From NCBI GenBank assembly GCA_903826405.1, contig CAIKEH010000007.1, positions 1-64,000 on the forward strand: a DNA stretch of 64,000 nt. Direction: 5' to 3'. Shown one piece after another: positions 1 to 64,000 of this stretch. Source of the DNA: an uncultured bacterium (GTDB taxonomy: Bacteria > Bacteroidota > Bacteroidia > Chitinophagales > Chitinophagaceae). Within the stretch, counting starts at the first letter, position 1. Every line of letters starts with the position of its first letter. The position numbers were made by a program, and so were the translations under genes. Under the pieces are notes generated by a model that was given only the letters and a program-made list of their open reading frames with translations, ran no database searches and was not told where the DNA came from.

Positions 1-170
1 CGCCGTATCCACCGCGATCTCCACCACCACCGTATCCACCACGATCTCCACCACCACCGTATCCACCACGATCACGATTGCCACCACCGCCACCATATCC
101 ACCACGGTCGCGATTTCCACCTCCTCCACCATATCCGCCACGGTCGCGATTTCCACCTCCTCCCTGAGCA
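1..170 (-). repeat. In-frame GGY/RGG coding tandem repeat
   Basis: Tandem repeat inside the RNA-binding protein gene. From the inner side outward it has near-identical 36-base units (GGGGGNRDRGGY) followed by 27-base units (GGGGDRGGY). All units keep the reading frame, so copy-number change would lengthen or shorten the disordered tail without a frameshift. The repeat runs off the window edge. Confidence 0.8.
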
Positions 171-415
171 CGATCTTCTGCTTGCTTTACCACCAGTGGT
201 TTTCCATTCCGGGAAAGGGATATCTCGCTGAGCATTTCTATGGCCTCTTTGGCCTCCTCATCATTCTCCATGACAACGAAACCAAAACCACGGCTTTTTC
301 CCGTCTCCCTGTCCATGGTCACTTTTGCCGATACCACCTTGCCGAATTTTTCAAAAACTTCTTCGAGTTCAGCATCATCGACATCATAGGGAAGGCCAGC
401 AACAAACAAAGTCAT
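1..415 (-). CDS. RRM RNA-binding protein with RGG-type tail (partial)
   Basis: A small RNA-binding protein whose 3' end lies outside the window. Read on the minus strand from ATG 415-413, the first ~80 residues form one RNA-recognition motif: an RNP2-like LFVAGL at residues 3-8 and an RNP1-like KSRGFGFV near residues 42-49. A short acidic/polar linker is followed by a glycine/arginine/tyrosine tail built from GGGGGNRDRGGY-type units. Proteins of this architecture (single RRM plus glycine-rich tail) are known in Bacteroidota and cyanobacteria and are thought to bind RNA, sometimes under cold or other stress; the RNA targets here are unknown. The reading frame is open to base 1, so the length of the tail cannot be given. 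Confidence 0.9.
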   Translation of the reverse strand, partial: MTLFVAGLPYDVDDAELEEVFEKFGKVVSAKVTMDRETGKSRGFGFVVMENDEEAKEAIEMLSEISLSRNGKPLVVKQAEDRAQGGGGNRDRGGYGGGGGNRDRGGYGGGGGNRDRGGYGGGGDRGGYGGGGDRGGYG

Positions 416-532
416 AAAAAATATTTGTGTAAAATTATCATTTTCGAAGTCACCATCAAATGATAAAGTTCAAATTCCGGTGCTTTTCTGAAAAATAGTA
501 TCTCGGATCAGTCAACAAATAAACTACCCGTG

Positions 533-1816
533 TCAGGCGAATGGTTGGTCTATGGCAAGACTCGGTTTGCTGAACCACCTGGCCCCTTCGGGTGTCATGT
601 AGGCACAATCCTCCAACCGGACACCAAATTCGCCATAGATTGAAATGTTCGGTTCCACACTGAAACACATCCCGGGAAGTAGTGGCTGCTTGTTCCCTTT
701 AACCATATTACCCCATTCGTGTCCATCCATTCCTATTCCATGACCAGTGCGATGAGGCAAGCCAGGTAATTTATAGTCCGGACCGAATCCTGCATCTGTG
801 AGCACTTTACGAGCTGCAAAATCCACATTTTCGCAAGGATCACCCAATCTGGCCGCGTCAAACCCTGCCGCCTGTGCTTTCTTCTCCAAATTCCATATCT
901 CCCTTTGTCTCTTTGTGGGCTCGGCACCGAATACGATCGTCCTGCTGATGTCGGATCCATATCCTTCCACGGAGCACCCCCCGTCCATCAGAACGATGTC
1001 TCCCTTTTTAAGTCGCTGAGGTTTCACACTTCCATGAGGATATGCCGAGGCTTCCCCGAAATTGACACTGATGCCACCGCTGGCGCCGAGTTTGTTGTGC
1101 GCTTCAGTGGCCAGATCGGAAAATTCACCTGGGGTCATTCCTTCATGCAACATGGATACAACCACTTTATATGCAGCGATGGTGATATCATTGGCTTTTT
1201 GCATGAGTGCCAGTTCAGCAGATGACTTTTGTAAACGACAGGGTATAGTGACCGGATCACCACTTACATAATTAAGTGAAGAAGCCTCTTTCCTTATGCC
1301 ATCAAAAATGAAGAAACGAAGCCGCTCCTCAAGTGCAATGTTACCGCTTCTGATCCCTTTGCCACTGAAATATCTGGCTACCTCCTTGTAAGGACTCTCA
1401 TGTTCCTCCCAGGTGCGTACTTCATTGCCAAGCGTTATCAATTCCCGTAGGCGTTCCGCTTCGAAGGCGGGGCACACATAACTGACCTCCCCTTTTTGTG
1501 GAATCAGCGCAACCATGGTGCGTTCACTTGGCCACCAACTGATACCCGTGAAATATTTCAAACTCGTACCAGAATCGAGTATAAGACAATCGATCTTGTT
1601 TTCAGTCATCAGACGCTGTGCCTTGGCAACACGCGACTGCCTCTCGGCAACGGTAATGGGGACCACATCTCCGGTCATGGTTCTCAATCCGTCCAAATAG
1701 CCGCCTTTGTATTTTTCCAAAATAGATGCTCGGACAGGCGAAGATCCAGCCAGTGCCGCCCCCAACCCGGCGGTTCCAGCTCCCATACGAATGAAATCCC
1801 TTCTGCGTATACTCAT
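533..1816 (-). CDS. Tat-exported M24 (Xaa-Pro aminopeptidase-like) metallopeptidase
   Basis: A 427-residue peptidase of the M24 'pita-bread' family, probably acting on the amino-terminal bond of Xaa-Pro or similar peptides in the periplasm. The start at 1816 puts a twin-arginine signal (SIRRRDFIRMGAG) at the extreme N-terminus; a start 30 bases upstream is possible but would bury it. A creatinase-like N-terminal domain (about residues 60-190) precedes the catalytic domain. The five metal ligands expected of M24 can be placed: Asp in LMDGGCS, Asp in GSDISRT, His in GHGIGMD, Glu in SVEPNIS and Glu in RLEDCAY. Export by Tat suits a protein that folds with its metals in the cytoplasm. A second, cytosolic-looking M24 enzyme is at 25068. 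Substrate is inferred from the family only. Confidence 0.85.
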   Translation of the reverse strand: MSIRRRDFIRMGAGTAGLGAALAGSSPVRASILEKYKGGYLDGLRTMTGDVVPITVAERQSRVAKAQRLMTENKIDCLILDSGTSLKYFTGISWWPSERTMVALIPQKGEVSYVCPAFEAERLRELITLGNEVRTWEEHESPYKEVARYFSGKGIRSGNIALEERLRFFIFDGIRKEASSLNYVSGDPVTIPCRLQKSSAELALMQKANDITIAAYKVVVSMLHEGMTPGEFSDLATEAHNKLGASGGISVNFGEASAYPHGSVKPQRLKKGDIVLMDGGCSVEGYGSDISRTIVFGAEPTKRQREIWNLEKKAQAAGFDAARLGDPCENVDFAARKVLTDAGFGPDYKLPGLPHRTGHGIGMDGHEWGNMVKGNKQPLLPGMCFSVEPNISIYGEFGVRLEDCAYMTPEGARWFSKPSLAIDQPFA

Positions 1817-2018
1817 CGGTCGAAGTTTATCGGGTAAGTTAAACAAAAAACCAATTATACAGAGTCGTGAGATTTGGGAAACTTCAATGAGGCTTTTACC
1901 CTTTTGATCGATCTCATCATACCCTTCATCAGGTAGCGGATGAGGAATGAAGAATAATTGTTTCGAGCAATATCCATAAACATGACCTCCATCATTGTTC
2001 GGCCGTTGATCGACAGCC

Positions 2019-2058
2019 TATATTGCTTTTCGAATCCATCACCATTTTAAAAAGGAGG
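2019..2058 (+). promoter_or_regulatory. Strong Shine-Dalgarno and possible promoter of hsp20
   Basis: AAAGGAGG at 2051-2058 lies 4 bases before the Hsp20 ATG. Most genes of this window lack such a site, as is usual in Bacteroidota, so this is notable. Upstream, TATATTGC (2019-2026) resembles the Bacteroidota -7 box TAnnTTTG, with TTG at 1995-1997 spaced 21 bases; this promoter call is weak. Confidence 0.55.
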
Positions 2059-2062
2059 TTTT

Positions 2063-2515
2063 ATGTCACCGTTTCCATTGATGAGACGCACCGAATTATT
2101 GCCATCAGTTATGAACAACTATCTCAAGCCATTCAACGATTGGTTCGATCTTCCTGAAGAAGGCGATTTGTGGGGCAATCTTCTGAGTGTTCCCGCTGTG
2201 AATATCGCTGAGAACAGTTCTTCATTCAGGGTATCTCTAGCTGCACCCGGCATGAAAAAAGAGGATTTCAAGATTTCCGTTGAGGACAACATGCTCACGA
2301 TCAGCGCGGAGAAAAAGGAGGAAAAAGAGCAAAAGGATGAAAAATTCACGAGAAAGGAATTCAACTATTCCTCTTTCAACAGAAGTTTCACCCTGCCCAA
2401 GGATGTCATCGCAGACAAGATCAATGCCAAGTATGAAGATGGCATGCTGAAACTGAACATCCCTAAAAAGGAAGAGTCCAGGAAAGTGACTCCCAAGCAC
2501 ATCTCGGTGAATTGA
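2063..2515 (+). CDS. Small heat shock protein, Hsp20/alpha-crystallin family
   Basis: A 150-residue ATP-independent chaperone that would hold unfolding proteins in soluble form in the cytoplasm until DnaK/GrpE/DnaJ refold them. The alpha-crystallin domain covers about residues 44-145: AVNIAENSSSFRVSLAAPGM opens it, and the conserved GxLxLxIPK-like signature appears as GMLKLNIPKK near the end. The N-terminal arm of about 40 residues is rich in Leu, Phe and Trp, as expected for substrate binding and oligomerisation. The gene stands alone with its own terminator at 2579. The C-terminal IxI/V tail motif is not evident; the protein ends in KHISVN. grpE and dnaJ lie 44 kb away. Confidence 0.95.
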   Translation: MSPFPLMRRTELLPSVMNNYLKPFNDWFDLPEEGDLWGNLLSVPAVNIAENSSSFRVSLAAPGMKKEDFKISVEDNMLTISAEKKEEKEQKDEKFTRKEFNYSSFNRSFTLPKDVIADKINAKYEDGMLKLNIPKKEESRKVTPKHISVN

Positions 2516-2578
2516 CCGGCTGCATGAAATGCCGATCGGAGACCCGGGGATCTTTTAGAATGACCCGGAACGTGAATG

Positions 2579-2613
2579 AATGCCCGCCAAAAGAGCGGGC
2601 ATTCTGATTTTTT
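2579..2613 (+). terminator. Rho-independent terminator after hsp20
   Basis: A perfect 9-bp stem (AATGCCCGC at 2579-2587 with GCGGGCATT at 2595-2603), a 7-base loop and a run of six T (2608-2613). It follows the Hsp20 stop by about 60 bases. Confidence 0.9.
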
Positions 2614-2727
2614 GACCTCCTTTATTGGCATACCATGAAATGCAAAATCTTTCGGAGTCCTGGCCTTACGTTAACAAATGACTTCTCTTGAAATAATTAC
2701 CTTGAAGCCCACTCAAAAAACACGAAC

Positions 2728-3723
2728 ATGAAAAGTTGCCTTTTTGCAATAAGTCTCCTATGCTTCCTCCATGGCATGGCGCAGAAAAATACTGGATACG
2801 GACTTAACCATACTTTTCACATTACGAGCGATGGCTGGTGGGATTATCTGTCCGTGTATGGCAACGAATTATACGTTTCACATGGCACGCAGGTGAACAT
2901 CCTCAACAAAACCACCGGCGACTCTTTAGGAGTTATCGGCAACACCACCGGAGTGCATGGCATAACCTTTGATCCTGCTTCAGGAAAGGGTTTCACCAGT
3001 AACGGTCGTACGAATGATGTAACCGTTTTCCTCCTTAAAACCAAAGACACCCTCGGTCGTATACCTGCCGGAGAAAATCCGGACGCGATCCTTTTTGATG
3101 GTTTTTCGGGGAAATTGGTGACCTGCAACGGAAGAAGCAATGACCTCACCGTAATCGACCCGGTCACCAGGCAGAAAGTGGCAACCATCCCTGTAGGTGG
3201 AAAGCCCGAGACCCTCGTGTCTGACGGAAACGGAAAATGGTTCGTGAATATCGAGGACAAGAATGAGATCGCCCTGGTCGACGCCAGAACCTATTCCGTG
3301 CAAGCCCATTGGTCCCTCGGACAGGCGGAATCCCCCACCGGTTTGGCATATGACCCGATCACACATCAGCTTTTTGCAGGATGCGAAAAGAAACTGGTGG
3401 TCATGGATGCCCTGACCGGCAAGGTCAATGCCACATTGCCCATCGGTGATGGCTGTGATGGAGTCGCGTTCGATGAACAGAGTCGATTGATATTCACATC
3501 CAATGGCGAAGGAACGATGACCATATTAAAGGTTGAGAAAAATGGCAAGACCAAGATAGTCGATACCATTCCCACCAAGAAAGGAGCACGTACCCTTGCG
3601 ATCGACCCGGAAACGCATTTGATCTATCTTCCCACAGCCGATTTCGAGCCCATGGCAAGCGGTGAAAAAGGAAGACCCAAAATGAAATCCGGCAGCTTCC
3701 AGATATTGGTCTATGGAAATTGA
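2728..3723 (+). CDS. Secreted YncE-like beta-propeller protein
   Basis: A 331-residue exported protein. An N-terminal signal peptide (hydrophobic residues 4-16, probable cut after MAQ) is followed by repeated ~40-residue blades with the pattern of the YncE/40-residue YVTN-type propeller, for example TVIDPVTRQKVATIPVGG, VVMDALTGKVNATLPIGDG and the matching LVTCNGRSNDL and FTSNGEGTM strands. Such propellers serve as binding or scaffold modules in the periplasm; some relatives bind DNA or metals, but no catalytic residues can be assigned. No partner gene is adjacent: the next gene is 309 bases away. Confidence 0.85.
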   Translation: MKSCLFAISLLCFLHGMAQKNTGYGLNHTFHITSDGWWDYLSVYGNELYVSHGTQVNILNKTTGDSLGVIGNTTGVHGITFDPASGKGFTSNGRTNDVTVFLLKTKDTLGRIPAGENPDAILFDGFSGKLVTCNGRSNDLTVIDPVTRQKVATIPVGGKPETLVSDGNGKWFVNIEDKNEIALVDARTYSVQAHWSLGQAESPTGLAYDPITHQLFAGCEKKLVVMDALTGKVNATLPIGDGCDGVAFDEQSRLIFTSNGEGTMTILKVEKNGKTKIVDTIPTKKGARTLAIDPETHLIYLPTADFEPMASGEKGRPKMKSGSFQILVYGN

Positions 3724-4032
3724 TCGAACTCGGATCATCGTCAGCCCCATAGCATAAGTCAGGTGAACATCCACTGACCTCCGTTCCATTTGGTGATGTG
3801 TACAGATTCAACTTGCATCTCTCCTAATGAAGTGGGACTTCATTTGAGCTATTCCACTTTGCCGCCCTTCAGTAGCTCCAACTTTCCGGCACATTAGTAG
3901 CTACTTTCGTTTTCACTGAACTAAAGCTAGTGAAGGTGGCCTTTACTTTTATCATCCTTCATCATATGAAATATCATGACCTGCCAAAGACTCAGGATGA
4001 TGTATATTGAAAGCATCAATTAATGTGAAGAC
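3724..4032. other. Intergenic region with two hairpins
   Basis: No gene is visible in these 309 bases. Two inverted repeats are present: AATGAAGT/ACTTCATT with a 3-base loop at 3826-3844, and AGTGAAGG/CCTTTACT at 3929-3947, followed by TTT. The second could be a weak terminator for the propeller gene. The heptamer AGTAGCT occurs twice near 3871 and 3896. Confidence 0.5.
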
Positions 4033-5946
4033 ATGTACAGAGTGACCATTTTGAGTCTGATGATCTTATGCCTGTCATCCGCCGAGGCACAAGACACCTT
4101 GGTGACCGATGTACTGGTCATTGGAGGAGGGACCGGTGGAACTGCGGCCGGCATAACCGCTGCACGCCTTGGTGCACGTACGATCATTGCGGAATCCGGT
4201 CCATGGTTGGGAGGCATGCTCTCTTCCGCAGGCGTCTCCGCAACGGACGGGAACGACAAATTGCCATCAGGGATATGGCAGGAATTCAGATTGGCATTGG
4301 AAAAAACTTATGGTGGCAAGGAAAATCTGGCCACGGGCTGGGTGAGCAATACGGCGTTCGAACCACATGTTGCAGACAGCATTTTCAGGTCATGGGCAGT
4401 TCGAGAAAAGAATCTGACCCTGAGATTCGGACTTCAACTGTCCGATGTGGTACGTGAAGGAAACACGGTCCGGGGAGCTATTTTCAAGGATAGGTTATCC
4501 GGGGAAAAAATATTCATCCTGGCCAGCCAAACCATCGACGCCACCGAGCAGGGAGACGCACTGGCACTTGGAAAGATCCCCTATGATCTTGGAATGGAAG
4601 ATGGAAACATGACCGGTGAATCCGTTGGCGTGAAAGAAACAAATAATATAGTTCAGGATCTCACCTGGGTGGCCATACTGAAGGATTATGGCCCCGGTAT
4701 TGATCGAACCATACCTGTACCTCAGGGTTATGACCCTTCGGCCTTTGATGGCTCCTGCACGAACTATTACTTCGACAGCAGCAGGAAGAAACCCACGAAT
4801 TCGGCAGAACAGATGCTGGAATACGGGCGACTTCCCCATGAAAAATTTCTCCTCAACTGGCCCATTCGAGGAAATGACACCTACCTGAACACGGTGGAAA
4901 TGACACCAGAATTAAGGGATAAAGCACTCGACTCTGCCAAAAGGAATACCCTGCGTTTCATTTATTTCATTCAGCATGAGTTGACATTTTCCCATCTCGG
5001 GCTAGCAGATGACGAATTCCCGACTTCTGACAAACTCGCCCTAATCCCCTATTTCAGAGAAAGTCGCAGAATGAAGGGAGAGGTTCGACTGACCATGCCG
5101 GACATCGCCGATCCCTTCGATCGCCCGACCCCCCTCTACCGTACTGGGATAGCTGTTGGCGATTACCCAATAGACCACCACCACAAAAAGAATCCTCTGG
5201 CTCCCCAACATCTGGACTTCTACCCGATTCCTTCCTTCAGCCTGCCATTAGGTTGCCTCATACCCAAAGGTGTGAATGGGTTGATTGCTGCAGACAAAAA
5301 CATCAGTGTCAGCAACGTGACCAACGGAACCACCCGTCTTCAACCTGTAGTATTGCTGGCTGGTCAAGCAGCTGGTTCACTGGCTGCCCTTTCCATAAAA
5401 AATCGAAAACAGGCATCGGAGATCCCCGTCAGGGCAGTTCAGGAAGCACTTTTAGCTCAAAAAGCTTACCTCCTGCCCTATCTGGACGTTCCACCCGGAA
5501 ACCCTTACTTCAATTCTATACAGAAGGTGGGTACCACAGGCATCCTGCGCGGAAGGGGCGTATCATATAAATGGGAAAACCAGACCTGGTTCGATCCAGA
5601 TTCCCTGGCAGACCCAAAGATCTTATCCCTGAACTGGAAGGAATTGGCTGATATCCAACCTTTCCCGAACGATCATACAGTTCGGATAAAAGACCTGATT
5701 CCTGCATTAAGAATCACGGCCAAAGCATTCAGGAAAAACAATCCCAGACTTTCCCAGGGCTTCCCCACGGATAGCAACAAAAAAGCATCGACTTGGGTGT
5801 TCCGCGAGATGAGCAATTGGGGTCTGGCCGAAAAGGACCCGGACCGTCCTCTCACCAGAGCTGAGGTAGCCGTGATCCTGGATCGCTGTATCAACATCTT
5901 CCAACTGATCCAGGTTGACCATCTGGGACATCTACTATCTGAATGA
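4033..5946 (+). CDS. Exported FAD-dependent oxidoreductase
   Basis: A 637-residue flavoprotein of the FAD_oxidored family, often annotated in Bacteroidota as 'FAD-dependent oxidoreductase' or wrongly as xanthan lyase. A signal peptide (residues 1-19, ending AEAQ) precedes an FAD-binding Rossmann start, DVLVIGGGTGGTAAG (residues ~24-38), with the acidic residue of AESGPWLGGM at the end of the second strand. A second FAD-contact region is VNGLIAADKNISVSN followed by a helix AGQAAGSLAA near residues 410-450. The last ~100 residues are extra and end in a segment resembling an S-layer-homology motif (FREMSNWGLAE then PLTRAEVAVILD). The substrate is unknown. The gene stands alone and precedes the RND operon by 185 bases. 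Confidence 0.85.
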   Translation: MYRVTILSLMILCLSSAEAQDTLVTDVLVIGGGTGGTAAGITAARLGARTIIAESGPWLGGMLSSAGVSATDGNDKLPSGIWQEFRLALEKTYGGKENLATGWVSNTAFEPHVADSIFRSWAVREKNLTLRFGLQLSDVVREGNTVRGAIFKDRLSGEKIFILASQTIDATEQGDALALGKIPYDLGMEDGNMTGESVGVKETNNIVQDLTWVAILKDYGPGIDRTIPVPQGYDPSAFDGSCTNYYFDSSRKKPTNSAEQMLEYGRLPHEKFLLNWPIRGNDTYLNTVEMTPELRDKALDSAKRNTLRFIYFIQHELTFSHLGLADDEFPTSDKLALIPYFRESRRMKGEVRLTMPDIADPFDRPTPLYRTGIAVGDYPIDHHHKKNPLAPQHLDFYPIPSFSLPLGCLIPKGVNGLIAADKNISVSNVTNGTTRLQPVVLLAGQAAGSLAALSIKNRKQASEIPVRAVQEALLAQKAYLLPYLDVPPGNPYFNSIQKVGTTGILRGRGVSYKWENQTWFDPDSLADPKILSLNWKELADIQPFPNDHTVRIKDLIPALRITAKAFRKNNPRLSQGFPTDSNKKASTWVFREMSNWGLAEKDPDRPLTRAEVAVILDRCINIFQLIQVDHLGHLLSE

Positions 5947-6131
5947 CCCATAACAGAAGACCTCCAAATAGAGTCTTGTCAAGCGGATCGGGAACTTCAT
6001 AAATACATATATTTACGCCATCAGTGGCTTTCTGGCCCTTCAACCGATCAACCACCGATAAGAAGCATACCCAGGAGCGATTTTTCCTCTTTCAGGTAAC
6101 CTATCCCGATCCATATATAAGTCAATAAAAT

Positions 6132-7280
6132 ATGTCACTAAGCAGAAGAATGATCAGTTTGTTGTTGCTGGCCACTTCCTGGTCGTGCAAACAAAAGGAA
6201 GCCTCACCAAGTGCGGATAATTTCTTGCCTCAGGTATCTGTGGTGGAGGCCGCACAAAGGACGATCCCCGTTTACAGTGAATATGTGGGCCAGACCTATG
6301 GCCAATCGGACGTGGAGGTCACTTCCCGTGTGGATGGCTGGGTAACCGGGATCCATTTCAAGGAGGGTGGATTCGTGGACAAGGGTACACTTCTCTACAC
6401 GATCGATGACCAACCGATGAGGAATATGGTGGATCAGGCAAACGCTAACCTGGCCCAGGCGAACACCCAACTGGTTCGAACAAAGGCCGATCTGGAAAGG
6501 GTAGAACCCCTTGCCCGGATGAACGCACTCAGCCGACGGGACCTTGAAGCCGCTCAAGCTGCATACAAGGCTGCACAATACCAGGTTGATGCCGCTTCGG
6601 CAGCTTTGAGGAATTCCAAGATACAACTGGACTATGCGCAGATCAAAGCGCCAATCAGCGGCATAATCGGCATTTCCAAAGTTCAGCCCGGATCTTATGT
6701 AAGTAGGATCTCCGCTGCAGGAGCCCTCAATACAATCTCCGCCGTTGGCGACATGCGCATAAGGTTCTCCATCACCGAAAACGAATACCTGGCATTCAAA
6801 AGGAAATATGGACAAGAAGGGACATCCGACCTCGGACAAATTACGGTGAGCCTGATTTTGAGCGATGGAAAGCCTTATCCTCAGACCGGGAAACTGAATG
6901 TCGCCAACAGACAAGTGGACCCCGAAACCGGTTCATTATTACTTCAGGCCATATTCCCCAACAAGGAACTGCTGCTGAGACCAGGCCAGTATGTCAAAGT
7001 CAAAATGATGACAGATGAATATGCAAATGCAGTCTTGGTACCTCAACAGGCTGTAAACCAGTTGCAGAATGTCCACCAGGTCTTCATCCTGAACGACAGC
7101 GGCCGTATAACTCCTCGCATCATCAGGACAGGCGCACGTATCGGCAGCAATTGGATCGTTGCTGATGGCTTAAAATCAGGGGAAAGAGTTGCCTTGGTGG
7201 GCAATGCAGTGATCAAACCCGACATGAAAGTGGATCCAAGACCTTTGACCTGGAACTACGATTCCACATCTCGCCAGTGA
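6132..7280 (+). CDS. RND efflux periplasmic adaptor lipoprotein
   Basis: A 382-residue membrane-fusion protein of the AcrA/MexA type that links the inner-membrane pump to the outer-membrane channel. The lipobox ends in Cys19 (ATSWSCKQK), so it is probably lipid anchored. Order of domains: beta-barrel/lipoyl half (VDGWVTGIHFKEGGFVDKG, residues ~73-91), a coiled-coil hairpin (about 105-165, QANANLAQANTQLVRTK), second lipoyl half (DYAQIKAPISGIIG, ~172-185), then the beta-barrel and membrane-proximal domains (about 210-375). It is the first gene of an adaptor-pump-channel operon, 34 bases before the pump. Confidence 0.95.
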   Translation: MSLSRRMISLLLLATSWSCKQKEASPSADNFLPQVSVVEAAQRTIPVYSEYVGQTYGQSDVEVTSRVDGWVTGIHFKEGGFVDKGTLLYTIDDQPMRNMVDQANANLAQANTQLVRTKADLERVEPLARMNALSRRDLEAAQAAYKAAQYQVDAASAALRNSKIQLDYAQIKAPISGIIGISKVQPGSYVSRISAAGALNTISAVGDMRIRFSITENEYLAFKRKYGQEGTSDLGQITVSLILSDGKPYPQTGKLNVANRQVDPETGSLLLQAIFPNKELLLRPGQYVKVKMMTDEYANAVLVPQQAVNQLQNVHQVFILNDSGRITPRIIRTGARIGSNWIVADGLKSGERVALVGNAVIKPDMKVDPRPLTWNYDSTSRQ

Positions 7281-7314
7281 AACGAATTCAGCACACCATC
7301 CAACGCAAGACCTC

Positions 7315-10300
7315 ATGAGTGAATTTTTCATACGGCGTCCGATCTTCGCCATGGTGATATCCTTATTCATTGTGATACTCGGTGTACTCACCATGCAAGG
7401 AATTCCCGTTTCCAAGTATCCGGACATCACACCTCCGATGGTGCAAGTGAGTGCGAGTTACGGTGGCGCGAACGCCATCAATATGGAAGAAGCGGTGGCC
7501 ACTCCCATCGAACAGCAGGTCAACGGTGTCGAGAACATGCTCTATATGCGGTCCGTGAATGCCAATAATGGCACGACCGTGATCGAGGTGTCTTTTGATG
7601 TGGGCACAGACTTGGACAAGGTCAACATGCTTACTCAGAACAAGGTCTCTGCAGCCACACCCTTCCTGCCACCCGAAGTCAAGAACCTGGGCGTCAATGT
7701 GAAGAAATCGCTGACCTTCCCATTGATGATGGTTTCCCTGTTCTCACCGAACAAGACCTATCCCGGGGATTTCATAAATAATTTCGCCTACCTCAGGATC
7801 CTGGATGAGATCAAACGCATCAACGGAGTAGGCGATGCGACCGTTATGGGTGGTTCCGAATATGCGATGCGGGTTTGGCTTTATCCGGACCGAATGGCCA
7901 AGTTCAGAATGACTGCAACGGACGTAATCAATTCGGTAAAAGAACAGAATAATATCGTTCCTGGTGGCAGCTTCGGAACGGAGCCCACGACATTGGGCAC
8001 CCAGAACACCTATACCATCACCCTCCAGCAACGGCTGGTCACTCAAGAGGAATTCGGTAATATCATCTTACGGTCCAATCAAAATGGCGCACAAGTCAGG
8101 CTCAAGGATGTTGCGAGAGTTGAACTCGGAAACCAAACTTACGATGTCAGCAGCAGGTTGAACAAGCTTCCCTCCAGCACGATCGCCATTTATCAGATAC
8201 CCGGCTCCAATGGATTGGATGTTGCAGACAAGGTCAAGAAAAAAATGGCCGCCCTCCAATCTTCATTTCCACAGGACATCGATTATAAGATCTCTCTGGA
8301 CACTACCGAGGCCATCTCAGCAGGTATAGAAGAGATCGTTCACACACTGTTCGAGGCGGTGGTTCTGGTGCTGATCGTCGTTTTCATTTTTCTGCAGGAC
8401 TGGCGTGCTACGCTGATACCCCTGCTCACCGTACCAGTCTCACTGATCGGCACTTTCATCGTTTTCCCATTACTCGGCTTCTCCATCAATACCCTTTCGC
8501 TATTGGGAATGGTGCTGGCAATAGGCCTGGTCGTTGATGATGCGATCGTGGTCGTGGAAGCGGTCATGCATCACCTTGAGCACGGCATGACACCGGTTGA
8601 AGCCACCAAGAAAGCCATGAAGGAAGTTGCCGGGCCTGTAGTAGCGGTCGCCGTGATCCTTGCAGCGGTTTTCATACCTGTGGCACTTTCTGGAGGTATC
8701 ACCGGCAGATTGTATCAGCAATTCGCCATCACCATCGCCATTTCCGTTGCCTTCTCCGCTTTCAACGCTTTGACCCTGAGCCCAGCGCTTGCGGCACTTT
8801 TGTTACGCCCCAAAAAGGAATCTAAGGGCTGGCTAAATAAGGTATTCAATGGCTTCAACAGTGGCTTCGACAGTTTCACTAACGCCTACCTGAAGGTCGC
8901 TGGGTTTGCGGCGAGAAAAATGATGATTTCCCTGATCGTGTTGGGATTGATCGTACTGGCAGCATGGATACTGGGTGGCAAAGTGCCCAGTGGATTCGTC
9001 CCACAGGAAGATGAAGGATATTTCATGATGGCAGTACAGATGCCAGATGCCTCTTCATTGGAAAGAACAAATGCAGTGTCACAAAAAGTGGAGGCCCTGC
9101 TGGACAAGGTCGATGGTATCCAATCGGTGACCGTCGTTAACGGATACAACATACTTACGAGTACACAATCACCCAATGCCGCTACGGTATTCCTTCAATT
9201 GAAGCCCTGGCATGAACGAAAGGACAACGCCGCAAAAATCATCGAAAAGGTGAATGCCATGACGATGGGTACCATCACCGAAGGAACCGTTATTGCTTTT
9301 GCCCCACCCCCCATTCCCGGCTTGGGAAGTTCAGCTGGTTTCACGATGATGCTTCAAGACAGAAGTGGCAAGTCGCCACAGTATCTGGCAAGCCAGACAC
9401 AAAAATTCGTTGCCGCGGCCTCCAAGCGTCCGGAGATAGGTCGTGTATTCACCCTTTTCAGAGCCAATGTTCCGCAGAAGATCATCAACGTGGACAGAGA
9501 GAAAGTGCAGAAACTGGGAATGAGCCTGTCGATGGTGAACAGTACAATCTCGGCATATCTGGGAGGCAACTTCGTCAATAATTTCACTGCATTCGGAAGA
9601 CAATATCGGACCTATGTCCAAGCAGATGCAGCATACCGGATGAGGCCGGAAGACCTTGCTCAATATTTCGTACGGGATGCTCAGGGCAACATGGTGAGTG
9701 TGGCAACCATTGCTACCGTGAACGACACCACGGGGCCTCTTTATACCAATCATTTTAATATCTATCGTTCCGTGGAACTGAGCGGTTCTCCGGCACCCGG
9801 TTACAGTTCGGCGCAGGCATTGGACGCATTGGAGGAAACGGCAAAGTCCATTCTCCCCCAGGACATGGGGTATCAATGGAGTAATATATCCTATCAGGAA
9901 AAGGAAGCAGCAGGTAAAGGCGCTACCGTGTTCGCCATGGCCCTGATATTTGTATTCCTGATACTCGCAGCTCAATATGAAAGCTGGAAACTGCCATTCA
10001 GCGTGCTGCTGGGTACCCCATGGGCAGCCATGGGGGCATTTCTTGGACTCTTCCTCGCAGGACTTTATTCAGCGACCTATGTCAACAATGTATTTGCCCA
10101 GATCGGGCTGGTCATGCTGATTGGCCTTAATGCAAAGAATGCCATTCTGATCGTGGAGTTCGCCAAGTTGAAAATGGATAATGATGGAATGGATCCATTT
10201 GCCGCAGCCATGGAAGCCGCCAAGCTGCGCTTCCGACCCATCCTGATGACTTCCTTCGCTTTTATATTGGGTGTTGTACCCCTGCTTCGGGCCAGCGGCG

Positions 10301-10473
10301 CAGGAGCAGAAGCCCGCAAGGTGATGGGAATGTCCGTTTTCAGTGGAATGCTGGTCGCCACCATCATCGGTGTCATACTCGTACCTGCATTTTTCGTCAT
10401 GATAGAAGGGAATAAGAAAAAATACGCCTCGGATGCTGCCCAATCTTCTCCAAACCAACAAGAACATGCTTAA
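7315..10473 (+). CDS. RND (HAE1/AcrB-type) multidrug efflux pump
   Basis: A 1052-residue inner-membrane proton/drug antiporter. The N-terminus FFIRRPIFAMVISLFIVILG is characteristic of hydrophobic-amphiphilic efflux pumps, as are two internal repeats each with six membrane segments and a large periplasmic loop. The proton-relay acidic pair is visible in TM4 (GLVVDDAIVVVEAV, near residue 408), and the TM10 lysine region lies in GLNAKNAILIVEFAK (~residue 943). Length matches AcrB (1049). The drug spectrum cannot be read from sequence. The stop codon overlaps the start of the channel gene. Confidence 0.97.
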   Translation: MSEFFIRRPIFAMVISLFIVILGVLTMQGIPVSKYPDITPPMVQVSASYGGANAINMEEAVATPIEQQVNGVENMLYMRSVNANNGTTVIEVSFDVGTDLDKVNMLTQNKVSAATPFLPPEVKNLGVNVKKSLTFPLMMVSLFSPNKTYPGDFINNFAYLRILDEIKRINGVGDATVMGGSEYAMRVWLYPDRMAKFRMTATDVINSVKEQNNIVPGGSFGTEPTTLGTQNTYTITLQQRLVTQEEFGNIILRSNQNGAQVRLKDVARVELGNQTYDVSSRLNKLPSSTIAIYQIPGSNGLDVADKVKKKMAALQSSFPQDIDYKISLDTTEAISAGIEEIVHTLFEAVVLVLIVVFIFLQDWRATLIPLLTVPVSLIGTFIVFPLLGFSINTLSLLGMVLAIGLVVDDAIVVVEAVMHHLEHGMTPVEATKKAMKEVAGPVVAVAVILAAVFIPVALSGGITGRLYQQFAITIAISVAFSAFNALTLSPALAALLLRPKKESKGWLNKVFNGFNSGFDSFTNAYLKVAGFAARKMMISLIVLGLIVLAAWILGGKVPSGFVPQEDEGYFMMAVQMPDASSLERTNAVSQKVEALLDKVDGIQSVTVVNGYNILTSTQSPNAATVFLQLKPWHERKDNAAKIIEKVNAMTMGTITEGTVIAFAPPPIPGLGSSAGFTMMLQDRSGKSPQYLASQTQKFVAAASKRPEIGRVFTLFRANVPQKIINVDREKVQKLGMSLSMVNSTISAYLGGNFVNNFTAFGRQYRTYVQADAAYRMRPEDLAQYFVRDAQGNMVSVATIATVNDTTGPLYTNHFNIYRSVELSGSPAPGYSSAQALDALEETAKSILPQDMGYQWSNISYQEKEAAGKGATVFAMALIFVFLILAAQYESWKLPFSVLLGTPWAAMGAFLGLFLAGLYSATYVNNVFAQIGLVMLIGLNAKNAILIVEFAKLKMDNDGMDPFAAAMEAAKLRFRPILMTSFAFILGVVPLLRASGAGAEARKVMGMSVFSGMLVATIIGVILVPAFFVMIEGNKKKYASDAAQSSPNQQEHA

Positions 10474-11857
10474 ACCCAACCTGTACATACGCACGTTGCT
10501 AGTCGTCGCCATCATGGCGGGACTGGGAAGCTGCCTGGTGGGTCCTAAATATTCGGAGCCTGCAGCCATCCGGCAATACACTTACCGCGATTCTTCCACA
10601 GCCTACGACACATCCGCTCTTGCCCCGTGGTTCGAGGTCTATAAAGATCCTGCACTGCAGCAACTCATAAAAAGGACGCTGGACAGCAATAGGAATCTGC
10701 TGATTGCCGCAACACGGATCGAAGAAGCACAGGCACAGACAGCAGCCATCAAAGCCAATATGTGGCCGAAATTAGGATACAATGCCTCTGCCGGAGGTGG
10801 CAGAGCGGGTACAGATGCAACGAAGGTGGGAGGCGGTTTAAATAGTGGAGCACTGAAAGTATTCGGTGTGCTTGATTGGGAATTGGACCTCTGGGGTCGG
10901 CTCCGTCACAGCAATCAGGCTGCCATAGCCCAACTGCTGGGCGTAACAGAGAACAGGAACGCCCTTCAGGCTAGTTTGGTTGCGGAGGTGGCCTCTTTAT
11001 ATTTTCTGTTACGGGATCTCGACAACCGAATCGAGATCACCAAACGTACCTTGGCCATCAGAAAGGAAAGCACCCGTATCATAACTGCCCGATTTGATAC
11101 TGGCTATATCGCAGAACTCGATAAACTGCAGGCCATCCAGCAACAGGCATTGGCAGCCGCATCCATTCCCAATTTCGAAAGGCAGATCACTCAAGTTGAA
11201 AATGCGCTGCGTAATCTGACTGGGATGGGCCCGGGGCGGATCGAACGTGGCTTGACCAATGATGAACAGAACATCCCGGATATTCCCGTGGGCATACCAT
11301 CGCAACTACTCCGGCGCCGGCCCGACATTCGTGCAGGTGAATATCAGCTGAAAGCCCAATTGGAACAGATAGGCATCGCACAAGCGAACATGTATCCCCG
11401 GATCAGCCTCACCGGACTACTCGGCTTCGCCAGTCCACAGTTGGGAACACTGCTGGGGAATAAAGGTTTCGTGGCAAACGGATTCGCCGGACTCAGCGGT
11501 CCGGTTTTCGCCTACGGCCAGAACAGGAGTCTGGTGGGAGTGCAACGCAAAAGATATGACCAAGCGGTCTATTCCTATGAACAAACCATACTCGATGCCT
11601 TCTCCGATGTTGACAATTCTCTGACTTTTTATCGTACTTACAGGGAAGAGCATGATCAGGTCAAGATCCTTGTTGATGCTGCACGGAAAGCCTACCAGTT
11701 GACAAAAGCACGCTACGATTACGGCTATTCTTCCTATCTGGAAGTGATCATTCAGGAAACCAATTTGTTCGAAGCGCAAATGCAGGAATCATTCACCAGG
11801 CAGCAGACACTGGCATCAGTGGTCAAACTGTACCGTGCAATGGGAGGAGGATGGTGA
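10466..11857 (+). CDS. RND efflux outer-membrane channel lipoprotein (OprM/NodT type)
   Basis: A 463-residue TolC-like outer-membrane factor that completes the efflux complex. The ATG at 10466 is chosen because it overlaps the pump stop by 8 bases and gives a clean lipoprotein signal with a Cys at residue 23 (MAGLGSCLVGPKY); the longer frame from 10433 would add 11 residues lying inside the pump gene. Two structural repeats of the OEP family are visible: helices with IEEAQAQTAAIKANMWPKL and later IRAGEYQLKAQLEQIGIAQ, each followed by a beta-strand pair (YPRISLTGLLGFASP). RRRPDIRAGE is the usual family signature. Confidence 0.95.
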   Translation: MLKPNLYIRTLLVVAIMAGLGSCLVGPKYSEPAAIRQYTYRDSSTAYDTSALAPWFEVYKDPALQQLIKRTLDSNRNLLIAATRIEEAQAQTAAIKANMWPKLGYNASAGGGRAGTDATKVGGGLNSGALKVFGVLDWELDLWGRLRHSNQAAIAQLLGVTENRNALQASLVAEVASLYFLLRDLDNRIEITKRTLAIRKESTRIITARFDTGYIAELDKLQAIQQQALAAASIPNFERQITQVENALRNLTGMGPGRIERGLTNDEQNIPDIPVGIPSQLLRRRPDIRAGEYQLKAQLEQIGIAQANMYPRISLTGLLGFASPQLGTLLGNKGFVANGFAGLSGPVFAYGQNRSLVGVQRKRYDQAVYSYEQTILDAFSDVDNSLTFYRTYREEHDQVKILVDAARKAYQLTKARYDYGYSSYLEVIIQETNLFEAQMQESFTRQQTLASVVKLYRAMGGGW

Positions 11858-12016
11858 CTTCTTGAGCAGCGTGCATGAATCGATCTGCAATCCATAAATG
11901 CAGGATAAGCATCATTTACCTGATCGAGGCACTCGATGAATGTCTAGGGGAATGGTGAGGACAACAAACCACAGACTTACGACCGAGCAGATGAATGAGC
12001 AAACTGCCGGAAGGAA

Positions 12017-13342
12017 CTATTCCCCCCAGATTTCATGCTTACCTTCCAGCCAGAGTTTGACAGACTCCGTTGTTACTGATTTCGGTCTTTCCAGCGCATA
12101 CCCGAGGGCTCTGTCCCAGCACAGACTGGCCATCACGCCCAAAGAACGGCTGACGCCGAATAAGACAGTATAAAAATCATATTCGGTCATTCCGAAATGA
12201 ACCAGAAGGGATCCGCTATGGGCATCCACATTGGGCCAGGGGTTCTTTATCTTGCCGAGTGACTGGAGAATGGGAGGCACCACCTCATAGATGTTCCATA
12301 CCGTATTCACTAAAGGATCATCAGACATGTGCTTTTTCCCGAATTCCATCTGAGCAGTGAAACGAGGGTCCGTCTTCCTCAAAACCGCATGACCATAGCC
12401 GGGAACCACTTTCCCCTCTGTGATCGTTTTCCGCACATATGCGTCTATTTGTTCCTTTGAAGGTTGTTCAACTCCCAATTCCTCGCGCATTTCATATATC
12501 CACTTGACCACTTCCTGGTTGGCGAGACCGTGCAAAGGTCCTGCTAGTCCATTCATTCCCGCAGCGAAACTCAGGAAAGGATCACTCAAGGCCGAACCTA
12601 CGAGGTGGGTGGTATGGGCAGAAACATTACCGCCTTCATGATCGGCATGGATGGTCATATAGAGACGCATCAATTCATGGAACCGTTCGTCTTCATAACC
12701 CATCATATGTGCGAAGTTACCCGCCCAGTCGAGCAATCCATTGGGTTGGATGTGTTCTGCATTTTTATACTTGCGACGATAGATGTATGCGGCGATCCTG
12801 GGTAGCCTCGCTATCAGGTCCATGGTATCCTCGAAACAGGCATCCCAGTAATCCTTCTTGTTCATTCCAGCTGCATACTTCCGTGCGAACTGGCTCTCCG
12901 TCTGCAAAGCCATTATGGCTACAACGAACTGGGTCATGGGATGAGCAGAAACAGGGAGAGATTCGATAGTGGCAAAAACATGGTTAGGGACATGCGAGCG
13001 TCTTTGCAGCACGGATGTGACCAGATGAACATCTTCTTCCGACGGCAATTCCCCTATGAGCATGAGATAGAAAAGCCCTTCAGGAAGAGGCTCATCCCCA
13101 CCCTTCGCTTTGGGCAACTTTTGTTGTAACTCAGGGATGGAGTACCCTCTGAAACGGATCCCTTCCATCGAGTCCAATAAGGATGTTTCCGTGACCAATC
13201 CGGTCATGCCGCGCATGCCCTGGTAGACCTGAGAAAGGACAACCTCTCCGATCTTCTTGCTTCCATGCTCTTTCAGGATCTGCTTGATTTCTACTCCTAC
13301 GGAGTCAGCCTTGGCCTTGAACCGTTCTTTTAGGACTTCCAT
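12017..13342 (-). CDS. gltA: Citrate synthase, eukaryote-type
   Basis: A 441-residue citrate synthase that condenses oxaloacetate and acetyl-CoA at the entry to the TCA cycle. Catalytic residues can be placed: His in IHADHEGGNVSAH, His in LAGPLHGLANQE and Asp in RKTDPRF. The overall sequence (FRGYSIPELQ, GLFYLMLIGELP, VPGYGHAVL) matches the mitochondrial-like dimeric type more than the allosteric hexameric E. coli type, and the NADH-regulatory N-terminal domain is absent. Some Bacteroidota are known to carry this type. The gene is monocistronic, convergent with the efflux operon, with a good promoter at 13380-13411. Confidence 0.95.
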   Translation of the reverse strand: MEVLKERFKAKADSVGVEIKQILKEHGSKKIGEVVLSQVYQGMRGMTGLVTETSLLDSMEGIRFRGYSIPELQQKLPKAKGGDEPLPEGLFYLMLIGELPSEEDVHLVTSVLQRRSHVPNHVFATIESLPVSAHPMTQFVVAIMALQTESQFARKYAAGMNKKDYWDACFEDTMDLIARLPRIAAYIYRRKYKNAEHIQPNGLLDWAGNFAHMMGYEDERFHELMRLYMTIHADHEGGNVSAHTTHLVGSALSDPFLSFAAGMNGLAGPLHGLANQEVVKWIYEMREELGVEQPSKEQIDAYVRKTITEGKVVPGYGHAVLRKTDPRFTAQMEFGKKHMSDDPLVNTVWNIYEVVPPILQSLGKIKNPWPNVDAHSGSLLVHFGMTEYDFYTVLFGVSRSLGVMASLCWDRALGYALERPKSVTTESVKLWLEGKHEIWGE

Positions 13343-13379
13343 ACGAAAGGTGGGATTTGACGATTTCGGGAATGATGGC

Positions 13380-13411
13380 TAAAGGTAGAAAAAGCAGGCT
13401 TCCGGAACAAA
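13380..13411 (-). promoter_or_regulatory. Probable promoter of citrate synthase
   Basis: On the minus strand, TTTG (13408-13411), a 20-base spacer, and TACCTTTA (13380-13387), one base off the Bacteroidota -7 consensus TAnnTTTG. This predicts a leader of roughly 30 bases before the ATG at 13342. Confidence 0.5.
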
Positions 13412-13430
13412 TGATAGACCGGAATTCGCC

Positions 13431-14510
13431 CTATTTCGGGGCTTTTTCATAAAGCCACCAGGTCAGTCCTCCAAAAAGGGCGATGGGCAACCAGGCTGCC
13501 AAGGTGGGATTCAGATTCCCCTTCGTTGAAAAAATGGTCGAAAACCGGTCCGCCAGAATGAAAACGGCACAAATGAATATTCCAATGGCAAGATGTACCC
13601 CGCTTCCTCCTCGTATCTTTCGGATGGCTATGATCGCACCGATCAGCGTAAGCAGGACAACCGCAGCAGGGGTTGCACTGCGGTGTGCCGCTTCCATCTG
13701 AAGATCCTTGACATTCTCCGACCCCCTCAGTATTTCCAGTTCGATCATCCGCTTTAGTTCGGGGCTGGTGAGCCTGTTCTTCACGAACTCATCCCGCTGC
13801 AGATCCCGCGGCTCAAAGGGGAATTTCCGGAACAACTCCTGATGATATTGTACATCTTCCTTTGTCGCATCTACCTTACGTTCGAGAACACCGGTCATCT
13901 TCCAGAGTTTCTTCGCTGTATCCCATCGGATATTGTCCGCCCGTATGTTGTAAACGACCTGATAATCCCTGATGGTCTCCGAGAAAAAGCTGCCTCCGGA
14001 TCTCGTGGTGGTGTCATAATAATGTATTCCGCAATAACTGAAGGAATCCAGTCGGAAATAAAGGCTTCGGGAGATCACATCGAGTGTTGGCGCCTGAACA
14101 TATTTGGTTTCGAAAGCACCGCGCTTTTCATTTGCGCGCGGCACGATATAGAGATTACCACCCCAGAGCAAACCCGCTAGCAGCAACCCGCCGATGACAT
14201 AAGGTACAAGGATCCGTCGAAGACTGACCCCGCTGGCCAGAATGGCAATGAACTCGGATTGGTTCGCCATCTTGGAAGTGAAAAAGATCACCGAAATGAA
14301 AACGAAAAGCGGGAATAGAAAAGCGATGATATAGGGGATGAATCCCGAATAATATTGCGAGAAGATCTCTTTTGAAGTCAATCCCGATCGAACGAAATCG
14401 TCCGTCTTCTCGCTCATGTCGATCACTGTTGAGATGACCGTCAGCAGGATAACTGAAAAAAAGAAGGTGGACAGGAATTTCCTCAATATGTACCAGTCTA
14501 TCTTCTTCAT
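13431..14510 (-). CDS. LptF/LptG family permease
   Basis: A 359-residue inner-membrane permease of the YjgP/YjgQ family, a subunit of the Lpt ABC machine that extracts lipopolysaccharide from the inner membrane. The start at 14510 (MKKIDWYILRKFLSTFFFS) fits the family; an in-frame ATG 54 bases upstream adds an unlikely tail. Three N-terminal membrane segments (about residues 12-32, 55-80 and 100-120) and three at the C-terminus (about 280-350) bracket a periplasmic jellyroll domain. SEFIAILASGVSLRRI is the cytoplasmic coupling helix that contacts the ATPase. In many Bacteroidota this gene sits directly after tgt; here an oppositely oriented hydrolase gene lies between them. Confidence 0.9.
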   Translation of the reverse strand: MKKIDWYILRKFLSTFFFSVILLTVISTVIDMSEKTDDFVRSGLTSKEIFSQYYSGFIPYIIAFLFPLFVFISVIFFTSKMANQSEFIAILASGVSLRRILVPYVIGGLLLAGLLWGGNLYIVPRANEKRGAFETKYVQAPTLDVISRSLYFRLDSFSYCGIHYYDTTTRSGGSFFSETIRDYQVVYNIRADNIRWDTAKKLWKMTGVLERKVDATKEDVQYHQELFRKFPFEPRDLQRDEFVKNRLTSPELKRMIELEILRGSENVKDLQMEAAHRSATPAAVVLLTLIGAIIAIRKIRGGSGVHLAIGIFICAVFILADRFSTIFSTKGNLNPTLAAWLPIALFGGLTWWLYEKAPK

Positions 14511-14708
14511 GTTATGACTCCCGGAAACGCTGTCCGGCAAGATCAAAATTAACTGAAATGCCATTCAGACCAAGGCGGCCGACATAAATAAAGGTGAAAT
14601 AGACATACGGAAAGATCCGCAGATAGATCCATTTTCAAAAAACATACCCGGAAAAGTCAGTTCCTGAAAAAGAAAAGCAAAGTATATTCGGTTTCTAAAC
14701 AAAAATAC

Positions 14709-15494
14709 ATGAGAAAATGGTGGGGGCTAATGGGCTTGATCTGTTTGATGATCTCGGTACATGCCCAAGATACAAGACCCTTTGAAAAACAAATATTCAT
14801 TCAAGGTAATGATACGTTGCGATTGCGAATCCTTACTCCCGTCCAGTACAGCCCGAAATTGAAATACCCGGTGGTTATTTTTCTTCACGGGGCTGGGGAA
14901 AGAGGTAATGACAATGAGGCACAACTGAAATGGGGCGCCTCACTTTTTCTCGACTCCCTGAACAGGGCAAAATACCCAGCGATAATCATCTTCCCACAGT
15001 GCCCTGCCGATTCTTTCTGGGCCAATATGACCCGAGGGCCAGTGAAAGATAGCCTTGGTGGATTTGTAGTCCGAACCGGTCTTCCACCAACACGACCACT
15101 TCAACTGGTATGTGACTTTCTCGACACCCTGATGAAGCAGAATAATGTGGACGGCAAACGCATTTATATAGGTGGGCTTTCCCTTGGTGGATTTGGGACC
15201 TTCGACATACTTTGGAGGCGACCAGATATATTTGCCGCCGCATTTCCCATATGCGGTGGTGGCGAACCACAAAAGGCAACGACATTTAGGAAAAGACTTC
15301 CCATCTGGATCTTCCATGGTGATGCAGACCCTGTAGTACCCGTTGCCAATTCCCGCAGAATGGTATCTGCACTAAAGTCTGTTGGAGCGAAAGTGAAGTA
15401 TACGGAATACGCTGGAGTAGGGCACGACAGTTGGATCAACGCGTTCATGGAACCACAACTGATGCCCTGGCTCTTTTCCCAGAGACGGAAGTAA
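14709..15494 (+). CDS. Exported alpha/beta-hydrolase (esterase/peptidase-like)
   Basis: A 261-residue serine hydrolase with a signal peptide (residues 1-19, ending VHAQ). The fold markers are the oxyanion strand VVIFLHGAGERG (residues ~57-68), the nucleophile elbow GGLSLGGFG, the acid residue in HGDADPVVP and the histidine in GVGHDSW, in the normal order Ser-Asp-His. Closest families are the 'predicted peptidase'/PHB-depolymerase-like and dienelactone hydrolase groups; the natural substrate cannot be told. It lies on the plus strand between two minus-strand genes (tgt and the Lpt permease) and ends 3 bases before the tgt stop, so it may be an insertion into an older pair. Confidence 0.85.
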   Translation: MRKWWGLMGLICLMISVHAQDTRPFEKQIFIQGNDTLRLRILTPVQYSPKLKYPVVIFLHGAGERGNDNEAQLKWGASLFLDSLNRAKYPAIIIFPQCPADSFWANMTRGPVKDSLGGFVVRTGLPPTRPLQLVCDFLDTLMKQNNVDGKRIYIGGLSLGGFGTFDILWRRPDIFAAAFPICGGGEPQKATTFRKRLPIWIFHGDADPVVPVANSRRMVSALKSVGAKVKYTEYAGVGHDSWINAFMEPQLMPWLFSQRRK

Positions 15495-15497
15495 GCC

Positions 15498-16637
15498 TCA
15501 CAACCTTCTTTTAATGACCTCAACGGTCTCTTTTTTCCAGGAAGCAAAATCACCTTCCAGGATATGTCTACGTGCTTCACCAACCAGCCACATATAAAAG
15601 GAAAGATTCTGAATGCTTGCGATCGTAAGCCCCAGGATCTCCTTGGCTTTGATGAGATGTCGAAGATATGCCTTGCTGTAATACTGACTGACTGAATTAG
15701 GAAGGCCTTCGTCGATGGGGCTGAGATCGAATTCCCATTTCTTGTTGTCGATATTGATCACGCCCCCCGTGGTGAATAGCATGGCATTCCTTCCGTTCCT
15801 TGTCGGCATGACACAATCAAACATGTCAACACCCAATGCAATGCATTCCAGAATATCCCAAGGTGTTCCCACACCCATCAGGTAACGAGGTTTATCCTCA
15901 GGTAAGTTCTCACAGCAGAAACCACAATATTCATAGATCATTTCTGTGGGTTCGCCTACACTCAGCCCACCGATGGCATGACCAACTGCACCTTTAGAGG
16001 AAATGAATGCGCAGGACTCCCTACGAAGATCTTCATGGGTCCCTCCCTGTACTATGGGGAAAAGGTTCTGCGCATACCCATACAAGGGTTCTGTTTCCTC
16101 AAGTCGTAGCATGCAACGGTCGAGCCACCTATGCGTGAGTTCCATCGACCTCTTGACATAACCATATTCCGAAGGCCAGGCCGGACATTCATCGAAAGCC
16201 ATAATGATATCCGCGCCGATGCGTCTTTGTGTATCCATGACATTCTCAGGCGTGAAAAGATGCCGGGAACCATCGATATGGCTTTGGAAAACAACCCCGT
16301 CTTCCGTGATCTTACGATTTGCGGCCAAGGAAAAGACCTGATACCCTCCGCTGTCCGTCAGTATGGGTCCTTCCCAGTTCATGAAACGATGTAATCCACC
16401 TGCGGCCTGTAGGACATCAAGACCCGGTCGCAGATAAAGGTGGTAAGTGTTGCCAAGAATGATCCTTGCCCCGACATCATCGCGTAGTTGGTGTTGCGAA
16501 ACGGCTTTCACCGTACCAGCCGTACCCACTGGCATGAATATCGGGGTCATCACCTCACCATGTTCCGTTCGGAACGAACCCGCACGTGCGCGGGTATGAT
16601 GATCTTTACCGATCAGTTGGAAAGAAAATGCTGACAT
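15498..16637 (-). CDS. tgt: Queuine/preQ1 tRNA-guanine transglycosylase
   Basis: A 379-residue enzyme that swaps guanine 34 of tRNAs with GUN anticodons for preQ1 in queuosine synthesis. ATG 16637 is preferred to a TTG 9 bases upstream. Active-site landmarks are present: nucleophile-side Asp in LTDSGGYQVFSL, the second Asp in GVDMFDCVMPTRNGR, and substrate loop IGGLSVGEP. The C-terminal zinc site of the E. coli/Zymomonas enzymes (CxCxxC then His) is missing: the equivalent stretch reads SPIDEGLPNSVSQYYSKAYL and the later His position is Gln (IQNLSFYMW). From memory, Flavobacterium homologues also lack the cysteines, so I take this as a lineage trait, not decay. Confidence 0.95.
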   Translation of the reverse strand: MSAFSFQLIGKDHHTRARAGSFRTEHGEVMTPIFMPVGTAGTVKAVSQHQLRDDVGARIILGNTYHLYLRPGLDVLQAAGGLHRFMNWEGPILTDSGGYQVFSLAANRKITEDGVVFQSHIDGSRHLFTPENVMDTQRRIGADIIMAFDECPAWPSEYGYVKRSMELTHRWLDRCMLRLEETEPLYGYAQNLFPIVQGGTHEDLRRESCAFISSKGAVGHAIGGLSVGEPTEMIYEYCGFCCENLPEDKPRYLMGVGTPWDILECIALGVDMFDCVMPTRNGRNAMLFTTGGVINIDNKKWEFDLSPIDEGLPNSVSQYYSKAYLRHLIKAKEILGLTIASIQNLSFYMWLVGEARRHILEGDFASWKKETVEVIKRRL

Positions 16638-16765
16638 GTTGCGCAAGATAACGGGTTTTCCCGTCGATCGGCATCACCACGAAACCAGGGATCAACCGAC
16701 CATTATCCACAATGTGTGCAATATCGCCAACCGACCTTCGAACGACGTTCAGTATTTTCGCAAAC

Positions 16766-17884
16766 ATGGCCAATCACTGGAGCGAGATACTTTTCGTCGC
16801 ATGTTGTGCAGTTGCCCTCATTCAATTGTTCTATTACATTTTTTTCTTTGCACGCCTGGCATTCTTGCGTAAATCAGAAAAAGCTTACACCCAGGAACAT
16901 CCCGTCAGCGTGATCATTTGTGCACGTGACGAGGCCAGTAATCTCAACAGGAACCTTCCGGGAACATTGCTTCAATCCTATAAAACCTCATTTGAGGTCA
17001 TCGTGGTGAATGATAACTCCCAGGACGAATCCCGTTATCTTCTGGAAGGGATGCACAAGGAATTCAGACACCTGCACGTGGTGGAACTGAAACAGGAAGC
17101 CATGCTCATCCCCGGAAAGAAATTCCCGCTCTCCATGGGCATAAAAACAGCCAAACATGAGATCCTGCTGCTGACCGATGCCGATTGCATTCCTGCCACG
17201 GAAAATTGGATTCAGAAAATGCAAGAGGCATTCACGGACGACAAAGAGATCGTCCTCGGGTATGGTGCATACAAGAAACATAAAGGCATACTCAACGTAT
17301 TGATCCGCTTCGAAGCTTTCCATACCGGACTACAATACCTGTCCTACGCATTAGCCGGTATCCCATATATGGGTGTAGGCAGGAATTTGGCATACAAAAA
17401 GGATGTTTTCTTCCGAAATAAAGGTTTCGCATCGCATAACCACATACCCAGTGGCGATGACGACCTTTTCATCAATATGGCTGCGACCTCCACCAATACC
17501 ACCGTGGTTTTGGACAAGGACTCCTTCACTCTTTCCGAGCCCAAGAAAACCTGGGGCAGTTGGTATAGACAGAAAAACCGGCACTTCACCGCAGGTAAGT
17601 TCTACAAGCCACTGCACCGTTTCTTACTCGGGCTTTACGCCTTATCGCACTTTCTTTTCTGGCCACTGTGCATCGCCACAGCGTTGCTTTACGACTGGAG
17701 GTATGCTACGGCCATATTTTCCCTGCGTCTTGTCGTGCAAGCCGTCATTTGGAAAAAAAGCATGGACCGCCTGGACGAATCCAACCTATGGCCTTGGTTC
17801 ATCTTACTTGATATCTGGACATCTTTCTATTACCTAATCTTCATGCCAGCACTATGGAAAAGCCCCAAGGCAAGCTGGAAGTGA
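16766..17884 (+). CDS. Family 2 glycosyltransferase, membrane-bound
   Basis: A 372-residue processive-type GT2 enzyme. The start at 16766 (MANHWSEILF) puts one membrane helix at residues ~8-30; a longer frame from 16712 is less likely. The GT-A domain starts HPVSVIICARDEASNLNRNL; the nucleotide-binding acidic residues are in VVNDNSQDES and the DxD-like metal motif in LLTDADCIPA. The acceptor-side acid is in GDDDLFINM, and WYRQKNRHFTAG corresponds to the Q/RxxRW motif. Two or three membrane helices follow (about 290-360). Donor and product are unknown; roles in polysaccharide or glycolipid synthesis are typical. Its 3' end overlaps rsmG by 31 bases, so the two are probably cotranscribed. Confidence 0.9.
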   Translation: MANHWSEILFVACCAVALIQLFYYIFFFARLAFLRKSEKAYTQEHPVSVIICARDEASNLNRNLPGTLLQSYKTSFEVIVVNDNSQDESRYLLEGMHKEFRHLHVVELKQEAMLIPGKKFPLSMGIKTAKHEILLLTDADCIPATENWIQKMQEAFTDDKEIVLGYGAYKKHKGILNVLIRFEAFHTGLQYLSYALAGIPYMGVGRNLAYKKDVFFRNKGFASHNHIPSGDDDLFINMAATSTNTTVVLDKDSFTLSEPKKTWGSWYRQKNRHFTAGKFYKPLHRFLLGLYALSHFLFWPLCIATALLYDWRYATAIFSLRLVVQAVIWKKSMDRLDESNLWPWFILLDIWTSFYYLIFMPALWKSPKASWK

Positions 17885-18501
17885 TTCTTAAATATTTCAG
17901 TGACTTCACCCCCACCCAACTTGGGCAGTTGGAAAAGCTGGATGATCTGTACAGAGATTGGAATGAGAAAATCAATGTAATCTCCAGAAAGGATATCGAC
18001 GCCCTGTATGTGAAACATGTGCTTCACTCACTGTCCATAGCCGCCGAATTCCCATTCCATTCCGGGATCGAGATCATGGATATGGGCACCGGAGGTGGGT
18101 TCCCGGGAATTCCTCTCGCCATTTTCTTTCCTGAGGTTCATTTTCACCTGGTCGATTCGATCGGCAAGAAGATCCACGTGGTCAGGGAAGTGGCATCAGC
18201 GATCGGATTGAGTAACCTTTCCACACACCATGGTAGGGTGGAAAGTGTAAGAGGCAGAAAATTCGATTTTGCCGTAAGCCGGGCTGTCGCACCATTGAAA
18301 GATCTTTGGAGCTGGGCCCGCCCCTTACTGAGAAATGAAAGAAAGATGGAAAGCCATAAAAACGGCCTCATCTGCCTGAAAGGAGGCGACCTGAGTGCTG
18401 AAATAGCTGAGAGTCGTTTGAGACCCCATATGCGTGAGATCTCCTCGATATTCCCTGAGCCAGAGTTTGAAGATAAATATCTTCTGTATATCCCCGTTTA
18501 G
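17854..18501 (+). CDS. rsmG: 16S rRNA m7G527 methyltransferase
   Basis: A 215-residue SAM-dependent methyltransferase that modifies G527 in the 530 loop of 16S rRNA; loss in other bacteria gives low-level streptomycin resistance. The SAM-binding motif DMGTGGGFPGIPLAI (residues ~74-88) and the typical NVISRKD and HVLHSLS segments upstream are present, as is the SRAVAPLKDL motif. Length fits the family (about 205-240). It overlaps the end of the glycosyltransferase gene. A short inverted repeat (CCACC/GGTGG, 18544-18561) lies between it and the kinase gene and may act as a weak terminator. Confidence 0.95.
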   Translation: MEKPQGKLEVILKYFSDFTPTQLGQLEKLDDLYRDWNEKINVISRKDIDALYVKHVLHSLSIAAEFPFHSGIEIMDMGTGGGFPGIPLAIFFPEVHFHLVDSIGKKIHVVREVASAIGLSNLSTHHGRVESVRGRKFDFAVSRAVAPLKDLWSWARPLLRNERKMESHKNGLICLKGGDLSAEIAESRLRPHMREISSIFPEPEFEDKYLLYIPV

Positions 18502-18569
18502 GCGAAATTGGCGTATTTATCCTTAACTTAAGTGTCCTTAATACCACCACGATTTAGGTGGGATTTTAG

Positions 18570-20474
18570 ATGCCTAAACCAAACACCATATGGCTCGTCT
18601 TACTGCTCTCACTCCCGGTGATCACATATTCCCAATCGATTAATTACATTGATGTTCAGGGTATAGACCATTATCGAATTGCAAATGATCCATTAGAAGA
18701 ATTCATAGACCGCTCAGAAGCCTTGACGCCTGAACAGGTCATGGAACATCCTTTCACGTCCATAGAGAAGGATAAACTGAACAAGAGCAGGATCATCGAA
18801 GCCCCCCATTTTCTGAGGTTCAATTTGGCCAACTCGGGTGACCGGCCTGCGGAGGCATTATTATTCATGGGCCGCGGCATCCAGTATGATCTGTTCCGTC
18901 TTGACCCAGTAAAGGGAAACATGATCAAAGAACCCGCTTCTCAGTTCTTGCATTCCGATGTATTGATGAATGATGTACCCTACTCAGCCATAAATATTCC
19001 GGCACATGGCCAAACGACATTCCTGGTCAAACCCGACCTCCACTTCTTCAATAAACGGTTCCTCGACGTGGCCTTTGTGAACCCGGACCACCGGACTTCA
19101 TTTGAATTCAGCCACCTTTTCAGCCCTGTCAGGTCTTTTTCTCTGCTTGCAGTACTGGTCTTGGGGATCATGACGGCCATGGGCTTGTTCTCCATGTTCA
19201 GATTCCTGAGTAACCGCCGCGGGGAATATCTCTATTATGGTATAGCTACATGTTTGTTCTCCATAAACTTCATCCTGGAATTACTTGCCTATTTCAATTT
19301 TAGTAGCGGGTTTTTTTACACAGAGACATTCAGAATGCATTGTCTGGAATTCGGAGGATTCGCCTTCGTTCTCATGTTCATCAGCCGCCTGATGGATCTT
19401 CGTAAAATAAACCCAGACCTGAACAGGATGATCAAGGTGCTGATCGGTATCATGGGATCATTCACCTTCATCGATCTTTTCCTGGCTTTTTCAGACCAGC
19501 GTCACTATTTGTCAGTAGACATTTATTATGGTCTTGAGATCTTCCTACTTTGCACCTGCACATACGTTGTGATCAGCTGCTTCCGTACTTCCTCCAGACT
19601 GTCTTGGTTCCTGTTGGCAGGCTCGATTGCTTTCTTCATTCCGGCGGCCATTGGACTTTATCTCACACAAGGAAACGGCCATTCGATTACGGGAAGCCAT
19701 TTTGCCGGCGAAGCTTCTGCCATTTTCATGTGCGGGATCCTTTTCCTTTTATTCCATCTCCTGCTGGCATCAGGTTATAAATCGAACCATATAGAGATAG
19801 GAAGGATGAAAGCCATTGAATACCTAAGGTTGGAGAATGATAAGAAGGATCTTGAACAATACCGGGCCGTAATGGAAGCCAGGGACAAAGAAAGAAATAG
19901 GGTCGCCCAACAGATCCATGATGAAATAGGAACCGGACTCACGAGCATACGACTGAACAGTGAGATCGCTGAACGGAGGCAGGGGAAAGACTGGAAACCA
20001 GATTTCGAACGCATCTCTGCAATTACGGATAAATTAATGGATAGGATGAACGATATCCTCTGGTCGATGAACAACAGGAACGATTCGCTGGCCAGTCTGG
20101 TCGCATACTTGCGTCACCAGATCGTGGAATATTTCGAATCCCATCACATCGATCTTCGACTGGTTATTCCGGATCACCTGCCCGATCTGGAGATCAGCAG
20201 CCCCATCCGCAGGAACATTCTCGTTTCCGTCAAGGAAGCACTGCACAACATCGTCAACATAACCCATGGCACGAGAGTGGAGATAGAATTCATCGCAGAC
20301 CAGCAATTCACGATCATCATCCGGGATAACGGACTGGCACTTTCAGAATCACAAAAGTCAGCAGAAAGTTCCGAAATCCAAGATCTGGATGCAAGGCTCC
20401 GTTCCATCGGTGGTGCTTATTCCGTGAGTGAGGGGAAGAACAGCACCCAGCAGTTGCAAGTGCCGATCCGATGA
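18570..20474 (+). CDS. 7TMR-DISM sensor histidine kinase with degenerate ATP lid
   Basis: A 634-residue membrane sensor kinase. After a signal peptide comes a periplasmic 7TMR-DISM extracellular domain (about residues 25-185), seven membrane helices (about 190-405), a coiled coil, and a HisKA_3 dimerisation domain with the phospho-acceptor His450 in AQQIHDEIGTGLTS. The C-terminal HATPase domain has a recognisable N-box helix (VSVKEALHNIVNI) and the first glycine motif (RDNG, Asp586), but the second GxG lid motif normally reading GNGL or GIGL is absent: after DNG comes ALSESQKSAESSEIQDLDAR, and the last loop is GKNST. Kinase activity is therefore uncertain. The stop overlaps the start of the response regulator by ATGA, so the two proteins should work as a pair. 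Confidence 0.9.
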   Translation: MPKPNTIWLVLLLSLPVITYSQSINYIDVQGIDHYRIANDPLEEFIDRSEALTPEQVMEHPFTSIEKDKLNKSRIIEAPHFLRFNLANSGDRPAEALLFMGRGIQYDLFRLDPVKGNMIKEPASQFLHSDVLMNDVPYSAINIPAHGQTTFLVKPDLHFFNKRFLDVAFVNPDHRTSFEFSHLFSPVRSFSLLAVLVLGIMTAMGLFSMFRFLSNRRGEYLYYGIATCLFSINFILELLAYFNFSSGFFYTETFRMHCLEFGGFAFVLMFISRLMDLRKINPDLNRMIKVLIGIMGSFTFIDLFLAFSDQRHYLSVDIYYGLEIFLLCTCTYVVISCFRTSSRLSWFLLAGSIAFFIPAAIGLYLTQGNGHSITGSHFAGEASAIFMCGILFLLFHLLLASGYKSNHIEIGRMKAIEYLRLENDKKDLEQYRAVMEARDKERNRVAQQIHDEIGTGLTSIRLNSEIAERRQGKDWKPDFERISAITDKLMDRMNDILWSMNNRNDSLASLVAYLRHQIVEYFESHHIDLRLVIPDHLPDLEISSPIRRNILVSVKEALHNIVNITHGTRVEIEFIADQQFTIIIRDNGLALSESQKSAESSEIQDLDARLRSIGGAYSVSEGKNSTQQLQVPIR

Positions 20475-21151
20475 ATATCAAGATAAATGGAGTAAAATAT
20501 TTCACCGAAATGATCAACGTTGCGATAGTAGAAGACAACAAACATATCCGGGAAGCCCTGGAGATGATCATCCGGATGTCAAGCACTTGCTCACTCGCAG
20601 GTTCCTACTCATCGGCTGATTCCGCCATCATCAGCTTACCAGATCTGCGCCCCGACATTGTTCTACTGGACATCAATTTGGGAGGCAAGAGTGGGATTGA
20701 ATGTGTTCGGACCATCAAACCTGAACATCCGGAGATCCTGTTCATGATCTGTACGATCTACGAAGAAGATGATAAGATCTTCGAAGCGCTGGCTGCTGGC
20801 GCCAGTGGATATATCCTGAAAAAAACGGCACCTGCAAAGTTGTTGGAGGCCATCAAGGAACTGCATGAAGGTGGCGCCCCAATCAGCAGTCAGATCGCAC
20901 GTAAGGTGGTGGCTGCTTTCACCAATATGATGAAAGGAAAAGCTTACAACTCAAATCAAAAATCTTTGGATACACTATCCAAAAGAGAGTCAGAAATCCT
21001 TCAGGAGTTATCCAAAGGGCTACTGTACAAGGAGATCGCAGCCCAACTTGGGATTTCCCAGGAAACGGTCAGAAAGCACGTTTATCACATTTACGAGAAA
21101 CTACATGTGAATAATCGCGTTGAAGCGGTAAACAAATTTTTTGGGAGGTAG
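20471..21151 (+). CDS. NarL/LuxR-family response regulator
   Basis: A 226-residue two-component regulator, partner of the upstream kinase. The receiver domain has the acidic pocket in IVEDN, the phospho-acceptor Asp in LLDINLGG and the conserved Lys in YILKKT. The C-terminal LuxR-type helix-turn-helix is complete (LSKRESEILQELSKGLLYKE, then LGISQETVRKHVYHIYEKL). The ATG at 20471 overlaps the kinase stop (ATGA) and suggests translational coupling; a second ATG at 20510 would put the phospho-Asp at position 54, the usual number, and is a fair alternative. Target genes are not evident nearby: the next gene is convergent. Confidence 0.93.
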   Translation: MNIKINGVKYFTEMINVAIVEDNKHIREALEMIIRMSSTCSLAGSYSSADSAIISLPDLRPDIVLLDINLGGKSGIECVRTIKPEHPEILFMICTIYEEDDKIFEALAAGASGYILKKTAPAKLLEAIKELHEGGAPISSQIARKVVAAFTNMMKGKAYNSNQKSLDTLSKRESEILQELSKGLLYKEIAAQLGISQETVRKHVYHIYEKLHVNNRVEAVNKFFGR

Positions 21152-21220
21152 ACCCGTCTTTGATGCTGACCTTTGATTCCCATCCATTTGTCAGATAGGA
21201 ATCCGATCACTTCCCCTTGC

Positions 21221-23155
21221 TCACCAATTCAGATCCAGCCTGTTGTTTTTCCTATCCACATCTGCCATCCTTCGACGGGGATCGATCTCTGCTGATCTCA
21301 GGTCCAATAATTTTCTGTCCACCGTGATCGTATACTCAGGATGGGTCCATTTCCAGGGCTCACCTACCGTCCTCTTCATAGAAGGTTCCTCATTTTGTTT
21401 TTCTCCGAACATGAGATACTGAGGAATATATGCCATTTCCCTGCTGCCATCTTTGAAGGTGAGTAGAAGGTCGACAGGCATGGGCATCTTGCCTAGATTA
21501 CGGATCCTGATCTTCATCTTGCCACCCTCTTCCCACAAGCTATCTATCCCATAATCGATCTTTTTACTGGTGTTGACGAAAAAAGTTCGGTACCAATCCA
21601 GCTGTATCCCGCTAACTTGTTCGGCCACCCGGATGAAATCCCCCACCTGTGGATGCTTGAATCTCCATTTGCGATAGTATTCCAAGAGCACTTTGTCCCG
21701 GGTTTTCGCCCCTATGATATATCCCAACTGTTCCAGGAACACTTCCCCTTTCGAATAAGCATTGATAGAATAGGCAAAGTTGGAATTGTACTGGTCTGAA
21801 TGCGTGGTAAGAGGTTCGTCGTATTCAGACTTGCCGAGCATGACCACCGCTGCATATGCATCCGCATGTGGGAACGTCATAGTATCTCCGCTCAGGAAAT
21901 TCTCCACCCGGGATGTGGCATAGCTGGTGAACCCTTCATCCATCCAAGGGTAAAGTGATTCGTTGGTACCCATCATCATCTGGAACCAGCTATGCATCCA
22001 TTCATGGATCACCGTTTCTTCACCAGCACCTTTCAATAGAGTGGCCATGGGATATTCCATACCTCCATCACCCCCCTGAATGAAGGAGTACTGCTTGTAA
22101 GGGTACTTGCCGAATATGCTGTCCATGTAAGGCAGTGCTCTTGATGCAAGGTCAAGAACACCCTCCCATTCGGATTGCGTATTCCGGATGAAATTATCCG
22201 ATGAGTTCCCGAAAGCCTGCTTCGTTTTCGGGGATAGTCCATCGTATTGCTGCTTGAGTTTTTCCTTGTCGATCTTATAAAAAGCGTGTAAAACCAGCCC
22301 ATCCCGAACGGTCTTCGACAAGTGGATGTACTGCGGATCTGCCGCCCAGACAAAGTCATGCACATTGGGGGCAATGAATTTCCAGGTCAGGGTACTCCCT
22401 GCCGGACTCTTCACCTCTACTCCCGGCCGTTGGTATCCATGTCCGATCTCGTTGGGATTTTGCAAGTACCCGCTTCCTCCTATGACATAAGATCTGTCGA
22501 TCGTGATGTTCACCTCATAATCTCCCCATATTCCATAGAATTCTCTTGCGACATAGGGAGTGGGATGCCATCCTTCCTGATCATATTCACATAGTTTGGG
22601 GTACCATTGGGACATGCTGTACTTCACACCTTCGGCATTGTCCCTTCCACTTCTACGGATCTGTATGGGGACCTGAGCTTCGAAGTTCAGATCAATCTGT
22701 GTTTTTGATCTTGGAAGTATGGGAACGGAAGGTATGACCTTGAGTACGGTTTCATAAAGTCGCATTTCAGCAGGCTTACCGTTGACGAGTATTCCCAACA
22801 CTTTCTGATATCCGATATCATCAGGGCTCAATTTGCTGATCCGGTCACGGACACGGCCATCCCAATCCGTCCGACCCATTATGGCCTTCTTACCCAACTC
22901 CTGGCTTCTGACATCCATCATGCTTCCGGGTTGGAAAGCATTCCAATACAGGTGATAATAAAGTTCATGCAGGGTGTCCGGAGAGTTGTTCCAATATTCA
23001 AGGGATTGTTTACCCTTCATCTGATTCTTGGCAACATCCATGGATATATCCATCTTATAATGGACTCGTTGCTGCCAGCGATCGGACTGTGCGCAGACCA
23101 AGTTGATCGATAACAGGAAGCTGAAAAGGGCAAAAAAGGAGATTCTATTTTTCAT
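21221..23155 (-). CDS. M1-family zinc metallopeptidase, exported
   Basis: A 644-residue peptidase with a signal peptide (residues 1-22, ending VCAQ). The gluzincin site is intact: HEWMH at residues 384-388 and the third ligand Glu407 in WMDEGFTSYA, the HExxH-x18-E spacing of family M1. The substrate-recognition motif usually read as GAMEN is GGMEYP here, so the catalytic-side Glu is kept but the Asn is not. Activity is probably aminopeptidase on periplasmic peptides. No T9SS sorting domain is visible at the C-terminus. It is the last gene of a long minus-strand run, 132 bases downstream of rsmI. Confidence 0.92.
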   Translation of the reverse strand: MKNRISFFALFSFLLSINLVCAQSDRWQQRVHYKMDISMDVAKNQMKGKQSLEYWNNSPDTLHELYYHLYWNAFQPGSMMDVRSQELGKKAIMGRTDWDGRVRDRISKLSPDDIGYQKVLGILVNGKPAEMRLYETVLKVIPSVPILPRSKTQIDLNFEAQVPIQIRRSGRDNAEGVKYSMSQWYPKLCEYDQEGWHPTPYVAREFYGIWGDYEVNITIDRSYVIGGSGYLQNPNEIGHGYQRPGVEVKSPAGSTLTWKFIAPNVHDFVWAADPQYIHLSKTVRDGLVLHAFYKIDKEKLKQQYDGLSPKTKQAFGNSSDNFIRNTQSEWEGVLDLASRALPYMDSIFGKYPYKQYSFIQGGDGGMEYPMATLLKGAGEETVIHEWMHSWFQMMMGTNESLYPWMDEGFTSYATSRVENFLSGDTMTFPHADAYAAVVMLGKSEYDEPLTTHSDQYNSNFAYSINAYSKGEVFLEQLGYIIGAKTRDKVLLEYYRKWRFKHPQVGDFIRVAEQVSGIQLDWYRTFFVNTSKKIDYGIDSLWEEGGKMKIRIRNLGKMPMPVDLLLTFKDGSREMAYIPQYLMFGEKQNEEPSMKRTVGEPWKWTHPEYTITVDRKLLDLRSAEIDPRRRMADVDRKNNRLDLNW

Positions 23156-23287
23156 ATGCGTGATTCATGACAACGAATGTAAGGATTTACTTACGGGGTC
23201 TGATGGAGTAGGCCCCAGCAGTAACCAAGATCCGCCCAGAATCCTCCAAGCCGGGAAAAGCAGGCATGGATTCAGGCGTCAGACCCA

Positions 23288-23953
23288 TCATTCCATACCT
23301 TTCACTATGACGACGATCTCCCCTTTCACGCCATGCTCCTGAAAATGCCCATGGACCTCCTGCAGGGTCCCTCGGCGATGCTCCTCGAATTTTTTGGAGA
23401 TCTCCCTGCTCACACAACACTGCCGGTCGCCTCCGAAATATCCGATCAGGTCGGATAGCGTCTTCACGAGCCTCATGGGCGACTCGTAAAATACGATCGT
23501 TCTTTCTTCGGCAGCGAGTTGGGTGAGCAATGTATGTCTGCCCTTCTTCAAAGGCAGGAACCCTTCGAAAGAGAACCTGCTTAACGGCAATCCGCTGGTG
23601 ACGAGTGCTGGAACGAATGCCGTGGCCCCTGGCAGGCACTCCACTTTGATTCCCGACTGGATACAGGCCCTGACCAGATAGAACGCCGGATCTGAAATTC
23701 CCGGAGTACCGGCATCGGTCAACAAGGCCATGGTTTTGCCGGCCTGCAGTTGCTCCACCAAATGCGCGGTGACCTTATGCTCATTATGTTGATGGTAAGG
23801 AGTCAGTGGCTGGCGAATCTGATAGTGGTTGAGCAATACAGAGGAAGTGCGGGTATCTTCAGCCAGTATGAGATCAACCGACCTCATGACTTCAACCGCC
23901 CGATAGGTAAGATCGGCCAGGTTGCCGATGGGTGTGGGAACGATATACAGCAT
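23288..23953 (-). CDS. rsmI: 16S rRNA 2'-O-ribose C1402 methyltransferase
   Basis: A 221-residue tetrapyrrole-methylase-fold enzyme that methylates the 2'-OH of C1402 in 16S rRNA. The N-terminal YIVPTPIGNLADLTYRAVE and the segments AEDTRTSSVLL, LLTDAGTPGISDPA and PGATAFVPALVTSGLP are diagnostic of RsmI. It is shorter than the E. coli protein (286) because the C-terminal extension is missing, which is common in Bacteroidota. It follows purS by 49 bases. Confidence 0.95.
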   Translation of the reverse strand: MLYIVPTPIGNLADLTYRAVEVMRSVDLILAEDTRTSSVLLNHYQIRQPLTPYHQHNEHKVTAHLVEQLQAGKTMALLTDAGTPGISDPAFYLVRACIQSGIKVECLPGATAFVPALVTSGLPLSRFSFEGFLPLKKGRHTLLTQLAAEERTIVFYESPMRLVKTLSDLIGYFGGDRQCCVSREISKKFEEHRRGTLQEVHGHFQEHGVKGEIVVIVKGME

Positions 23954-24002
23954 TTGCGGTGCGGGTGTCTGACTTGCGGGTTAAACTGCAACGCAGTAAT
24001 GT

Positions 24003-24251
24003 TCATGAAATCACCGCGATCTCATAATGCTCCATGACCGGATTGGCCAACAATTTTTTGCTGGCCTCCTCGGCAATGTTGCGCGCTTGATCCGCGGAAT
24101 CAGCTTCGATCTGCAGGGAGATATGCTTACCGATACGAACGTCCATCACAGAGGTCATGCCTAAATTGTTCAGTCCACCAAGAACTTGTTTTCCCTGTGG
24201 ATCCAAAAGCTCTTTCAGGGGCATCACATCAATGGAGACCGTGTACGTCAT
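24003..24251 (-). CDS. purS: Phosphoribosylformylglycinamidine synthase subunit PurS
   Basis: An 82-residue subunit that bridges PurQ (glutaminase) and PurL in the fourth step of purine synthesis. The start MTYTVSIDVMPLKELLDPQG at 24251 matches the family, and its ATG overlaps the pssA stop (ATGA), so translation is probably coupled. The conserved DPQGKQVLGGLNNLG and VRIGKHISLQIEA segments are present. purQ and purL are not in the window, so the subunits are encoded apart. A longer frame reaching 24365 lies inside pssA and is not real. Confidence 0.93.
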   Translation of the reverse strand: MTYTVSIDVMPLKELLDPQGKQVLGGLNNLGMTSVMDVRIGKHISLQIEADSADQARNIAEEASKKLLANPVMEHYEIAVIS

Positions 24252-25009
24252 GCAGCTTTGTTTTTGAAGAGCAAAGATAATACAATATAAGCGATGAAGA
24301 CCAATGGCACGGCAAGCCAGTGCAAAAGCAGACCGGACATGATCGCCAAGGCCAGTAAGATCCATTTGGGCATGTTCTCCCGGAGTCCATATGTTGAGAA
24401 CTTCAGGCTGAGCAGAGGAATGCGGGAAACCATCAGCCAGCTAAGTACCAATATGAGAACATAAAGAAACCACTTATTGAGTATGACGGATTGCAATCCG
24501 AATTCGTTATAAAGCAGGATGAACGGAAGTGATGCAACAAGTAGTCCTACAGCGGGGGTAGGCATTCCCTTGAAGCCATAGTTCTGCGTGTCATCCAGAT
24601 TGAAAACGGCTAGTCGCCAGGCTGCTGCACAAGAGATCAAAAATGCAGGTAGCAACCAGATGATATGTGTATCCAACCCATTCGGCTCATAGGCATGACT
24701 TATCCGAAGTAATTGATACAATATCATCCCCGGCGCCACACCAAAGCTGACCACATCAGCAAGTGAATCCAATTGTTTCCCCAACGGTGATGCCGACCTG
24801 AACAATCGCGCCACGAACCCATCCAGGAAATCCACTACAGCAGCCAACCCTATACAAATCGAGCCCCACCAGATACGCTCAGGCAAATATACTTTCCACT
24901 CCTCCCCATTGTAATTGAGCAAGCCTTCTCCGGTCTGAAGGATGAATACGATGGCGATACAGCCCAGCATCAGGTTGAGCAAAGTGAAATAATTAGCTAT
25001 ATTCTTCAT
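24248..25009 (-). CDS. pssA: CDP-diacylglycerol-serine O-phosphatidyltransferase
   Basis: A 253-residue integral membrane enzyme that makes phosphatidylserine, the precursor of phosphatidylethanolamine. The CDP-alcohol phosphotransferase motif is complete: DG-FV-AR-x8-G-x3-D-x3-D in VVDFLDGFVARLFRSASPLG and the following KQLDSLAD (residues ~59-88). About seven or eight hydrophobic helices follow. It lies 58 bases after pepP and overlaps purS by 4 bases. Confidence 0.95.
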   Translation of the reverse strand: MKNIANYFTLLNLMLGCIAIVFILQTGEGLLNYNGEEWKVYLPERIWWGSICIGLAAVVDFLDGFVARLFRSASPLGKQLDSLADVVSFGVAPGMILYQLLRISHAYEPNGLDTHIIWLLPAFLISCAAAWRLAVFNLDDTQNYGFKGMPTPAVGLLVASLPFILLYNEFGLQSVILNKWFLYVLILVLSWLMVSRIPLLSLKFSTYGLRENMPKWILLALAIMSGLLLHWLAVPLVFIAYIVLSLLFKNKAA

Positions 25010-25067
25010 GTCTACTACGTTCTTTCGGCATCGAAATTCTTGGATTTATTGGAATGGTTCATACTGG

Positions 25068-26363
25068 TCACCTCCCTTTTTTCATCAGCGCTTCAATCTC
25101 CTCGGCCTTGTTCGGGATATTTTTGAAAAGATCCACATTGCCATTCTTCGTGATCCAGATGTTGTTCTCCAGCCGAACGCCCATCTTTTCCTCCTCAATA
25201 TAAATGCCGGGTTCAATAGTGAAGACCATGCCTGCCTCGATCGGCTCGGTGCGTGTACCCAGATCGTGCACATCTACCCCCAGGTGGTGTGAGATGCCAT
25301 GATACAGATATTTGCGATATGCCTTGTTACCGGGATCCTCGTTTTTGACATCGGACTTACTGATCAGACCGATCTTCAAGAAGGTCTTGGTCGCCTCATC
25401 ACCAACTAAATCCGTATACTTCACAATGGATATGCCCGGCTTAAGCAGGGAGCGGGCATGATCATGAAGATGCAGACAGGCATTATAAACTTCTTTCTGT
25501 CGCTTGGTGAATTTCCCGTTCACGGGAACAGTCCGGGTCAGGTCGGCACAATACCCCCCGAATTCGGCTCCAAAGTCCATGAGTAGCATTTCGCCATCGA
25601 GACAAGGCTGGTTATTGCTGACATAATGCAAGGTCCGGGCACGATCTCCGGATGCGATGATAGATCCATATGCCGGGCCTTCAGATCCATTTTTCATGAA
25701 CTCATGGTATATCTCGGCCTCGATCTCATATTCCATGACTCCGGGTCTGATGAAGCCCAACAGGCGCCTGAAAGTCTTTTCCGTGATATCGATGGCCTGT
25801 TGCAGGACCTGAACCTCTTCACGTGATTTGATCGCGCGAAGTTTCTTCATGATCCTGGCGGAACGCTTGTATTCATGTAGAGGATATCTTTCCTGCATTT
25901 CCCGTGCGAAACGATAATCCCGTACAGGAACCAAATTGGCCTTGCGGTCGTTTTCATTGGTATTGAGGTAGATCTTATCGGCTAGGTGGATCATGGGCTG
26001 AAGCAATCCATCAAGCATGTCCAGCCAGATGATATTCTTGAAACCGGAGATGGCGGTAGCCTGGTTCTTGCGCAACCTCATGCCATCCCATTTTTCCTTC
26101 AATTCATTGGGGCGAACAAGCACCAGCACTTCCCTGTAATCCGGATCAGGATGATCGGGAAAGAGGATCACCATGGTGTCCTCTTGGGAAATACCGGTCA
26201 GCCAATACAGATCTGCATTCTGCTTGAAACGGTATAGCGCATCTCCATTCATCGGCAATTCATCATTGCTATTGAATATGGCGATCGAATTTCGATCCAT
26301 TTCCTTCATGAACTTTTTCCGGTTGCCGGTGAAAATTTCCGGCCTGAAAAGTTGATTGCGCAT
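25068..26363 (-). CDS. pepP: Xaa-Pro aminopeptidase (aminopeptidase P)
   Basis: A 431-residue M24B peptidase that removes the first residue from peptides with proline in position two. An aminopeptidase P N-terminal domain (about residues 1-160) precedes the catalytic half. Metal ligands: Asp in LLMDFGAEFGG, Asp in CADLTRTVP, His in HHLGVDVHD, Glu in TIEPGIYI and Glu in VRLENNIW. No signal peptide is seen, so it is likely cytoplasmic, unlike the Tat-exported M24 protein at 533. An exact -7 box lies 20 bases before the ATG. Confidence 0.95.
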   Translation of the reverse strand: MRNQLFRPEIFTGNRKKFMKEMDRNSIAIFNSNDELPMNGDALYRFKQNADLYWLTGISQEDTMVILFPDHPDPDYREVLVLVRPNELKEKWDGMRLRKNQATAISGFKNIIWLDMLDGLLQPMIHLADKIYLNTNENDRKANLVPVRDYRFAREMQERYPLHEYKRSARIMKKLRAIKSREEVQVLQQAIDITEKTFRRLLGFIRPGVMEYEIEAEIYHEFMKNGSEGPAYGSIIASGDRARTLHYVSNNQPCLDGEMLLMDFGAEFGGYCADLTRTVPVNGKFTKRQKEVYNACLHLHDHARSLLKPGISIVKYTDLVGDEATKTFLKIGLISKSDVKNEDPGNKAYRKYLYHGISHHLGVDVHDLGTRTEPIEAGMVFTIEPGIYIEEEKMGVRLENNIWITKNGNVDLFKNIPNKAEEIEALMKKGR

Positions 26364-26382
26364 TTGCTGTATTGTATTTTGG

Positions 26383-26390
26383 CAAAATTA
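26383..26390 (-). promoter_or_regulatory. -7 box of pepP
   Basis: TAATTTTG on the minus strand, an exact match to TAnnTTTG, 20 bases upstream of the pepP ATG. No convincing -33 TTTG is seen at the right distance. Confidence 0.4.
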
Positions 26391-26437
26391 AGGAATGCCT
26401 CGAGCCACGTCATAGCTGCTGGTGGCAAGGGCTGAGA

Positions 26438-27073
26438 TCAGAAAAGTCCGTACATCTGGGAATCGATCTTACGGATGATTTCACCGAAATGCTCGTCATT
26501 TTCCGCGAATTTGTTCTTATCTACATTGATCACCAGCAATTGACCCTCTTTGTACTGGTCAATCCATTTGTTATAGTATTCATTGAGCCGTTTCAGGTAA
26601 TCCAGCCTTATGTTCTCTTCATACTCCCTTCCTCTTTTCTGAATCTGTCCCACCAGGGTGGGAACCGATGCCTGCAGATAAATGAGCAGGTCCGGGGGCT
26701 GGATGAGTTGTTTGAGCGTTTGGAAGAAATCGAAGTAATTTTCGAAATCCCGTTTGCTCATCAGGCCCATTTCGTGGAGATTGGGCGCGAAGATGTGTGC
26801 ATCCTCATAAATGGTGCGGTCCTGAATCACCGTTTCGGTCCCCCGGGTGATTTCAAGCAAATTGGAAAGTCGGCTGTTCAGGAAGAAAACCTGAAGATTG
26901 AAGCTCCACCGAGGCATATCCTCATAAAAATCGAACAGATAGGGATTGTGGTCGACATCCTCGAATTGGGGGATCCAGCGGTAATGTTTACTGAGCATTT
27001 CGGTAAGTGTCGTCTTACCAGCGCCGATATTTCCGGCCACTGCGATATGCTTGGGTTTTTTTGCTTTTGCCAT
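26438..27073 (-). CDS. Deoxynucleoside kinase
   Basis: A 211-residue deoxynucleoside kinase of the dNK/dGK family, which salvages deoxynucleosides by 5' phosphorylation. The start at 27073 (MAKAKKPKHIAVAGNIGAGK) gives the usual short lead-in to the P-loop GNIGAGKT. The DRS-like catalytic motif is QDRTIYEDAHIF, with the Glu of the ERS/DRS region, and the lid is in QKRGREYEEN. Which base is preferred (dA, dG or dC) is not readable. The neighbouring genes are trpS (84 bases upstream) and pepP. Confidence 0.93.
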   Translation of the reverse strand: MAKAKKPKHIAVAGNIGAGKTTLTEMLSKHYRWIPQFEDVDHNPYLFDFYEDMPRWSFNLQVFFLNSRLSNLLEITRGTETVIQDRTIYEDAHIFAPNLHEMGLMSKRDFENYFDFFQTLKQLIQPPDLLIYLQASVPTLVGQIQKRGREYEENIRLDYLKRLNEYYNKWIDQYKEGQLLVINVDKNKFAENDEHFGEIIRKIDSQMYGLF

Positions 27074-27157
27074 GATGAAACGTTCGTTACTGCCCCTAAG
27101 CGGGGGGGTCAAAGTACAGATTACTTTTGTAATTCGACCGGAGCTTCTTCCCTTTTT

Positions 27158-28162
27158 TTAGTAATAATTAAGACCCATCGCCTCACGTACGGCGAGCATG
27201 GTTTCACGGGCACTCGCTCGTGCCTTTTCAGCACCCTGCTCCATGACCTGCCGGAGGTATGAAGAATCGTTCCGGATTCTTTCCGCTCGCTCCCGGATCG
27301 GTCCGATGAAAGCCACCATATCCTCAGCAAGCTGTTTTTTCATGTCCCCATACCTTATGGTGCAAGCTTGATAGGTTCCTTTGAAATGATCGATCACTTC
27401 AGGTGCCGAAACCAGTTTCATCAAAAGGAACAGGTTCTCTATGAAATCCGGCATAGGAGTTCCGGGGGATAAAGGACCAGAATCGGTCTTTGACTTCATC
27501 ACTTTCTTCCGGATCATCTCGTCATCGTCCGCCAGATACAGGGTTGCAAGTTGGTTTTCGCTTTTACTCATCTTACCTGACCCATCCAAACTGGGCACCT
27601 TCAGCAGGTCTTCACCAAAATTGAAAGCGGCTGGTTCCGGGAATACTTCACCATAGCGATGATTGAACCTCTTGACGAAATTGCGTGCCATCTCCAGATG
27701 CTGCTCCTGATCCTTACCAACAGGCACCAGACTTGCCCGGTGCAAGATGATATCAGCGGTCATCAAAACGGGATAGGTTAGCAATCCGGCATTGACATTG
27801 TCTGGCTGCAACCGCGCTTTATCCTTGAAAGTGGTTGTTTTTTCCAACTCACCCATATAGGCAAGCATATTGAGGTATAGATAAAGTTCAGCAGTCTCCC
27901 GCACATGGCTCTGACAATAGAGCGCCACTTTATCAGGATCCAGGCCACAAGCAATATTTTCTGCAATTACCCTAGAGACATGCTGCCTGAGATCCTGGGT
28001 ATCCGGGTGGGTGGTCAGGGAATGGAGGTCAGCCACCATGAAAAAACACTGGTATTCCTCCTGCATTCGAACATAATTCCTGACCGCTCCGAAATAATTA
28101 CCCAAGTGGAGAAATCCGGTTGGCCGGATACCGCTCATGACAATATCTTTCTTGAGTTGCAT
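27158..28162 (-). CDS. trpS: Tryptophanyl-tRNA synthetase
   Basis: A 334-residue class I aminoacyl-tRNA synthetase that charges tRNA-Trp. The start MQLKKDIVMSGIRPTGFLHL at 28162 matches the family; the same frame stays open for another 197 codons upstream by chance and overlaps gatC on the other strand. The HIGH-type motif is GFLHLGNYFGA and the KMSKS motif is SGKMSKSENQ. An exact -7 promoter box lies just 7 bases upstream of the ATG, suggesting a very short leader. Confidence 0.96.
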   Translation of the reverse strand: MQLKKDIVMSGIRPTGFLHLGNYFGAVRNYVRMQEEYQCFFMVADLHSLTTHPDTQDLRQHVSRVIAENIACGLDPDKVALYCQSHVRETAELYLYLNMLAYMGELEKTTTFKDKARLQPDNVNAGLLTYPVLMTADIILHRASLVPVGKDQEQHLEMARNFVKRFNHRYGEVFPEPAAFNFGEDLLKVPSLDGSGKMSKSENQLATLYLADDDEMIRKKVMKSKTDSGPLSPGTPMPDFIENLFLLMKLVSAPEVIDHFKGTYQACTIRYGDMKKQLAEDMVAFIGPIRERAERIRNDSSYLRQVMEQGAEKARASARETMLAVREAMGLNYY

Positions 28163-28169
28163 AAGTCGG

Positions 28170-28177
28170 CAAATATA
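28170..28177 (-). promoter_or_regulatory. -7 box of trpS
   Basis: TATATTTG on the minus strand, exact to TAnnTTTG, ending 7 bases before the trpS start codon. Transcription would start almost at the ATG. Confidence 0.45.
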
Positions 28178-28300
28178 AGGGGTAATCATCAGCCCACCCC
28201 GCGGAAAAAGGCTCGTATTCCCGTCCGATACGACACCCCGCCGGTCCGTCACTTCCTTATCCCATTCATCAAAAAAAGATGCATGTCTTGGTATAACCGC

Positions 28301-28308
28301 TATTTTTG
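28301..28308 (+). promoter_or_regulatory. -7 box of gatC
   Basis: TATTTTTG, exact to TAnnTTTG, 16 bases before the gatC ATG at 28325. Together with the trpS box it makes a divergent promoter region of about 160 bases. Confidence 0.45.
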
Positions 28309-28324
28309 TCAGATAAACCTGAAA

Positions 28325-28615
28325 ATGAAGGTAACAGACGAATTGGTGGACAAGATCGCCCATCTGGCCAAACTCAGTTTCGATGCGAATGAGAGGGTCG
28401 AGATCAGGGATGATCTCCAAAAAATGATCGGCTTCGTCGAAAAACTCCGTGAACTTGACACTAAAGGGGTGTCCCCTCTTATCCATATGAGTAAAGAATC
28501 GAATGTGTTCAGGGAGGACGTGGTAGAGCCTGGAATGTCGACTGAGGAAGCCCTTTTCAATGCACCGGGTCGCCAGGGTGATTTTTTCACCGTACCCAAA
28601 GTGATCAAAAAATGA
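28325..28615 (+). CDS. gatC: Asp-tRNA(Asn)/Glu-tRNA(Gln) amidotransferase subunit C
   Basis: A 96-residue subunit of GatCAB, which converts mischarged Glu-tRNA(Gln) or Asp-tRNA(Asn) to the correct aminoacyl-tRNA. The start MKVTDELVDKIAHLAKLSFD at 28325 is canonical; the open frame extends upstream to 27905 without meaning. Conserved points are the IAHLAKLSF helix, the LQKMIGFVEKLRELD segment and FREDVVEPGMS. gatA and gatB are elsewhere. An ABC ATPase gene follows after 24 bases. Confidence 0.95.
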   Translation: MKVTDELVDKIAHLAKLSFDANERVEIRDDLQKMIGFVEKLRELDTKGVSPLIHMSKESNVFREDVVEPGMSTEEALFNAPGRQGDFFTVPKVIKK

Positions 28616-28639
28616 TCCTCGGGCTATACCCGAAGGAAA

Positions 28640-29356
28640 ATGAAAATATCCCATATGCAATCGGTCATCCATCTGGAGGAAATCTGCAAGAGCTACTACA
28701 TGGGCAAACAGGAATTGCAGGTCCTGAAGGGTCTTTCCATCGATATATCCCAAAATGAGTATGTCGCACTGATGGGCCCTTCAGGCTCAGGCAAAAGCAC
28801 GCTCATGAATATTCTGGGATGCCTGGACTCCCCTACTTCAGGAACCTATATCCTCAATGGGAACGACGTAAGTACCATGCCCGACAACGACCTTGCAGAC
28901 ATCAGGAACAAGGAGATAGGCTTTGTATTTCAGCAATTCAATCTGCTTCCACGCCTGACCGCCATGGAGAATGTTGCTCTTCCCCTGGTTTATGCAGGTG
29001 TCAGTAAAAAAGTGAGGAATGAAATGGCCATGGAGGTACTGGCCAAAGTTGATCTGACCCCCAGAAGCCACCACAAGCCCAACGAATTATCGGGAGGGCA
29101 GTGCCAGAGAGTAGCCATCGCCAGAGCACTCGTCAACAACCCCTCCATCATACTCGCTGACGAACCAACTGGAAATCTGGATACCAAGACCTCCTATGAG
29201 ATCATGAGCATTTTCTCCAAGATCCATAGTGAAGGAAACACGGTGATCCTCGTTACGCATGAAGAAGACATTTCCAAATATGCTCACCGCATCATCCGCC
29301 TGCGTGATGGTTTGCTGGAAAGTGACCGGATTAGGGAAACGACAGCCTTGGCCTGA
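28640..29356 (+). CDS. ABC transporter ATPase, MacB/LolD-like
   Basis: A 238-residue ATP-binding subunit. Walker A is GPSGSGKST (residues 46-54), the Q-loop is [10 protein letters not shown], the signature is [16 protein letters not shown] and Walker [13 protein letters not shown], followed by the H-loop VTHEED. This subgroup usually pairs with FtsX-fold permeases that move lipoproteins, peptides or drugs across or out of the envelope. No permease is adjacent, so its partner is unknown. An ATG at 28655 is an alternative start. It is probably cotranscribed with gatC. Confidence 0.93.
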
Positions 29357-29466
29357 TCGGTTATACACAATACCCCATCCTTGCTGGTGAACAATTTGGC
29401 CATCCCGTCCATTTATATATCATCAACTTTAAGGTCAAATCATTTTAACATTTCAAGACTTGAATT

Positions 29467-30030
29467 ATGTCCACCAGAATATACACAAAGGGAGGGGACA
29501 AAGGAACCACTAGCCTCATAGGCGGCACGAGGGTTCACAAATCCCACCTCAGGATCGAAGCATACGGCACCACCGATGAACTCAATGCACATATCGGAGA
29601 ATGCAAGGATCTGATCGAGGATGAGGCCACCCGTAAACTTTTACTGGAGGTGCAGGACCGCCTTTTCACTATTGGGTCTTCTCTTGCTTGTGATCCCATC
29701 AAAGAGCCCCGGATCCGAATACCCGACTTGCTGGAAAGCGATGTAACCAACCTGGAAAAGGAGATCGACCGGATCCAGGAACAATTGGAACCACTCAGAT
29801 CATTCGTACTACCGGGAGGGCACCCAACGGTCTCCAAGATCCATATTGCACGCTGTGTTTGCCGCAGGGCAGAAAGGTGCTGTGTACGCCTAGAACTGGA
29901 AAGTCTGGAAGTGGAGGGGCTGATCCTTGTCTATCTGAATCGGCTGAGCGACTATCTTTTTGTATTGTCTCGATTCATATCCTTTAAACTTGGCGTCCCA
30001 GAGATCCATTGGACCCCAAGAACCACCTGA
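29467..30030 (+). CDS. Cob(I)alamin adenosyltransferase, PduO type
   Basis: A 187-residue enzyme that transfers adenosyl from ATP to cob(I)alamin to make coenzyme B12. The N-terminal ATP-binding motif TRIYTKGGDKGTTSLIGG and the helix motif HIARCVCRRAERCCVRL (residues ~120-136) are diagnostic of the PduO family. No B12-synthesis gene, B12-dependent mutase or cobalamin riboswitch was seen nearby, so it likely serves an enzyme such as methylmalonyl-CoA mutase elsewhere. Its stop codon touches the stop of the convergent ABC gene with no base between them. Confidence 0.95.
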   Translation: MSTRIYTKGGDKGTTSLIGGTRVHKSHLRIEAYGTTDELNAHIGECKDLIEDEATRKLLLEVQDRLFTIGSSLACDPIKEPRIRIPDLLESDVTNLEKEIDRIQEQLEPLRSFVLPGGHPTVSKIHIARCVCRRAERCCVRLELESLEVEGLILVYLNRLSDYLFVLSRFISFKLGVPEIHWTPRTT

Positions 30031-30681
30031 TCAGACGATCTTTCCGTCCTTCATGTGGAGAAGACGGTCACTCATTTCGGCCAGTTCCTCATTGTGGGTA
30101 ACTATAAGAAAGGTCTGACCGAATTCTTTCCTCAGCCGCAAAAAAAGATGGTGCAATTCCCGGGCATTTGCGGAATCCAGATTACCAGTGGGTTCGTCGG
30201 CAAAAACGATAGCCGGTTGGTTGATCAGCGCCCTGGCGACGGCAACCCTTTGTGCCTCACCGCCTGATAATGCATTGGGCTTGTTTTCCAAACGGTCGCT
30301 CAAACCCAGCCAGCCAAGGAGTTCTATCGCTCTTTTCTCCACTTCCTTCTTTCTTTTCCCTGCGATCCAGCCAGGTATACAAACATTCTCCAAGGCGGTG
30401 AATTCAGGCAACAGGTGATGGAACTGGAATACGAACCCAGCATTTTGATTACGGAAACCTGCCAAATTACGCCCCCGCAGTTGATCCACTCTTATACCCT
30501 CCAAACTGACCTCGCCCGAATCCGCATGTTCAAGCGTACCCAGAATATGAAGGAGCGTGCTCTTCCCAGCACCTGAAGAACCCACGATGCTTACGATCTC
30601 ACCCCGACCTACATCCAGGTCAACCCCTTTCAGCACCTGGACATTGCCATATACTTTCTTTACTCCCCTTGCAACCAGCAT
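30031..30681 (-). CDS. ABC transporter ATPase, LolD-like
   Basis: A 216-residue ATPase close in length and sequence to LolD, the engine that releases lipoproteins from the inner membrane to LolA. Walker A GSSGAGKST (residues 34-42), Q-loop VFQFHHLLPEFTALEN, signature ALSGGEAQRVAVARAL, Walker [13 protein letters not shown] and H-loop VTHNEE are all intact. The HHLLPEFTALENV stretch is typical of LolD. No LolC/E permease is next to it. It is the second free-standing ATPase of this class in 2 kb. Confidence 0.93.
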   Translation of the reverse strand: MLVARGVKKVYGNVQVLKGVDLDVGRGEIVSIVGSSGAGKSTLLHILGTLEHADSGEVSLEGIRVDQLRGRNLAGFRNQNAGFVFQFHHLLPEFTALENVCIPGWIAGKRKKEVEKRAIELLGWLGLSDRLENKPNALSGGEAQRVAVARALINQPAIVFADEPTGNLDSANARELHHLFLRLRKEFGQTFLIVTHNEELAEMSDRLLHMKDGKIV

Positions 30682-30783
30682 GAGTTGAATATTGACATTA
30701 AAAGCGGAAATTACGCATTGTGCGATAGCTGGACAAAAACAGCCATTCCATGTGTTTAATGCCCGAACTGCGGGATATTTGGA

Positions 30784-30814
30784 TTTGGTTATTTCAGTTT
30801 AACTACTACTTTTG
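30784..30814 (+). promoter_or_regulatory. Promoter of the DUF2795 gene, followed by a strong ribosome site
   Basis: TTTG (30784-30787), 19 bases, TACTTTTG (30807-30814): the best Bacteroidota-type promoter in the window. The gene also has AGGAGG at 30827-30832, 5 bases before the ATG at 30838, which is unusual in this genome. Confidence 0.65.
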
Positions 30815-30837
30815 CGAAAAATCCACAGGAGGAACAG

Positions 30838-31059
30838 ATGTTTTGGACACTTGAACTTGCATCCTATCTTGAAGACGCCCCTTGGCCTGCGACCAAGGAT
30901 GAACTCATAGATTATGGTATTCGCAGTGGCGCTCCTATTGAGGTGATTGAAAATCTCCAGGAGTTGGATGATGAAGGGGAGATCTATGAAGGCATAGATG
31001 ATATCTGGCCCGATTATCCGAGTCAGGAGGATTTCTTCTTCAACGAGGATGAGTATTGA
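30838..31059 (+). CDS. Small acidic DUF2795-family protein
   Basis: A 73-residue, very acidic protein (about 24 Asp/Glu) that matches the DUF2795 family common in Bacteroidota: FWTLELASYLEDAPWPATKD, then a short helix VIENLQELDDEGEIYEG and the terminal WPDYPSQEDFFF. The function of the family is not established. It has its own promoter, an unusually good Shine-Dalgarno site and its own terminator, so it looks like a strongly expressed single gene. Confidence 0.85.
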   Translation: MFWTLELASYLEDAPWPATKDELIDYGIRSGAPIEVIENLQELDDEGEIYEGIDDIWPDYPSQEDFFFNEDEY

Positions 31060-31079
31060 TCCCTACTGAGCATACTATT

Positions 31080-31107
31080 AAAGACCGCCATGAGCGGTCT
31101 TTTTTTT
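31080..31107 (+). terminator. Rho-independent terminator of the DUF2795 gene
   Basis: Stem AAAGACCGC (31080-31088) with GCGGTCTTT (31094-31102), loop CATGA, then a T run to 31107. Begins 20 bases after the stop codon. Confidence 0.92.
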
Positions 31108-31167
31108 ATTTCTGCACTCATCAAACTGTAGAGATCCCAAAAGAGGAATGAACTATTGGCCGGAATT

Positions 31168-31980
31168 TCATTTCTCCATTTGAGCGATGACATCCCCGGT
31201 CACACCCGTGTAGGAGAAACCTCCATCATGGAAGAGGTTTTGCATCGTGACCATCCGGGACATGTCAGAGAACATCATAGCAATATAGTTTGCACAATCT
31301 TCCGCTGAGGCGTTGCCCAGTGGACTCATCTTCTCTGCATAGTTGATGAATCCATCAAAACCCTTTACTCCACTTCCGGCAGTCGTCCTGGTAGGTGATT
31401 GAGAGATGGTATTCACCCTGACCTTCTTCCTCACCCCATAATGGTATCCAAAACTGCGTGTCACACTTTCCAAAAGTGCCTTTGCATCCGCCATCTCATT
31501 GTAATCGGGGAAGACACGTTGTGCGGCAATATAGGTAAGCGCGACTACGCTGCCCCAATCATTTATGGCATCCAGATCCCATGCCGTACGAAGAACCCGA
31601 TGCAGGGACATGGCCGAGATATCCAGTGTCTTCTGGTTGAAGCCATAATCCATTTCCGTGTAGTGCTTTCCTTTCCTCACATTCAGACTCATGCCTATGG
31701 AATGCAAAACAAAGTCCACCCCTCCTCCAAAATGCTTCATGCTTTCTTCGAACAATTTCTTCAGGTCATCCATATTTGTGACATCCGCGCCAATGACAGG
31801 TGCTTGTACCTCTTCAGCCAACTTGTTTATCTCTCCCATCCTCAATGCGACCGGCGCGTTCGTCAGCACCAGTTGAGCTCCTTCCTTATGGCAACGCAGT
31901 GCGGTCTTCCATGCAATGGATTTTTCATCCAACGCGCCGAAAATGATCCCTTTCTTCCCTTTGAGGATTTGATTGGACAT
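31168..31980 (-). CDS. fabI: Enoyl-ACP reductase (NADH)
   Basis: A 270-residue short-chain-dehydrogenase-type enzyme for the last step of the fatty-acid elongation cycle, and the target class of triclosan. The start at 31980 (MSNQILKGKKGIIFGALDE) fits FabI; 15 further upstream codons are open but unlikely. The family's two active-site tyrosines and lysine are present in LTYIAAQRVFPDYNEMADAK (Tyr-x6-Lys), and the cofactor region reads IIFGALDEKSIAW. An exact -7 box lies 15 bases before the ATG. recN is upstream, a neighbourhood I recall from other Bacteroidota. Confidence 0.96.
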   Translation of the reverse strand: MSNQILKGKKGIIFGALDEKSIAWKTALRCHKEGAQLVLTNAPVALRMGEINKLAEEVQAPVIGADVTNMDDLKKLFEESMKHFGGGVDFVLHSIGMSLNVRKGKHYTEMDYGFNQKTLDISAMSLHRVLRTAWDLDAINDWGSVVALTYIAAQRVFPDYNEMADAKALLESVTRSFGYHYGVRKKVRVNTISQSPTRTTAGSGVKGFDGFINYAEKMSPLGNASAEDCANYIAMMFSDMSRMVTMQNLFHDGGFSYTGVTGDVIAQMEK

Positions 31981-32319
31981 GATGCTGATTTTTTGCAAAA
32001 ATAATGGCTTTCCGGGAATAAGCATTCAACAAGAGTGGCCTGCGAAATGACCTGCGGGGTCATTGGAAAAATAAGCAACCCCCAAAGTTCAAAGGGAGAT
32101 CTTGTTCAGGATCTATACCATCTGGATCATTTCAGGTCAACTTGCCGAAAAGCTCAACATGATGAAAATCGAAAACTAAAGGCCTGCTTGTACATGAAGG
32201 ATGAAATTAACAGCTTAGGATCCCGATGTACGCGATTGGGTTCATTGATGATCATGAAATTGCCCTAAAAAGCACCTAAAGATGATCGAACATCAGCATT
32301 CAACATATCCGGTAAGATT
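31981..32319. other. Intergenic region upstream of fabI
   Basis: No gene is recognised in 339 bases. It holds the fabI -7 box (31996-32003) and a perfect 7-bp inverted repeat AATGACC/GGTCATT (32046-32064, 5-base loop) just upstream of the promoter, which could be an operator. The remainder shows no conserved-looking frame. Confidence 0.5.
31996..32003 (-). promoter_or_regulatory. -7 box of fabI
   Basis: TATTTTTG on the minus strand, exact to TAnnTTTG. TTG triplets occur upstream but at a spacing of 23 bases or more. Confidence 0.45.
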
Positions 32320-33975
32320 TCATCCCCTAACCATCTCACGCGCATTCTCCAGCACGATGGCTGTTGGTTTTTCACCACCCATCATTCGTGCGATGACGTC
32401 CACCCTTTCCTCTTCATCAAGTTTTCGGATCTGCGTTTCTATCCCAAAGGAGTTTTCTTTCTTGTAAATGAGATAGTGAGAATCCGCTCTGGCGGCGATC
32501 TGTGGCTGGTGAGTGATGGAGATCACCTGATGACGTGAAGAAAGTTCCTTCATCAAAAGACCCACCTGCCGGGCGGCTTCACCACTGATCCCACTGTCGA
32601 TCTCGTCGAATATAAGCGTCGGCATTTCTTGCTTGCCGGCAAGGATGGATTTGAGCACCAGCATGAGTCTGCTCAATTCCCCGCCACTAGCGATGCGCTG
32701 TATGGGCTCGAATCTGTCATTTCTGTTGGCATCGAAAAGAAACTCTACCCGATCTGAGCCCCATGCATTCAATGTTGAAGCGGAAAGCTCCACCTTCAAT
32801 CTTGCGGAAGGCATACCCACTTGTTTCAACAGTGTAGCAACTTTTTCCTCCAACGCACCGATCTCTGCCTGTCGACGGACCGTTAGTTCAGAAGCGAGTT
32901 CAATGGACTTGACACGATGAAGTTCCACGGTTTTTTCCATTGCTTTCACATCCTCGCTCCTGTTCTGGAATGAAAGGATTTTCTCCCCCAAGGAACGCTG
33001 TATACCCAGCAGTTCTCCTGTAGACCGAACACCATGCTTACGAAGCAATCTATTTCCCTGATCAAGCCTTTCCCTTAAAAGAATAACCTTCGCTTCATCG
33101 GTATTGATGCTGTTCTGAATGTGATCAATTTCATTCACGATATCCTGAAGTTCGAGGAACGAGGATTGAGTCCTTTCCAGAAGTGCGGGTATCGAAACAT
33201 GATATTTCGAGATGGTCATTAAGCCATTGATCATGGATTTGATCTGCGGCAGTATCGGACGATCCCCTTCCTTGAATCCCATTACCATCCCGGAAATCGA
33301 TCGACGAACTTCTTCAGCATGTTCCAGTAGCCCGAGTTGCGACTCCAAAGCTTCCAATTCACCTTCCTGCAGTCCCAAATCGTTCAGTTCCTCTGTCAGA
33401 AATCGTATGTAATCCGATTCTCGAAGATCATTTTCTTGTAGCCTGCGTAACCCATCAAGAGCCTGGGAAGCTTCCTGCCATGCTTTGAAATGACTGTCAT
33501 AATCCTGAAGTTTTTTTGCATTTCCGGCCAACGCATCCAATACATGGAATTGGGTCCTGTTCTCGCCCAATTCCATTGAATCGAACTGCTGATGCATGTC
33601 CACCAGCAGATCGGAAATCTGCCTGAGTTGAGCGAGATTCACGGGAGTATCATTCACAAAGGCACGGGACTTGCCATTATTGCCTATCTCCCTGCGGAGT
33701 ATAACCACATCATCTGTTTCGATCTCCCAAAGTTGAAGCAAGCTGCGGGTTTCGTCATGGACAGATGGCCTAAAATGAGCTTCCACCAGACATTTCGTAC
33801 TCTTGTCTGCCAGAACTGAAGAATCCGCCCTATCTCCCAGGACAAGCCCTAAGGCACCCACCACGATACTCTTTCCCGCACCCGTTTCACCGGTAATGAT
33901 ATTGAAACCATTTTTGAGGTCGAAATCCACCTCCCGGATGATGGCATAATTGCGGATCGAAAGATGCTGGAGCAT
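32320..33975 (-). CDS. recN: DNA repair protein RecN
   Basis: A 551-residue SMC-like ATPase that acts in repair of DNA double-strand breaks. The N-terminal half has Walker A GETGAGKS (residues ~30-37) after the canonical MLQHLSIRNYAIIREVDFD. A central coiled coil runs from about 150 to 370. The C-terminal half carries the ABC signature ASGGELSRLMLVLK and Walker B LIFDEIDSGISG, then SITHQPQIAA. Length is normal. An exact -7 box lies only 4 bases before the ATG, which suggests a leaderless transcript. Confidence 0.96.
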   Translation of the reverse strand: MLQHLSIRNYAIIREVDFDLKNGFNIITGETGAGKSIVVGALGLVLGDRADSSVLADKSTKCLVEAHFRPSVHDETRSLLQLWEIETDDVVILRREIGNNGKSRAFVNDTPVNLAQLRQISDLLVDMHQQFDSMELGENRTQFHVLDALAGNAKKLQDYDSHFKAWQEASQALDGLRRLQENDLRESDYIRFLTEELNDLGLQEGELEALESQLGLLEHAEEVRRSISGMVMGFKEGDRPILPQIKSMINGLMTISKYHVSIPALLERTQSSFLELQDIVNEIDHIQNSINTDEAKVILLRERLDQGNRLLRKHGVRSTGELLGIQRSLGEKILSFQNRSEDVKAMEKTVELHRVKSIELASELTVRRQAEIGALEEKVATLLKQVGMPSARLKVELSASTLNAWGSDRVEFLFDANRNDRFEPIQRIASGGELSRLMLVLKSILAGKQEMPTLIFDEIDSGISGEAARQVGLLMKELSSRHQVISITHQPQIAARADSHYLIYKKENSFGIETQIRKLDEEERVDVIARMMGGEKPTAIVLENAREMVRG

Positions 33976-33979
33976 GTAT

Positions 33980-33987
33980 CAAATTTA
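33980..33987 (-). promoter_or_regulatory. -7 box of recN
   Basis: TAAATTTG on the minus strand, exact to TAnnTTTG, with only 4 bases before the recN ATG. If used, the mRNA would start at or next to the start codon. Confidence 0.4.
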
Positions 33988-34015
33988 AGTGGTCGAACAG
34001 CAATTACACGTATAA

Positions 34016-34052
34016 GCAAAAAAGAAAAAGGCGCCTTAAGGGCACCTTTTTA
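34016..34052 (-). terminator. Terminator of the nif3-like/zinc-ribbon operon
   Basis: On the minus strand a 10-bp stem with one mismatch (AAAAGGTGCC pairing with GGCGCCTTTT) is followed by TTCTTTTTTTG. It lies 19 bases after the stop of the zinc-ribbon gene. Confidence 0.75.
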
Positions 34053-34070
34053 AAAATTCATGTTGAAGCA

Positions 34071-34829
34071 TCATGCGTGCGACTTGGCATCTTCAAAGAG
34101 TTCCTCATCCACGAGAATCCGACCACAGTTCTCACAAACAATGATCTTTTTATGCTGGCGGATCTCACTCTGGCGTTGTGGCGGGATCGCGTTGTAGCAA
34201 CCCCCACAAGCATCCCTTAAGATGGGAACCACCGAAAGTCCATTCCGGTAATTCTTGCGGATCCGCTCATAAGAGGCCAATAGGCGTTGGTCGACCTTTT
34301 TCTTGGCCTCCTGGGCCAAAGCCTGGAATTCATTTTCTTCCTTCTCCGTTTCGCTGATGATCTTTTCCAGTTCCCCTTTTTTATGCTTCAGGTTGGTCTC
34401 CTTCTCTTCGATCTTCCTTTTTGCAGCATCAAGGACCCTAGCCTTATCCGCAATCTCCTCGGCAGCATCTTTCATATGCTTCTCGGCAAGCCTGATCTCT
34501 AGAGTTTGCATCTCAACCTCTTTATTGACCGCTTCAAATTCCCGGTTGTTCTTTACATTTTCAGACTGCTTCTCGTATTTCTTGATCAGTGACTGAGCTT
34601 CTTTGATCAATTCCTTTTTTTGCTCTATGAACTCCGAAATGCCGTTCACTTCTTCCTCGATCCTGTGCTCACGGGCATGCAAACCCTGGATCTCATCCTC
34701 CAGATCGCTCACTTCCATGGGAAGTTCCCCTTTAAGAATGGAGATCTCATCCATCTTGCTTTCTATTTTCTGAAGATGAACCAGTGAAGAAAGCTTTTCT
34801 TCTACGGAATAATCTTTTGCGTTGGCCAT
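34071..34829 (-). CDS. Coiled-coil protein with C-terminal C4 zinc ribbon
   Basis: A 252-residue cytoplasmic protein: a long charged coiled coil (about residues 10-195) followed by a zinc ribbon with two Cys pairs, CGGCYNAIPPQ and CENCGRIL, about 20 residues apart. This is the DUF164/CdsZ-like family, found beside the Nif3-family gene in many bacteria. The molecular role is not firmly known; work on relatives points to links with nucleic acids or dinucleotide metabolism. It starts 4 bases after the stop of the Nif3-like gene, so they form an operon with the terminator at 34016. Confidence 0.9.
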   Translation of the reverse strand: MANAKDYSVEEKLSSLVHLQKIESKMDEISILKGELPMEVSDLEDEIQGLHAREHRIEEEVNGISEFIEQKKELIKEAQSLIKKYEKQSENVKNNREFEAVNKEVEMQTLEIRLAEKHMKDAAEEIADKARVLDAAKRKIEEKETNLKHKKGELEKIISETEKEENEFQALAQEAKKKVDQRLLASYERIRKNYRNGLSVVPILRDACGGCYNAIPPQRQSEIRQHKKIIVCENCGRILVDEELFEDAKSHA

Positions 34830-34833
34830 ACGG

Positions 34834-35931
34834 TTAAATCAGATAATTGACGGGATTGGTTTGTACACTACTTTTAAGGACGGCAAAGTTAGGGAATTTT
34901 TCCTTCAATAGGTCACAAAGCAGGTTTGAGGTATACTGTTCACTTTCATAGTGGCCTATATCCGCCAAAACGATCCTGTCATCTGCCTTGAAGAAATCGT
35001 GATACTTCAGGTCCGAGGTCACGAATATATCGGCTCCAGCACCTATCGCATTGGAAATCAGAAAACTACCAGCACCTCCACAGACAGCCACCTTTCTGAC
35101 TGAGAGGCCTCTGAGGGGAGAATAACGGACAACGGGAGTACCGAATACCTTTTGTAGCCTTTCCAGAAATTCTTTTTCCGAAACCTCATCAGGAAGTTCA
35201 CCTATAATTCCCGACCCCACCCGGTCATAGGAATTTTCCAGAATCACTAGATCATAGGCGACTTCTTCATAGGGGTGTGCATCCCTCATGGCCTTCACGA
35301 CCACCCCCTCCAACCAAAAAGGAAAGATGATTTCCAGCCTGATCTCCTTTTCCACATGCCTTTGGCCGAGGTCACCTTTAAAGGGGTTGGAGCCAGGTAG
35401 TGGCAGGAATGTGCCCTCCCCTTCCACGGTGAAACTGCATTCCGAATATTTACCGATATGACCCGCCCCTGCTTGAAAAATGGCTTCCTTGACCACAGAT
35501 GCATGATCAATGGGGACGAAACAGTGCAACTTCCTCAACACTTTACCTGCCGGCTTGAGCACCTTGATATGTTGAAGCCCCAAGAGATCTGCTACCCTGC
35601 CGTTCACACCATGCAACACGTTGTCCAAATTGGTATGTATTGCATAAATACTGATCCCGGCACGGATGGCCTGCATCAGTAATCTACCGGTCAGGTCACC
35701 TTCGATTACACTTCGGATACCTCCGAAGATGAGGGGATGATGGGCGACGATCAAGTTGCAGCCTTTTTCTATGGCTTCCGCGATGACCTTTTCATTGATA
35801 TCCAAAGTGACCATGACTCCCTGACATTCGCCATGAATATCTCCGGTAATCAGCCCGGAGTTATCATATTCCTCCTGCAGGGAAAGCGGTGCAACTGTTT
35901 CTAAAAAGTTAATAATGGCGTCGTTATTCAT
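34834..35931 (-). CDS. Nif3-like dinuclear metal-centre protein
   Basis: A 365-residue member of the NIF3/YbgI family, toroidal hexamers with two metals per subunit; some are proposed GTP cyclohydrolase I type 2, but the role is unsettled. Metal-site motifs: IVAHHPLIFGG (residues ~62-72), the N-terminal half TGDIHGE, and at the C-terminus FVTSDLKYHDFF and DIGHYESEQY. The middle insert (about 130-235) is the CutA/PII-like domain found in the longer members. First gene of a two-gene operon with the zinc-ribbon protein. Confidence 0.92.
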   Translation of the reverse strand: MNNDAIINFLETVAPLSLQEEYDNSGLITGDIHGECQGVMVTLDINEKVIAEAIEKGCNLIVAHHPLIFGGIRSVIEGDLTGRLLMQAIRAGISIYAIHTNLDNVLHGVNGRVADLLGLQHIKVLKPAGKVLRKLHCFVPIDHASVVKEAIFQAGAGHIGKYSECSFTVEGEGTFLPLPGSNPFKGDLGQRHVEKEIRLEIIFPFWLEGVVVKAMRDAHPYEEVAYDLVILENSYDRVGSGIIGELPDEVSEKEFLERLQKVFGTPVVRYSPLRGLSVRKVAVCGGAGSFLISNAIGAGADIFVTSDLKYHDFFKADDRIVLADIGHYESEQYTSNLLCDLLKEKFPNFAVLKSSVQTNPVNYLI

Positions 35932-35979
35932 GATGAGCAGGTGATTTGGACAAAATGAAATTACTTTGTCTTTTCTGAA

Positions 35980-36807
35980 ATGAGCTCAGCTTTTCGACAC
36001 ATCGCATTTCTTTGTTGTTTGGCCCTTGCACCTTTCCTAACACCTTTTGCTCAGGAAAGCCAGAATGATTGGGACACTTATGTGACCTCCCCCAATGGAA
36101 AAACCCCTGTTTCCGTCATGGTTAATCTCGGGCTTTCCGCAAAAGCTCCCCAAAGGCAACGACCTTTTGTCATCATCATCCGTACCAAGTTGCTTTTCCC
36201 TGATGCACAAGGTCAGCCGGACAAGGAAGAGTCCGTCAGCTTGGACAGCATAGAAAACCAGTTGGATCGCAGTCTTTACCTCCATGCAGGTGCGATTTAC
36301 GCAGGAAGATTCACACAACGGGGTATCAGGGAATTCTATTTTTATGCATTGGATACGCTGGATTATATAGAGTCGGTTGCCCAAGTGATGCTCTCTCAGG
36401 GTGGTAGACAATGGCTGTGTCAGGCGAAAAATGATCGGGAATGGACCAATTATTTTCAGGTGCTCTACCCCTCCCCTGTTGATCTGGAAAGACTCCAAGA
36501 TCGCAGGCTGGTGGACCTGTTGAGGAAAAAAGGAGATGCACTGAAAGAAGCCCGTCCGATTGACCACTATTTCTATTTTCGCACCAAATCCACAAGGGAA
36601 TCATTTCTCCACGATCAGAGGCTGACAGGATTCAACATTTTGGAAATGCCTGATCAGCCTGGAGATGGCGACTTGCCCTACCTATTACATATAAAGAAAA
36701 CTGAGATCCCGGATTACCATTTCATCGAGCATACACTTATACCACTCTGGGAACTTGCCAGGAAAACAGGGGGCCGATATGACGGGTGGGAGACCTATGC
36801 GCTTTGA
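35980..36807 (+). CDS. Exported DUF695-RraB fusion protein
   Basis: A 275-residue protein with a probable signal peptide (MSSAFRHIAFLCCLALAPFL, cut near PFAQES). Residues ~30-160 resemble DUF695 (opening NDWDTYVTSPNGKTP, with EFYFYALDTLDYIE). Residues ~180-275 resemble RraB, the regulator of RNase E activity: KKGDALKEARPIDHYFYFR and the ending ELARKTGGRYDGWET. RraB of E. coli is a cytoplasmic RNase E inhibitor; a signal peptide on such a domain would put it in the periplasm, where that role is impossible. Either the hydrophobic N-terminus is misleading or the fold has another job here. Diverges from the Nif3-like gene. Confidence 0.75.
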   Translation: MSSAFRHIAFLCCLALAPFLTPFAQESQNDWDTYVTSPNGKTPVSVMVNLGLSAKAPQRQRPFVIIIRTKLLFPDAQGQPDKEESVSLDSIENQLDRSLYLHAGAIYAGRFTQRGIREFYFYALDTLDYIESVAQVMLSQGGRQWLCQAKNDREWTNYFQVLYPSPVDLERLQDRRLVDLLRKKGDALKEARPIDHYFYFRTKSTRESFLHDQRLTGFNILEMPDQPGDGDLPYLLHIKKTEIPDYHFIEHTLIPLWELARKTGGRYDGWETYAL

Positions 36808-36848
36808 TAATGAAGCAGGCAGCCATTATGCATTGAAAATGAATTTCT

Positions 36849-36856
36849 TATATTTG
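36849..36856 (+). promoter_or_regulatory. -7 box upstream of the 37030 lipoprotein gene
   Basis: TATATTTG, exact to TAnnTTTG, in an AT-rich stretch with a duplicated TATTGTATT. It would give a leader of about 165 bases. No -33 element is obvious. Confidence 0.35.
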
Positions 36857-37029
36857 CTATTGTATTCTATTGTATTTAGAAACTGGTCATGTTCCTTTAC
36901 AGTTTTTCCAAGGTTTTCAATATTCGTAAAAACTTGCACACATTCATGCATAAAGCACTGAAAACGTGCAATAAATCGGAAATAAGGGACGTTTCCAATG
37001 TTCAGACAAATATTTAAAAAAAATTATAC

Positions 37030-37467
37030 ATGCTGAAATCTATGAAAAAGATTCGCCCAATTGGTTTACTACTGGCCATATCATTGATTTCCATTTGTTT
37101 GTCAAATTGTTCTAAGGCCAAGGAAGACCTGAAAAAAAGCGTAGCGCTACAAGTGATGACCTCGGGAAGATGGATTGTTCAGGAATTCAGTGAGAGCAGT
37201 ACAGACAAAACCTCCCTTTTCACCCCTTATGAATTCCAGTTTTTTGATAATGGGTCCGTAAATGCATACTTCAATGGTCAAACCAACAATGGTTCTTGGG
37301 TTGGTGATGCAAACGCCGGAACCATCGCAGCCAATTTCCCAACGGGAAACGATACCCTGATCTTGCTAAATGATACGTGGAAGATAGACAACAGTACATT
37401 AACATCCGTTGACGCCACGCCATCAAATAGCGGCAGAACTGCCGTGCTAAAACTCCTCAAAAAATAA
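37030..37467 (+). CDS. Small lipoprotein, lipocalin-like in pattern
   Basis: A 145-residue lipoprotein with lipobox Cys27 (SICLSNCSKA). The mature part is a single domain with the pattern GRWIVQEFSE ... YEFQFFDNGSV ... NGSWVGDANAG ... TWKIDNSTLTSV, typical of the lipocalin-like/DUF small lipoproteins common in Bacteroidota. No function can be assigned. An ATG at 37042 is an alternative start. It is followed by a perfect 8-bp inverted repeat and then the adhesin gene, which may be separate. Confidence 0.75.
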   Translation: MLKSMKKIRPIGLLLAISLISICLSNCSKAKEDLKKSVALQVMTSGRWIVQEFSESSTDKTSLFTPYEFQFFDNGSVNAYFNGQTNNGSWVGDANAGTIAANFPTGNDTLILLNDTWKIDNSTLTSVDATPSNSGRTAVLKLLKK

Positions 37468-37481
37468 ACGTGTTTTTCATG

Positions 37482-37606
37482 AGACTTTTGTGTAAAAGTC
37501 TATGATTTTCAATAAGTAAAGATCGAATTTTAATTTCATAATTCTCAAAATCATCCTTTTCAGCCGGCCATCCCGTGTTCTCCTTTAAAAAAACTAAAGG
37601 CGGGAT
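37482..37606. repeat. Two inverted repeats between lipoprotein and adhesin genes
   Basis: AGACTTTT/AAAAGTCT with a GTGT loop at 37482-37501, and a two-part stem at 37570-37606 (ATCCCG/CGGGAT outside, CCTTTA/TAAAGG inside, six bases bulged on one side). Neither ends in a T run, so they are not typical terminators; the second would lie in the leader of the adhesin mRNA. Confidence 0.55.
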
Positions 37607-37639
37607 TAAGTAGATCCTCTTGGAATACCCCACTTCATT

Positions 37640-40600
37640 ATGCATTCAAACACCACAAAAAGTACGGATCTGTTCATGATGCCTGTTGAAAAACTCACCA
37701 GGCATTTCGCCGTCATTTTTATGCTGATGATTTTTGCAACGGGCGTTCATGGCCAATTAAAAGCTGATTTCACGGCCGACAAATTCACTGGTTGCGCACC
37801 AATCATTGTGAATTTTACCGATCTCTCCACTGGGAGTCCCGATTCCTGGTCCTGGGACTTCGGGAATGGAACCCCGGTGGCCATTTTACAAAACCCTGGA
37901 ACAACCTATCTCAAAGGAGCGGTATACAATGTCACACTCACAGTAAAAAGGACCTCGACCGGAGAAACATCAAAGATCACCAAACCAGTTACCATCTTAT
38001 CTCCTCCGTATGTTGATTTTGTGGCAAATGATAGTTCGGGTTGCTTCCCACTGGGTCTTAAATTCACAGATAGGACAATTGCTCAAGGGGGTAAAATAAC
38101 TTCCTGGACTTGGGATTTCGGTGACGGAACCGTAGTGAATGACCAGAACCCCACCCATACTTATACACTCACCGGGAAATTCAATGTTCTACTGAAAGTT
38201 TCGCAGGACAATGGCTGTCCCGGTAGTTTGACCAAGACCGCTTATATTGATGTTGCACAAGGGGTAAATGCCGACTTCTATACTTTGCCGCCAGCCGGTT
38301 GCAAACCACCCTTCACGATCCAATTCAAAAATATTTCAACAGGACCCGGAAATCTGATTTATAGCTGGGATTTCGGCAATGGGCAAACCTCAAATCAGAA
38401 AGAGGATATTGCCATTTACCCCACCGGTGGCGCTTTCCCCGTCAAACTCAAAGTGACAAGTGATAAAGGGTGTTCCGCAACGGTCAATAGGAGCATCAAC
38501 ATGCCTACAAGCACTATAAAATCCTCTTTCACTGCACCGGATACGGTCTGCTTAGGTCAAAATGTGAATTTCGATAATACATCACAACCGGATCCGGATA
38601 GCAGTTTCTGGAGTTTCGGAGATGGCACGACATCACAGTTGCTCATTCCCGTGAACAAATCATTTGGATCTACAGGTACGTTTCAGGTGACTTTGATCAA
38701 TAAATTCGGAGCCTGCCTGGACTCCTTCAGCAAGACGATCGTGGTTCCCGCACCACCTGTGATCAATTTCACAAGTACCGGTCAAGTGAGTTGCAAAGTG
38801 CCGTACACGGTCACATTAAAAGACGCCACTCCAAATGCAATTGCCTGGAACTGGCAAGCCACGAATGGCATAAATTCCATTATCAATGCGAATGGGATCA
38901 GCCCGACCATGACCTTCACCGAATTGGGTAATTATGCCGTATACCTTTATGTTGTAGACAAACTGGGATGTACATCTTCAACTACATACCCGGATTTCAT
39001 TAAGATCGCAGCACCAAAGATCGAACTCAAGAACTATCCGGATAGCGGATGTGCTCCGTTCACAACAATTCCTGACCTTAAAGTAAACGCTATAGATGGC
39101 GTCAAATCATATACATGGGATTGGGGAGACCAGACCACCACGACCGGCAACCCTGCATCTCATTCTTATCCCAATACCGGAACCTACAACACCAACGTAA
39201 GGATCATAACCAACAGCGGCTGCGATACACTGATATCCCCTGGACCAGTCAAAGTAGGCTCTTTACCGGTAAAGTCAGATTTCACATCTTCCACTCAAAA
39301 CAGCTGCGCAGGAACGGATATCGTTTTCACGGATATAACTGCCGATCCTTCAAAAATCACAGGATGGCAATGGGCATTTGGCGACGGATTTTACTCCAAT
39401 GAGAGAAATCCCAAATATGCATATTCAGACACTGGCACCTTCACTGTCACGCTGAAAGTTTTCACCAATGGTTGCGGCAGTATTGAACGCAAAGAAAATT
39501 TCATAAAGAATTATGGAACGGTGGCCCGTTTCAATTTTACCGTTGACTGTCAAAATAGAAATACAGTTGTTTTCCAGGATAGTTCGATCAATGCCACCAA
39601 ACTGGTTTGGGATTTCAAAGATGGAAGTCCCACTTATACCGGAGCAAACCCTCCGCCACATAGTTTCCCTGAATACAAAGATTATTTCGTTGAATTGACC
39701 GCCACCAATAACGCATGCGCATTCACCACAAACAGAAGAGTTCGTGTAGTGAATGAAAGATCGGACTTCTTGATCACCCCCAACCCGCTTTGTAAAGGTG
39801 TAGCGGCTGGTTTTTTTTCCCAGAACAGTTTAGATTCCAACATTGTATCCTATGAATGGGATTTCGGAAGCGGGAATTATGTTTTGGGGCAACGAACCGC
39901 ACAGTCTGCTTTCATAAATAGCGGCTTATTCAATACCAGACTTCGAATTACGGACGTGAACGGCTGCGTGGACACATCCTCCAAGCCACTTGGAGTGGGA
40001 GGCCCTAAAGCTAGTTTTGGATCTTTCAACCCGACGGGTTGCAAAGGCATAGTCGTCGATTTCAATGACAATTCCCAGACTGATGGCGCAAACCCCATAA
40101 TTACCAGGATTTGGGATTTTGGCGACGGAACCGGTACACAAATCATCAATACTCCCCCCTTTCAACATCAATACTTGAAACCTGGTTCATTCTCTGTAAA
40201 ACTCAAAATCATTGATGCTGGCGGATGTGCTGATAGTCTTAACATAGGAGGGCTTGTGGTCATTTCGGAACCTAAGGCACAGTTCAACACTACAGACACA
40301 CTAACTTGTCCTGGAGGAAGGGCAGTTCAGTTTGATAATCAGACAGGTGGCACAGTGAACAATTTCACCTGGACATTCGGCGACGGAACAACTTCAAATC
40401 TCAGAAACCCACTGCACTTTTATAACAATGTAGGAGTATTTGACATCAAACTAAAGATCAGGGACCGTTATGGTTGCGAAGACTCCCTGATAAAATACAA
40501 GCTCGTAACGGTGGATACGCCATACGCTGCCTTCACCATCAGTGATTCCGTAGGGAACTGCCCACCCTTGAAAGTCGACTTTAAGTTTACGGGGCGATAT

Positions 40601-42511
40601 CAGCAGAGCCTCCGATGGGAATTCGGAGACAATAATGTTTCCGACCTGATCAATGCCGAACACTTTTATACCAGGGCAAAGATATATACGCCAAAACTCA
40701 TCGTCACCAGCCCCGGCGGGTGCACGTCCACCGCAGAAAAAACAATCAGCATTTTCGGGCCCGATGGCAATATCCTCTTCTCACCTCCAGGAGGTTGCGA
40801 GCCCCTCACCGTTCAATTCTCGGCTAGTACGCTCAGGGATGTGGACTACATAGCCTGGGATTTCGGTGATGGCCTGATCAAGACGAAAGACTCCATTCAA
40901 GTGCACTCTTATATGACCAATGGGATATACTACCCGGTCATCAGCCTGATCAGCGACAAGTTGGACTGTAGCGTCGCTTTCAAATTGGACTCCATAAAGG
41001 TCATCAAATTATTCCCGAAAATCGCGGCCGACAAACTGACGATTTGCAAAGAAGGTGTGATCCAATTTCATGATTCCACCACCAGTGTTGGAATCATAAA
41101 CGGATGGCAATGGGATTTCGGAGATGGCAGCACTTCAGATCAGAAAGACCCTTCACATTTTTATTCATCGGCAGGTCTCTATACGGTAAAACTCATCGTG
41201 GCAACGGAATTCGGATGTACTGACTCCATCACACTTCCCGACCCCATAAGAGTTGTTGCCCCGCCCACTATCGACATCAACGCAAGCCTTGATTCAGTTT
41301 GTCAGAATGCATTGATCAGCTTCAAGGGCATCGAGACCATTAAAGACACATCCAATTTGAGTTGGGATTGGAATTTGGGCAACGGACAATTTTCATCACT
41401 TCAAGAGCCGCCGGCACAACAATATGGAACTCCCGGTACGCCTACCATACAACTGGTCGCCACAAACAGCAGCGGATGTAAGGATACAGCTCAAAAAGCG
41501 ATCACGATCATGTCGCTCCCATCGACCAAGGCACCTCTGGATACTTTTATCTGTAAAGGACAATCCATTCAATTAGTGGCCACTGGTGCTGATAGGTACC
41601 AATGGCAGCCTCCGGGAAATAATCTGAGTTGCCTTACCTGTGCGGATCCAGTTGCAGACCCTCCCACGAATTCACTATACATAGTGGCTGGATTCAACAT
41701 ATTCGGATGTATGCAGAAGGACTCAATAAATCTGACCGTGATCCAACCATCCACGGTAAAAGCACCCGAGAACGACTCTCTTTGCTTCGCGCAGGCTCTG
41801 AAATTGATCGCAACCGGAACAGAAGTATACCAATGGTCACCCTCCACTGGCCTGAGTGACCCTAACATTCCTAATCCGCAAGCCAGACCATCGACAACTA
41901 CCACATATGTGGTTACCGGTTCAGATAGCAAAAATTGTTTCACCTCAAAGGATTCAGTTCTGATCAAAGTATTCCCCTATCCGAAACTATTCATTGGTTC
42001 GGACACGACCATATCTGTAGGTGCCTCACTCCCCATACTTGCATCCGTATCGTCGGATGTACTGGGTATTAAATGGGATCCTGCTTCCACACTTTCTTGT
42101 TCCGACTGCTACTATACAGTGGCAAAACCTCCCTCAAGCACAACATATAAAGTCACCGTCATCAACGATGGAGGCTGTGAGACGACCGACGAGATCACGG
42201 TGAACGTAATCTGTAACAATTCCAATATTTACATGCCCAATACTTTTTCACCGAACGGTGATGGCATGAATGATCTATATTATCCACGAGGGCACGGCAT
42301 TCAGAACATTCGTTCCCTGAGGATCTTCAGCAGATGGGGACAGATGTTATACTCCAGACAGAATTTCAATGCGAATGACGAATCGGCAGCTTGGGATGGT
42401 CGTTTCAAATCACAGGATCTGACCCCGGACGTATATGTGTACATCATGGAATTGATCTGTGAGAATGGATCAGTGATCACTACAAAAGGAGACATAACCC
42501 TGATCAGATAA
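37640..42511 (+). CDS. Giant PKD-repeat surface protein with type B T9SS domain
   Basis: A 1623-residue secreted protein, probably a surface adhesin of the SprB/gliding-associated kind. A signal peptide ends near VHGQ (the real start may be ATG 37676 or 37679). Then come about 15 PKD or PKD-like repeats of ~80-90 residues, recognised by WDFGDG-type motifs (WSWDFGNG, WTWDFGDG, YTWDWGDQ, WQWAFGDG, IAWDFGDG, WQWDFGDG) and by a Cys near the start of many repeats. Three Ig-like units with YQWxP motifs follow (about 1290-1510). The C-terminal ~90 residues (YMPNTFSPNGDGMNDLYYPR to KGDITLIR) are the gliding-motility/CHU_C type B T9SS sorting domain. A PorP/SprF gene follows after 12 bases. Confidence 0.93.
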   Translation: MHSNTTKSTDLFMMPVEKLTRHFAVIFMLMIFATGVHGQLKADFTADKFTGCAPIIVNFTDLSTGSPDSWSWDFGNGTPVAILQNPGTTYLKGAVYNVTLTVKRTSTGETSKITKPVTILSPPYVDFVANDSSGCFPLGLKFTDRTIAQGGKITSWTWDFGDGTVVNDQNPTHTYTLTGKFNVLLKVSQDNGCPGSLTKTAYIDVAQGVNADFYTLPPAGCKPPFTIQFKNISTGPGNLIYSWDFGNGQTSNQKEDIAIYPTGGAFPVKLKVTSDKGCSATVNRSINMPTSTIKSSFTAPDTVCLGQNVNFDNTSQPDPDSSFWSFGDGTTSQLLIPVNKSFGSTGTFQVTLINKFGACLDSFSKTIVVPAPPVINFTSTGQVSCKVPYTVTLKDATPNAIAWNWQATNGINSIINANGISPTMTFTELGNYAVYLYVVDKLGCTSSTTYPDFIKIAAPKIELKNYPDSGCAPFTTIPDLKVNAIDGVKSYTWDWGDQTTTTGNPASHSYPNTGTYNTNVRIITNSGCDTLISPGPVKVGSLPVKSDFTSSTQNSCAGTDIVFTDITADPSKITGWQWAFGDGFYSNERNPKYAYSDTGTFTVTLKVFTNGCGSIERKENFIKNYGTVARFNFTVDCQNRNTVVFQDSSINATKLVWDFKDGSPTYTGANPPPHSFPEYKDYFVELTATNNACAFTTNRRVRVVNERSDFLITPNPLCKGVAAGFFSQNSLDSNIVSYEWDFGSGNYVLGQRTAQSAFINSGLFNTRLRITDVNGCVDTSSKPLGVGGPKASFGSFNPTGCKGIVVDFNDNSQTDGANPIITRIWDFGDGTGTQIINTPPFQHQYLKPGSFSVKLKIIDAGGCADSLNIGGLVVISEPKAQFNTTDTLTCPGGRAVQFDNQTGGTVNNFTWTFGDGTTSNLRNPLHFYNNVGVFDIKLKIRDRYGCEDSLIKYKLVTVDTPYAAFTISDSVGNCPPLKVDFKFTGRYQQSLRWEFGDNNVSDLINAEHFYTRAKIYTPKLIVTSPGGCTSTAEKTISIFGPDGNILFSPPGGCEPLTVQFSASTLRDVDYIAWDFGDGLIKTKDSIQVHSYMTNGIYYPVISLISDKLDCSVAFKLDSIKVIKLFPKIAADKLTICKEGVIQFHDSTTSVGIINGWQWDFGDGSTSDQKDPSHFYSSAGLYTVKLIVATEFGCTDSITLPDPIRVVAPPTIDINASLDSVCQNALISFKGIETIKDTSNLSWDWNLGNGQFSSLQEPPAQQYGTPGTPTIQLVATNSSGCKDTAQKAITIMSLPSTKAPLDTFICKGQSIQLVATGADRYQWQPPGNNLSCLTCADPVADPPTNSLYIVAGFNIFGCMQKDSINLTVIQPSTVKAPENDSLCFAQALKLIATGTEVYQWSPSTGLSDPNIPNPQARPSTTTTYVVTGSDSKNCFTSKDSVLIKVFPYPKLFIGSDTTISVGASLPILASVSSDVLGIKWDPASTLSCSDCYYTVAKPPSSTTYKVTVINDGGCETTDEITVNVICNNSNIYMPNTFSPNGDGMNDLYYPRGHGIQNIRSLRIFSRWGQMLYSRQNFNANDESAAWDGRFKSQDLTPDVYVYIMELICENGSVITTKGDITLIR

Positions 42512-42523
42512 TCCAAAACCAAT

Positions 42524-43555
42524 TTGAAAACAGGAAAAACGATACCATTTGTCATCTTATACATGCTGACCCTCGCGTTTGGGATCAAGAGCATTCGTGC
42601 GCAGGATCTCCATTTTTCCCAATTCTACGAAGCACCACTGCTTCGTAATCCATCACTTGCCGGACTGTTCGAAGGAGATGTGAGGGTGCAGGGTGTATAC
42701 CGCAGCCAGTGGAACAGCATCGCTTTTCCCTACCAGACCGGATCGATCAACGCCGAATATAAATTTCATGTCGGCAAAGGGGATGACTTCATGAGCGCCG
42801 GATTCCAGACCCTTTACGATCGCGCCGGCACAGTCGCACTCTCGACGACCCACTTGATGCCAGCAGTGAATTTCCATAAATCGATCAGCGCTACAAGATC
42901 GATGTATCTTTCACTGGGCTTCATGGGTGGGCCCGTTTCCCGCTCACTGGACAGATCCCGAATAACGACCAACAACCAGTTTGATGGCTTCGCCTATAAT
43001 GGCTCCTTACCGGATGGAGAGACCTTCACGGCGAATTATACTTATCTGGACATGAATGTCGGCATGAGTTTCAATTCGACATTGGGCGTCAACGGCCAGC
43101 ACCTATTCTTCGCCGGTCTAGCGCTTCAGCATTTCAACAAACCCACTAATTCATTCTATAGAAATATCAACCACTTGCCCAAATGGGTATTGTCCACTGG
43201 GTTAAAAATGAATATAAACCCATTCTCATACATCACTTTTTCCGGTGATTATTCACGGCAAAATCCCTTCCAGGAAATCATCGCAGGAGCTATGTATTCC
43301 AGAAAGATCGGGGATGATGACGTACCTTCTTATACAATACATGGCGGCATGTACATGAGGTACAAAGATGCCATCATTCCAGTGGTGAAAATGGACTACT
43401 ACCCATTTTCCCTGGCCTTCAGCTATGACATCAACATCTCTCAGCTTTCGATAGCCAGCGCGGGACGGGGAGGAATGGAAGTCTCCCTATCTTATATCAC
43501 ATATGTGAAAAAAGAGAACAGTTCCCGCGACAAAGTGAAATGTCCCCGATTCTGA
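42524..43555 (+). CDS. PorP/SprF-family outer-membrane protein, first copy
   Basis: A 343-residue T9SS-associated membrane protein. The family includes Porphyromonas PorP and Flavobacterium SprF; SprF is needed for surface delivery of the adhesin SprB. The TTG at 42524 is used because it gives a full signal peptide (MKTGKTIPFVILYMLTLAFG, cut after IRAQ); no ATG occurs early enough. The mature start QDLHFSQFYEAPLLRNPSLAG is the family hallmark, and the rest alternates as beta-strands. It is directly downstream of the PKD adhesin and should serve its export or anchoring. The second copy is at 56313. Confidence 0.93.
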   Translation: MKTGKTIPFVILYMLTLAFGIKSIRAQDLHFSQFYEAPLLRNPSLAGLFEGDVRVQGVYRSQWNSIAFPYQTGSINAEYKFHVGKGDDFMSAGFQTLYDRAGTVALSTTHLMPAVNFHKSISATRSMYLSLGFMGGPVSRSLDRSRITTNNQFDGFAYNGSLPDGETFTANYTYLDMNVGMSFNSTLGVNGQHLFFAGLALQHFNKPTNSFYRNINHLPKWVLSTGLKMNINPFSYITFSGDYSRQNPFQEIIAGAMYSRKIGDDDVPSYTIHGGMYMRYKDAIIPVVKMDYYPFSLAFSYDINISQLSIASAGRGGMEVSLSYITYVKKENSSRDKVKCPRF

Positions 43556-43611
43556 GATCAGGGATGTTCCAATTAGGATCGAATTTTACCAAATAACATG
43601 TTATTTTTGTC

Positions 43612-43619
43612 ACTGAATT
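43612..43619 (+). promoter_or_regulatory. -7 box of the peroxiredoxin gene
   Basis: TATTTTTG, exact to TAnnTTTG, 15 bases before the ATG at 43635. No clear -33 element. Confidence 0.45.
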
Positions 43620-43634
43620 AAAAATATCCTCTTT

Positions 43635-44105
43635 ATGAGCATAGAGATCGGAAAACCCGCTCCCCATTTCAGCCTTTATGACACGGAAAAAAAGAAGGTC
43701 AACCTTGTGGATTTCCAAGGTAAAAATGTATTGCTCCTGTTCTTTCCACAGGCATTCACTGGGGTATGTACTCAAGAACTATGCTCCATTAGAGACAATA
43801 TGCATCAATATTCAGACCTTAACGCAGAGGTGCTTGGAATTTCCGTAGACTCCATCTTCACCCTGGCCAAGTATAAGCAAGATCAACAATACAACTTCCC
43901 CTTGCTGTCTGATTTCAACAAGGATGTCAGCAAACAATACGGCGCCCTCTACGACACCTTTGTTTTTGACATGAAAGGTGTCTCCAAGAGATCCGCTTTC
44001 CTGATCGACAAAACTGGAACGGTGCAATATGCTGAGGTCCTTGAAAACGCAGGGGAAATACCTTCTTTTCAGGCAATACAGGATACACTTCGTACGTTAC
44101 AATAG
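43635..44105 (+). CDS. Peroxiredoxin (AhpC/TSA, AhpE/BCP-like)
   Basis: A 156-residue thiol peroxidase that reduces hydrogen and organic peroxides in the cytoplasm. The peroxidatic Cys is Cys45 in FFPQAFTGVCTQELC (PxxxTxxC pattern), with Cys50 five residues on as a possible resolving Cys, the BCP arrangement. The N-terminal IGKPAPHFSLYD and C-terminal KRSAFLIDKTGTVQYAE segments are typical. Reductant (thioredoxin or other) is not known. Single gene with its own promoter. Confidence 0.93.
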   Translation: MSIEIGKPAPHFSLYDTEKKKVNLVDFQGKNVLLLFFPQAFTGVCTQELCSIRDNMHQYSDLNAEVLGISVDSIFTLAKYKQDQQYNFPLLSDFNKDVSKQYGALYDTFVFDMKGVSKRSAFLIDKTGTVQYAEVLENAGEIPSFQAIQDTLRTLQ

Positions 44106-44187
44106 TCGTAATACACTGGTTGTCAAAATGGTATACTCAATCGAATGCCCAAATCAGATCGACTGAAGGTCCCATTGCCCAAACAAA

Positions 44188-44218
44188 TTGTAAAAACACC
44201 CAATTAAGCCTAATTTTA
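44188..44218 (+). promoter_or_regulatory. Possible promoter of the mini T9SS-domain gene
   Basis: TTG (44188-44190), 20 bases, TAATTTTA (44211-44218), one base from the -7 consensus. The ATG is at 44244. Confidence 0.35.
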
Positions 44219-44243
44219 TATTGGATCTCTACCATTTGATCGG

Positions 44244-44588
44244 ATGAAGAACTTTACGATTCTACTCATAATGGGGTTTCTCTTTCTCGGAACGGCCAAG
44301 GCCCAATCCGGAAGGCCTACCGTTCCCCAGGGTTCGGGTTTCAGGATCATGAAGTTTTTCCCAAATCCCGCATCCACTTATATCCATTTTGAATTCCAAA
44401 AGGATTTTGACAAGACCTACATACTCCAGATTTATAATTTCCTCGGGAAGAAAGTAGCAGACTTAAATCAGGTTACCCCTCGAAATCAGATCGACGTTTC
44501 GGGTTTCAATCGCGGTATATATATATACCAATTAAAAGACCTCACCGGGAAAGTCATCGACTCAGGCAAATTTCAGGTGGAACGATGA
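44244..44588 (+). CDS. Miniature secreted protein: signal peptide plus type A T9SS domain
   Basis: A 114-residue protein with a signal peptide (residues 1-20, ending AKAQ) and a type A T9SS C-terminal sorting domain filling nearly all of the rest: FFPNPASTYIHFEFQ opens the domain, LQIYNFLGKKV is the central strand motif, and GIYIYQLKD...GKFQVER closes it. Only about 13 residues lie between the signal cut and the domain, so there is no cargo domain. Type A domains are normally removed by the PorU sortase when cargo is released or lipid-linked. Whether the product acts as a small surface peptide, a regulator or a decoy is unknown. It stands alone, with a possible promoter upstream. Confidence 0.85.
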   Translation: MKNFTILLIMGFLFLGTAKAQSGRPTVPQGSGFRIMKFFPNPASTYIHFEFQKDFDKTYILQIYNFLGKKVADLNQVTPRNQIDVSGFNRGIYIYQLKDLTGKVIDSGKFQVER

Positions 44589-44617
44589 ATCACCTCCGGA
44601 ATCCGGAATCCGCAATT

Positions 44618-45790
44618 CTACTGCACCTGCACGATCAGGAATTTCAGATAATTCGTATTCTCGAGTCCATGAATGATGGGATGATCGGGGGATTGGGGCT
44701 GAAAAACCACCTGACGCAACTTGCGGCGGGCATCTTTGGCCGCCATTTCTATGACCTCTAAAAAAAGCTCGGGTTGTACCAAGTTGGTGCAGGAGGAAGT
44801 GACCAGAAATCCTCCCGGTCTTACGAGTTTCATTCCCCGAAGGTTGATCTCCTTGTATCCACTGATTGCTTTTTGAATATTTTCCCTGGTCTTGGTAAAC
44901 GAGGGAGGATCCAACATGACCACATCCCAGTTCCTCCCTTCTTTCACCCATAGCTTAAGCACGTCGAACGCATTCACAGTCTGGAAACTGCAGACTTTTT
45001 CCAACCCGTTCAAACTGGCATTCCGTTCAGCCTGCCGGATAGCAGGCTCAGAAATATCCAAGCCAAGCACGGATTTGGCACCGTACTGTGCAGCATGAAT
45101 TTCGAAAGTTCCCGTATAACAGAATGCCCCTAAAACATCAGCATCCTTGACTATATTCCTGATGGCACGGCGATTGTCCTGCTGATCCAGAAAATAACCG
45201 GTTTTCTGCCCCTTTTCCAGATCAACATGGAAACGGAGTCCGTTTTCTTTGATCACAATATCCGTATCGAACGTTGGTCCGAGAAATCCCTTGTATTGGG
45301 AAAGCCCTTCCAATTCCCGTACAGGCACATCATTTCTTTCATAAATACCCTTGGGTGAGAAAATGCGGCGTAGCGCCTTTTCTATAGCAGGTTTCCAAAT
45401 ATCGATGCCCAGTGCGAGCGTCTGAATCACGAAATAGTCATTGAATTTGTCAATGATCAATTGGGGAAGTTCATCGGCTTCTCCAAAAATGAGTCTGCAA
45501 TTCTCCGTATAACCTATCCGTTGACGATATTGCCATGCTTTTAGGATCCGATTGTAGAAAAATTCTTCGTTAATCTGCTCTTGACGATCCCTTGTCAACA
45601 AACGTACTAGAATCTGGGACCTGGGGTTCAGATACCCCCTTCCAACGAATTTCCCATCTGAAGTGGTCACCTCCGCGATCTCACCTCCGTTCACTTCACC
45701 TGACACACTCTCCACTTCATTGCCGAAGATCCAAGGATGCCCGTTCAGAACACGATTCCCGATCCGTTTCCTAAGTCTTACCATGATCAT
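44618..45790 (-). CDS. 23S rRNA cytosine-5 methyltransferase, RlmI-like
   Basis: A 390-residue class I SAM-dependent RNA methyltransferase of the RlmI/YccW group (m5C1962 in E. coli). The start at 45790 or 45784 gives the canonical N-terminus VRLRKRIGNRVLNGHPWIF, the beginning of a PUA domain; the frame runs on upstream to 45958 without meaning. SAM motif: DADVLGAFCYTGTFEIHAA; catalytic region: VMLDPPSFTKT and LVTSSCTNLV with its Cys. The exact target base in this lineage is inferred. It diverges from the lipoprotein gene at 45900. Confidence 0.92.
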   Translation of the reverse strand: MIMVRLRKRIGNRVLNGHPWIFGNEVESVSGEVNGGEIAEVTTSDGKFVGRGYLNPRSQILVRLLTRDRQEQINEEFFYNRILKAWQYRQRIGYTENCRLIFGEADELPQLIIDKFNDYFVIQTLALGIDIWKPAIEKALRRIFSPKGIYERNDVPVRELEGLSQYKGFLGPTFDTDIVIKENGLRFHVDLEKGQKTGYFLDQQDNRRAIRNIVKDADVLGAFCYTGTFEIHAAQYGAKSVLGLDISEPAIRQAERNASLNGLEKVCSFQTVNAFDVLKLWVKEGRNWDVVMLDPPSFTKTRENIQKAISGYKEINLRGMKLVRPGGFLVTSSCTNLVQPELFLEVIEMAAKDARRKLRQVVFQPQSPDHPIIHGLENTNYLKFLIVQVQ

Positions 45791-45899
45791 GCTGACAAAG
45801 TTAATCAGGATGTGGCTATTTAGGGATCGAATGATGGATTCGATTTTCAATGCTGTTTTTTCCTTAGTCTGACAATCTGTATTTTTAGAAAAATTTCTT

Positions 45900-46520
45900 A
45901 TGCAGTCGCAAGTCGTTTCCAGAATACGGAAAATACTCTTATCAGCCGTCATCTCCATCTCCCTTTTCTCATGCCAAACTGGAAAGATGGCCGCGGGATT
46001 CAGCTATAAAGGCAATCCTGACGCACCTGATGTCGCCTCATCAGGACAATCAATGGCAAATCCTGGTCCGTCGTCTTACAACACCCAAACTGCTACCGGA
46101 ATGACAAATCTGGAGAACGCCGGTTTAAGCTTCCGCCCCGACCCGGTAGAAAAGGAGTTCAAAACCATCGAAAAGGCCGTCAGAGAAGAGATGGCCTTAA
46201 ATGCCGAAACCGGTATGGTCCAAAACCCGAGAGATTTGATGAAAAGCATCACCCAAAAAATGACTCAAAACGGAGAAATCAGGTCGATTTCAGACCAAAA
46301 ATGGAGAAAAATCGACCGAATGTTTGACAAAATGGACAAAAAAATCCAAAAACAAGGCCCCGATATAGACATGAAAAACATAACCGGACTGGAATGGTTT
46401 TTCATGATCATGGCCGCTGCAGGATTGGTCTTGGGCATCATAGGATTCTCCCCCGGGTGGCTCGTACTTCTGGTTTTTGGTGGACTTTTCCTGTATTTCA
46501 AACTCGTCAAGGACAAATAA
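45900..46520 (+). CDS. Unknown lipoprotein with C-terminal membrane hairpin
   Basis: A 206-residue protein I do not recognise. It has a lipoprotein signal with Cys at residue 25 (SLFSCQTGK), a low-complexity Gly/Ser/Pro/Asn stretch (about 30-70), a charged helical middle (75-160, EFKTIEKAVREEMALNAE), and two hydrophobic segments near the end (about 168-185 and 188-201) separated by SPG and closing FKLVKDK. A lipid anchor at one end and a membrane hairpin at the other would tie it to one or two membranes. It precedes grpE by 74 bases and could be in the same transcript. Confidence 0.65.
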   Translation: MQSQVVSRIRKILLSAVISISLFSCQTGKMAAGFSYKGNPDAPDVASSGQSMANPGPSSYNTQTATGMTNLENAGLSFRPDPVEKEFKTIEKAVREEMALNAETGMVQNPRDLMKSITQKMTQNGEIRSISDQKWRKIDRMFDKMDKKIQKQGPDIDMKNITGLEWFFMIMAAAGLVLGIIGFSPGWLVLLVFGGLFLYFKLVKDK

Positions 46521-46594
46521 TACTTACCGCCATTTTGACCGTCAGTTCTATGTTGGCAAGCCATTTGAACAGGTTCAGCGGTAAAAATCAAAAC

Positions 46595-47170
46595 ATGGAA
46601 GAAAGAGATAACTCAATGGACCCAATGAGTGGAATGGGAACTGATGAAATGGGCTTCGATCTGAATACGGATGAAAATGTAGCGGGCAGTGCCCATATGC
46701 AGGAAAAAATGGGCGGCCAGGAGGAATTGGATAAATTGAACGCCGAACTTCAGGAGCAGAAAGATAAATTCCTCCGTCTTTATGCAGAATTCGACAATTT
46801 CAAACGCAGGAGTGCCAAGGAAAGGATCGATCTCATCAATACCGCCGGGAAGGAAGTCATCCAATCCTTACTTGAAGTTCTGGATGACCTCGAACGTGCT
46901 GAAAAGCAGATGCAACAAGGCTCAGATATCAACCAGATCAAGGAAGGTCAGCGCCTGATCTTTCAAAAATTGAAAAATACCCTACAGACAAGGGGGTTGA
47001 AAGAAATGGAAAGTATCGGTCAGGAATTCGATGTCGACCTTCACGAAGCCATCACTGAGATCCCTTCTCCTTCACCTGAACTCAAAGGAAAAGTGATCGA
47101 CCAGGTTGAAAAAGGATATTTCCTGAACGATAAGATCATACGTTTCGCCAAAGTGGTAGTAGGTAAATGA
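46595..47170 (+). CDS. grpE: Nucleotide exchange factor GrpE
   Basis: A 191-residue cochaperone that releases ADP from DnaK. The ATG at 46595 (MEERDNSMDPMSGMG) is chosen; ATG 46550 is possible. The acidic, Met-rich N-terminal tail (about 1-45) is followed by the long paired helix (EELDKLNAELQEQKDKFLR, then YAEFDNFKRRSAKE) and the C-terminal beta-domain with HEAITEIPSPSPE and KVIDQVEKGYFLNDKIIR, the family signature. dnaJ follows after 70 bases that contain a long inverted repeat. dnaK is not in the window. Confidence 0.95.
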   Translation: MEERDNSMDPMSGMGTDEMGFDLNTDENVAGSAHMQEKMGGQEELDKLNAELQEQKDKFLRLYAEFDNFKRRSAKERIDLINTAGKEVIQSLLEVLDDLERAEKQMQQGSDINQIKEGQRLIFQKLKNTLQTRGLKEMESIGQEFDVDLHEAITEIPSPSPELKGKVIDQVEKGYFLNDKIIRFAKVVVGK

Positions 47171-47224
47171 CGGCATTAAATCGGAGAGGATGAGTTGTTC
47201 GTCTTTTTAATGCCTCTGCGTCAT
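47167..47224 (+). promoter_or_regulatory. Long inverted repeat between grpE and dnaJ
   Basis: GGCATTAAA (47172-47180) pairs perfectly with TTTAATGCC (47206-47214) around a 25-base loop, and an outer stem ATGAC (47167-47171) pairs with GTCAT (47220-47224) after a 5-base bulge. The grpE stop codon sits in the outer stem and the dnaJ ATG is 17 bases after the structure. No T run follows, so it looks like a leader or processing structure, not a terminator. Confidence 0.6.
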
Positions 47225-47240
47225 CGGCAAAATCATTAGC

Positions 47241-48410
47241 ATGTCAACCAAGAGAGATTATTACGAAATACTGGGGGTGAGCAAATCGGCTAATGCCGAT
47301 GAGATCAAGAAAGCCTACCGTAAGGTGGCCATGCAGTTCCATCCGGACCGTAATCCGGGCGACAAATCCGCAGAAGAAAAGTTCAAGGAAGCAGCAGAGG
47401 CATATGAGATCTTAAGTGATGCGGACAAAAAAGCCCAATATGATCGTTTCGGTCACGCGGGTATGGCAGGTAATGGTCGCGGATTCGGTGGCGGCTCCAA
47501 CATGAACATGGATGATATTTTCAGCCAGTTCGGAGACATTTTCGGCGATGATGTATTCGGAAGTTTCTTCGGTGGAAGTGGTGGTGGACGTGGAAGGGGT
47601 CAATCCAGGGCCCGGGGTGTTCGGGGTAACAATCTTCGCATCAAACTCAAATTGAATTTTGAGGAGATGGCCCGTGGGGCCAGTAAAACCGTAAAGGTCA
47701 AAAAACATGTGGCCTGCTCCACCTGCGGTGGTAGTGGAGCAAAGGATAAGAATGCCGTCCAAACCTGTGGCACGTGCGGAGGTAGCGGCCAGGTCAGGAA
47801 AGTGACCAACACCTTTCTGGGCCAAATGCAGACCGTGAATACCTGTCCTGCTTGTAATGGAGAAGGTACCACCATAACGAATAAATGTACTTCATGCAAA
47901 GGAGAAGGAAGGGTTTATGCTGAAGAGACCGTAAACATCGAGATCCCCGCAGGTGTTCAGGAAGGTATGCAATTGAGTGTGAGCGGAAGGGGCAATTCTG
48001 GTGAACGCGGTGGCCCTCCCGGCGACCTGATCGTACTTATCGAAGAAGAAGCCCACCCTCAACTGCATAGAGATGGCTTGAATGTGATCTACGATCTCCA
48101 TATATCTTTTCCTGATGCAGCGTTCGGAGCCCAGGTGGAAGTTCCGACAATAGACGGCAAAGCCAAGATCAAGATCCCGCCTGGCACTCAAAGCGGAAAG
48201 ATCTTCAGGCTGAAGGGGAAGGGATTCCCCGCATTGAATTCATATGAGAAAGGTGATGAACTCATCCATGTGAACATCTGGACACCTCAGCAAATAAGCC
48301 CCGAGGAAAAGTCCATGTTGGAAAAAATGCAACATTCAGCGAACTTTCAGCCAAACCCGGAAAAAAGTGAGAAGAGTTTCTTCGAAAAGGTCAAGGAGAT
48401 GTTCGGTTGA
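47241..48410 (+). CDS. dnaJ: Chaperone DnaJ
   Basis: A 389-residue Hsp40 that delivers unfolded proteins to DnaK and stimulates its ATPase. J domain at residues 1-70 with the HPD loop at 34-36; Gly/Phe-rich linker (about 75-125); zinc-finger domain with four CxxCxGxG repeats ([32 protein letters not shown], about 150-220); then the substrate-binding beta domains with [20 protein letters not shown] and [16 protein letters not shown]. All hallmarks are intact and length is normal. Confidence 0.97.
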
Positions 48411-48428
48411 TGGGATCTGGCAAACCGC

Positions 48429-50207
48429 TTATTGATCCTCCTCTTCCTTCTTTTTTTTCTTTTTCAGTGGCCCATAGACCTTTTGAGCCTTGGTGACTAT
48501 ATCCAGGAATTCCTTGTGCAAAGGATCATTCACATCCATATTGGCCTTGATCAATTCCAGTTCCTGTTCCCAGGTAATGTTCTTTACATGAGGTGAATAA
48601 TGCAACATGGATCCGAATAGAGCCACGGATGTGACAAAACGAAGCTGAAGAGGAATGTCCTTGAATTCCTGAAAATGAAGCGGGCATCGGAAAGCTAATT
48701 TACGCACCTCCTTGTTTTCCGGCAGACGATAATGCATGTCCACAGAGGCGATGGTACCAGCCGATATCCCCTTGGTCACTTCAGCGCGATTTTTGTCGGT
48801 AGGGATGATCTCAAATATGGCCAAGGAGGAATGTCCTGAACCGACCTCCCCACCCTCAATGATGTTATTTGTATCTGCAAGGGAACCACGCTTATTGTCG
48901 AATCCGATCAGTCTATACGACTCCACCAATTCCGGGTTGAAATTCACAGTCATATAGACATCATCAGCAACTGCATATAAAGTCTGAGTGAGTTCCTTGA
49001 CCAGGACCTTTTCAGCCTCCTGTTCGTTGTCCAAATATGCGAAATTCCCATTTCCCTTTTTTGCCAGTATCTCTATCTTGGAATCCTTGTAGTTGCCCAT
49101 CCCCACACCCAGGCAGGTCAGATAAACTCCTGTCAACTTTTGTTTGGTGATGAGTTCTTCCAGATCCTTCTCCCCTTTTTGACCGACATTGAAATCGCCA
49201 TCGGTGGCCAGTATCACCCTGTTGTTCCCATTCTTCATGTATGTGCTTTGAGCCAGTCTGTACGCCTGCCGGATACCGGCCTCACCGGGAGTGAAACCAC
49301 CAGGCTCCAGTTCATCTATGGCAGTCAAGATCTTTTTAGAATCACTTCCACTTGTGGGCGGTAGCATCACGCCCACCACGCTCCCATAAACCACTATGGA
49401 TACCGTATCGACAGGTCGTAGGTGCTCGACCAATTTCCGAAATGAAGTCTTCAGTAAGGGCAGACGATTCGGAAGATCCATGGAGCCTGAAACATCTATC
49501 AGAAAGACCAGATTGCTGGGGGGTATCAGATCCAGATTGAGCTTTTTTGCATCCATCTGCAGATATAAAAGTTGACTGTTCGTGTTCCAAGGGCAATTGG
49601 TGGACATGGAACTTACCCGGAAAATACTATCCCCTTGTGGTGGTGACGGATTCACACTGAAGTAGTTCAGCATTTCCTCTATCCGAACGGCATCTCTTGG
49701 CACTTCACTGTTGCTGTTAATGAAACGACGAATATTGCTGTAGGATGCTTTGTCGATATTCAAAACCAGCGAAGTTTGAGGATATTTTACGGTAGTCACA
49801 AAGTCATTCTCCATGAGTGCGTTATAGGTTTCATCGCCGGCCGCCCGGGTTCTTGAACCCTTATCCTGCTTATCCAGGGTCATGGAAAGCAGAGGATGAC
49901 GCTGAAGACTTGCCGTGAAAGGCATCATCTTCAACGTTATGATCTGGTATTTGGAAGCATCCACAGTGAGGGAAAATGGCTCGTATCCCTCCAATGAAAA
50001 AATGAGGCTATCCCGGGTATTGGAACTCAAGATGCCGAAAGCACCACCCAATCCTGAAGAATAGGTGATACCTGTGGAATGCAAGATTATCTTGACATTC
50101 TGCAGTGCATTCTTTTTTTCATCCGTTATCTCCCCACGTATGTAATACTGGGCAGGAAGGATACCGGCATGCACCAAAAACATGACCAAAAAATAGAAAC
50201 GCCTCAA
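48429..50207 (-). CDS. Exported von Willebrand A protein with carboxypeptidase-regulatory-like domain
   Basis: A 592-residue protein of the YfbK type. A signal peptide (1-19, ending LPAQ) is followed by a carboxypeptidase-regulatory-like beta domain (about 20-95, YYIRGEITDEKKNALQNVKI), a YfbK N-terminal domain (about 120-220), a vWA domain (about 230-400) with an intact MIDAS (LIDVSGSM, then the T and D positions in GGFTPGEAG and ATDGDFN), and the DUF3520 C-terminal domain. The tail is KKKKKKEEEDQ-like. Such proteins bind metal-dependent ligands at the cell envelope; the ligand is unknown. Convergent with dnaJ, 18 bases apart. Confidence 0.9.
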   Translation of the reverse strand: MRRFYFLVMFLVHAGILPAQYYIRGEITDEKKNALQNVKIILHSTGITYSSGLGGAFGILSSNTRDSLIFSLEGYEPFSLTVDASKYQIITLKMMPFTASLQRHPLLSMTLDKQDKGSRTRAAGDETYNALMENDFVTTVKYPQTSLVLNIDKASYSNIRRFINSNSEVPRDAVRIEEMLNYFSVNPSPPQGDSIFRVSSMSTNCPWNTNSQLLYLQMDAKKLNLDLIPPSNLVFLIDVSGSMDLPNRLPLLKTSFRKLVEHLRPVDTVSIVVYGSVVGVMLPPTSGSDSKKILTAIDELEPGGFTPGEAGIRQAYRLAQSTYMKNGNNRVILATDGDFNVGQKGEKDLEELITKQKLTGVYLTCLGVGMGNYKDSKIEILAKKGNGNFAYLDNEQEAEKVLVKELTQTLYAVADDVYMTVNFNPELVESYRLIGFDNKRGSLADTNNIIEGGEVGSGHSSLAIFEIIPTDKNRAEVTKGISAGTIASVDMHYRLPENKEVRKLAFRCPLHFQEFKDIPLQLRFVTSVALFGSMLHYSPHVKNITWEQELELIKANMDVNDPLHKEFLDIVTKAQKVYGPLKKKKKKEEEDQ

Positions 50208-50279
50208 TATTTTATTTTTAATGTGGCCATCACGGTTCGATGTTCAAGTTTATGGTGTATTCATGGTATGCAAATATTG

Positions 50280-50813
50280 TCAGGATATCTGCCATATGCC
50301 ATCCAGGTTCCGCCCCTTACCTTCGTAATCAAGTCCATATCCTATCACGAAACGGTCCGGTATGGTGAACCCCGAGTAGAGCTCAGGGATGGGATGCTTC
50401 GTCACCTCAGCCTTATGAAGCAATGCACAAACCCTGATCGATCGGGAGCCTGCTTGTTCCAACCGGGGCAATAATTGATTCAGGGTATTTCCTGTGTCCA
50501 CTATATCCTCCAGGAGGACCAGATCCCTTCCCTGAATATTCACATCCAACCCAATGGTCGTCATGATATTTCCGGTCGAGGTCGTGCCTTTGTAGGAACT
50601 CATTTTGACGAAACAGATCTCCGCATCAATGGTCAGTTTTCGGAAAAGATCCGCCGCAAATATGAAGGAGCCGTTGAGGATGGCAATGAACAATGGAGCT
50701 TTTTCGGCATAATCCAGATTGAGTTCATTGGCCAATTCACCAACCCTTTCTGAAATAGCCTCACGGGACAGGAAGGGAACGAATTCCTTATCATGTATCC
50801 GTATCTTCTGCAT
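50280..50813 (-). CDS. hpt: Hypoxanthine phosphoribosyltransferase
   Basis: A 177-residue purine-salvage enzyme that makes IMP (and GMP) from hypoxanthine or guanine and PRPP. The PRPP-binding motif is VLLEDIVDTGNTL, the pyrophosphate loop region is ILNGSFIFAADLFRKL, and the purine-site segment is PDRFVIGYGLDYEGKGRNL. ATG 50813 (MQKIRIHDKEF) is preferred; ATG 50846 would add 11 residues. Follows the glucosaminidase gene by about 85 bases on the same strand. Confidence 0.95.
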   Translation of the reverse strand: MQKIRIHDKEFVPFLSREAISERVGELANELNLDYAEKAPLFIAILNGSFIFAADLFRKLTIDAEICFVKMSSYKGTTSTGNIMTTIGLDVNIQGRDLVLLEDIVDTGNTLNQLLPRLEQAGSRSIRVCALLHKAEVTKHPIPELYSGFTIPDRFVIGYGLDYEGKGRNLDGIWQIS

Positions 50814-50898
50814 CGACGGTGGTTGATGTTGAACGCTTTTCATCATTGTCGTTATTTGCAGCAGAAAAACTTCATTTATAGAAGGTCTTCAATGGTCA

Positions 50899-51966
50899 TC
50901 AGTTCCCGCCTTTTACCAAGGCAGGCCTTTTTGGAGCCTTACCTTGAAGATACAACTTCTCTCCCTCAGCAGGCAGCATTCCTTCAACCAGATGGTTATA
51001 GTCCAGTAGGTCCTTGAGACGCAAGCCTTCAGACTGACTGATACCATGGACCGTCTCTCCCGATTTCATGACATGAAATTCGTGTTGACCCTTACGGCGC
51101 TTCCGCTTCAGAAAGACAAGCTGATCCTCATCGAGCATGTCAATACCTGGAGGAAGGTCGTTGAAATCAAGGAGCCAGGACATGCGAATATTGTATTTCC
51201 CCGCGATGGAAAGCAGAGAAGTTCCAGACCGGGCCAAGACAACCCTTGTTTCATTGATCAAAAATTCGTCCGTTGGATAGGTCAATGGCCCGGGGTTGGG
51301 AGGCGCTCCCACCGGAATTTGAACGGAAATCGAATCGTCCTTCCCTCGTTCAGAAGGCTTGTCGGAAATGGTTCGGCCAGCAGCATAGTTTGAAGAAGCC
51401 TCAGGATCCATGCCGGGTAATTCCTTCGATTTTCCCAAGGCAAATCTCGAGTAAGATTGCAGATCATAATCCTCGATGTATCTGATCAGCGTTAAAGCAT
51501 ATTTCGGATTAGTGGCATACCCTGCTGATTTCAATCCCCAGGCCCAACGGGGATAGTCTTCAGGATCAAGGCGGAAAAGAGAAGCGTATCTGTCCTGTGA
51601 CCTCAGGTAATCGGAATGATCACGGTAAGACTCCTCCACGTCCTTATATTTACGGAAACATTCACCCCGCTCATCATCATCGTGATAAACCCGATCGCCC
51701 ATCCAGGTGGATTTGCACTTGATCCCGAAATGATTATTCGATCTAATGACCAGATCACTTTTCCCCGCTTCGGTCTCTAATATGCCTTGCGCAAGCGTGA
51801 TGGAAGCCGGCACTCCAGTTCGTTTCATTTCCCGGATGGCCAAAGGTGCATATGATCTGATGTATTCCTGGACAGCCAGGGAAGGAAGATCCTGTCCAGA
51901 CGCTGATCGAGCGTTGAATAAGATGAGAATCGTAAAGATGGTCAGTACAAGGCTGCCGTTTCTCAT
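50899..51966 (-). CDS. Exported glucosaminidase with two LysM domains
   Basis: A 355-residue peptidoglycan hydrolase. Signal peptide (residues 1-25, ending SASGQ), then a mannosyl-glycoprotein endo-beta-N-acetylglucosaminidase-like domain (about 30-180) with the catalytic-helix motif ASITLAQGILETEAGKSDL (probable catalytic Glu in ILETEAG) and the family segments SNNHFGIKC and WGLKSAGYATNPKYA. A linker of about 65 residues leads to two LysM domains (about 225-275 and 300-350) that bind peptidoglycan. The start at 51966 (MRNGSLVLTIF) is preferred. The O-methyltransferase gene ends 9 bases upstream, so the two are cotranscribed. Confidence 0.93.
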   Translation of the reverse strand: MRNGSLVLTIFTILILFNARSASGQDLPSLAVQEYIRSYAPLAIREMKRTGVPASITLAQGILETEAGKSDLVIRSNNHFGIKCKSTWMGDRVYHDDDERGECFRKYKDVEESYRDHSDYLRSQDRYASLFRLDPEDYPRWAWGLKSAGYATNPKYALTLIRYIEDYDLQSYSRFALGKSKELPGMDPEASSNYAAGRTISDKPSERGKDDSISVQIPVGAPPNPGPLTYPTDEFLINETRVVLARSGTSLLSIAGKYNIRMSWLLDFNDLPPGIDMLDEDQLVFLKRKRRKGQHEFHVMKSGETVHGISQSEGLRLKDLLDYNHLVEGMLPAEGEKLYLQGKAPKRPALVKGGN

Positions 51967-51975
51967 TTCCAACAA

Positions 51976-52614
51976 TTATTTTTTCCGTATGATCATCAAA
52001 CCATCACGCACTGTGAGCATCAATTGTTCTACTCGAGCATCGGCCCGCACATGTTCATTGAAGGCGGAGATGGCCTTCGCGTTTTTGCCTTTGACCGGAT
52101 TTTCCAGAATCTCCCCGTGGAAAAAAACATTATCAGCAATGATCCAACCCCCTTTTCTGACCCGAGAGAGAACCAACTCGTAATATCTAGTATAGTTCAC
52201 TTTGTCGGCATCGATAAAAACCAGATCCCAGGATTCATGAATCTCGGATAATACTTCTGTCGCGTCTCCCTGAAGGGCACGGATGCGATCAGCATACTCC
52301 GACCTGTCAAAGAAAGTTCTGGCGATTTCGTGATCAGCTTCACGCTTTTCAATGGTGAAAAGCAGTCCGTCTTCTCCCAAACCCTTTGCAAGGCAGAGTG
52401 CACTGTAACCGACAAAGGTCCCGATCTCCAGGATCCGCTTAGGATGGATCATTTGACTCAACAGGGATAATAACTGACCTTGAACCTGGCCACTGATCAT
52501 ATGTGCTTCGGGATGCATCTTCCTCGTCCATGCTTCCAACTCCTGAAGCAATGCATCGGCCGGACTGGTGAAATCAGCGGCATAGTTCCCGATTTGAACA
52601 TCGATGATCTCCAC
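51976..52614 (-). CDS. SAM-dependent O-methyltransferase (COMT-like)
   Basis: A 212-residue class I methyltransferase of the methyltransferase_3 (caffeoyl-CoA O-methyltransferase-like) family. The GTG at 52614 gives VEIIDVQIGNYAADFTSPAD, which matches typical starts; the frame upstream runs through the decayed LOG gene and is not part of it. SAM-binding: RILEIGTFVGYSALCLAKGL; metal and catalytic Asp: LVFIDADKVNYTRYYEL and IIADNVFFHGEI. The natural substrate in Bacteroidota is unknown. Leads a minus-strand set with the glucosaminidase and hpt. Confidence 0.9.
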   Translation of the reverse strand: MEIIDVQIGNYAADFTSPADALLQELEAWTRKMHPEAHMISGQVQGQLLSLLSQMIHPKRILEIGTFVGYSALCLAKGLGEDGLLFTIEKREADHEIARTFFDRSEYADRIRALQGDATEVLSEIHESWDLVFIDADKVNYTRYYELVLSRVRKGGWIIADNVFFHGEILENPVKGKNAKAISAFNEHVRADARVEQLMLTVRDGLMIIRKK

Positions 52615-52679
52615 AGATCTTATTTTTTTTGAAGTTAGGTTGAAATTTCCATTCCGATCCCAACACGGGTCAATGTCTG

Positions 52680-53343
52680 TCAGTATATAGGTGCACGTGT
52701 TCGTGTGCCGTAATAATCGAGCATGAGCCATACTACTTCGTCTACGGTATCGGCGTATGCAAAAAGAGTCAGATTCAATTCATGTAACTTACTTACTTCC
52801 ATCAGGGGAGTTTACATCCAATCATTCAGCCCCTTCCCCTTGCCCTTATCCCTGCCATCAAAGCTCATGGGCATATGCTTGAACTTATTCGTCTATCCAT
52901 GTTGCCAACTCGAAGTATTCATCCAGAGTACCAAAACCTGGCGGCATGATCACGAAGCCCTGAGCGTATTTGGCAAACATGGTCTTTCTGACGAAAAAGT
53001 GGTCGAAATGGTGCATTTTGTTCATATCCATGTATTCAATTGCACTTTGTTCGAAGGGCAATACAATTTTCAAGACAACACTTTTCCCTACCACCTCTCG
53101 TTCACCATTTTTTGCAGGATGCGTGACTGCTGGTCCACCACCGATGATGAAGCGAATTCTTCCATAGCCAGTTTTCTGACGATCTCAACCGTGAGTTCAT
53201 AATGAGGATTACCTGACTGGGGGGGGTGCTGAGCCAAATATGGAAATATAAGGTCTAATTTTGGCCAGGGTCTCAATACCTTCTACAAACTCGGCCATGA
53301 TCTTGAAAATCTGGCAGCTACTTCGGGCCATACATTCCTTCCA
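52680..53343 (-). pseudogene. Decayed LOG/TIGR00730-family gene
   Basis: A broken gene for a Rossmann-fold LOG (lysine decarboxylase-like, TIGR00730) protein. Four pieces lie in order but in alternating frames: (1) IFKIMAEFVEGIETLAK to YISIFGSA, from about 53343 to 53227; (2) GNPHYELTVEIVRKLA, to about 53166; (3) IRFIIGGGPAV, KSVVLKIVLPFEQ, FFVRKTMFAKYAQGFVIMPP and GFGTLDEYFELATW, to the stop at 52885; (4) KGLNDWM, an in-frame TAA (52812-52814), TPLMEVSKLHELNL and ADTVDEVVWLMLDYYG, to 52680. A run of eight G (53219-53226) marks the first frameshift. The PGGFGTLDE motif is altered to PPGFGTLDE. The intact genes of this family make cytokinin-like ribosyl products or hydrolyse nucleotides. A distinct intact LOG gene is at 55085. 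Confidence 0.85.
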
Positions 53344-53486
53344 TTAAATTTCTTATATAAGCTGCAAACTGCCGTTCATGGTTATGTGTTGGGAGTTATG
53401 ATCATCGGGCATTTGAAAAATTATCCCAAATACTTACGGATCATGTAAATGTAGTAGCTAATCTGATTAACGGAAAATCAATGAAT

Positions 53487-55001
53487 TTAGACTGTACCAG
53501 CAGTTCTGCCCCTGGATATGGCCAGGAGTCCGAGGAAGGTAAAAAAACCGTTGATCAAAAGCATTTCGATACCTATCTGATAGCCTCCCAACCAATTTCC
53601 TGCCTCTCGGCTCAGGAAATAACACATTGCAGGGGCGGCAATGCAGATCAGGGTTACCAAGGGGCCGTCCCGGAGCTGGCGCTTCGTCAGTATACCAAAA
53701 GTGAAAAGTCCCAGAAGAGGGCCATAAGTGTATCCCGCGAGATCAAGTATGATGTTGATGATACTCTTGTTATTGATCTGCTTGAATACAAGTATACAGG
53801 CCAGAAAAATCAAAGTGAAAGTGAGGTGGACGGACATTCGGATGGTTTTCCGACTTCCTTCAGTAAGTTTTTGATTGCGTTTGATACCAAGCATATCAAT
53901 ACAAAAAGAAGAAGTTAATGCGGTCAACGCCCCATCCGCGCTGGGGAAAAGAGCTGAAACGAGACCGATGATGAAAATGATGGATACCAACTGCGGTAGA
54001 TGGGTTACTGCAACCCCGGGGAAAAGGTCGTCACCTATCACGTTTATACCATTAGAAATGAATTGGTGGCCCTGATATTGGGCACCCTTGTCTAACATGA
54101 ACAGATAGAGAAGGGCCCCTAATAGGAGAAAGAGGAAATTCACGAATACAAGGACTGCCGTGAAGGATAAAATGTTCTTTTGAGAGTCCCTCATGGTTTT
54201 CACACTGATGTTTTTTTGCATCATCTCCTGATCCAGACCTGTCATGGCGATGGCGATGAAAGCACCGCCGACCATACTTTTGAGGAAAAAACCCTTGCTT
54301 TTCACATCAGCATTGAACATCCTGGTATAGCCATGCTCATTCAAACGGGAGATCAATTCGCCCAACTGCAGATGCAACTGACCCTTGATGTAGAAAATAC
54401 AGACCACCAAGCCTAAAAGCATGAATGTAGTCTGGAGAGTATCGGTATAGACTATCGTTTTTACCCCGCCTTCAAAGGTGTACAACAGGATCATGATCAG
54501 GATGACCAGAGCCGTTACCATGAAAGGGATGCCCATCCTGTCCAGGATAAATACTTGAAGAACATTGATGACCAGATATAGCCTGGCAGTAGCACCGACG
54601 GTACGGGAAAGTATGAAGAAAAGAGCTCCGGTCTTATAGGAAAATCTACCCAACCGTTGCTGGAGATAATCGTAAATAGAGGTGAGATTAAGCCGATAAT
54701 AAAGTGGTATGAGGACAAAGGCAATAACGAGGTAACCCAGCAAATAACCCAATACCACCGCAAAATAGGTGAACCCCTTGAATTGATCGCCGCTGAAGTC
54801 CCCAACAGTCCCAGGGACAGACACAAAAGTCACTCCCGACAGGGATGTGCCTATCATCCCAAAGGCTACGAGAAGCCAGCTGGAATTCCGATTGCCGATG
54901 AAGAATGAATCATTGTTGGCATGACGTGAAGTACGCCATGCAACGGCAAGGAGGACCGCAAAATAGGCAATGACGACAGTAAAAAGGAGTGTCGGTGACA
55001 T
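53487..55001 (-). CDS. Sodium/solute symporter
   Basis: A 504-residue inner-membrane transporter of the SSS family with about 13 hydrophobic helices. Family markers: NRNSSWLLVAFGMIGTSLSG (sodium-site region, TM2), YYRLNLTSIYDYLQQRLG, and the GLVSALFPSADGALTALTSS segment of TM8 with the Ser residues of the Na2 site. Substrate (sugar, sialic acid, amino acid or other) cannot be told from sequence. It has no adjacent catabolic genes; it diverges from the LOG gene. Confidence 0.93.
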   Translation of the reverse strand: MSPTLLFTVVIAYFAVLLAVAWRTSRHANNDSFFIGNRNSSWLLVAFGMIGTSLSGVTFVSVPGTVGDFSGDQFKGFTYFAVVLGYLLGYLVIAFVLIPLYYRLNLTSIYDYLQQRLGRFSYKTGALFFILSRTVGATARLYLVINVLQVFILDRMGIPFMVTALVILIMILLYTFEGGVKTIVYTDTLQTTFMLLGLVVCIFYIKGQLHLQLGELISRLNEHGYTRMFNADVKSKGFFLKSMVGGAFIAIAMTGLDQEMMQKNISVKTMRDSQKNILSFTAVLVFVNFLFLLLGALLYLFMLDKGAQYQGHQFISNGINVIGDDLFPGVAVTHLPQLVSIIFIIGLVSALFPSADGALTALTSSFCIDMLGIKRNQKLTEGSRKTIRMSVHLTFTLIFLACILVFKQINNKSIINIILDLAGYTYGPLLGLFTFGILTKRQLRDGPLVTLICIAAPAMCYFLSREAGNWLGGYQIGIEMLLINGFFTFLGLLAISRGRTAGTV

Positions 55002-55084
55002 GAAGTCCGGAATTGATGCGAATGTATAAAATTAATCCCCTAATCGACTAATGACTTACATTGAGTAATATTCTTGATGACCAG

Positions 55085-55624
55085 ATGCGATCCATAGCTG
55101 TTTTTTGCGGATCTCGGGAGGGCAAGAACCCTCTGTTCCTCCAACACGCTTTGGAACTGGGACGATTAATCGCAGACAAAGGCATACGCTTAATTTATGG
55201 TGGAGGCAAAAAAGGACTCATGGGCTCCCTTGCCGAGGGCTTGTTGGCAAGCGGTGGGCTCGTCACCGGGATAATCCCAAAGGCGTTGTTGGAATGGGAA
55301 GTGCAGCATACCGGATTGACGGAACTCATCATCACCGGCGACATGCATGAACGGAAAAAGCAGCTTTTCTCCAGGTGTGAAGCAGCCATCATTCTGCCAG
55401 GGGGGTTCGGAACACTTGACGAGATGTTCGAGATGCTTACCTGGAACCAACTCAACATTCATGATAAATCCCTGCATGTGCTGAACTCAGCTGGCTTCTA
55501 TGATCACTTGTACCAACATTTAATGAAAGTGCAGGAGGAGGGATTTCTTTATGGCAATTTAGAAGACCGCCTGACATTTTCGAATGAGCCTGTGATCCTG
55601 ATCGAAAAGCTATTTAAAAATTGA
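55085..55624 (+). CDS. LOG-family (TIGR00730) Rossmann-fold protein
   Basis: A 179-residue protein like plant LONELY GUY. Enzymes of this family cleave nucleoside 5'-monophosphates to base plus ribose 5-phosphate; bacterial roles are less clear. The signature PGGFGTLDEMFEMLTWNQL is intact, as is GGGKKGLMGSLAEGLLASGG. The ATG at 55085 (MRSIAVFCGSREG) is preferred to a TTG at 55061. The last 11 bases overlap the end of the convergent barrel-protein gene. A longer member of the same family lies decayed 2 kb away. Confidence 0.93.
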   Translation: MRSIAVFCGSREGKNPLFLQHALELGRLIADKGIRLIYGGGKKGLMGSLAEGLLASGGLVTGIIPKALLEWEVQHTGLTELIITGDMHERKKQLFSRCEAAIILPGGFGTLDEMFEMLTWNQLNIHDKSLHVLNSAGFYDHLYQHLMKVQEEGFLYGNLEDRLTFSNEPVILIEKLFKN

Positions 55625-56192
55625 AGCCAACACTTACAAAGGGCTTGGTGCCATATGGTGAGCGCTTATCTTGTACGACATCATATTCTAAACTCACCAA
55701 AATAGCACCTCGTCCAGCTGGCATGGCCACACCCCCTCCAACCAGAAGTGACGGCACGAACTTCCCGGGATAATTGACCTCAGGAAGGTTTCCTGTGAAG
55801 TATTTGGTTTTCCCCCATACATAATTGATCTCGGGTCTAATCTGACCGAACAGGAATCGGACTGGATATACCCTGCCGAATAAACCTAGTCCAGCTGTGC
55901 CATAACTGTCGGTAAAAAGTTTGTTCCCGGAACTGTTCCTCGTCGTGAATGATGAATAGACGAAATTGACCCCGCCTCCTCCGGAAAAATAATCATTGAA
56001 TCTAAAGCCGACAAGTGGTGATATATTGACGAAGGTGTTGTTCCCGAAACTCATCCCAAAATTGCCGCCGAAGAAAAGTTTGTTGCCGGGATCGGGCTCG
56101 GTTTGCTGGATGTTCGGCCCGCCGAAATATTGAGCCTGCGCAGAGAATCCGATGATCAGGATCAGTAAAGTATAAAGAAGTTTTTTTGCCAT
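55614..56192 (-). CDS. Outer-membrane beta-barrel-like protein
   Basis: A 192-residue exported protein with a signal peptide (start MAKKLLYTLLILIIGFSAQ, cut near AQAQ) and a mature part of alternating amphipathic strands rich in Gly, Phe and Tyr (FFGGNFGMSFGN, VGFRFNDYFSGGGG, GLGLFGRVYPVRF, VSLEYDVVQD, ending in Phe: SVGFNF). The terminal Phe and strand pattern fit a small 8-stranded barrel of the type annotated 'outer membrane beta-barrel protein' in Bacteroidota. Function unknown. An exact -7 box (TAACTTTG) lies at 56242-56249. Confidence 0.8.
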   Translation of the reverse strand: MAKKLLYTLLILIIGFSAQAQYFGGPNIQQTEPDPGNKLFFGGNFGMSFGNNTFVNISPLVGFRFNDYFSGGGGVNFVYSSFTTRNSSGNKLFTDSYGTAGLGLFGRVYPVRFLFGQIRPEINYVWGKTKYFTGNLPEVNYPGKFVPSLLVGGGVAMPAGRGAILVSLEYDVVQDKRSPYGTKPFVSVGFNF

Positions 56193-56241
56193 CGTCATTA
56201 TTTTAAAGGGTCAAGGAATCAGTAGTCCCTGGATCAGACAT

Positions 56242-56249
56242 CAAAGTTA
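56242..56249 (-). promoter_or_regulatory. -7 box of the beta-barrel gene
   Basis: TAACTTTG on the minus strand, exact to TAnnTTTG, about 50 bases before the start codon. No -33 TTG at the right spacing. Confidence 0.4.
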
Positions 56250-56312
56250 AGAAATATGCGAAACGATAATTTATGTTGGAATATGTTAAGTGATGTGAGA
56301 AAACAGAAGCGG

Positions 56313-57404
56313 TCACTTGGCGAAACTAGGACACATGGACTGCCGCTTATCCCCATTGAAAGTGGCATAGTTGCCGCTATACTGCAGAGCGAACTCCAGC
56401 GCTCCATTAACATTTGTATAATTTCGCAGTGCGGAGGTGGTTGCATCGTAACTGAACATGAACCTGAAATTCCTCCATTGGTATCCGATCATCGGTATTA
56501 TCGCATTTCCCACGCGCATGTACAGGCCGGCAATGAGTTGTTGGTCTCCATCACCCGTCAGGTTGTAATTCGCATGAATACCTGCCATCCACTCCGTTGC
56601 CTTCGCCTGAGTACTGAAATAGGCGGCCGGGGTGATGATGACCTGGTCACTCACCTTGAACATGCCGTCTAGAAAAAAGATATAACGCTGCGCGATACGG
56701 TTGTCATAATTCGGTGAAGAGTTGAAAAAACTCTCCTGTGGGCGATTGATGTGCTGGATGGAAAACCCGCCGTGCAGATAAATATTGTCCTTGGGGAACC
56801 AGGCGTAATTCAGGCCAGCCTGAAGATCGAAATAAGTGATATTGTTTGCATTGAAATTCTCCCCACTCGGCGTGTAGGCATCGAAGAAATGACCATTCCA
56901 TTGATTGTCGAAGGTGAAATTGGCGATATTGATCCGTTTGTTGGTGAGCCCCAAGTTGAAGCCTGCGCTGAGCAGACCGGTATTGCCGAGCATCTGGTGA
57001 TAAGCGGCTGAACCATATATTTTCGTGGAGGTCAGATTCCCACTACCTGCAACGTCATGGAGGATGAGTCCTCCCAGCCCTACCCAACCATTATCAAATC
57101 GATTACGAAAGGCTTGGGCATCCCCGTAAATGCTCATGGTCCGGTAAGGAACTGGTACGTTAGCCCACTGGCTTCTGTAATTCGCACCCAACCTATAATC
57201 AGATGAGGGCAAGAAACCCGTGTTCGCCGGATTGGTGGAAAGAGGTGAGTTGAAGAATTGGGAAAAATGAAGATCCTGAGCTTTTGCCTCATCAACACGT
57301 ATCAGGCAAAAAAGCATCATGCACCCAGATAGCAGGAATGAAGCCCGTTGTATTGCCCGACGAAATGGTATCTTATATTTTCCGATCATCATCATTCTTT
57401 GCAT
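56313..57404 (-). CDS. PorP/SprF-family outer-membrane protein, second copy
   Basis: A 363-residue member of the same family as the protein at 42524. The signal peptide is long (start MQRMMMIGKYKIPFRRAIQR, hydrophobic region about 22-36, cut after KAQ), and the mature part again begins QDLHFSQFFNSPLSTNPANTG. The two copies share the strand layout (YRSQW, VGLGG, QHINRPQESF versus QHFNKPTNSF) but differ in most residues. It follows the 1228-residue PKD protein by 30 bases, so each PorP/SprF copy has its own large partner. It ends in CPSFAK, as the first copy ends in CPRF. Confidence 0.93.
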   Translation of the reverse strand: MQRMMMIGKYKIPFRRAIQRASFLLSGCMMLFCLIRVDEAKAQDLHFSQFFNSPLSTNPANTGFLPSSDYRLGANYRSQWANVPVPYRTMSIYGDAQAFRNRFDNGWVGLGGLILHDVAGSGNLTSTKIYGSAAYHQMLGNTGLLSAGFNLGLTNKRINIANFTFDNQWNGHFFDAYTPSGENFNANNITYFDLQAGLNYAWFPKDNIYLHGGFSIQHINRPQESFFNSSPNYDNRIAQRYIFFLDGMFKVSDQVIITPAAYFSTQAKATEWMAGIHANYNLTGDGDQQLIAGLYMRVGNAIIPMIGYQWRNFRFMFSYDATTSALRNYTNVNGALEFALQYSGNYATFNGDKRQSMCPSFAK

Positions 57405-57434
57405 GTCATCCCGAAGTATCTCTAATGATTTCTG

Positions 57435-60400
57435 TCATCTGATCAGGGTCACATTACCCTTCTTGGTCGCCTTGTTGCCATCGCTGAACACCACATCAAC
57501 TACATATGCATATGCATCCATGGGTTGCAATGTGCCTTTGAATTTTCCGTCCCAACCATCTGACTGGTCGGCCGAATGATAGACCAATTGCCCCCATCGG
57601 TTATAAACTCTAAAATCGAGTTTGGAGATGCCGTACCCCCTTACCAGGAGTCGGTCATTGATCCCATCTCCATTGGGCGTAAATGCACTGGGTATATCGA
57701 ACAAGGCGTTGATCAGTGCAGGCACTTCTTGGCAAAGCGTATCAAAACATCCAAAAGAATTATAGGCAAGAAGACAGGCGTTGAATAATGCTGTGGCCTT
57801 ATACTGATGAAGAGGGCTCACTAATCTGGAGGTATCCCCATCACCAAAGTCCCAAAAATAACCTTGTGCACCCTTTGATAGATTCGTGAACTGCGTCGGT
57901 GTATTTTCCTGTGCGGGATCGGGGCCCCATGAAAATCCGGCTATGGGATTGTCATGCACCGAAAGATTTGTAGTGAAAGTATCCCTTAGATTACAGGTTG
58001 AGGGATCTATGGCCACAAGTGTGACCACATAATCTCCCGTTCCGGGATAAACTTTGGCAGGAGGATCGGATCCAACATAGGTAGTTCCGTCACCAAAGTC
58101 CCAGATGAATGACTGCCCTCCGATGGAAGTATTCTTGAATAAGGCCGTATAGGGAGCACAACCTGATGGAGGTGAATCAAAATGAGCAGAGACATTGGGG
58201 GCGAGTCTAACCACTTTGGTGATCGAATCCGGCGAATTGCAATAGGACGTATCCTCCAAAATCAGTTTAACGTTGTAGGTGCCGGCAGCTGGGTAAGTAT
58301 GTGTCTGGGGTGCTGATCCGGTTTTCAACCTGGGGCTATTGTCCCCAAAATCCCAAGTGAATACCACCCCGAATGGTTCACCGGGTGGTGCTACAGAGAG
58401 ATTGTCGAAGCGGTAAGCCAGGCTCTCACAGGGTGGCAACTTGGCTGCAGACAGATCAACCAACGCCTTGTCGGAACGTACGCGCACATGAGTATAGGAA
58501 GTGTCCCTCGTGATGCATTTTGATGGATCAATGGCAACCAGAGTGACCTTGTAAAATCCAGGAATGGTATAGTTGTAACTGGTATTGGGTGAAGTGGTGG
58601 TTTGCACAGGTGACCCATCTCCAAAATCCCATTCATAGGATGTAGCGGTACCAATGGTATCTGCAAGATCAACTTTCAAGGGAACGCATCCGGCAGAATC
58701 GTAAGGAATGCCATTGATGGAAACCTGGGCACCTGCCTTAACGCCGTCATAATCGAACAGTATCTTGACTGCTCCCAGGTTGCAGTCACCAGCCGTACCA
58801 CCAGCGCCTAACGCCCCATTAATGGGTGCGACAACACCGGGCGTGGTGGGAAACTGCCCGGTGACGGGCGAACAGGTTCCTGTAAGGTTGCCGCCACAAT
58901 TGGCACAGATAGCCTGATAAATGGCGCCTCGCTTATCGAATCGACTGGTGCCGCCATCCACATGGTCCCCTTCGCCGCCTGTCTGCCCGAAAAAGCTTCC
59001 AAAAAGCTGGGAATTTCCGTCTTTTTCCATCACGAAAAAGTAGAAGTCACGATTGTCCGTTGTTTTTTTAATAGCATCGGGCGTGATACGCATTCCTAAA
59101 GGACCAGCGGTCTTGGTGTCAAAGCAATCCGATCCTTGTGAACAGACATTCAGCGCACCTCCCCATCCCGAAACGTAAATATTCTCACATCGATCGACCA
59201 GAAAGGCAACAGGAGAAATATTGGGAACCGAAGATGCCGTACCAAAGACCGTTGAATAAACATATGCCGAAAGATCGGGTTGAAGTTTTGAAATGAATTG
59301 GTGTGCGCCAGGATCCTGGTAAGGTATATTGGCAGGAAGTATTTTCCAACTACCCAGGCTGATTCCCATGACATAGGGGAAACCTACCCTGTCGAACTGG
59401 ATCCCATAAATGATGTCCAGGTTCCCTGTTCCCAAATAAGTGGTGCGGATAAGCGGTGACCCGGATGCTGAAAACTCTGCGATATATCCATCGATGTCTC
59501 CAGCAGATCCTCCTAGGGCAGGTTGTATCACACCTGTCTTGTTTCCGGGAAGATTGGAAGAAGCGGTGCCACCAGCCATGTAAATATTACCCGACAAAGG
59601 ATTTATGGCCAGTACGAATCCAGCATCATCTTCATCCCCACCAAAATAGGTGCTGAAGAGTACGTTGCTCAGATCCGGTGAAAGTTTGATGAGGACTGCG
59701 TCCTGCTTCCCGGCAAGTGCTCCTTGAACCGGGTTCACAGTGGGAAAATCATCAGATTGTGTTGATGCAGCCACGTACACATTGTTTGACCCATCTAAAA
59801 TGACCTCACTGCGTTGATTGTCCCCATAATTATATACAAGGGATCCACATTTCGGCGGATAGTTGGGATCGATGTTAGCTCCATCTGTGCCCCTGCCTCC
59901 AATACGAATGGAACCCATGAGCAGATTCCCATTGGCACTTAATTTGGAGACAACGATATCCGTTTCCCCTCCCGGACCAAAGGTTCCCGTCGTGGAGGGA
60001 TAATTGGAGGATGTCGTCCTGCCTAAAATCACGAGATTACCTTGAGGATCGGAGAACAGGCTATGAGGATAATCATCCCCACTTCCACCAAGATAAGTGG
60101 AATAGATCCTTGATCTTCCGTCCGGGCTAAGTCTGGTTATGCCTATATCAATTCCCAAAAGTTGACCTCCTCCAAAAGTGCCCTGAAATGCTCCCAATGT
60201 GATGGGATATCCCTGACCAAAAACGATCCCACCGGTAAAAAAACTGCCATCGGGACCCGGAGTGGCTGTATAGCCCCAATTGCTCGCTTTGCTGCCAGTG
60301 AAAGTGGAAAATATAAGTGTAGGATCGATGATCAGATCGGATTTTCTATCATATTCCCGCGTCTTGAATCTTACTTGATTGCCGGAAACCGCGAACTGGC

Positions 60401-61121
60401 ATCCCACATCCGTTTTTTTACCGTCAACGACCTGATATGCATAAGGCTCCAGCTCCTTTGCCTCTCCTACGGAAGTCTGTATATGCAGTTGCCCATTCCG
60501 AACAGATAGTTTTTCAGCTCCTTCATATCTCATCATTATCCGGGAAAGATCCGCGCCAGGATGAGCAATGATGTCGTATTTCAACTGACCATCCCCGGAA
60601 TAATATCTCACGTCGACATTAGGATAAATATTCTTATAGACAACGGATTGAAACGACTTTACATCAGACTTCCATTTTAAAGGATCGTTGCCGATGAAAT
60701 AATTTGAATGCGCGCTTGTTTGTCGCTCACCCACCACTATGGCATCGGGCATGCTTCCCATGAAGCTCACCCGATAAGCATGCGAATGCATCATGATACC
60801 TTGAGGGGGCAATGCGGGAAGTGGTATCGGCCTTCCGTACTTATCCTTATCCTTCGAATTTTGCTGACCTGTTTCAACATGCCTATGGAGATAATTCAAT
60901 ACCTGCTGGTAATCCTCCACTTTGTTCTGCAGTACGGTGAACCCCTGTTTCTCGATGAAGAAAATCCCATTACCCACCTGACTTTTGAACTGGAAAGGTT
61001 CCGTCCATTGACCCTTGTTCTCTGTGAATTCCATCGCATAATACTGCTGAGCCCCAAGTTGTTGGCAGAGGAGGATGGACAAGACCGGGATCAGCTTATG
61101 CAGATTGGTTTTCAGGGCCAT
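57435..61121 (-). CDS. SBBP/PKD surface protein with type B T9SS domain
   Basis: A 1228-residue secreted protein. Signal peptide 1-24 (ending LGAQ); a DUF7948-like N-terminal domain (about 30-270, FTENKGQWTEPFQFKSQVGN); SBBP-type beta-propeller repeats (about 290-720) with STYLGGSGDDYPHSL and STYFGGDEDDAGFVL motifs; four PKD repeats (about 800-1130) with YEWDFGDG, FTWDFGDN, FIWDFGDG and YFWDFGDG; and a C-terminal gliding-type sorting domain (SAFTPNGDGINDRLLVRGYG to KGNVTLIR). It is likely exported by T9SS and kept on the surface with help from the PorP/SprF protein 30 bases downstream. Ligand unknown. Confidence 0.93.
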   Translation of the reverse strand: MALKTNLHKLIPVLSILLCQQLGAQQYYAMEFTENKGQWTEPFQFKSQVGNGIFFIEKQGFTVLQNKVEDYQQVLNYLHRHVETGQQNSKDKDKYGRPIPLPALPPQGIMMHSHAYRVSFMGSMPDAIVVGERQTSAHSNYFIGNDPLKWKSDVKSFQSVVYKNIYPNVDVRYYSGDGQLKYDIIAHPGADLSRIMMRYEGAEKLSVRNGQLHIQTSVGEAKELEPYAYQVVDGKKTDVGCQFAVSGNQVRFKTREYDRKSDLIIDPTLIFSTFTGSKASNWGYTATPGPDGSFFTGGIVFGQGYPITLGAFQGTFGGGQLLGIDIGITRLSPDGRSRIYSTYLGGSGDDYPHSLFSDPQGNLVILGRTTSSNYPSTTGTFGPGGETDIVVSKLSANGNLLMGSIRIGGRGTDGANIDPNYPPKCGSLVYNYGDNQRSEVILDGSNNVYVAASTQSDDFPTVNPVQGALAGKQDAVLIKLSPDLSNVLFSTYFGGDEDDAGFVLAINPLSGNIYMAGGTASSNLPGNKTGVIQPALGGSAGDIDGYIAEFSASGSPLIRTTYLGTGNLDIIYGIQFDRVGFPYVMGISLGSWKILPANIPYQDPGAHQFISKLQPDLSAYVYSTVFGTASSVPNISPVAFLVDRCENIYVSGWGGALNVCSQGSDCFDTKTAGPLGMRITPDAIKKTTDNRDFYFFVMEKDGNSQLFGSFFGQTGGEGDHVDGGTSRFDKRGAIYQAICANCGGNLTGTCSPVTGQFPTTPGVVAPINGALGAGGTAGDCNLGAVKILFDYDGVKAGAQVSINGIPYDSAGCVPLKVDLADTIGTATSYEWDFGDGSPVQTTTSPNTSYNYTIPGFYKVTLVAIDPSKCITRDTSYTHVRVRSDKALVDLSAAKLPPCESLAYRFDNLSVAPPGEPFGVVFTWDFGDNSPRLKTGSAPQTHTYPAAGTYNVKLILEDTSYCNSPDSITKVVRLAPNVSAHFDSPPSGCAPYTALFKNTSIGGQSFIWDFGDGTTYVGSDPPAKVYPGTGDYVVTLVAIDPSTCNLRDTFTTNLSVHDNPIAGFSWGPDPAQENTPTQFTNLSKGAQGYFWDFGDGDTSRLVSPLHQYKATALFNACLLAYNSFGCFDTLCQEVPALINALFDIPSAFTPNGDGINDRLLVRGYGISKLDFRVYNRWGQLVYHSADQSDGWDGKFKGTLQPMDAYAYVVDVVFSDGNKATKKGNVTLIR

Positions 61122-61171
61122 ATAGAAGTTAAAAGTAACTTTTAAAACGTATAGGACTTGTTAATTGTATG

Positions 61172-63145
61172 TCAGGAGATCCGGCTCCATGGAGTTTTTC
61201 CGGATGCCATCCGGAGATGATCCCTTAGTGGTCTGTTTCCATCGCTTTGGAGGTCTGGATCCGCATTCAGGATTTTTTCCGCTTCGAGCCTTGCAACATC
61301 CATCAATTCTCTGTCTTCCAATAAGTTAACCAACATGAAATCAAGTGCTCCACTCTGCCGGGTTCCCTCGATCTCCCCCGGTCCTCTAAGTTCAAGATCC
61401 TTCTCGGCGATCTTGAAACCATCATTGGTTTCACAAAGAACAGACAATCTACCACGCGCTTCATTGCTCACCTTGTTGCCGGTCAATAATATACAGTAGC
61501 TCTTTTCGCTCCCCCGTCCTACCCTTCCCCTAAGCTGGTGGAGTTGGCTGAGCCCGAACTTCTCCGCACTTTCAATGACCATCACCGACGCATTGGGAAC
61601 ATTCACACCTACTTCGATTACCGTAGTAGAGACCATGATCTGCGTTTCACCACTTACGAATCTCTGCATATTGACATCCTTCTGTTCTTGCGGCATCCTG
61701 CCATGAACCATACTGATCCAATATTGAGGCTCGGGGAACCATGCCTTCACATTCTCATATCCTTTCATGAGATCCTCGTAATCGAGTTTTTCACTTTCCT
61801 CGATCAACGGGAAGATGATGTATGCCTGCCTACCTTTTCGTATCTCATCTCGAATGAACTCCATGACTTGTGGACGGCTATCTTCATTTCGGTGTACCGT
61901 CATCACAGGCAACCTTCCCGGTGGAAGTTCATCCATGACACTGTAATCCAAGTCGCCGTATGCGGTCATGGCCAACGTTCTGGGTATGGGAGTGGCGGTC
62001 ATGACGAGTATGTGTGGCGGGATGATATTTTTTTTCCAGAGTGCAGCCCTTTGGACAACACCGAAACGATGCTGCTCATCGATGATGGCCAGACCGAGAT
62101 TTTGGAACTGGACTTTATCTTCCAAAACCGCATGAGTGCCAATGAGAATATCTCTTTCGCCATTTCCCACCTCTGCAAGGGTTTTTTTTCTTTCTGCCGA
62201 GCGGGTGGAACCCGTAAGTATTCGTACCGGGATGCCCATGGGAGCCAAAGATTCCGTTATACTCTGATAATGTTGTCGGGCCAGGATCTCTGTGGGAGCC
62301 ATGAGACAACTCTGGAAGCCATTGTCAGCAGCAAGCAGCATGGTCATCAGGGCTACAACTGTTTTACCACTTCCCACATCACCCTGAAGCAAACGGTTCA
62401 TCTGCCTGCCTGTGCCTGTATCCTGCCGGATCTCTTTGAGTACTCTTTTTTGCGCACCGGTAAGTGCGAACGGCAGATGCTCCTGATAAAAAGTGTTGAA
62501 ATACTCACCCACCTGTGCGAATACATGCCCCTTGGAAAAGCGGTGACGCTGCGAACGTATCATCCCTAAACGAAGTTGGGAAATGAAGAGCTCTTCGAAC
62601 TTCAACCTATGCAATGCAGCCGCATGTTCTTCCTGAGTTGATGGGAAATGGATACTCCTTAACGCATCCCAACGGGACATCAAATGCTGGTCAATGATCA
62701 TAGAATCGGGAAGCATTTCAGGGACATCAGCTTCCTTGATCAGAGTGAATAAGGTGAAGGTCAACTTGCCGATACTCCTTCCATTCAGGCCCTTTGATTT
62801 TAGTTTCTCCGTGGCAGGGTAAATGGGTTCCAGGTAGGCGCGCTTCCCCTCTCCAACTGATTCAAACGGGTCGATCTCCGGATGCGTGATCTGAGGCCTA
62901 CCCATGAAAAAACCTACCTTACCAAATACCAAATAAGGTTTTCCGATCACCAATGATTTTTCGATCCAATGCATCCCCTGGAACCAGGTCAGCTCGATCT
63001 CCCCACTATCATCCCTGAAAACAGCGGTCAATCTTTTTGAACGCTTTTCCCCTGCCATCTGCATCTGAATGATCTTTCCGGCAAGCTGAACATACTCCGA
63101 TCGACTGTTAACCTCCCGGATCCGGGTGATCCGGGTCTTGTCCAC
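61172..63145 (-). CDS. recG: ATP-dependent DNA helicase RecG
   Basis: A branched-DNA helicase that rescues stalled forks. From the first ordinary start codon (GTG 63145) it has 657 residues, but clearly conserved sequence extends upstream in frame (SPIEYLKGVGPLRADLLKKE, then LGIFTFAQLLTFFPFRHVDK), as far as about 63265, before an in-frame TAA at 63293-63295. No ATG, GTG or TTG lies in that stretch, so the natural start is probably a rare codon (ATA, ATC, ATT or CTG). Motifs: wedge/OB domain in the first ~150 residues, Walker A LLQGDVGSGKTVVA, DEQH-type box AIIDEQHRFG, TATPIPRTLA, and the RecG-type LHQLRGRVGRG. No frameshift is visible in the rest. Confidence 0.93.
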   Translation of the reverse strand: MDKTRITRIREVNSRSEYVQLAGKIIQMQMAGEKRSKRLTAVFRDDSGEIELTWFQGMHWIEKSLVIGKPYLVFGKVGFFMGRPQITHPEIDPFESVGEGKRAYLEPIYPATEKLKSKGLNGRSIGKLTFTLFTLIKEADVPEMLPDSMIIDQHLMSRWDALRSIHFPSTQEEHAAALHRLKFEELFISQLRLGMIRSQRHRFSKGHVFAQVGEYFNTFYQEHLPFALTGAQKRVLKEIRQDTGTGRQMNRLLQGDVGSGKTVVALMTMLLAADNGFQSCLMAPTEILARQHYQSITESLAPMGIPVRILTGSTRSAERKKTLAEVGNGERDILIGTHAVLEDKVQFQNLGLAIIDEQHRFGVVQRAALWKKNIIPPHILVMTATPIPRTLAMTAYGDLDYSVMDELPPGRLPVMTVHRNEDSRPQVMEFIRDEIRKGRQAYIIFPLIEESEKLDYEDLMKGYENVKAWFPEPQYWISMVHGRMPQEQKDVNMQRFVSGETQIMVSTTVIEVGVNVPNASVMVIESAEKFGLSQLHQLRGRVGRGSEKSYCILLTGNKVSNEARGRLSVLCETNDGFKIAEKDLELRGPGEIEGTRQSGALDFMLVNLLEDRELMDVARLEAEKILNADPDLQSDGNRPLRDHLRMASGKTPWSRIS

Positions 63146-63334
63146 ATGCCGGAAAGGGAAAAAGGTGAGGAGTTGTGCGAACGTGAAGATGCCCAGTTCC
63201 TTCTTGAGCAGGTCGGCACGAAGGGGACCAACTCCTTTCAGGTATTCAATGGGACTGTTGAGTATGTCGGGCTGAGCTATGATATCAGACTTTTAAGCAA
63301 ATTTAAACGATTCAAGCCTTTTGTGAGCCTCTAT

Positions 63335-63368
63335 AAAAAAAGGAAAGCAGTCCAATTGGACCGCTTTC
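63335..63368 (-). terminator. Terminator of the T9SS cargo gene at 63400
   Basis: On the minus strand an 11-bp stem with one G-T pair (GAAAGCGGTCC with GGACTGCTTTC, loop AATT) followed by CTTTTTTTA. It begins about 30 bases after the stop of the gene at 63400. Confidence 0.88.
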
Positions 63369-63399
63369 ACTTTTGAGATCAATTCTTGATGAATCATAA

Positions 63400-64000
63400 T
63401 CAAAGTTTCATGATCTTTTTCACCATTTTCTTGGTGCCATCAACTTGAACGGTCATAAAGTACATGCCCGTTTGAAGTTTGGAAAGATCTATTGACTGAG
63501 TTTGTGCCCCGGTAACTTTCATGAAAGTCTGACTGATCACTGGTCTGCCGTTCATATCCACGACCTGGATCAATGCCTTACCGGTCAGATCAGAATCCAG
63601 CCTAAGTGTGGTTGATGATCTGGCTGGGTTAGGATAAACCTGGAAGGCGGGAAGATCGAGCCTGGTGTTGCTATTATTTACCATAACAGTCACAACCGAT
63701 GTACTGACCGCGTTGCTATTATCCATTACCGTGATATTGAACGTATATATACCCGCGATCAGATTGCTGATCATCGTGCGACTGGAGTCAGCATTTAGGA
63801 TTAATGGCGACTGAGGACCTTCCACAAATGTCCATTTGTATGAGGTGATGGTCCCATCAGGATCATAAGAAGAACTGGCATCCAACATGGCGTTCTGAAC
63901 GGGGAGGAAGACATTCAGCGTATCCGTTACTTTCACTATGGCACTCTGATTGATCCTAAGTACTTTAATGATGACCTTGTCCGATGAAGTGGCTCCATTA
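63400..64000 (-). CDS. T9SS type A cargo with PKD-like domain (partial, 5' end outside)
   Basis: The C-terminal 200 residues of a secreted protein whose start lies beyond the window. A PKD/K319-like domain (LDASSSYDPDGTITSYKWTF to YTFNITVMDNSN) is followed by a type A T9SS sorting domain: FQVYPNPARSSTTLRLDS, a central VVDMNGRPV strand and the ending GMYFMTVQVDGTKKMVKKI. Upstream residues back to base 64000 stay in frame. The passenger function is not visible. The gene ends with a good terminator at 63335. Confidence 0.9.
   Translation of the reverse strand, partial: NGATSSDKVIIKVLRINQSAIVKVTDTLNVFLPVQNAMLDASSSYDPDGTITSYKWTFVEGPQSPLILNADSSRTMISNLIAGIYTFNITVMDNSNAVSTSVVTVMVNNSNTRLDLPAFQVYPNPARSSTTLRLDSDLTGKALIQVVDMNGRPVISQTFMKVTGAQTQSIDLSKLQTGMYFMTVQVDGTKKMVKKIMKL

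Follow-up and report, generated by a model that had tools for sequence, protein, structure and literature searches.

A small exported protein, conserved in one bacterial family, that folds as little more than a type A sorting domain

Between a peroxiredoxin gene and a convergent gene for an RlmI-type 23S rRNA methyltransferase lies an open reading frame with an ATG start and an in-frame stop codon upstream (Table 1). It is found in the window, by which we mean the whole stretch of 64,000 nucleotides that was analysed (positions 1 to 64,000 of contig CAIKEH010000007.1, assembly GCA_903826405.1, from an uncultured bacterium). The gene is conserved and encodes a small exported protein of which a type A sorting domain is the sole folded part. 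The original prediction of a genuine cargo-free sorting-domain protein is thus borne out, by the matches to PF18962 and TIGR04183, by a signal peptide read by eye and by the same architecture in relatives. Because relatives share this layout, in most cases at the corresponding genomic locus, it is more than a product of chance.

Table 1 Features of the locus and of the encoded protein
Feature	Position	Strand	Basis
Giant PKD protein with a type B sorting domain, adjoining the PorP/SprF gene	37640–42511	+	Scan
T9SS membrane protein of the PorP/SprF family, adjacent in some relatives	42524–43555	+	Scan and locus comparison
Peroxiredoxin (AhpC/TSA), usual upstream neighbour	43635–44105	+	Scan and synteny
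Possible −7-type promoter boxes	44211–44238	+	TAATTTTA at 44211–44218 and imperfect TACCATTTG at 44230–44238; consensus match only
Stand-alone type A sorting-domain protein, 114 residues	44244–44588	+	Open reading frame, PF18962/TIGR04183 matches, relatives
Signal peptide, residues 1–20, predicted cleavage before Q21	44244–44303	+	By-eye reading
Short linker, residues 21–35, poorly conserved	44304–44348	+	Low pLDDT, low identity
Type A sorting domain, seven-stranded sandwich, residues 36–114	44349–44585	+	PF18962/TIGR04183, AlphaFold2 model, PDB match to mirolase CTD 8qb1
G68 K69 K70, L-β3-β4 motif (NFLGKK)	44445–44453	+	G68 in 81/81 members
R90 G91 I92 Y93, Arg before the GxY motif	44511–44522	+	Arg in 79/81 members
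G108 K109 F110 near the C terminus	44565–44573	+	K109 in 78/81 members
RlmI-type 23S rRNA methyltransferase, usual convergent downstream neighbour	44618–45805	−	Scan and synteny; start codon by choice

Read by eye, the predicted signal peptide ends in AKA and is followed directly by a glutamine that is conserved in 75 of 81 homologues; a glutamine immediately after the signal peptide is the Bacteroidetes Q-rule described in PMC5837995. Separating the signal peptide from the PNP motif are some 18 residues, about 15 of which precede the first predicted strand, so that the gap of roughly 13 residues first proposed was an underestimate (about 15–18). This linker is disordered in the AlphaFold2 model (pLDDT below 50 for mature residues 1–11), its mean majority residue reaches 34% across residues 21–36 of the 81 homologues, and its length varies among these members. 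No passenger domain of the kind carried by ordinary T9SS cargo is present in the window protein or in the members read, which have the short linker alone, and the 81 distinct family members are 109–121 residues long.

The remainder of the protein matches both type A sorting-domain models above their curated cut-offs, Por_Secre_tail PF18962 over residues 39–105 (E=3.8e-12, 46.7 bits against a cut-off of 27) and TIGR04183 over residues 39–102 (E=1.7e-11, 44 bits against 23), and PF18962 is found in all 31 sequences of the family profile. Modelled with AlphaFold2 from an alignment of the mature window protein with 14 relatives (mean pLDDT 81.5, pTM 0.68), the domain forms a seven-stranded immunoglobulin-like sandwich, with all seven strands after mature residue 11. 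The best PDB match of the model, and the sole one at E≤0.001, is the sorting domain of mirolase (8qb1, E=7.9e-4, TM 0.67/0.71), and the T9SS translocon-bound CTDs (8gl8, 8glk and 8gl6) and PorZ (5m11) are within the best 50 matches. Ranks 2–5 are occupied by DUF3244 (PF11589) proteins from Bacteroides, whose solved chains comprise 86–99 residues and which share the sandwich fold but differ in sequence: 3 of 31 family members touch the DUF3244 model (best E 0.002), and for the window protein no PF11589 match is listed with a limit of E=10. In fold these Bacteroides proteins look like free sorting domains, and our guess is that they may represent sorting domains whose T9SS is gone.

Residues linked to secretion are kept in this domain. 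One set is the L-β3-β4 motif, which is tied to secretion in sections 5 and 7 of PMC11285876; according to that source, the motif was demonstrated for P. gingivalis, and mirolase does not conserve it. Another is a conserved lysine near the C terminus, described as secretion-linked in section 7 of PMC10994853 and section 6 of PMC11285876. Both the glycine of the L-β3-β4 motif and the C-terminal lysine are present in the window protein, and 64 of the 81 members have a spacing of 76 between the PNP motif and the C terminus. As G68 and K109 are kept, the domain should still be a valid T9SS signal. The arginine before the GxY motif is found in 79 of 81 family members and in all 20 PorU domains compared, and is rare in cargo domains (3 of 40), these being hand-picked from one genus and the PorU domains coming mostly from other genera; that R90 is common to the family and PorU hints indirectly at a likeness to retained CTDs.

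The gene is widespread within one bacterial family. A single-sequence search at E≤1e-6 hit 40 of 60 genomes; 26 of these hits are short frames from the genus, counting that of the window's own genome. With the family profile the gene is found in 27 of 41 genus genomes, with one short copy per gene-bearing genome, and one weaker genus match (1.5e-17) sits in a frame of 878 residues. As the remaining 14 of the 41 gave no match in this search, the gene is dispensable. At least 13 other short sorting-domain frames (under 220 residues) occur in the genus, and of the nine that were read none consists solely of a signal peptide and the domain: five reach a contig edge or contain N, two carry some 60–115 residues ahead of the domain, and two lack a signal peptide by eye.

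In surveys that scored 11–15 candidates per genome, the profile matched 249 of 294 family genomes at E≤1e-12. Clear members (about E≤1e-20; 4e-22 or better) are present in 207 of the 294, leaving 87 in which the gene is absent or weakly matched. The weaker matches (4.5e-19 or worse) fall in 42 family genomes and include at least one divergent stand-alone copy (locus L117 of genome G216), and for this reason the count of 207 may be low. Across the order, matches at E≤1e-20 come from 116 of 396 genomes, which all belong to one family, and across the phylum 12 of 395 match at E≤1e-18, all in that same family; among these 395 phylum genomes no match at E≤1e-18 lies outside it. The family in question is probably Chitinophagaceae, to which we take Cnuella and Paracnuella to belong; the gene is present in Cnuella takakiae, a member available in culture.

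The surroundings of the gene are conserved as well. Co-directional peroxiredoxin upstream and convergent RlmI-type methyltransferase downstream frame it at 65 of 82 loci; within the stretch read, the others have the methyltransferase alone (9), the peroxiredoxin alone (3) or neither (5). Synteny was counted in all 82 loci; one of them (L026/L062) is left out of the profile and of the 81 members, no start codon having been found there. Thirteen of the 14 genus genomes that lack the gene are readable at the locus, the methyltransferase having been found, and in all 13 the peroxiredoxin directly adjoins the methyltransferase; 11–99 bases separate the aligned ends, and no vestige of the gene is seen. 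At these loci the gene was cleanly lost or was never present. The same 13 genomes all have SprA, and 12 of them have PorU.

These observations bear on whether the gene is a stranded remnant of a larger cargo gene, for which we found nothing in favour. Against it stand the equal-sized relatives throughout the family, the purifying selection on the domain described below and the junctions free of remnants where the gene is absent, and we reject it as a scarcely credible explanation. The view that the gene is no simple truncation has likewise held up: among the listed matches at E≤1e-20 (those of the family survey being listed down to 6.6e-32) there is no fused cargo, and the open frames are at most 207 residues long. 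The earlier proposal to examine conservation and synteny is answered by the counts given above (27 of 41 genus genomes, 207 of 294 family genomes and 65 of 82 loci).

Preceding the gene in the window and in part of the relatives are the type B giant and the PorP/SprF gene. A coupling to this neighbouring pair was considered and rejected, as the gene stays where the pair is absent from the locus, and no linkage of the gene to core T9SS genes was found. The window holds two giant type B sorting-domain proteins (37640–43555 and 56313–61121), each adjoining a PorP/SprF-like gene, the second of these genes being named by its similarity to the first.

The domain is under purifying selection while the linker drifts. 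Among the 60 closest of 79 pairs of related sequences, which do not include the window protein, dS is saturated in 37; in the 23 pairs with finite dS, which share sequences and of which 13 alone have dS below 1.5, dN/dS of the domain is 0.01–0.12, far below the value near 1 that had been named as grounds for abandoning the prediction. The signal peptide and linker show the higher dN in most pairs. Mean pairwise identity across 20 genomes is 58% for the domain, 29% for the linker and 62% for the PorU sorting domain of those genomes, and the domain is the more conserved of the two sorting domains in 48 of 190 pairs, PorU being ahead in most.

If the protein were ordinary T9SS cargo, the linker of about 15 residues would be the cargo, a peptide released or linked to lipopolysaccharide after PorU cleavage. 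Pairs of the PorU cleavage type (T/E/D/N followed by G/A/S) occur in 52 of 81 linkers, against a mean of 43 in shuffled linkers (range 30–54), which lies on the side of this explanation. The window protein's own linker contains no such pair, however, linker identity is half that of the domain (29% against 58%), linker length is variable, and the gene is retained where PorU or any C25 peptidase is unmatched. A peptide cargo in the linker is therefore judged unlikely on grounds of low identity and variable length, and of the readings in which the protein is a T9SS substrate or regulator we give it the smallest share. The depletion of PorU-type pairs that would be expected if the domain were never cut was not found in the 81 linkers either, so the reading of the domain as uncleaved gains no help from them.

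For the plausible promoter of the original prediction, candidate boxes are present upstream of the gene; the near box is imperfect in the window, and the promoter is less clear there than in many relatives. A TAnnTTTG-like box lies 4–8 bases before the start codon in 40 of 81 members, and when boxes at every scanned distance are counted, 69 of 81 members have one that scores 5 of 6 points or better, where shuffled sequences give 28 (39 at most). An identical box, TAAATTTG, stands 5 bases before a TTG start codon in 13 of the 81 members (L031, L034, L035, L065, L067, L071, L077, L078, L084, L085, L097, L102 and L108), a spacing that suggests very short or absent 5′ leaders in these 13. TTG is the start codon, as chosen by us, in 29 of the 81 members.

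The machinery that would handle a type A domain was surveyed with at most two candidates scored per genome for PorU and SprA, absence meaning that no match was found. The window's own genome has both proteins. Matches to SprA occur in 280 of the 294 family genomes; of the 207 gene-bearing genomes, 204 have one. Canonical PorU is matched in 184 of the 294 and in 110 of the 207, leaving 110 family genomes, 97 of them gene-bearing, with no match. Of these 97, 58 were rechecked with PF01364 at E≤1e-10, and 47 have a C25 peptidase domain, mostly in open frames of about 1600–1860 residues; the single C25 protein that was scanned (genome G020, locus L140, C23:317500-325000) is PorU2, beside PorV2. 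In the remaining 11 of the 58 no C25 peptidase matches at E≤1e-10. Three of these 11 genomes are single-contig (G117, G176 and G178), and the gene is intact in the five of the 11 that were read. SprA was found in 10 of the 11.

With no PorU match in 97 of 207 gene-bearing genomes and no C25 match in 11 of 58, cleavage by a C25/PorU-type sortase cannot be the general role of the protein, and dependence on PorU is rejected as a rule, the gene being kept without a PorU match. On the same counts, the suggestion that occupying or testing the sortase is the protein's main task is not supported. A decoy or timer, regulating throughput by engaging the PorU sortase or the translocon, would account for an intact signal without cargo; in view of the 97 genomes that keep the gene without a canonical PorU match, we consider it improbable, though the protein may still occupy SprA.

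Dependence on the T9SS as such is a separate matter, on which two lineages point in opposite directions. In G178, a single-contig genome that bears the gene, no SprA match reaches E≤1e-80, an argument against a strict dependence of the gene on the T9SS. Conversely, in genus g45 none of the five genomes (G085, G181, G250, G297 and G336) has an SprA match at E≤1e-80 and the genus has no copy of the gene, which speaks for such a dependence. Each is a single lineage. A C25 peptidase is kept in four of the five g45 genomes despite the missing SprA match.

The main rival to a role within the T9SS is that the sandwich is a small secreted effector or matrix protein of sorting-domain descent, acting in the medium or at the surface, possibly without SprA or PorV. 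Compared by description alone, the 112-residue Fjoh_0547 of Flavobacterium johnsoniae, a small CTD-containing protein, is similar in size, and differs in that PMC7712824 says it is secreted without SprA or PorV, namely by sprA and porV mutants, a behaviour that would suit an effector. Also in keeping with an effector are the DUF3244 proteins at ranks 2–5 of the fold matches, the three of 31 family members that touch the DUF3244 model, the retention of the gene without PorU or C25 matches, and its presence in G178 without an SprA match. On the other side, the secretion motifs and the C-terminal length are strictly kept, nearly all gene-bearing genomes have SprA (204 of 207), and genus g45, with five of five genomes lacking an SprA match, has no copy. 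Weighing these, we regard an effector as rather unlikely, while rating it well above the other rivals.

The protein's function, we propose tentatively and as our best guess, is that of the sorting domain itself, docked uncleaved on a barrel of the PorV family. After Sec export the domain would fold in the periplasm, and the T9SS (SprA/PorV) would handle it like a normal type A signal. Lacking cargo, it would then stay bound, uncleaved, as a ligand of an outer-membrane barrel of the PorV family (PorV, PorV2 or PorQ), and once docked it could modulate or cap that barrel. The protein may also occupy the translocon or act as an adaptor. The docking is modelled on the CTDs of PorU and PorZ: as section 16 of PMC10202324 has it, the PorU CTD is not removed and stays on PorV, and the PorZ CTD is retained and binds PorQ. 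The initial statement that type A domains are normally cut off was accordingly too strong. With the PorU CTD the family shares a similar level of conservation and the arginine before GxY. PorU and PorZ differ in carrying large functional domains, and the PorU CTDs sampled measure 97 residues, against about 80 here by the same start rule. Ordinary type A cargo (TIGR04183/PF18962) is alike in its complete sorting domain, secretion motifs and fold; the family differs in having no passenger and a domain of nearly fixed length.

A second precedent is PorA (PGN_0123) of Porphyromonas gingivalis, which PMC7712824 describes as a small CTD protein, present partly in its CTD-containing form, whose CTD binds PorV and which influences T9SS expression. 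By analogy, the protein might be a surface part that reports the state of the T9SS to the PorXY–SigP pathway. PorA differs, however, in being 246 residues long with a FimH-like N-terminal domain; the window protein has no such domain, for which 109–121 residues leave no room, and the gene is missing in part of the genus. A PorA-like reporter is thus about as doubtful as a decoy. Titles and the openings of abstracts, in a partial coverage of the literature, hold no description of a CTD family that is conserved and free of cargo.

The usual view of sorting domains is that of signals to be discarded. A domain that lacks cargo, is widespread and strongly constrained, and is kept even in genomes that give no match to the known sortases suggests a second role for such domains. 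A shade less confidently than the docking itself, we suggest that Chitinophagaceae possess a family of free, uncleaved sorting domains that serve as permanent subunits or regulators of T9SS outer-membrane barrels. Generic sorting-domain models alone match these genes, so that annotation hides them among ordinary cargo. The protein would be among the smallest natural substrates for the recognition and release of a type A domain by SprA/PorV, and, if the proposed docking is true, an address label would have been turned into a machine part.
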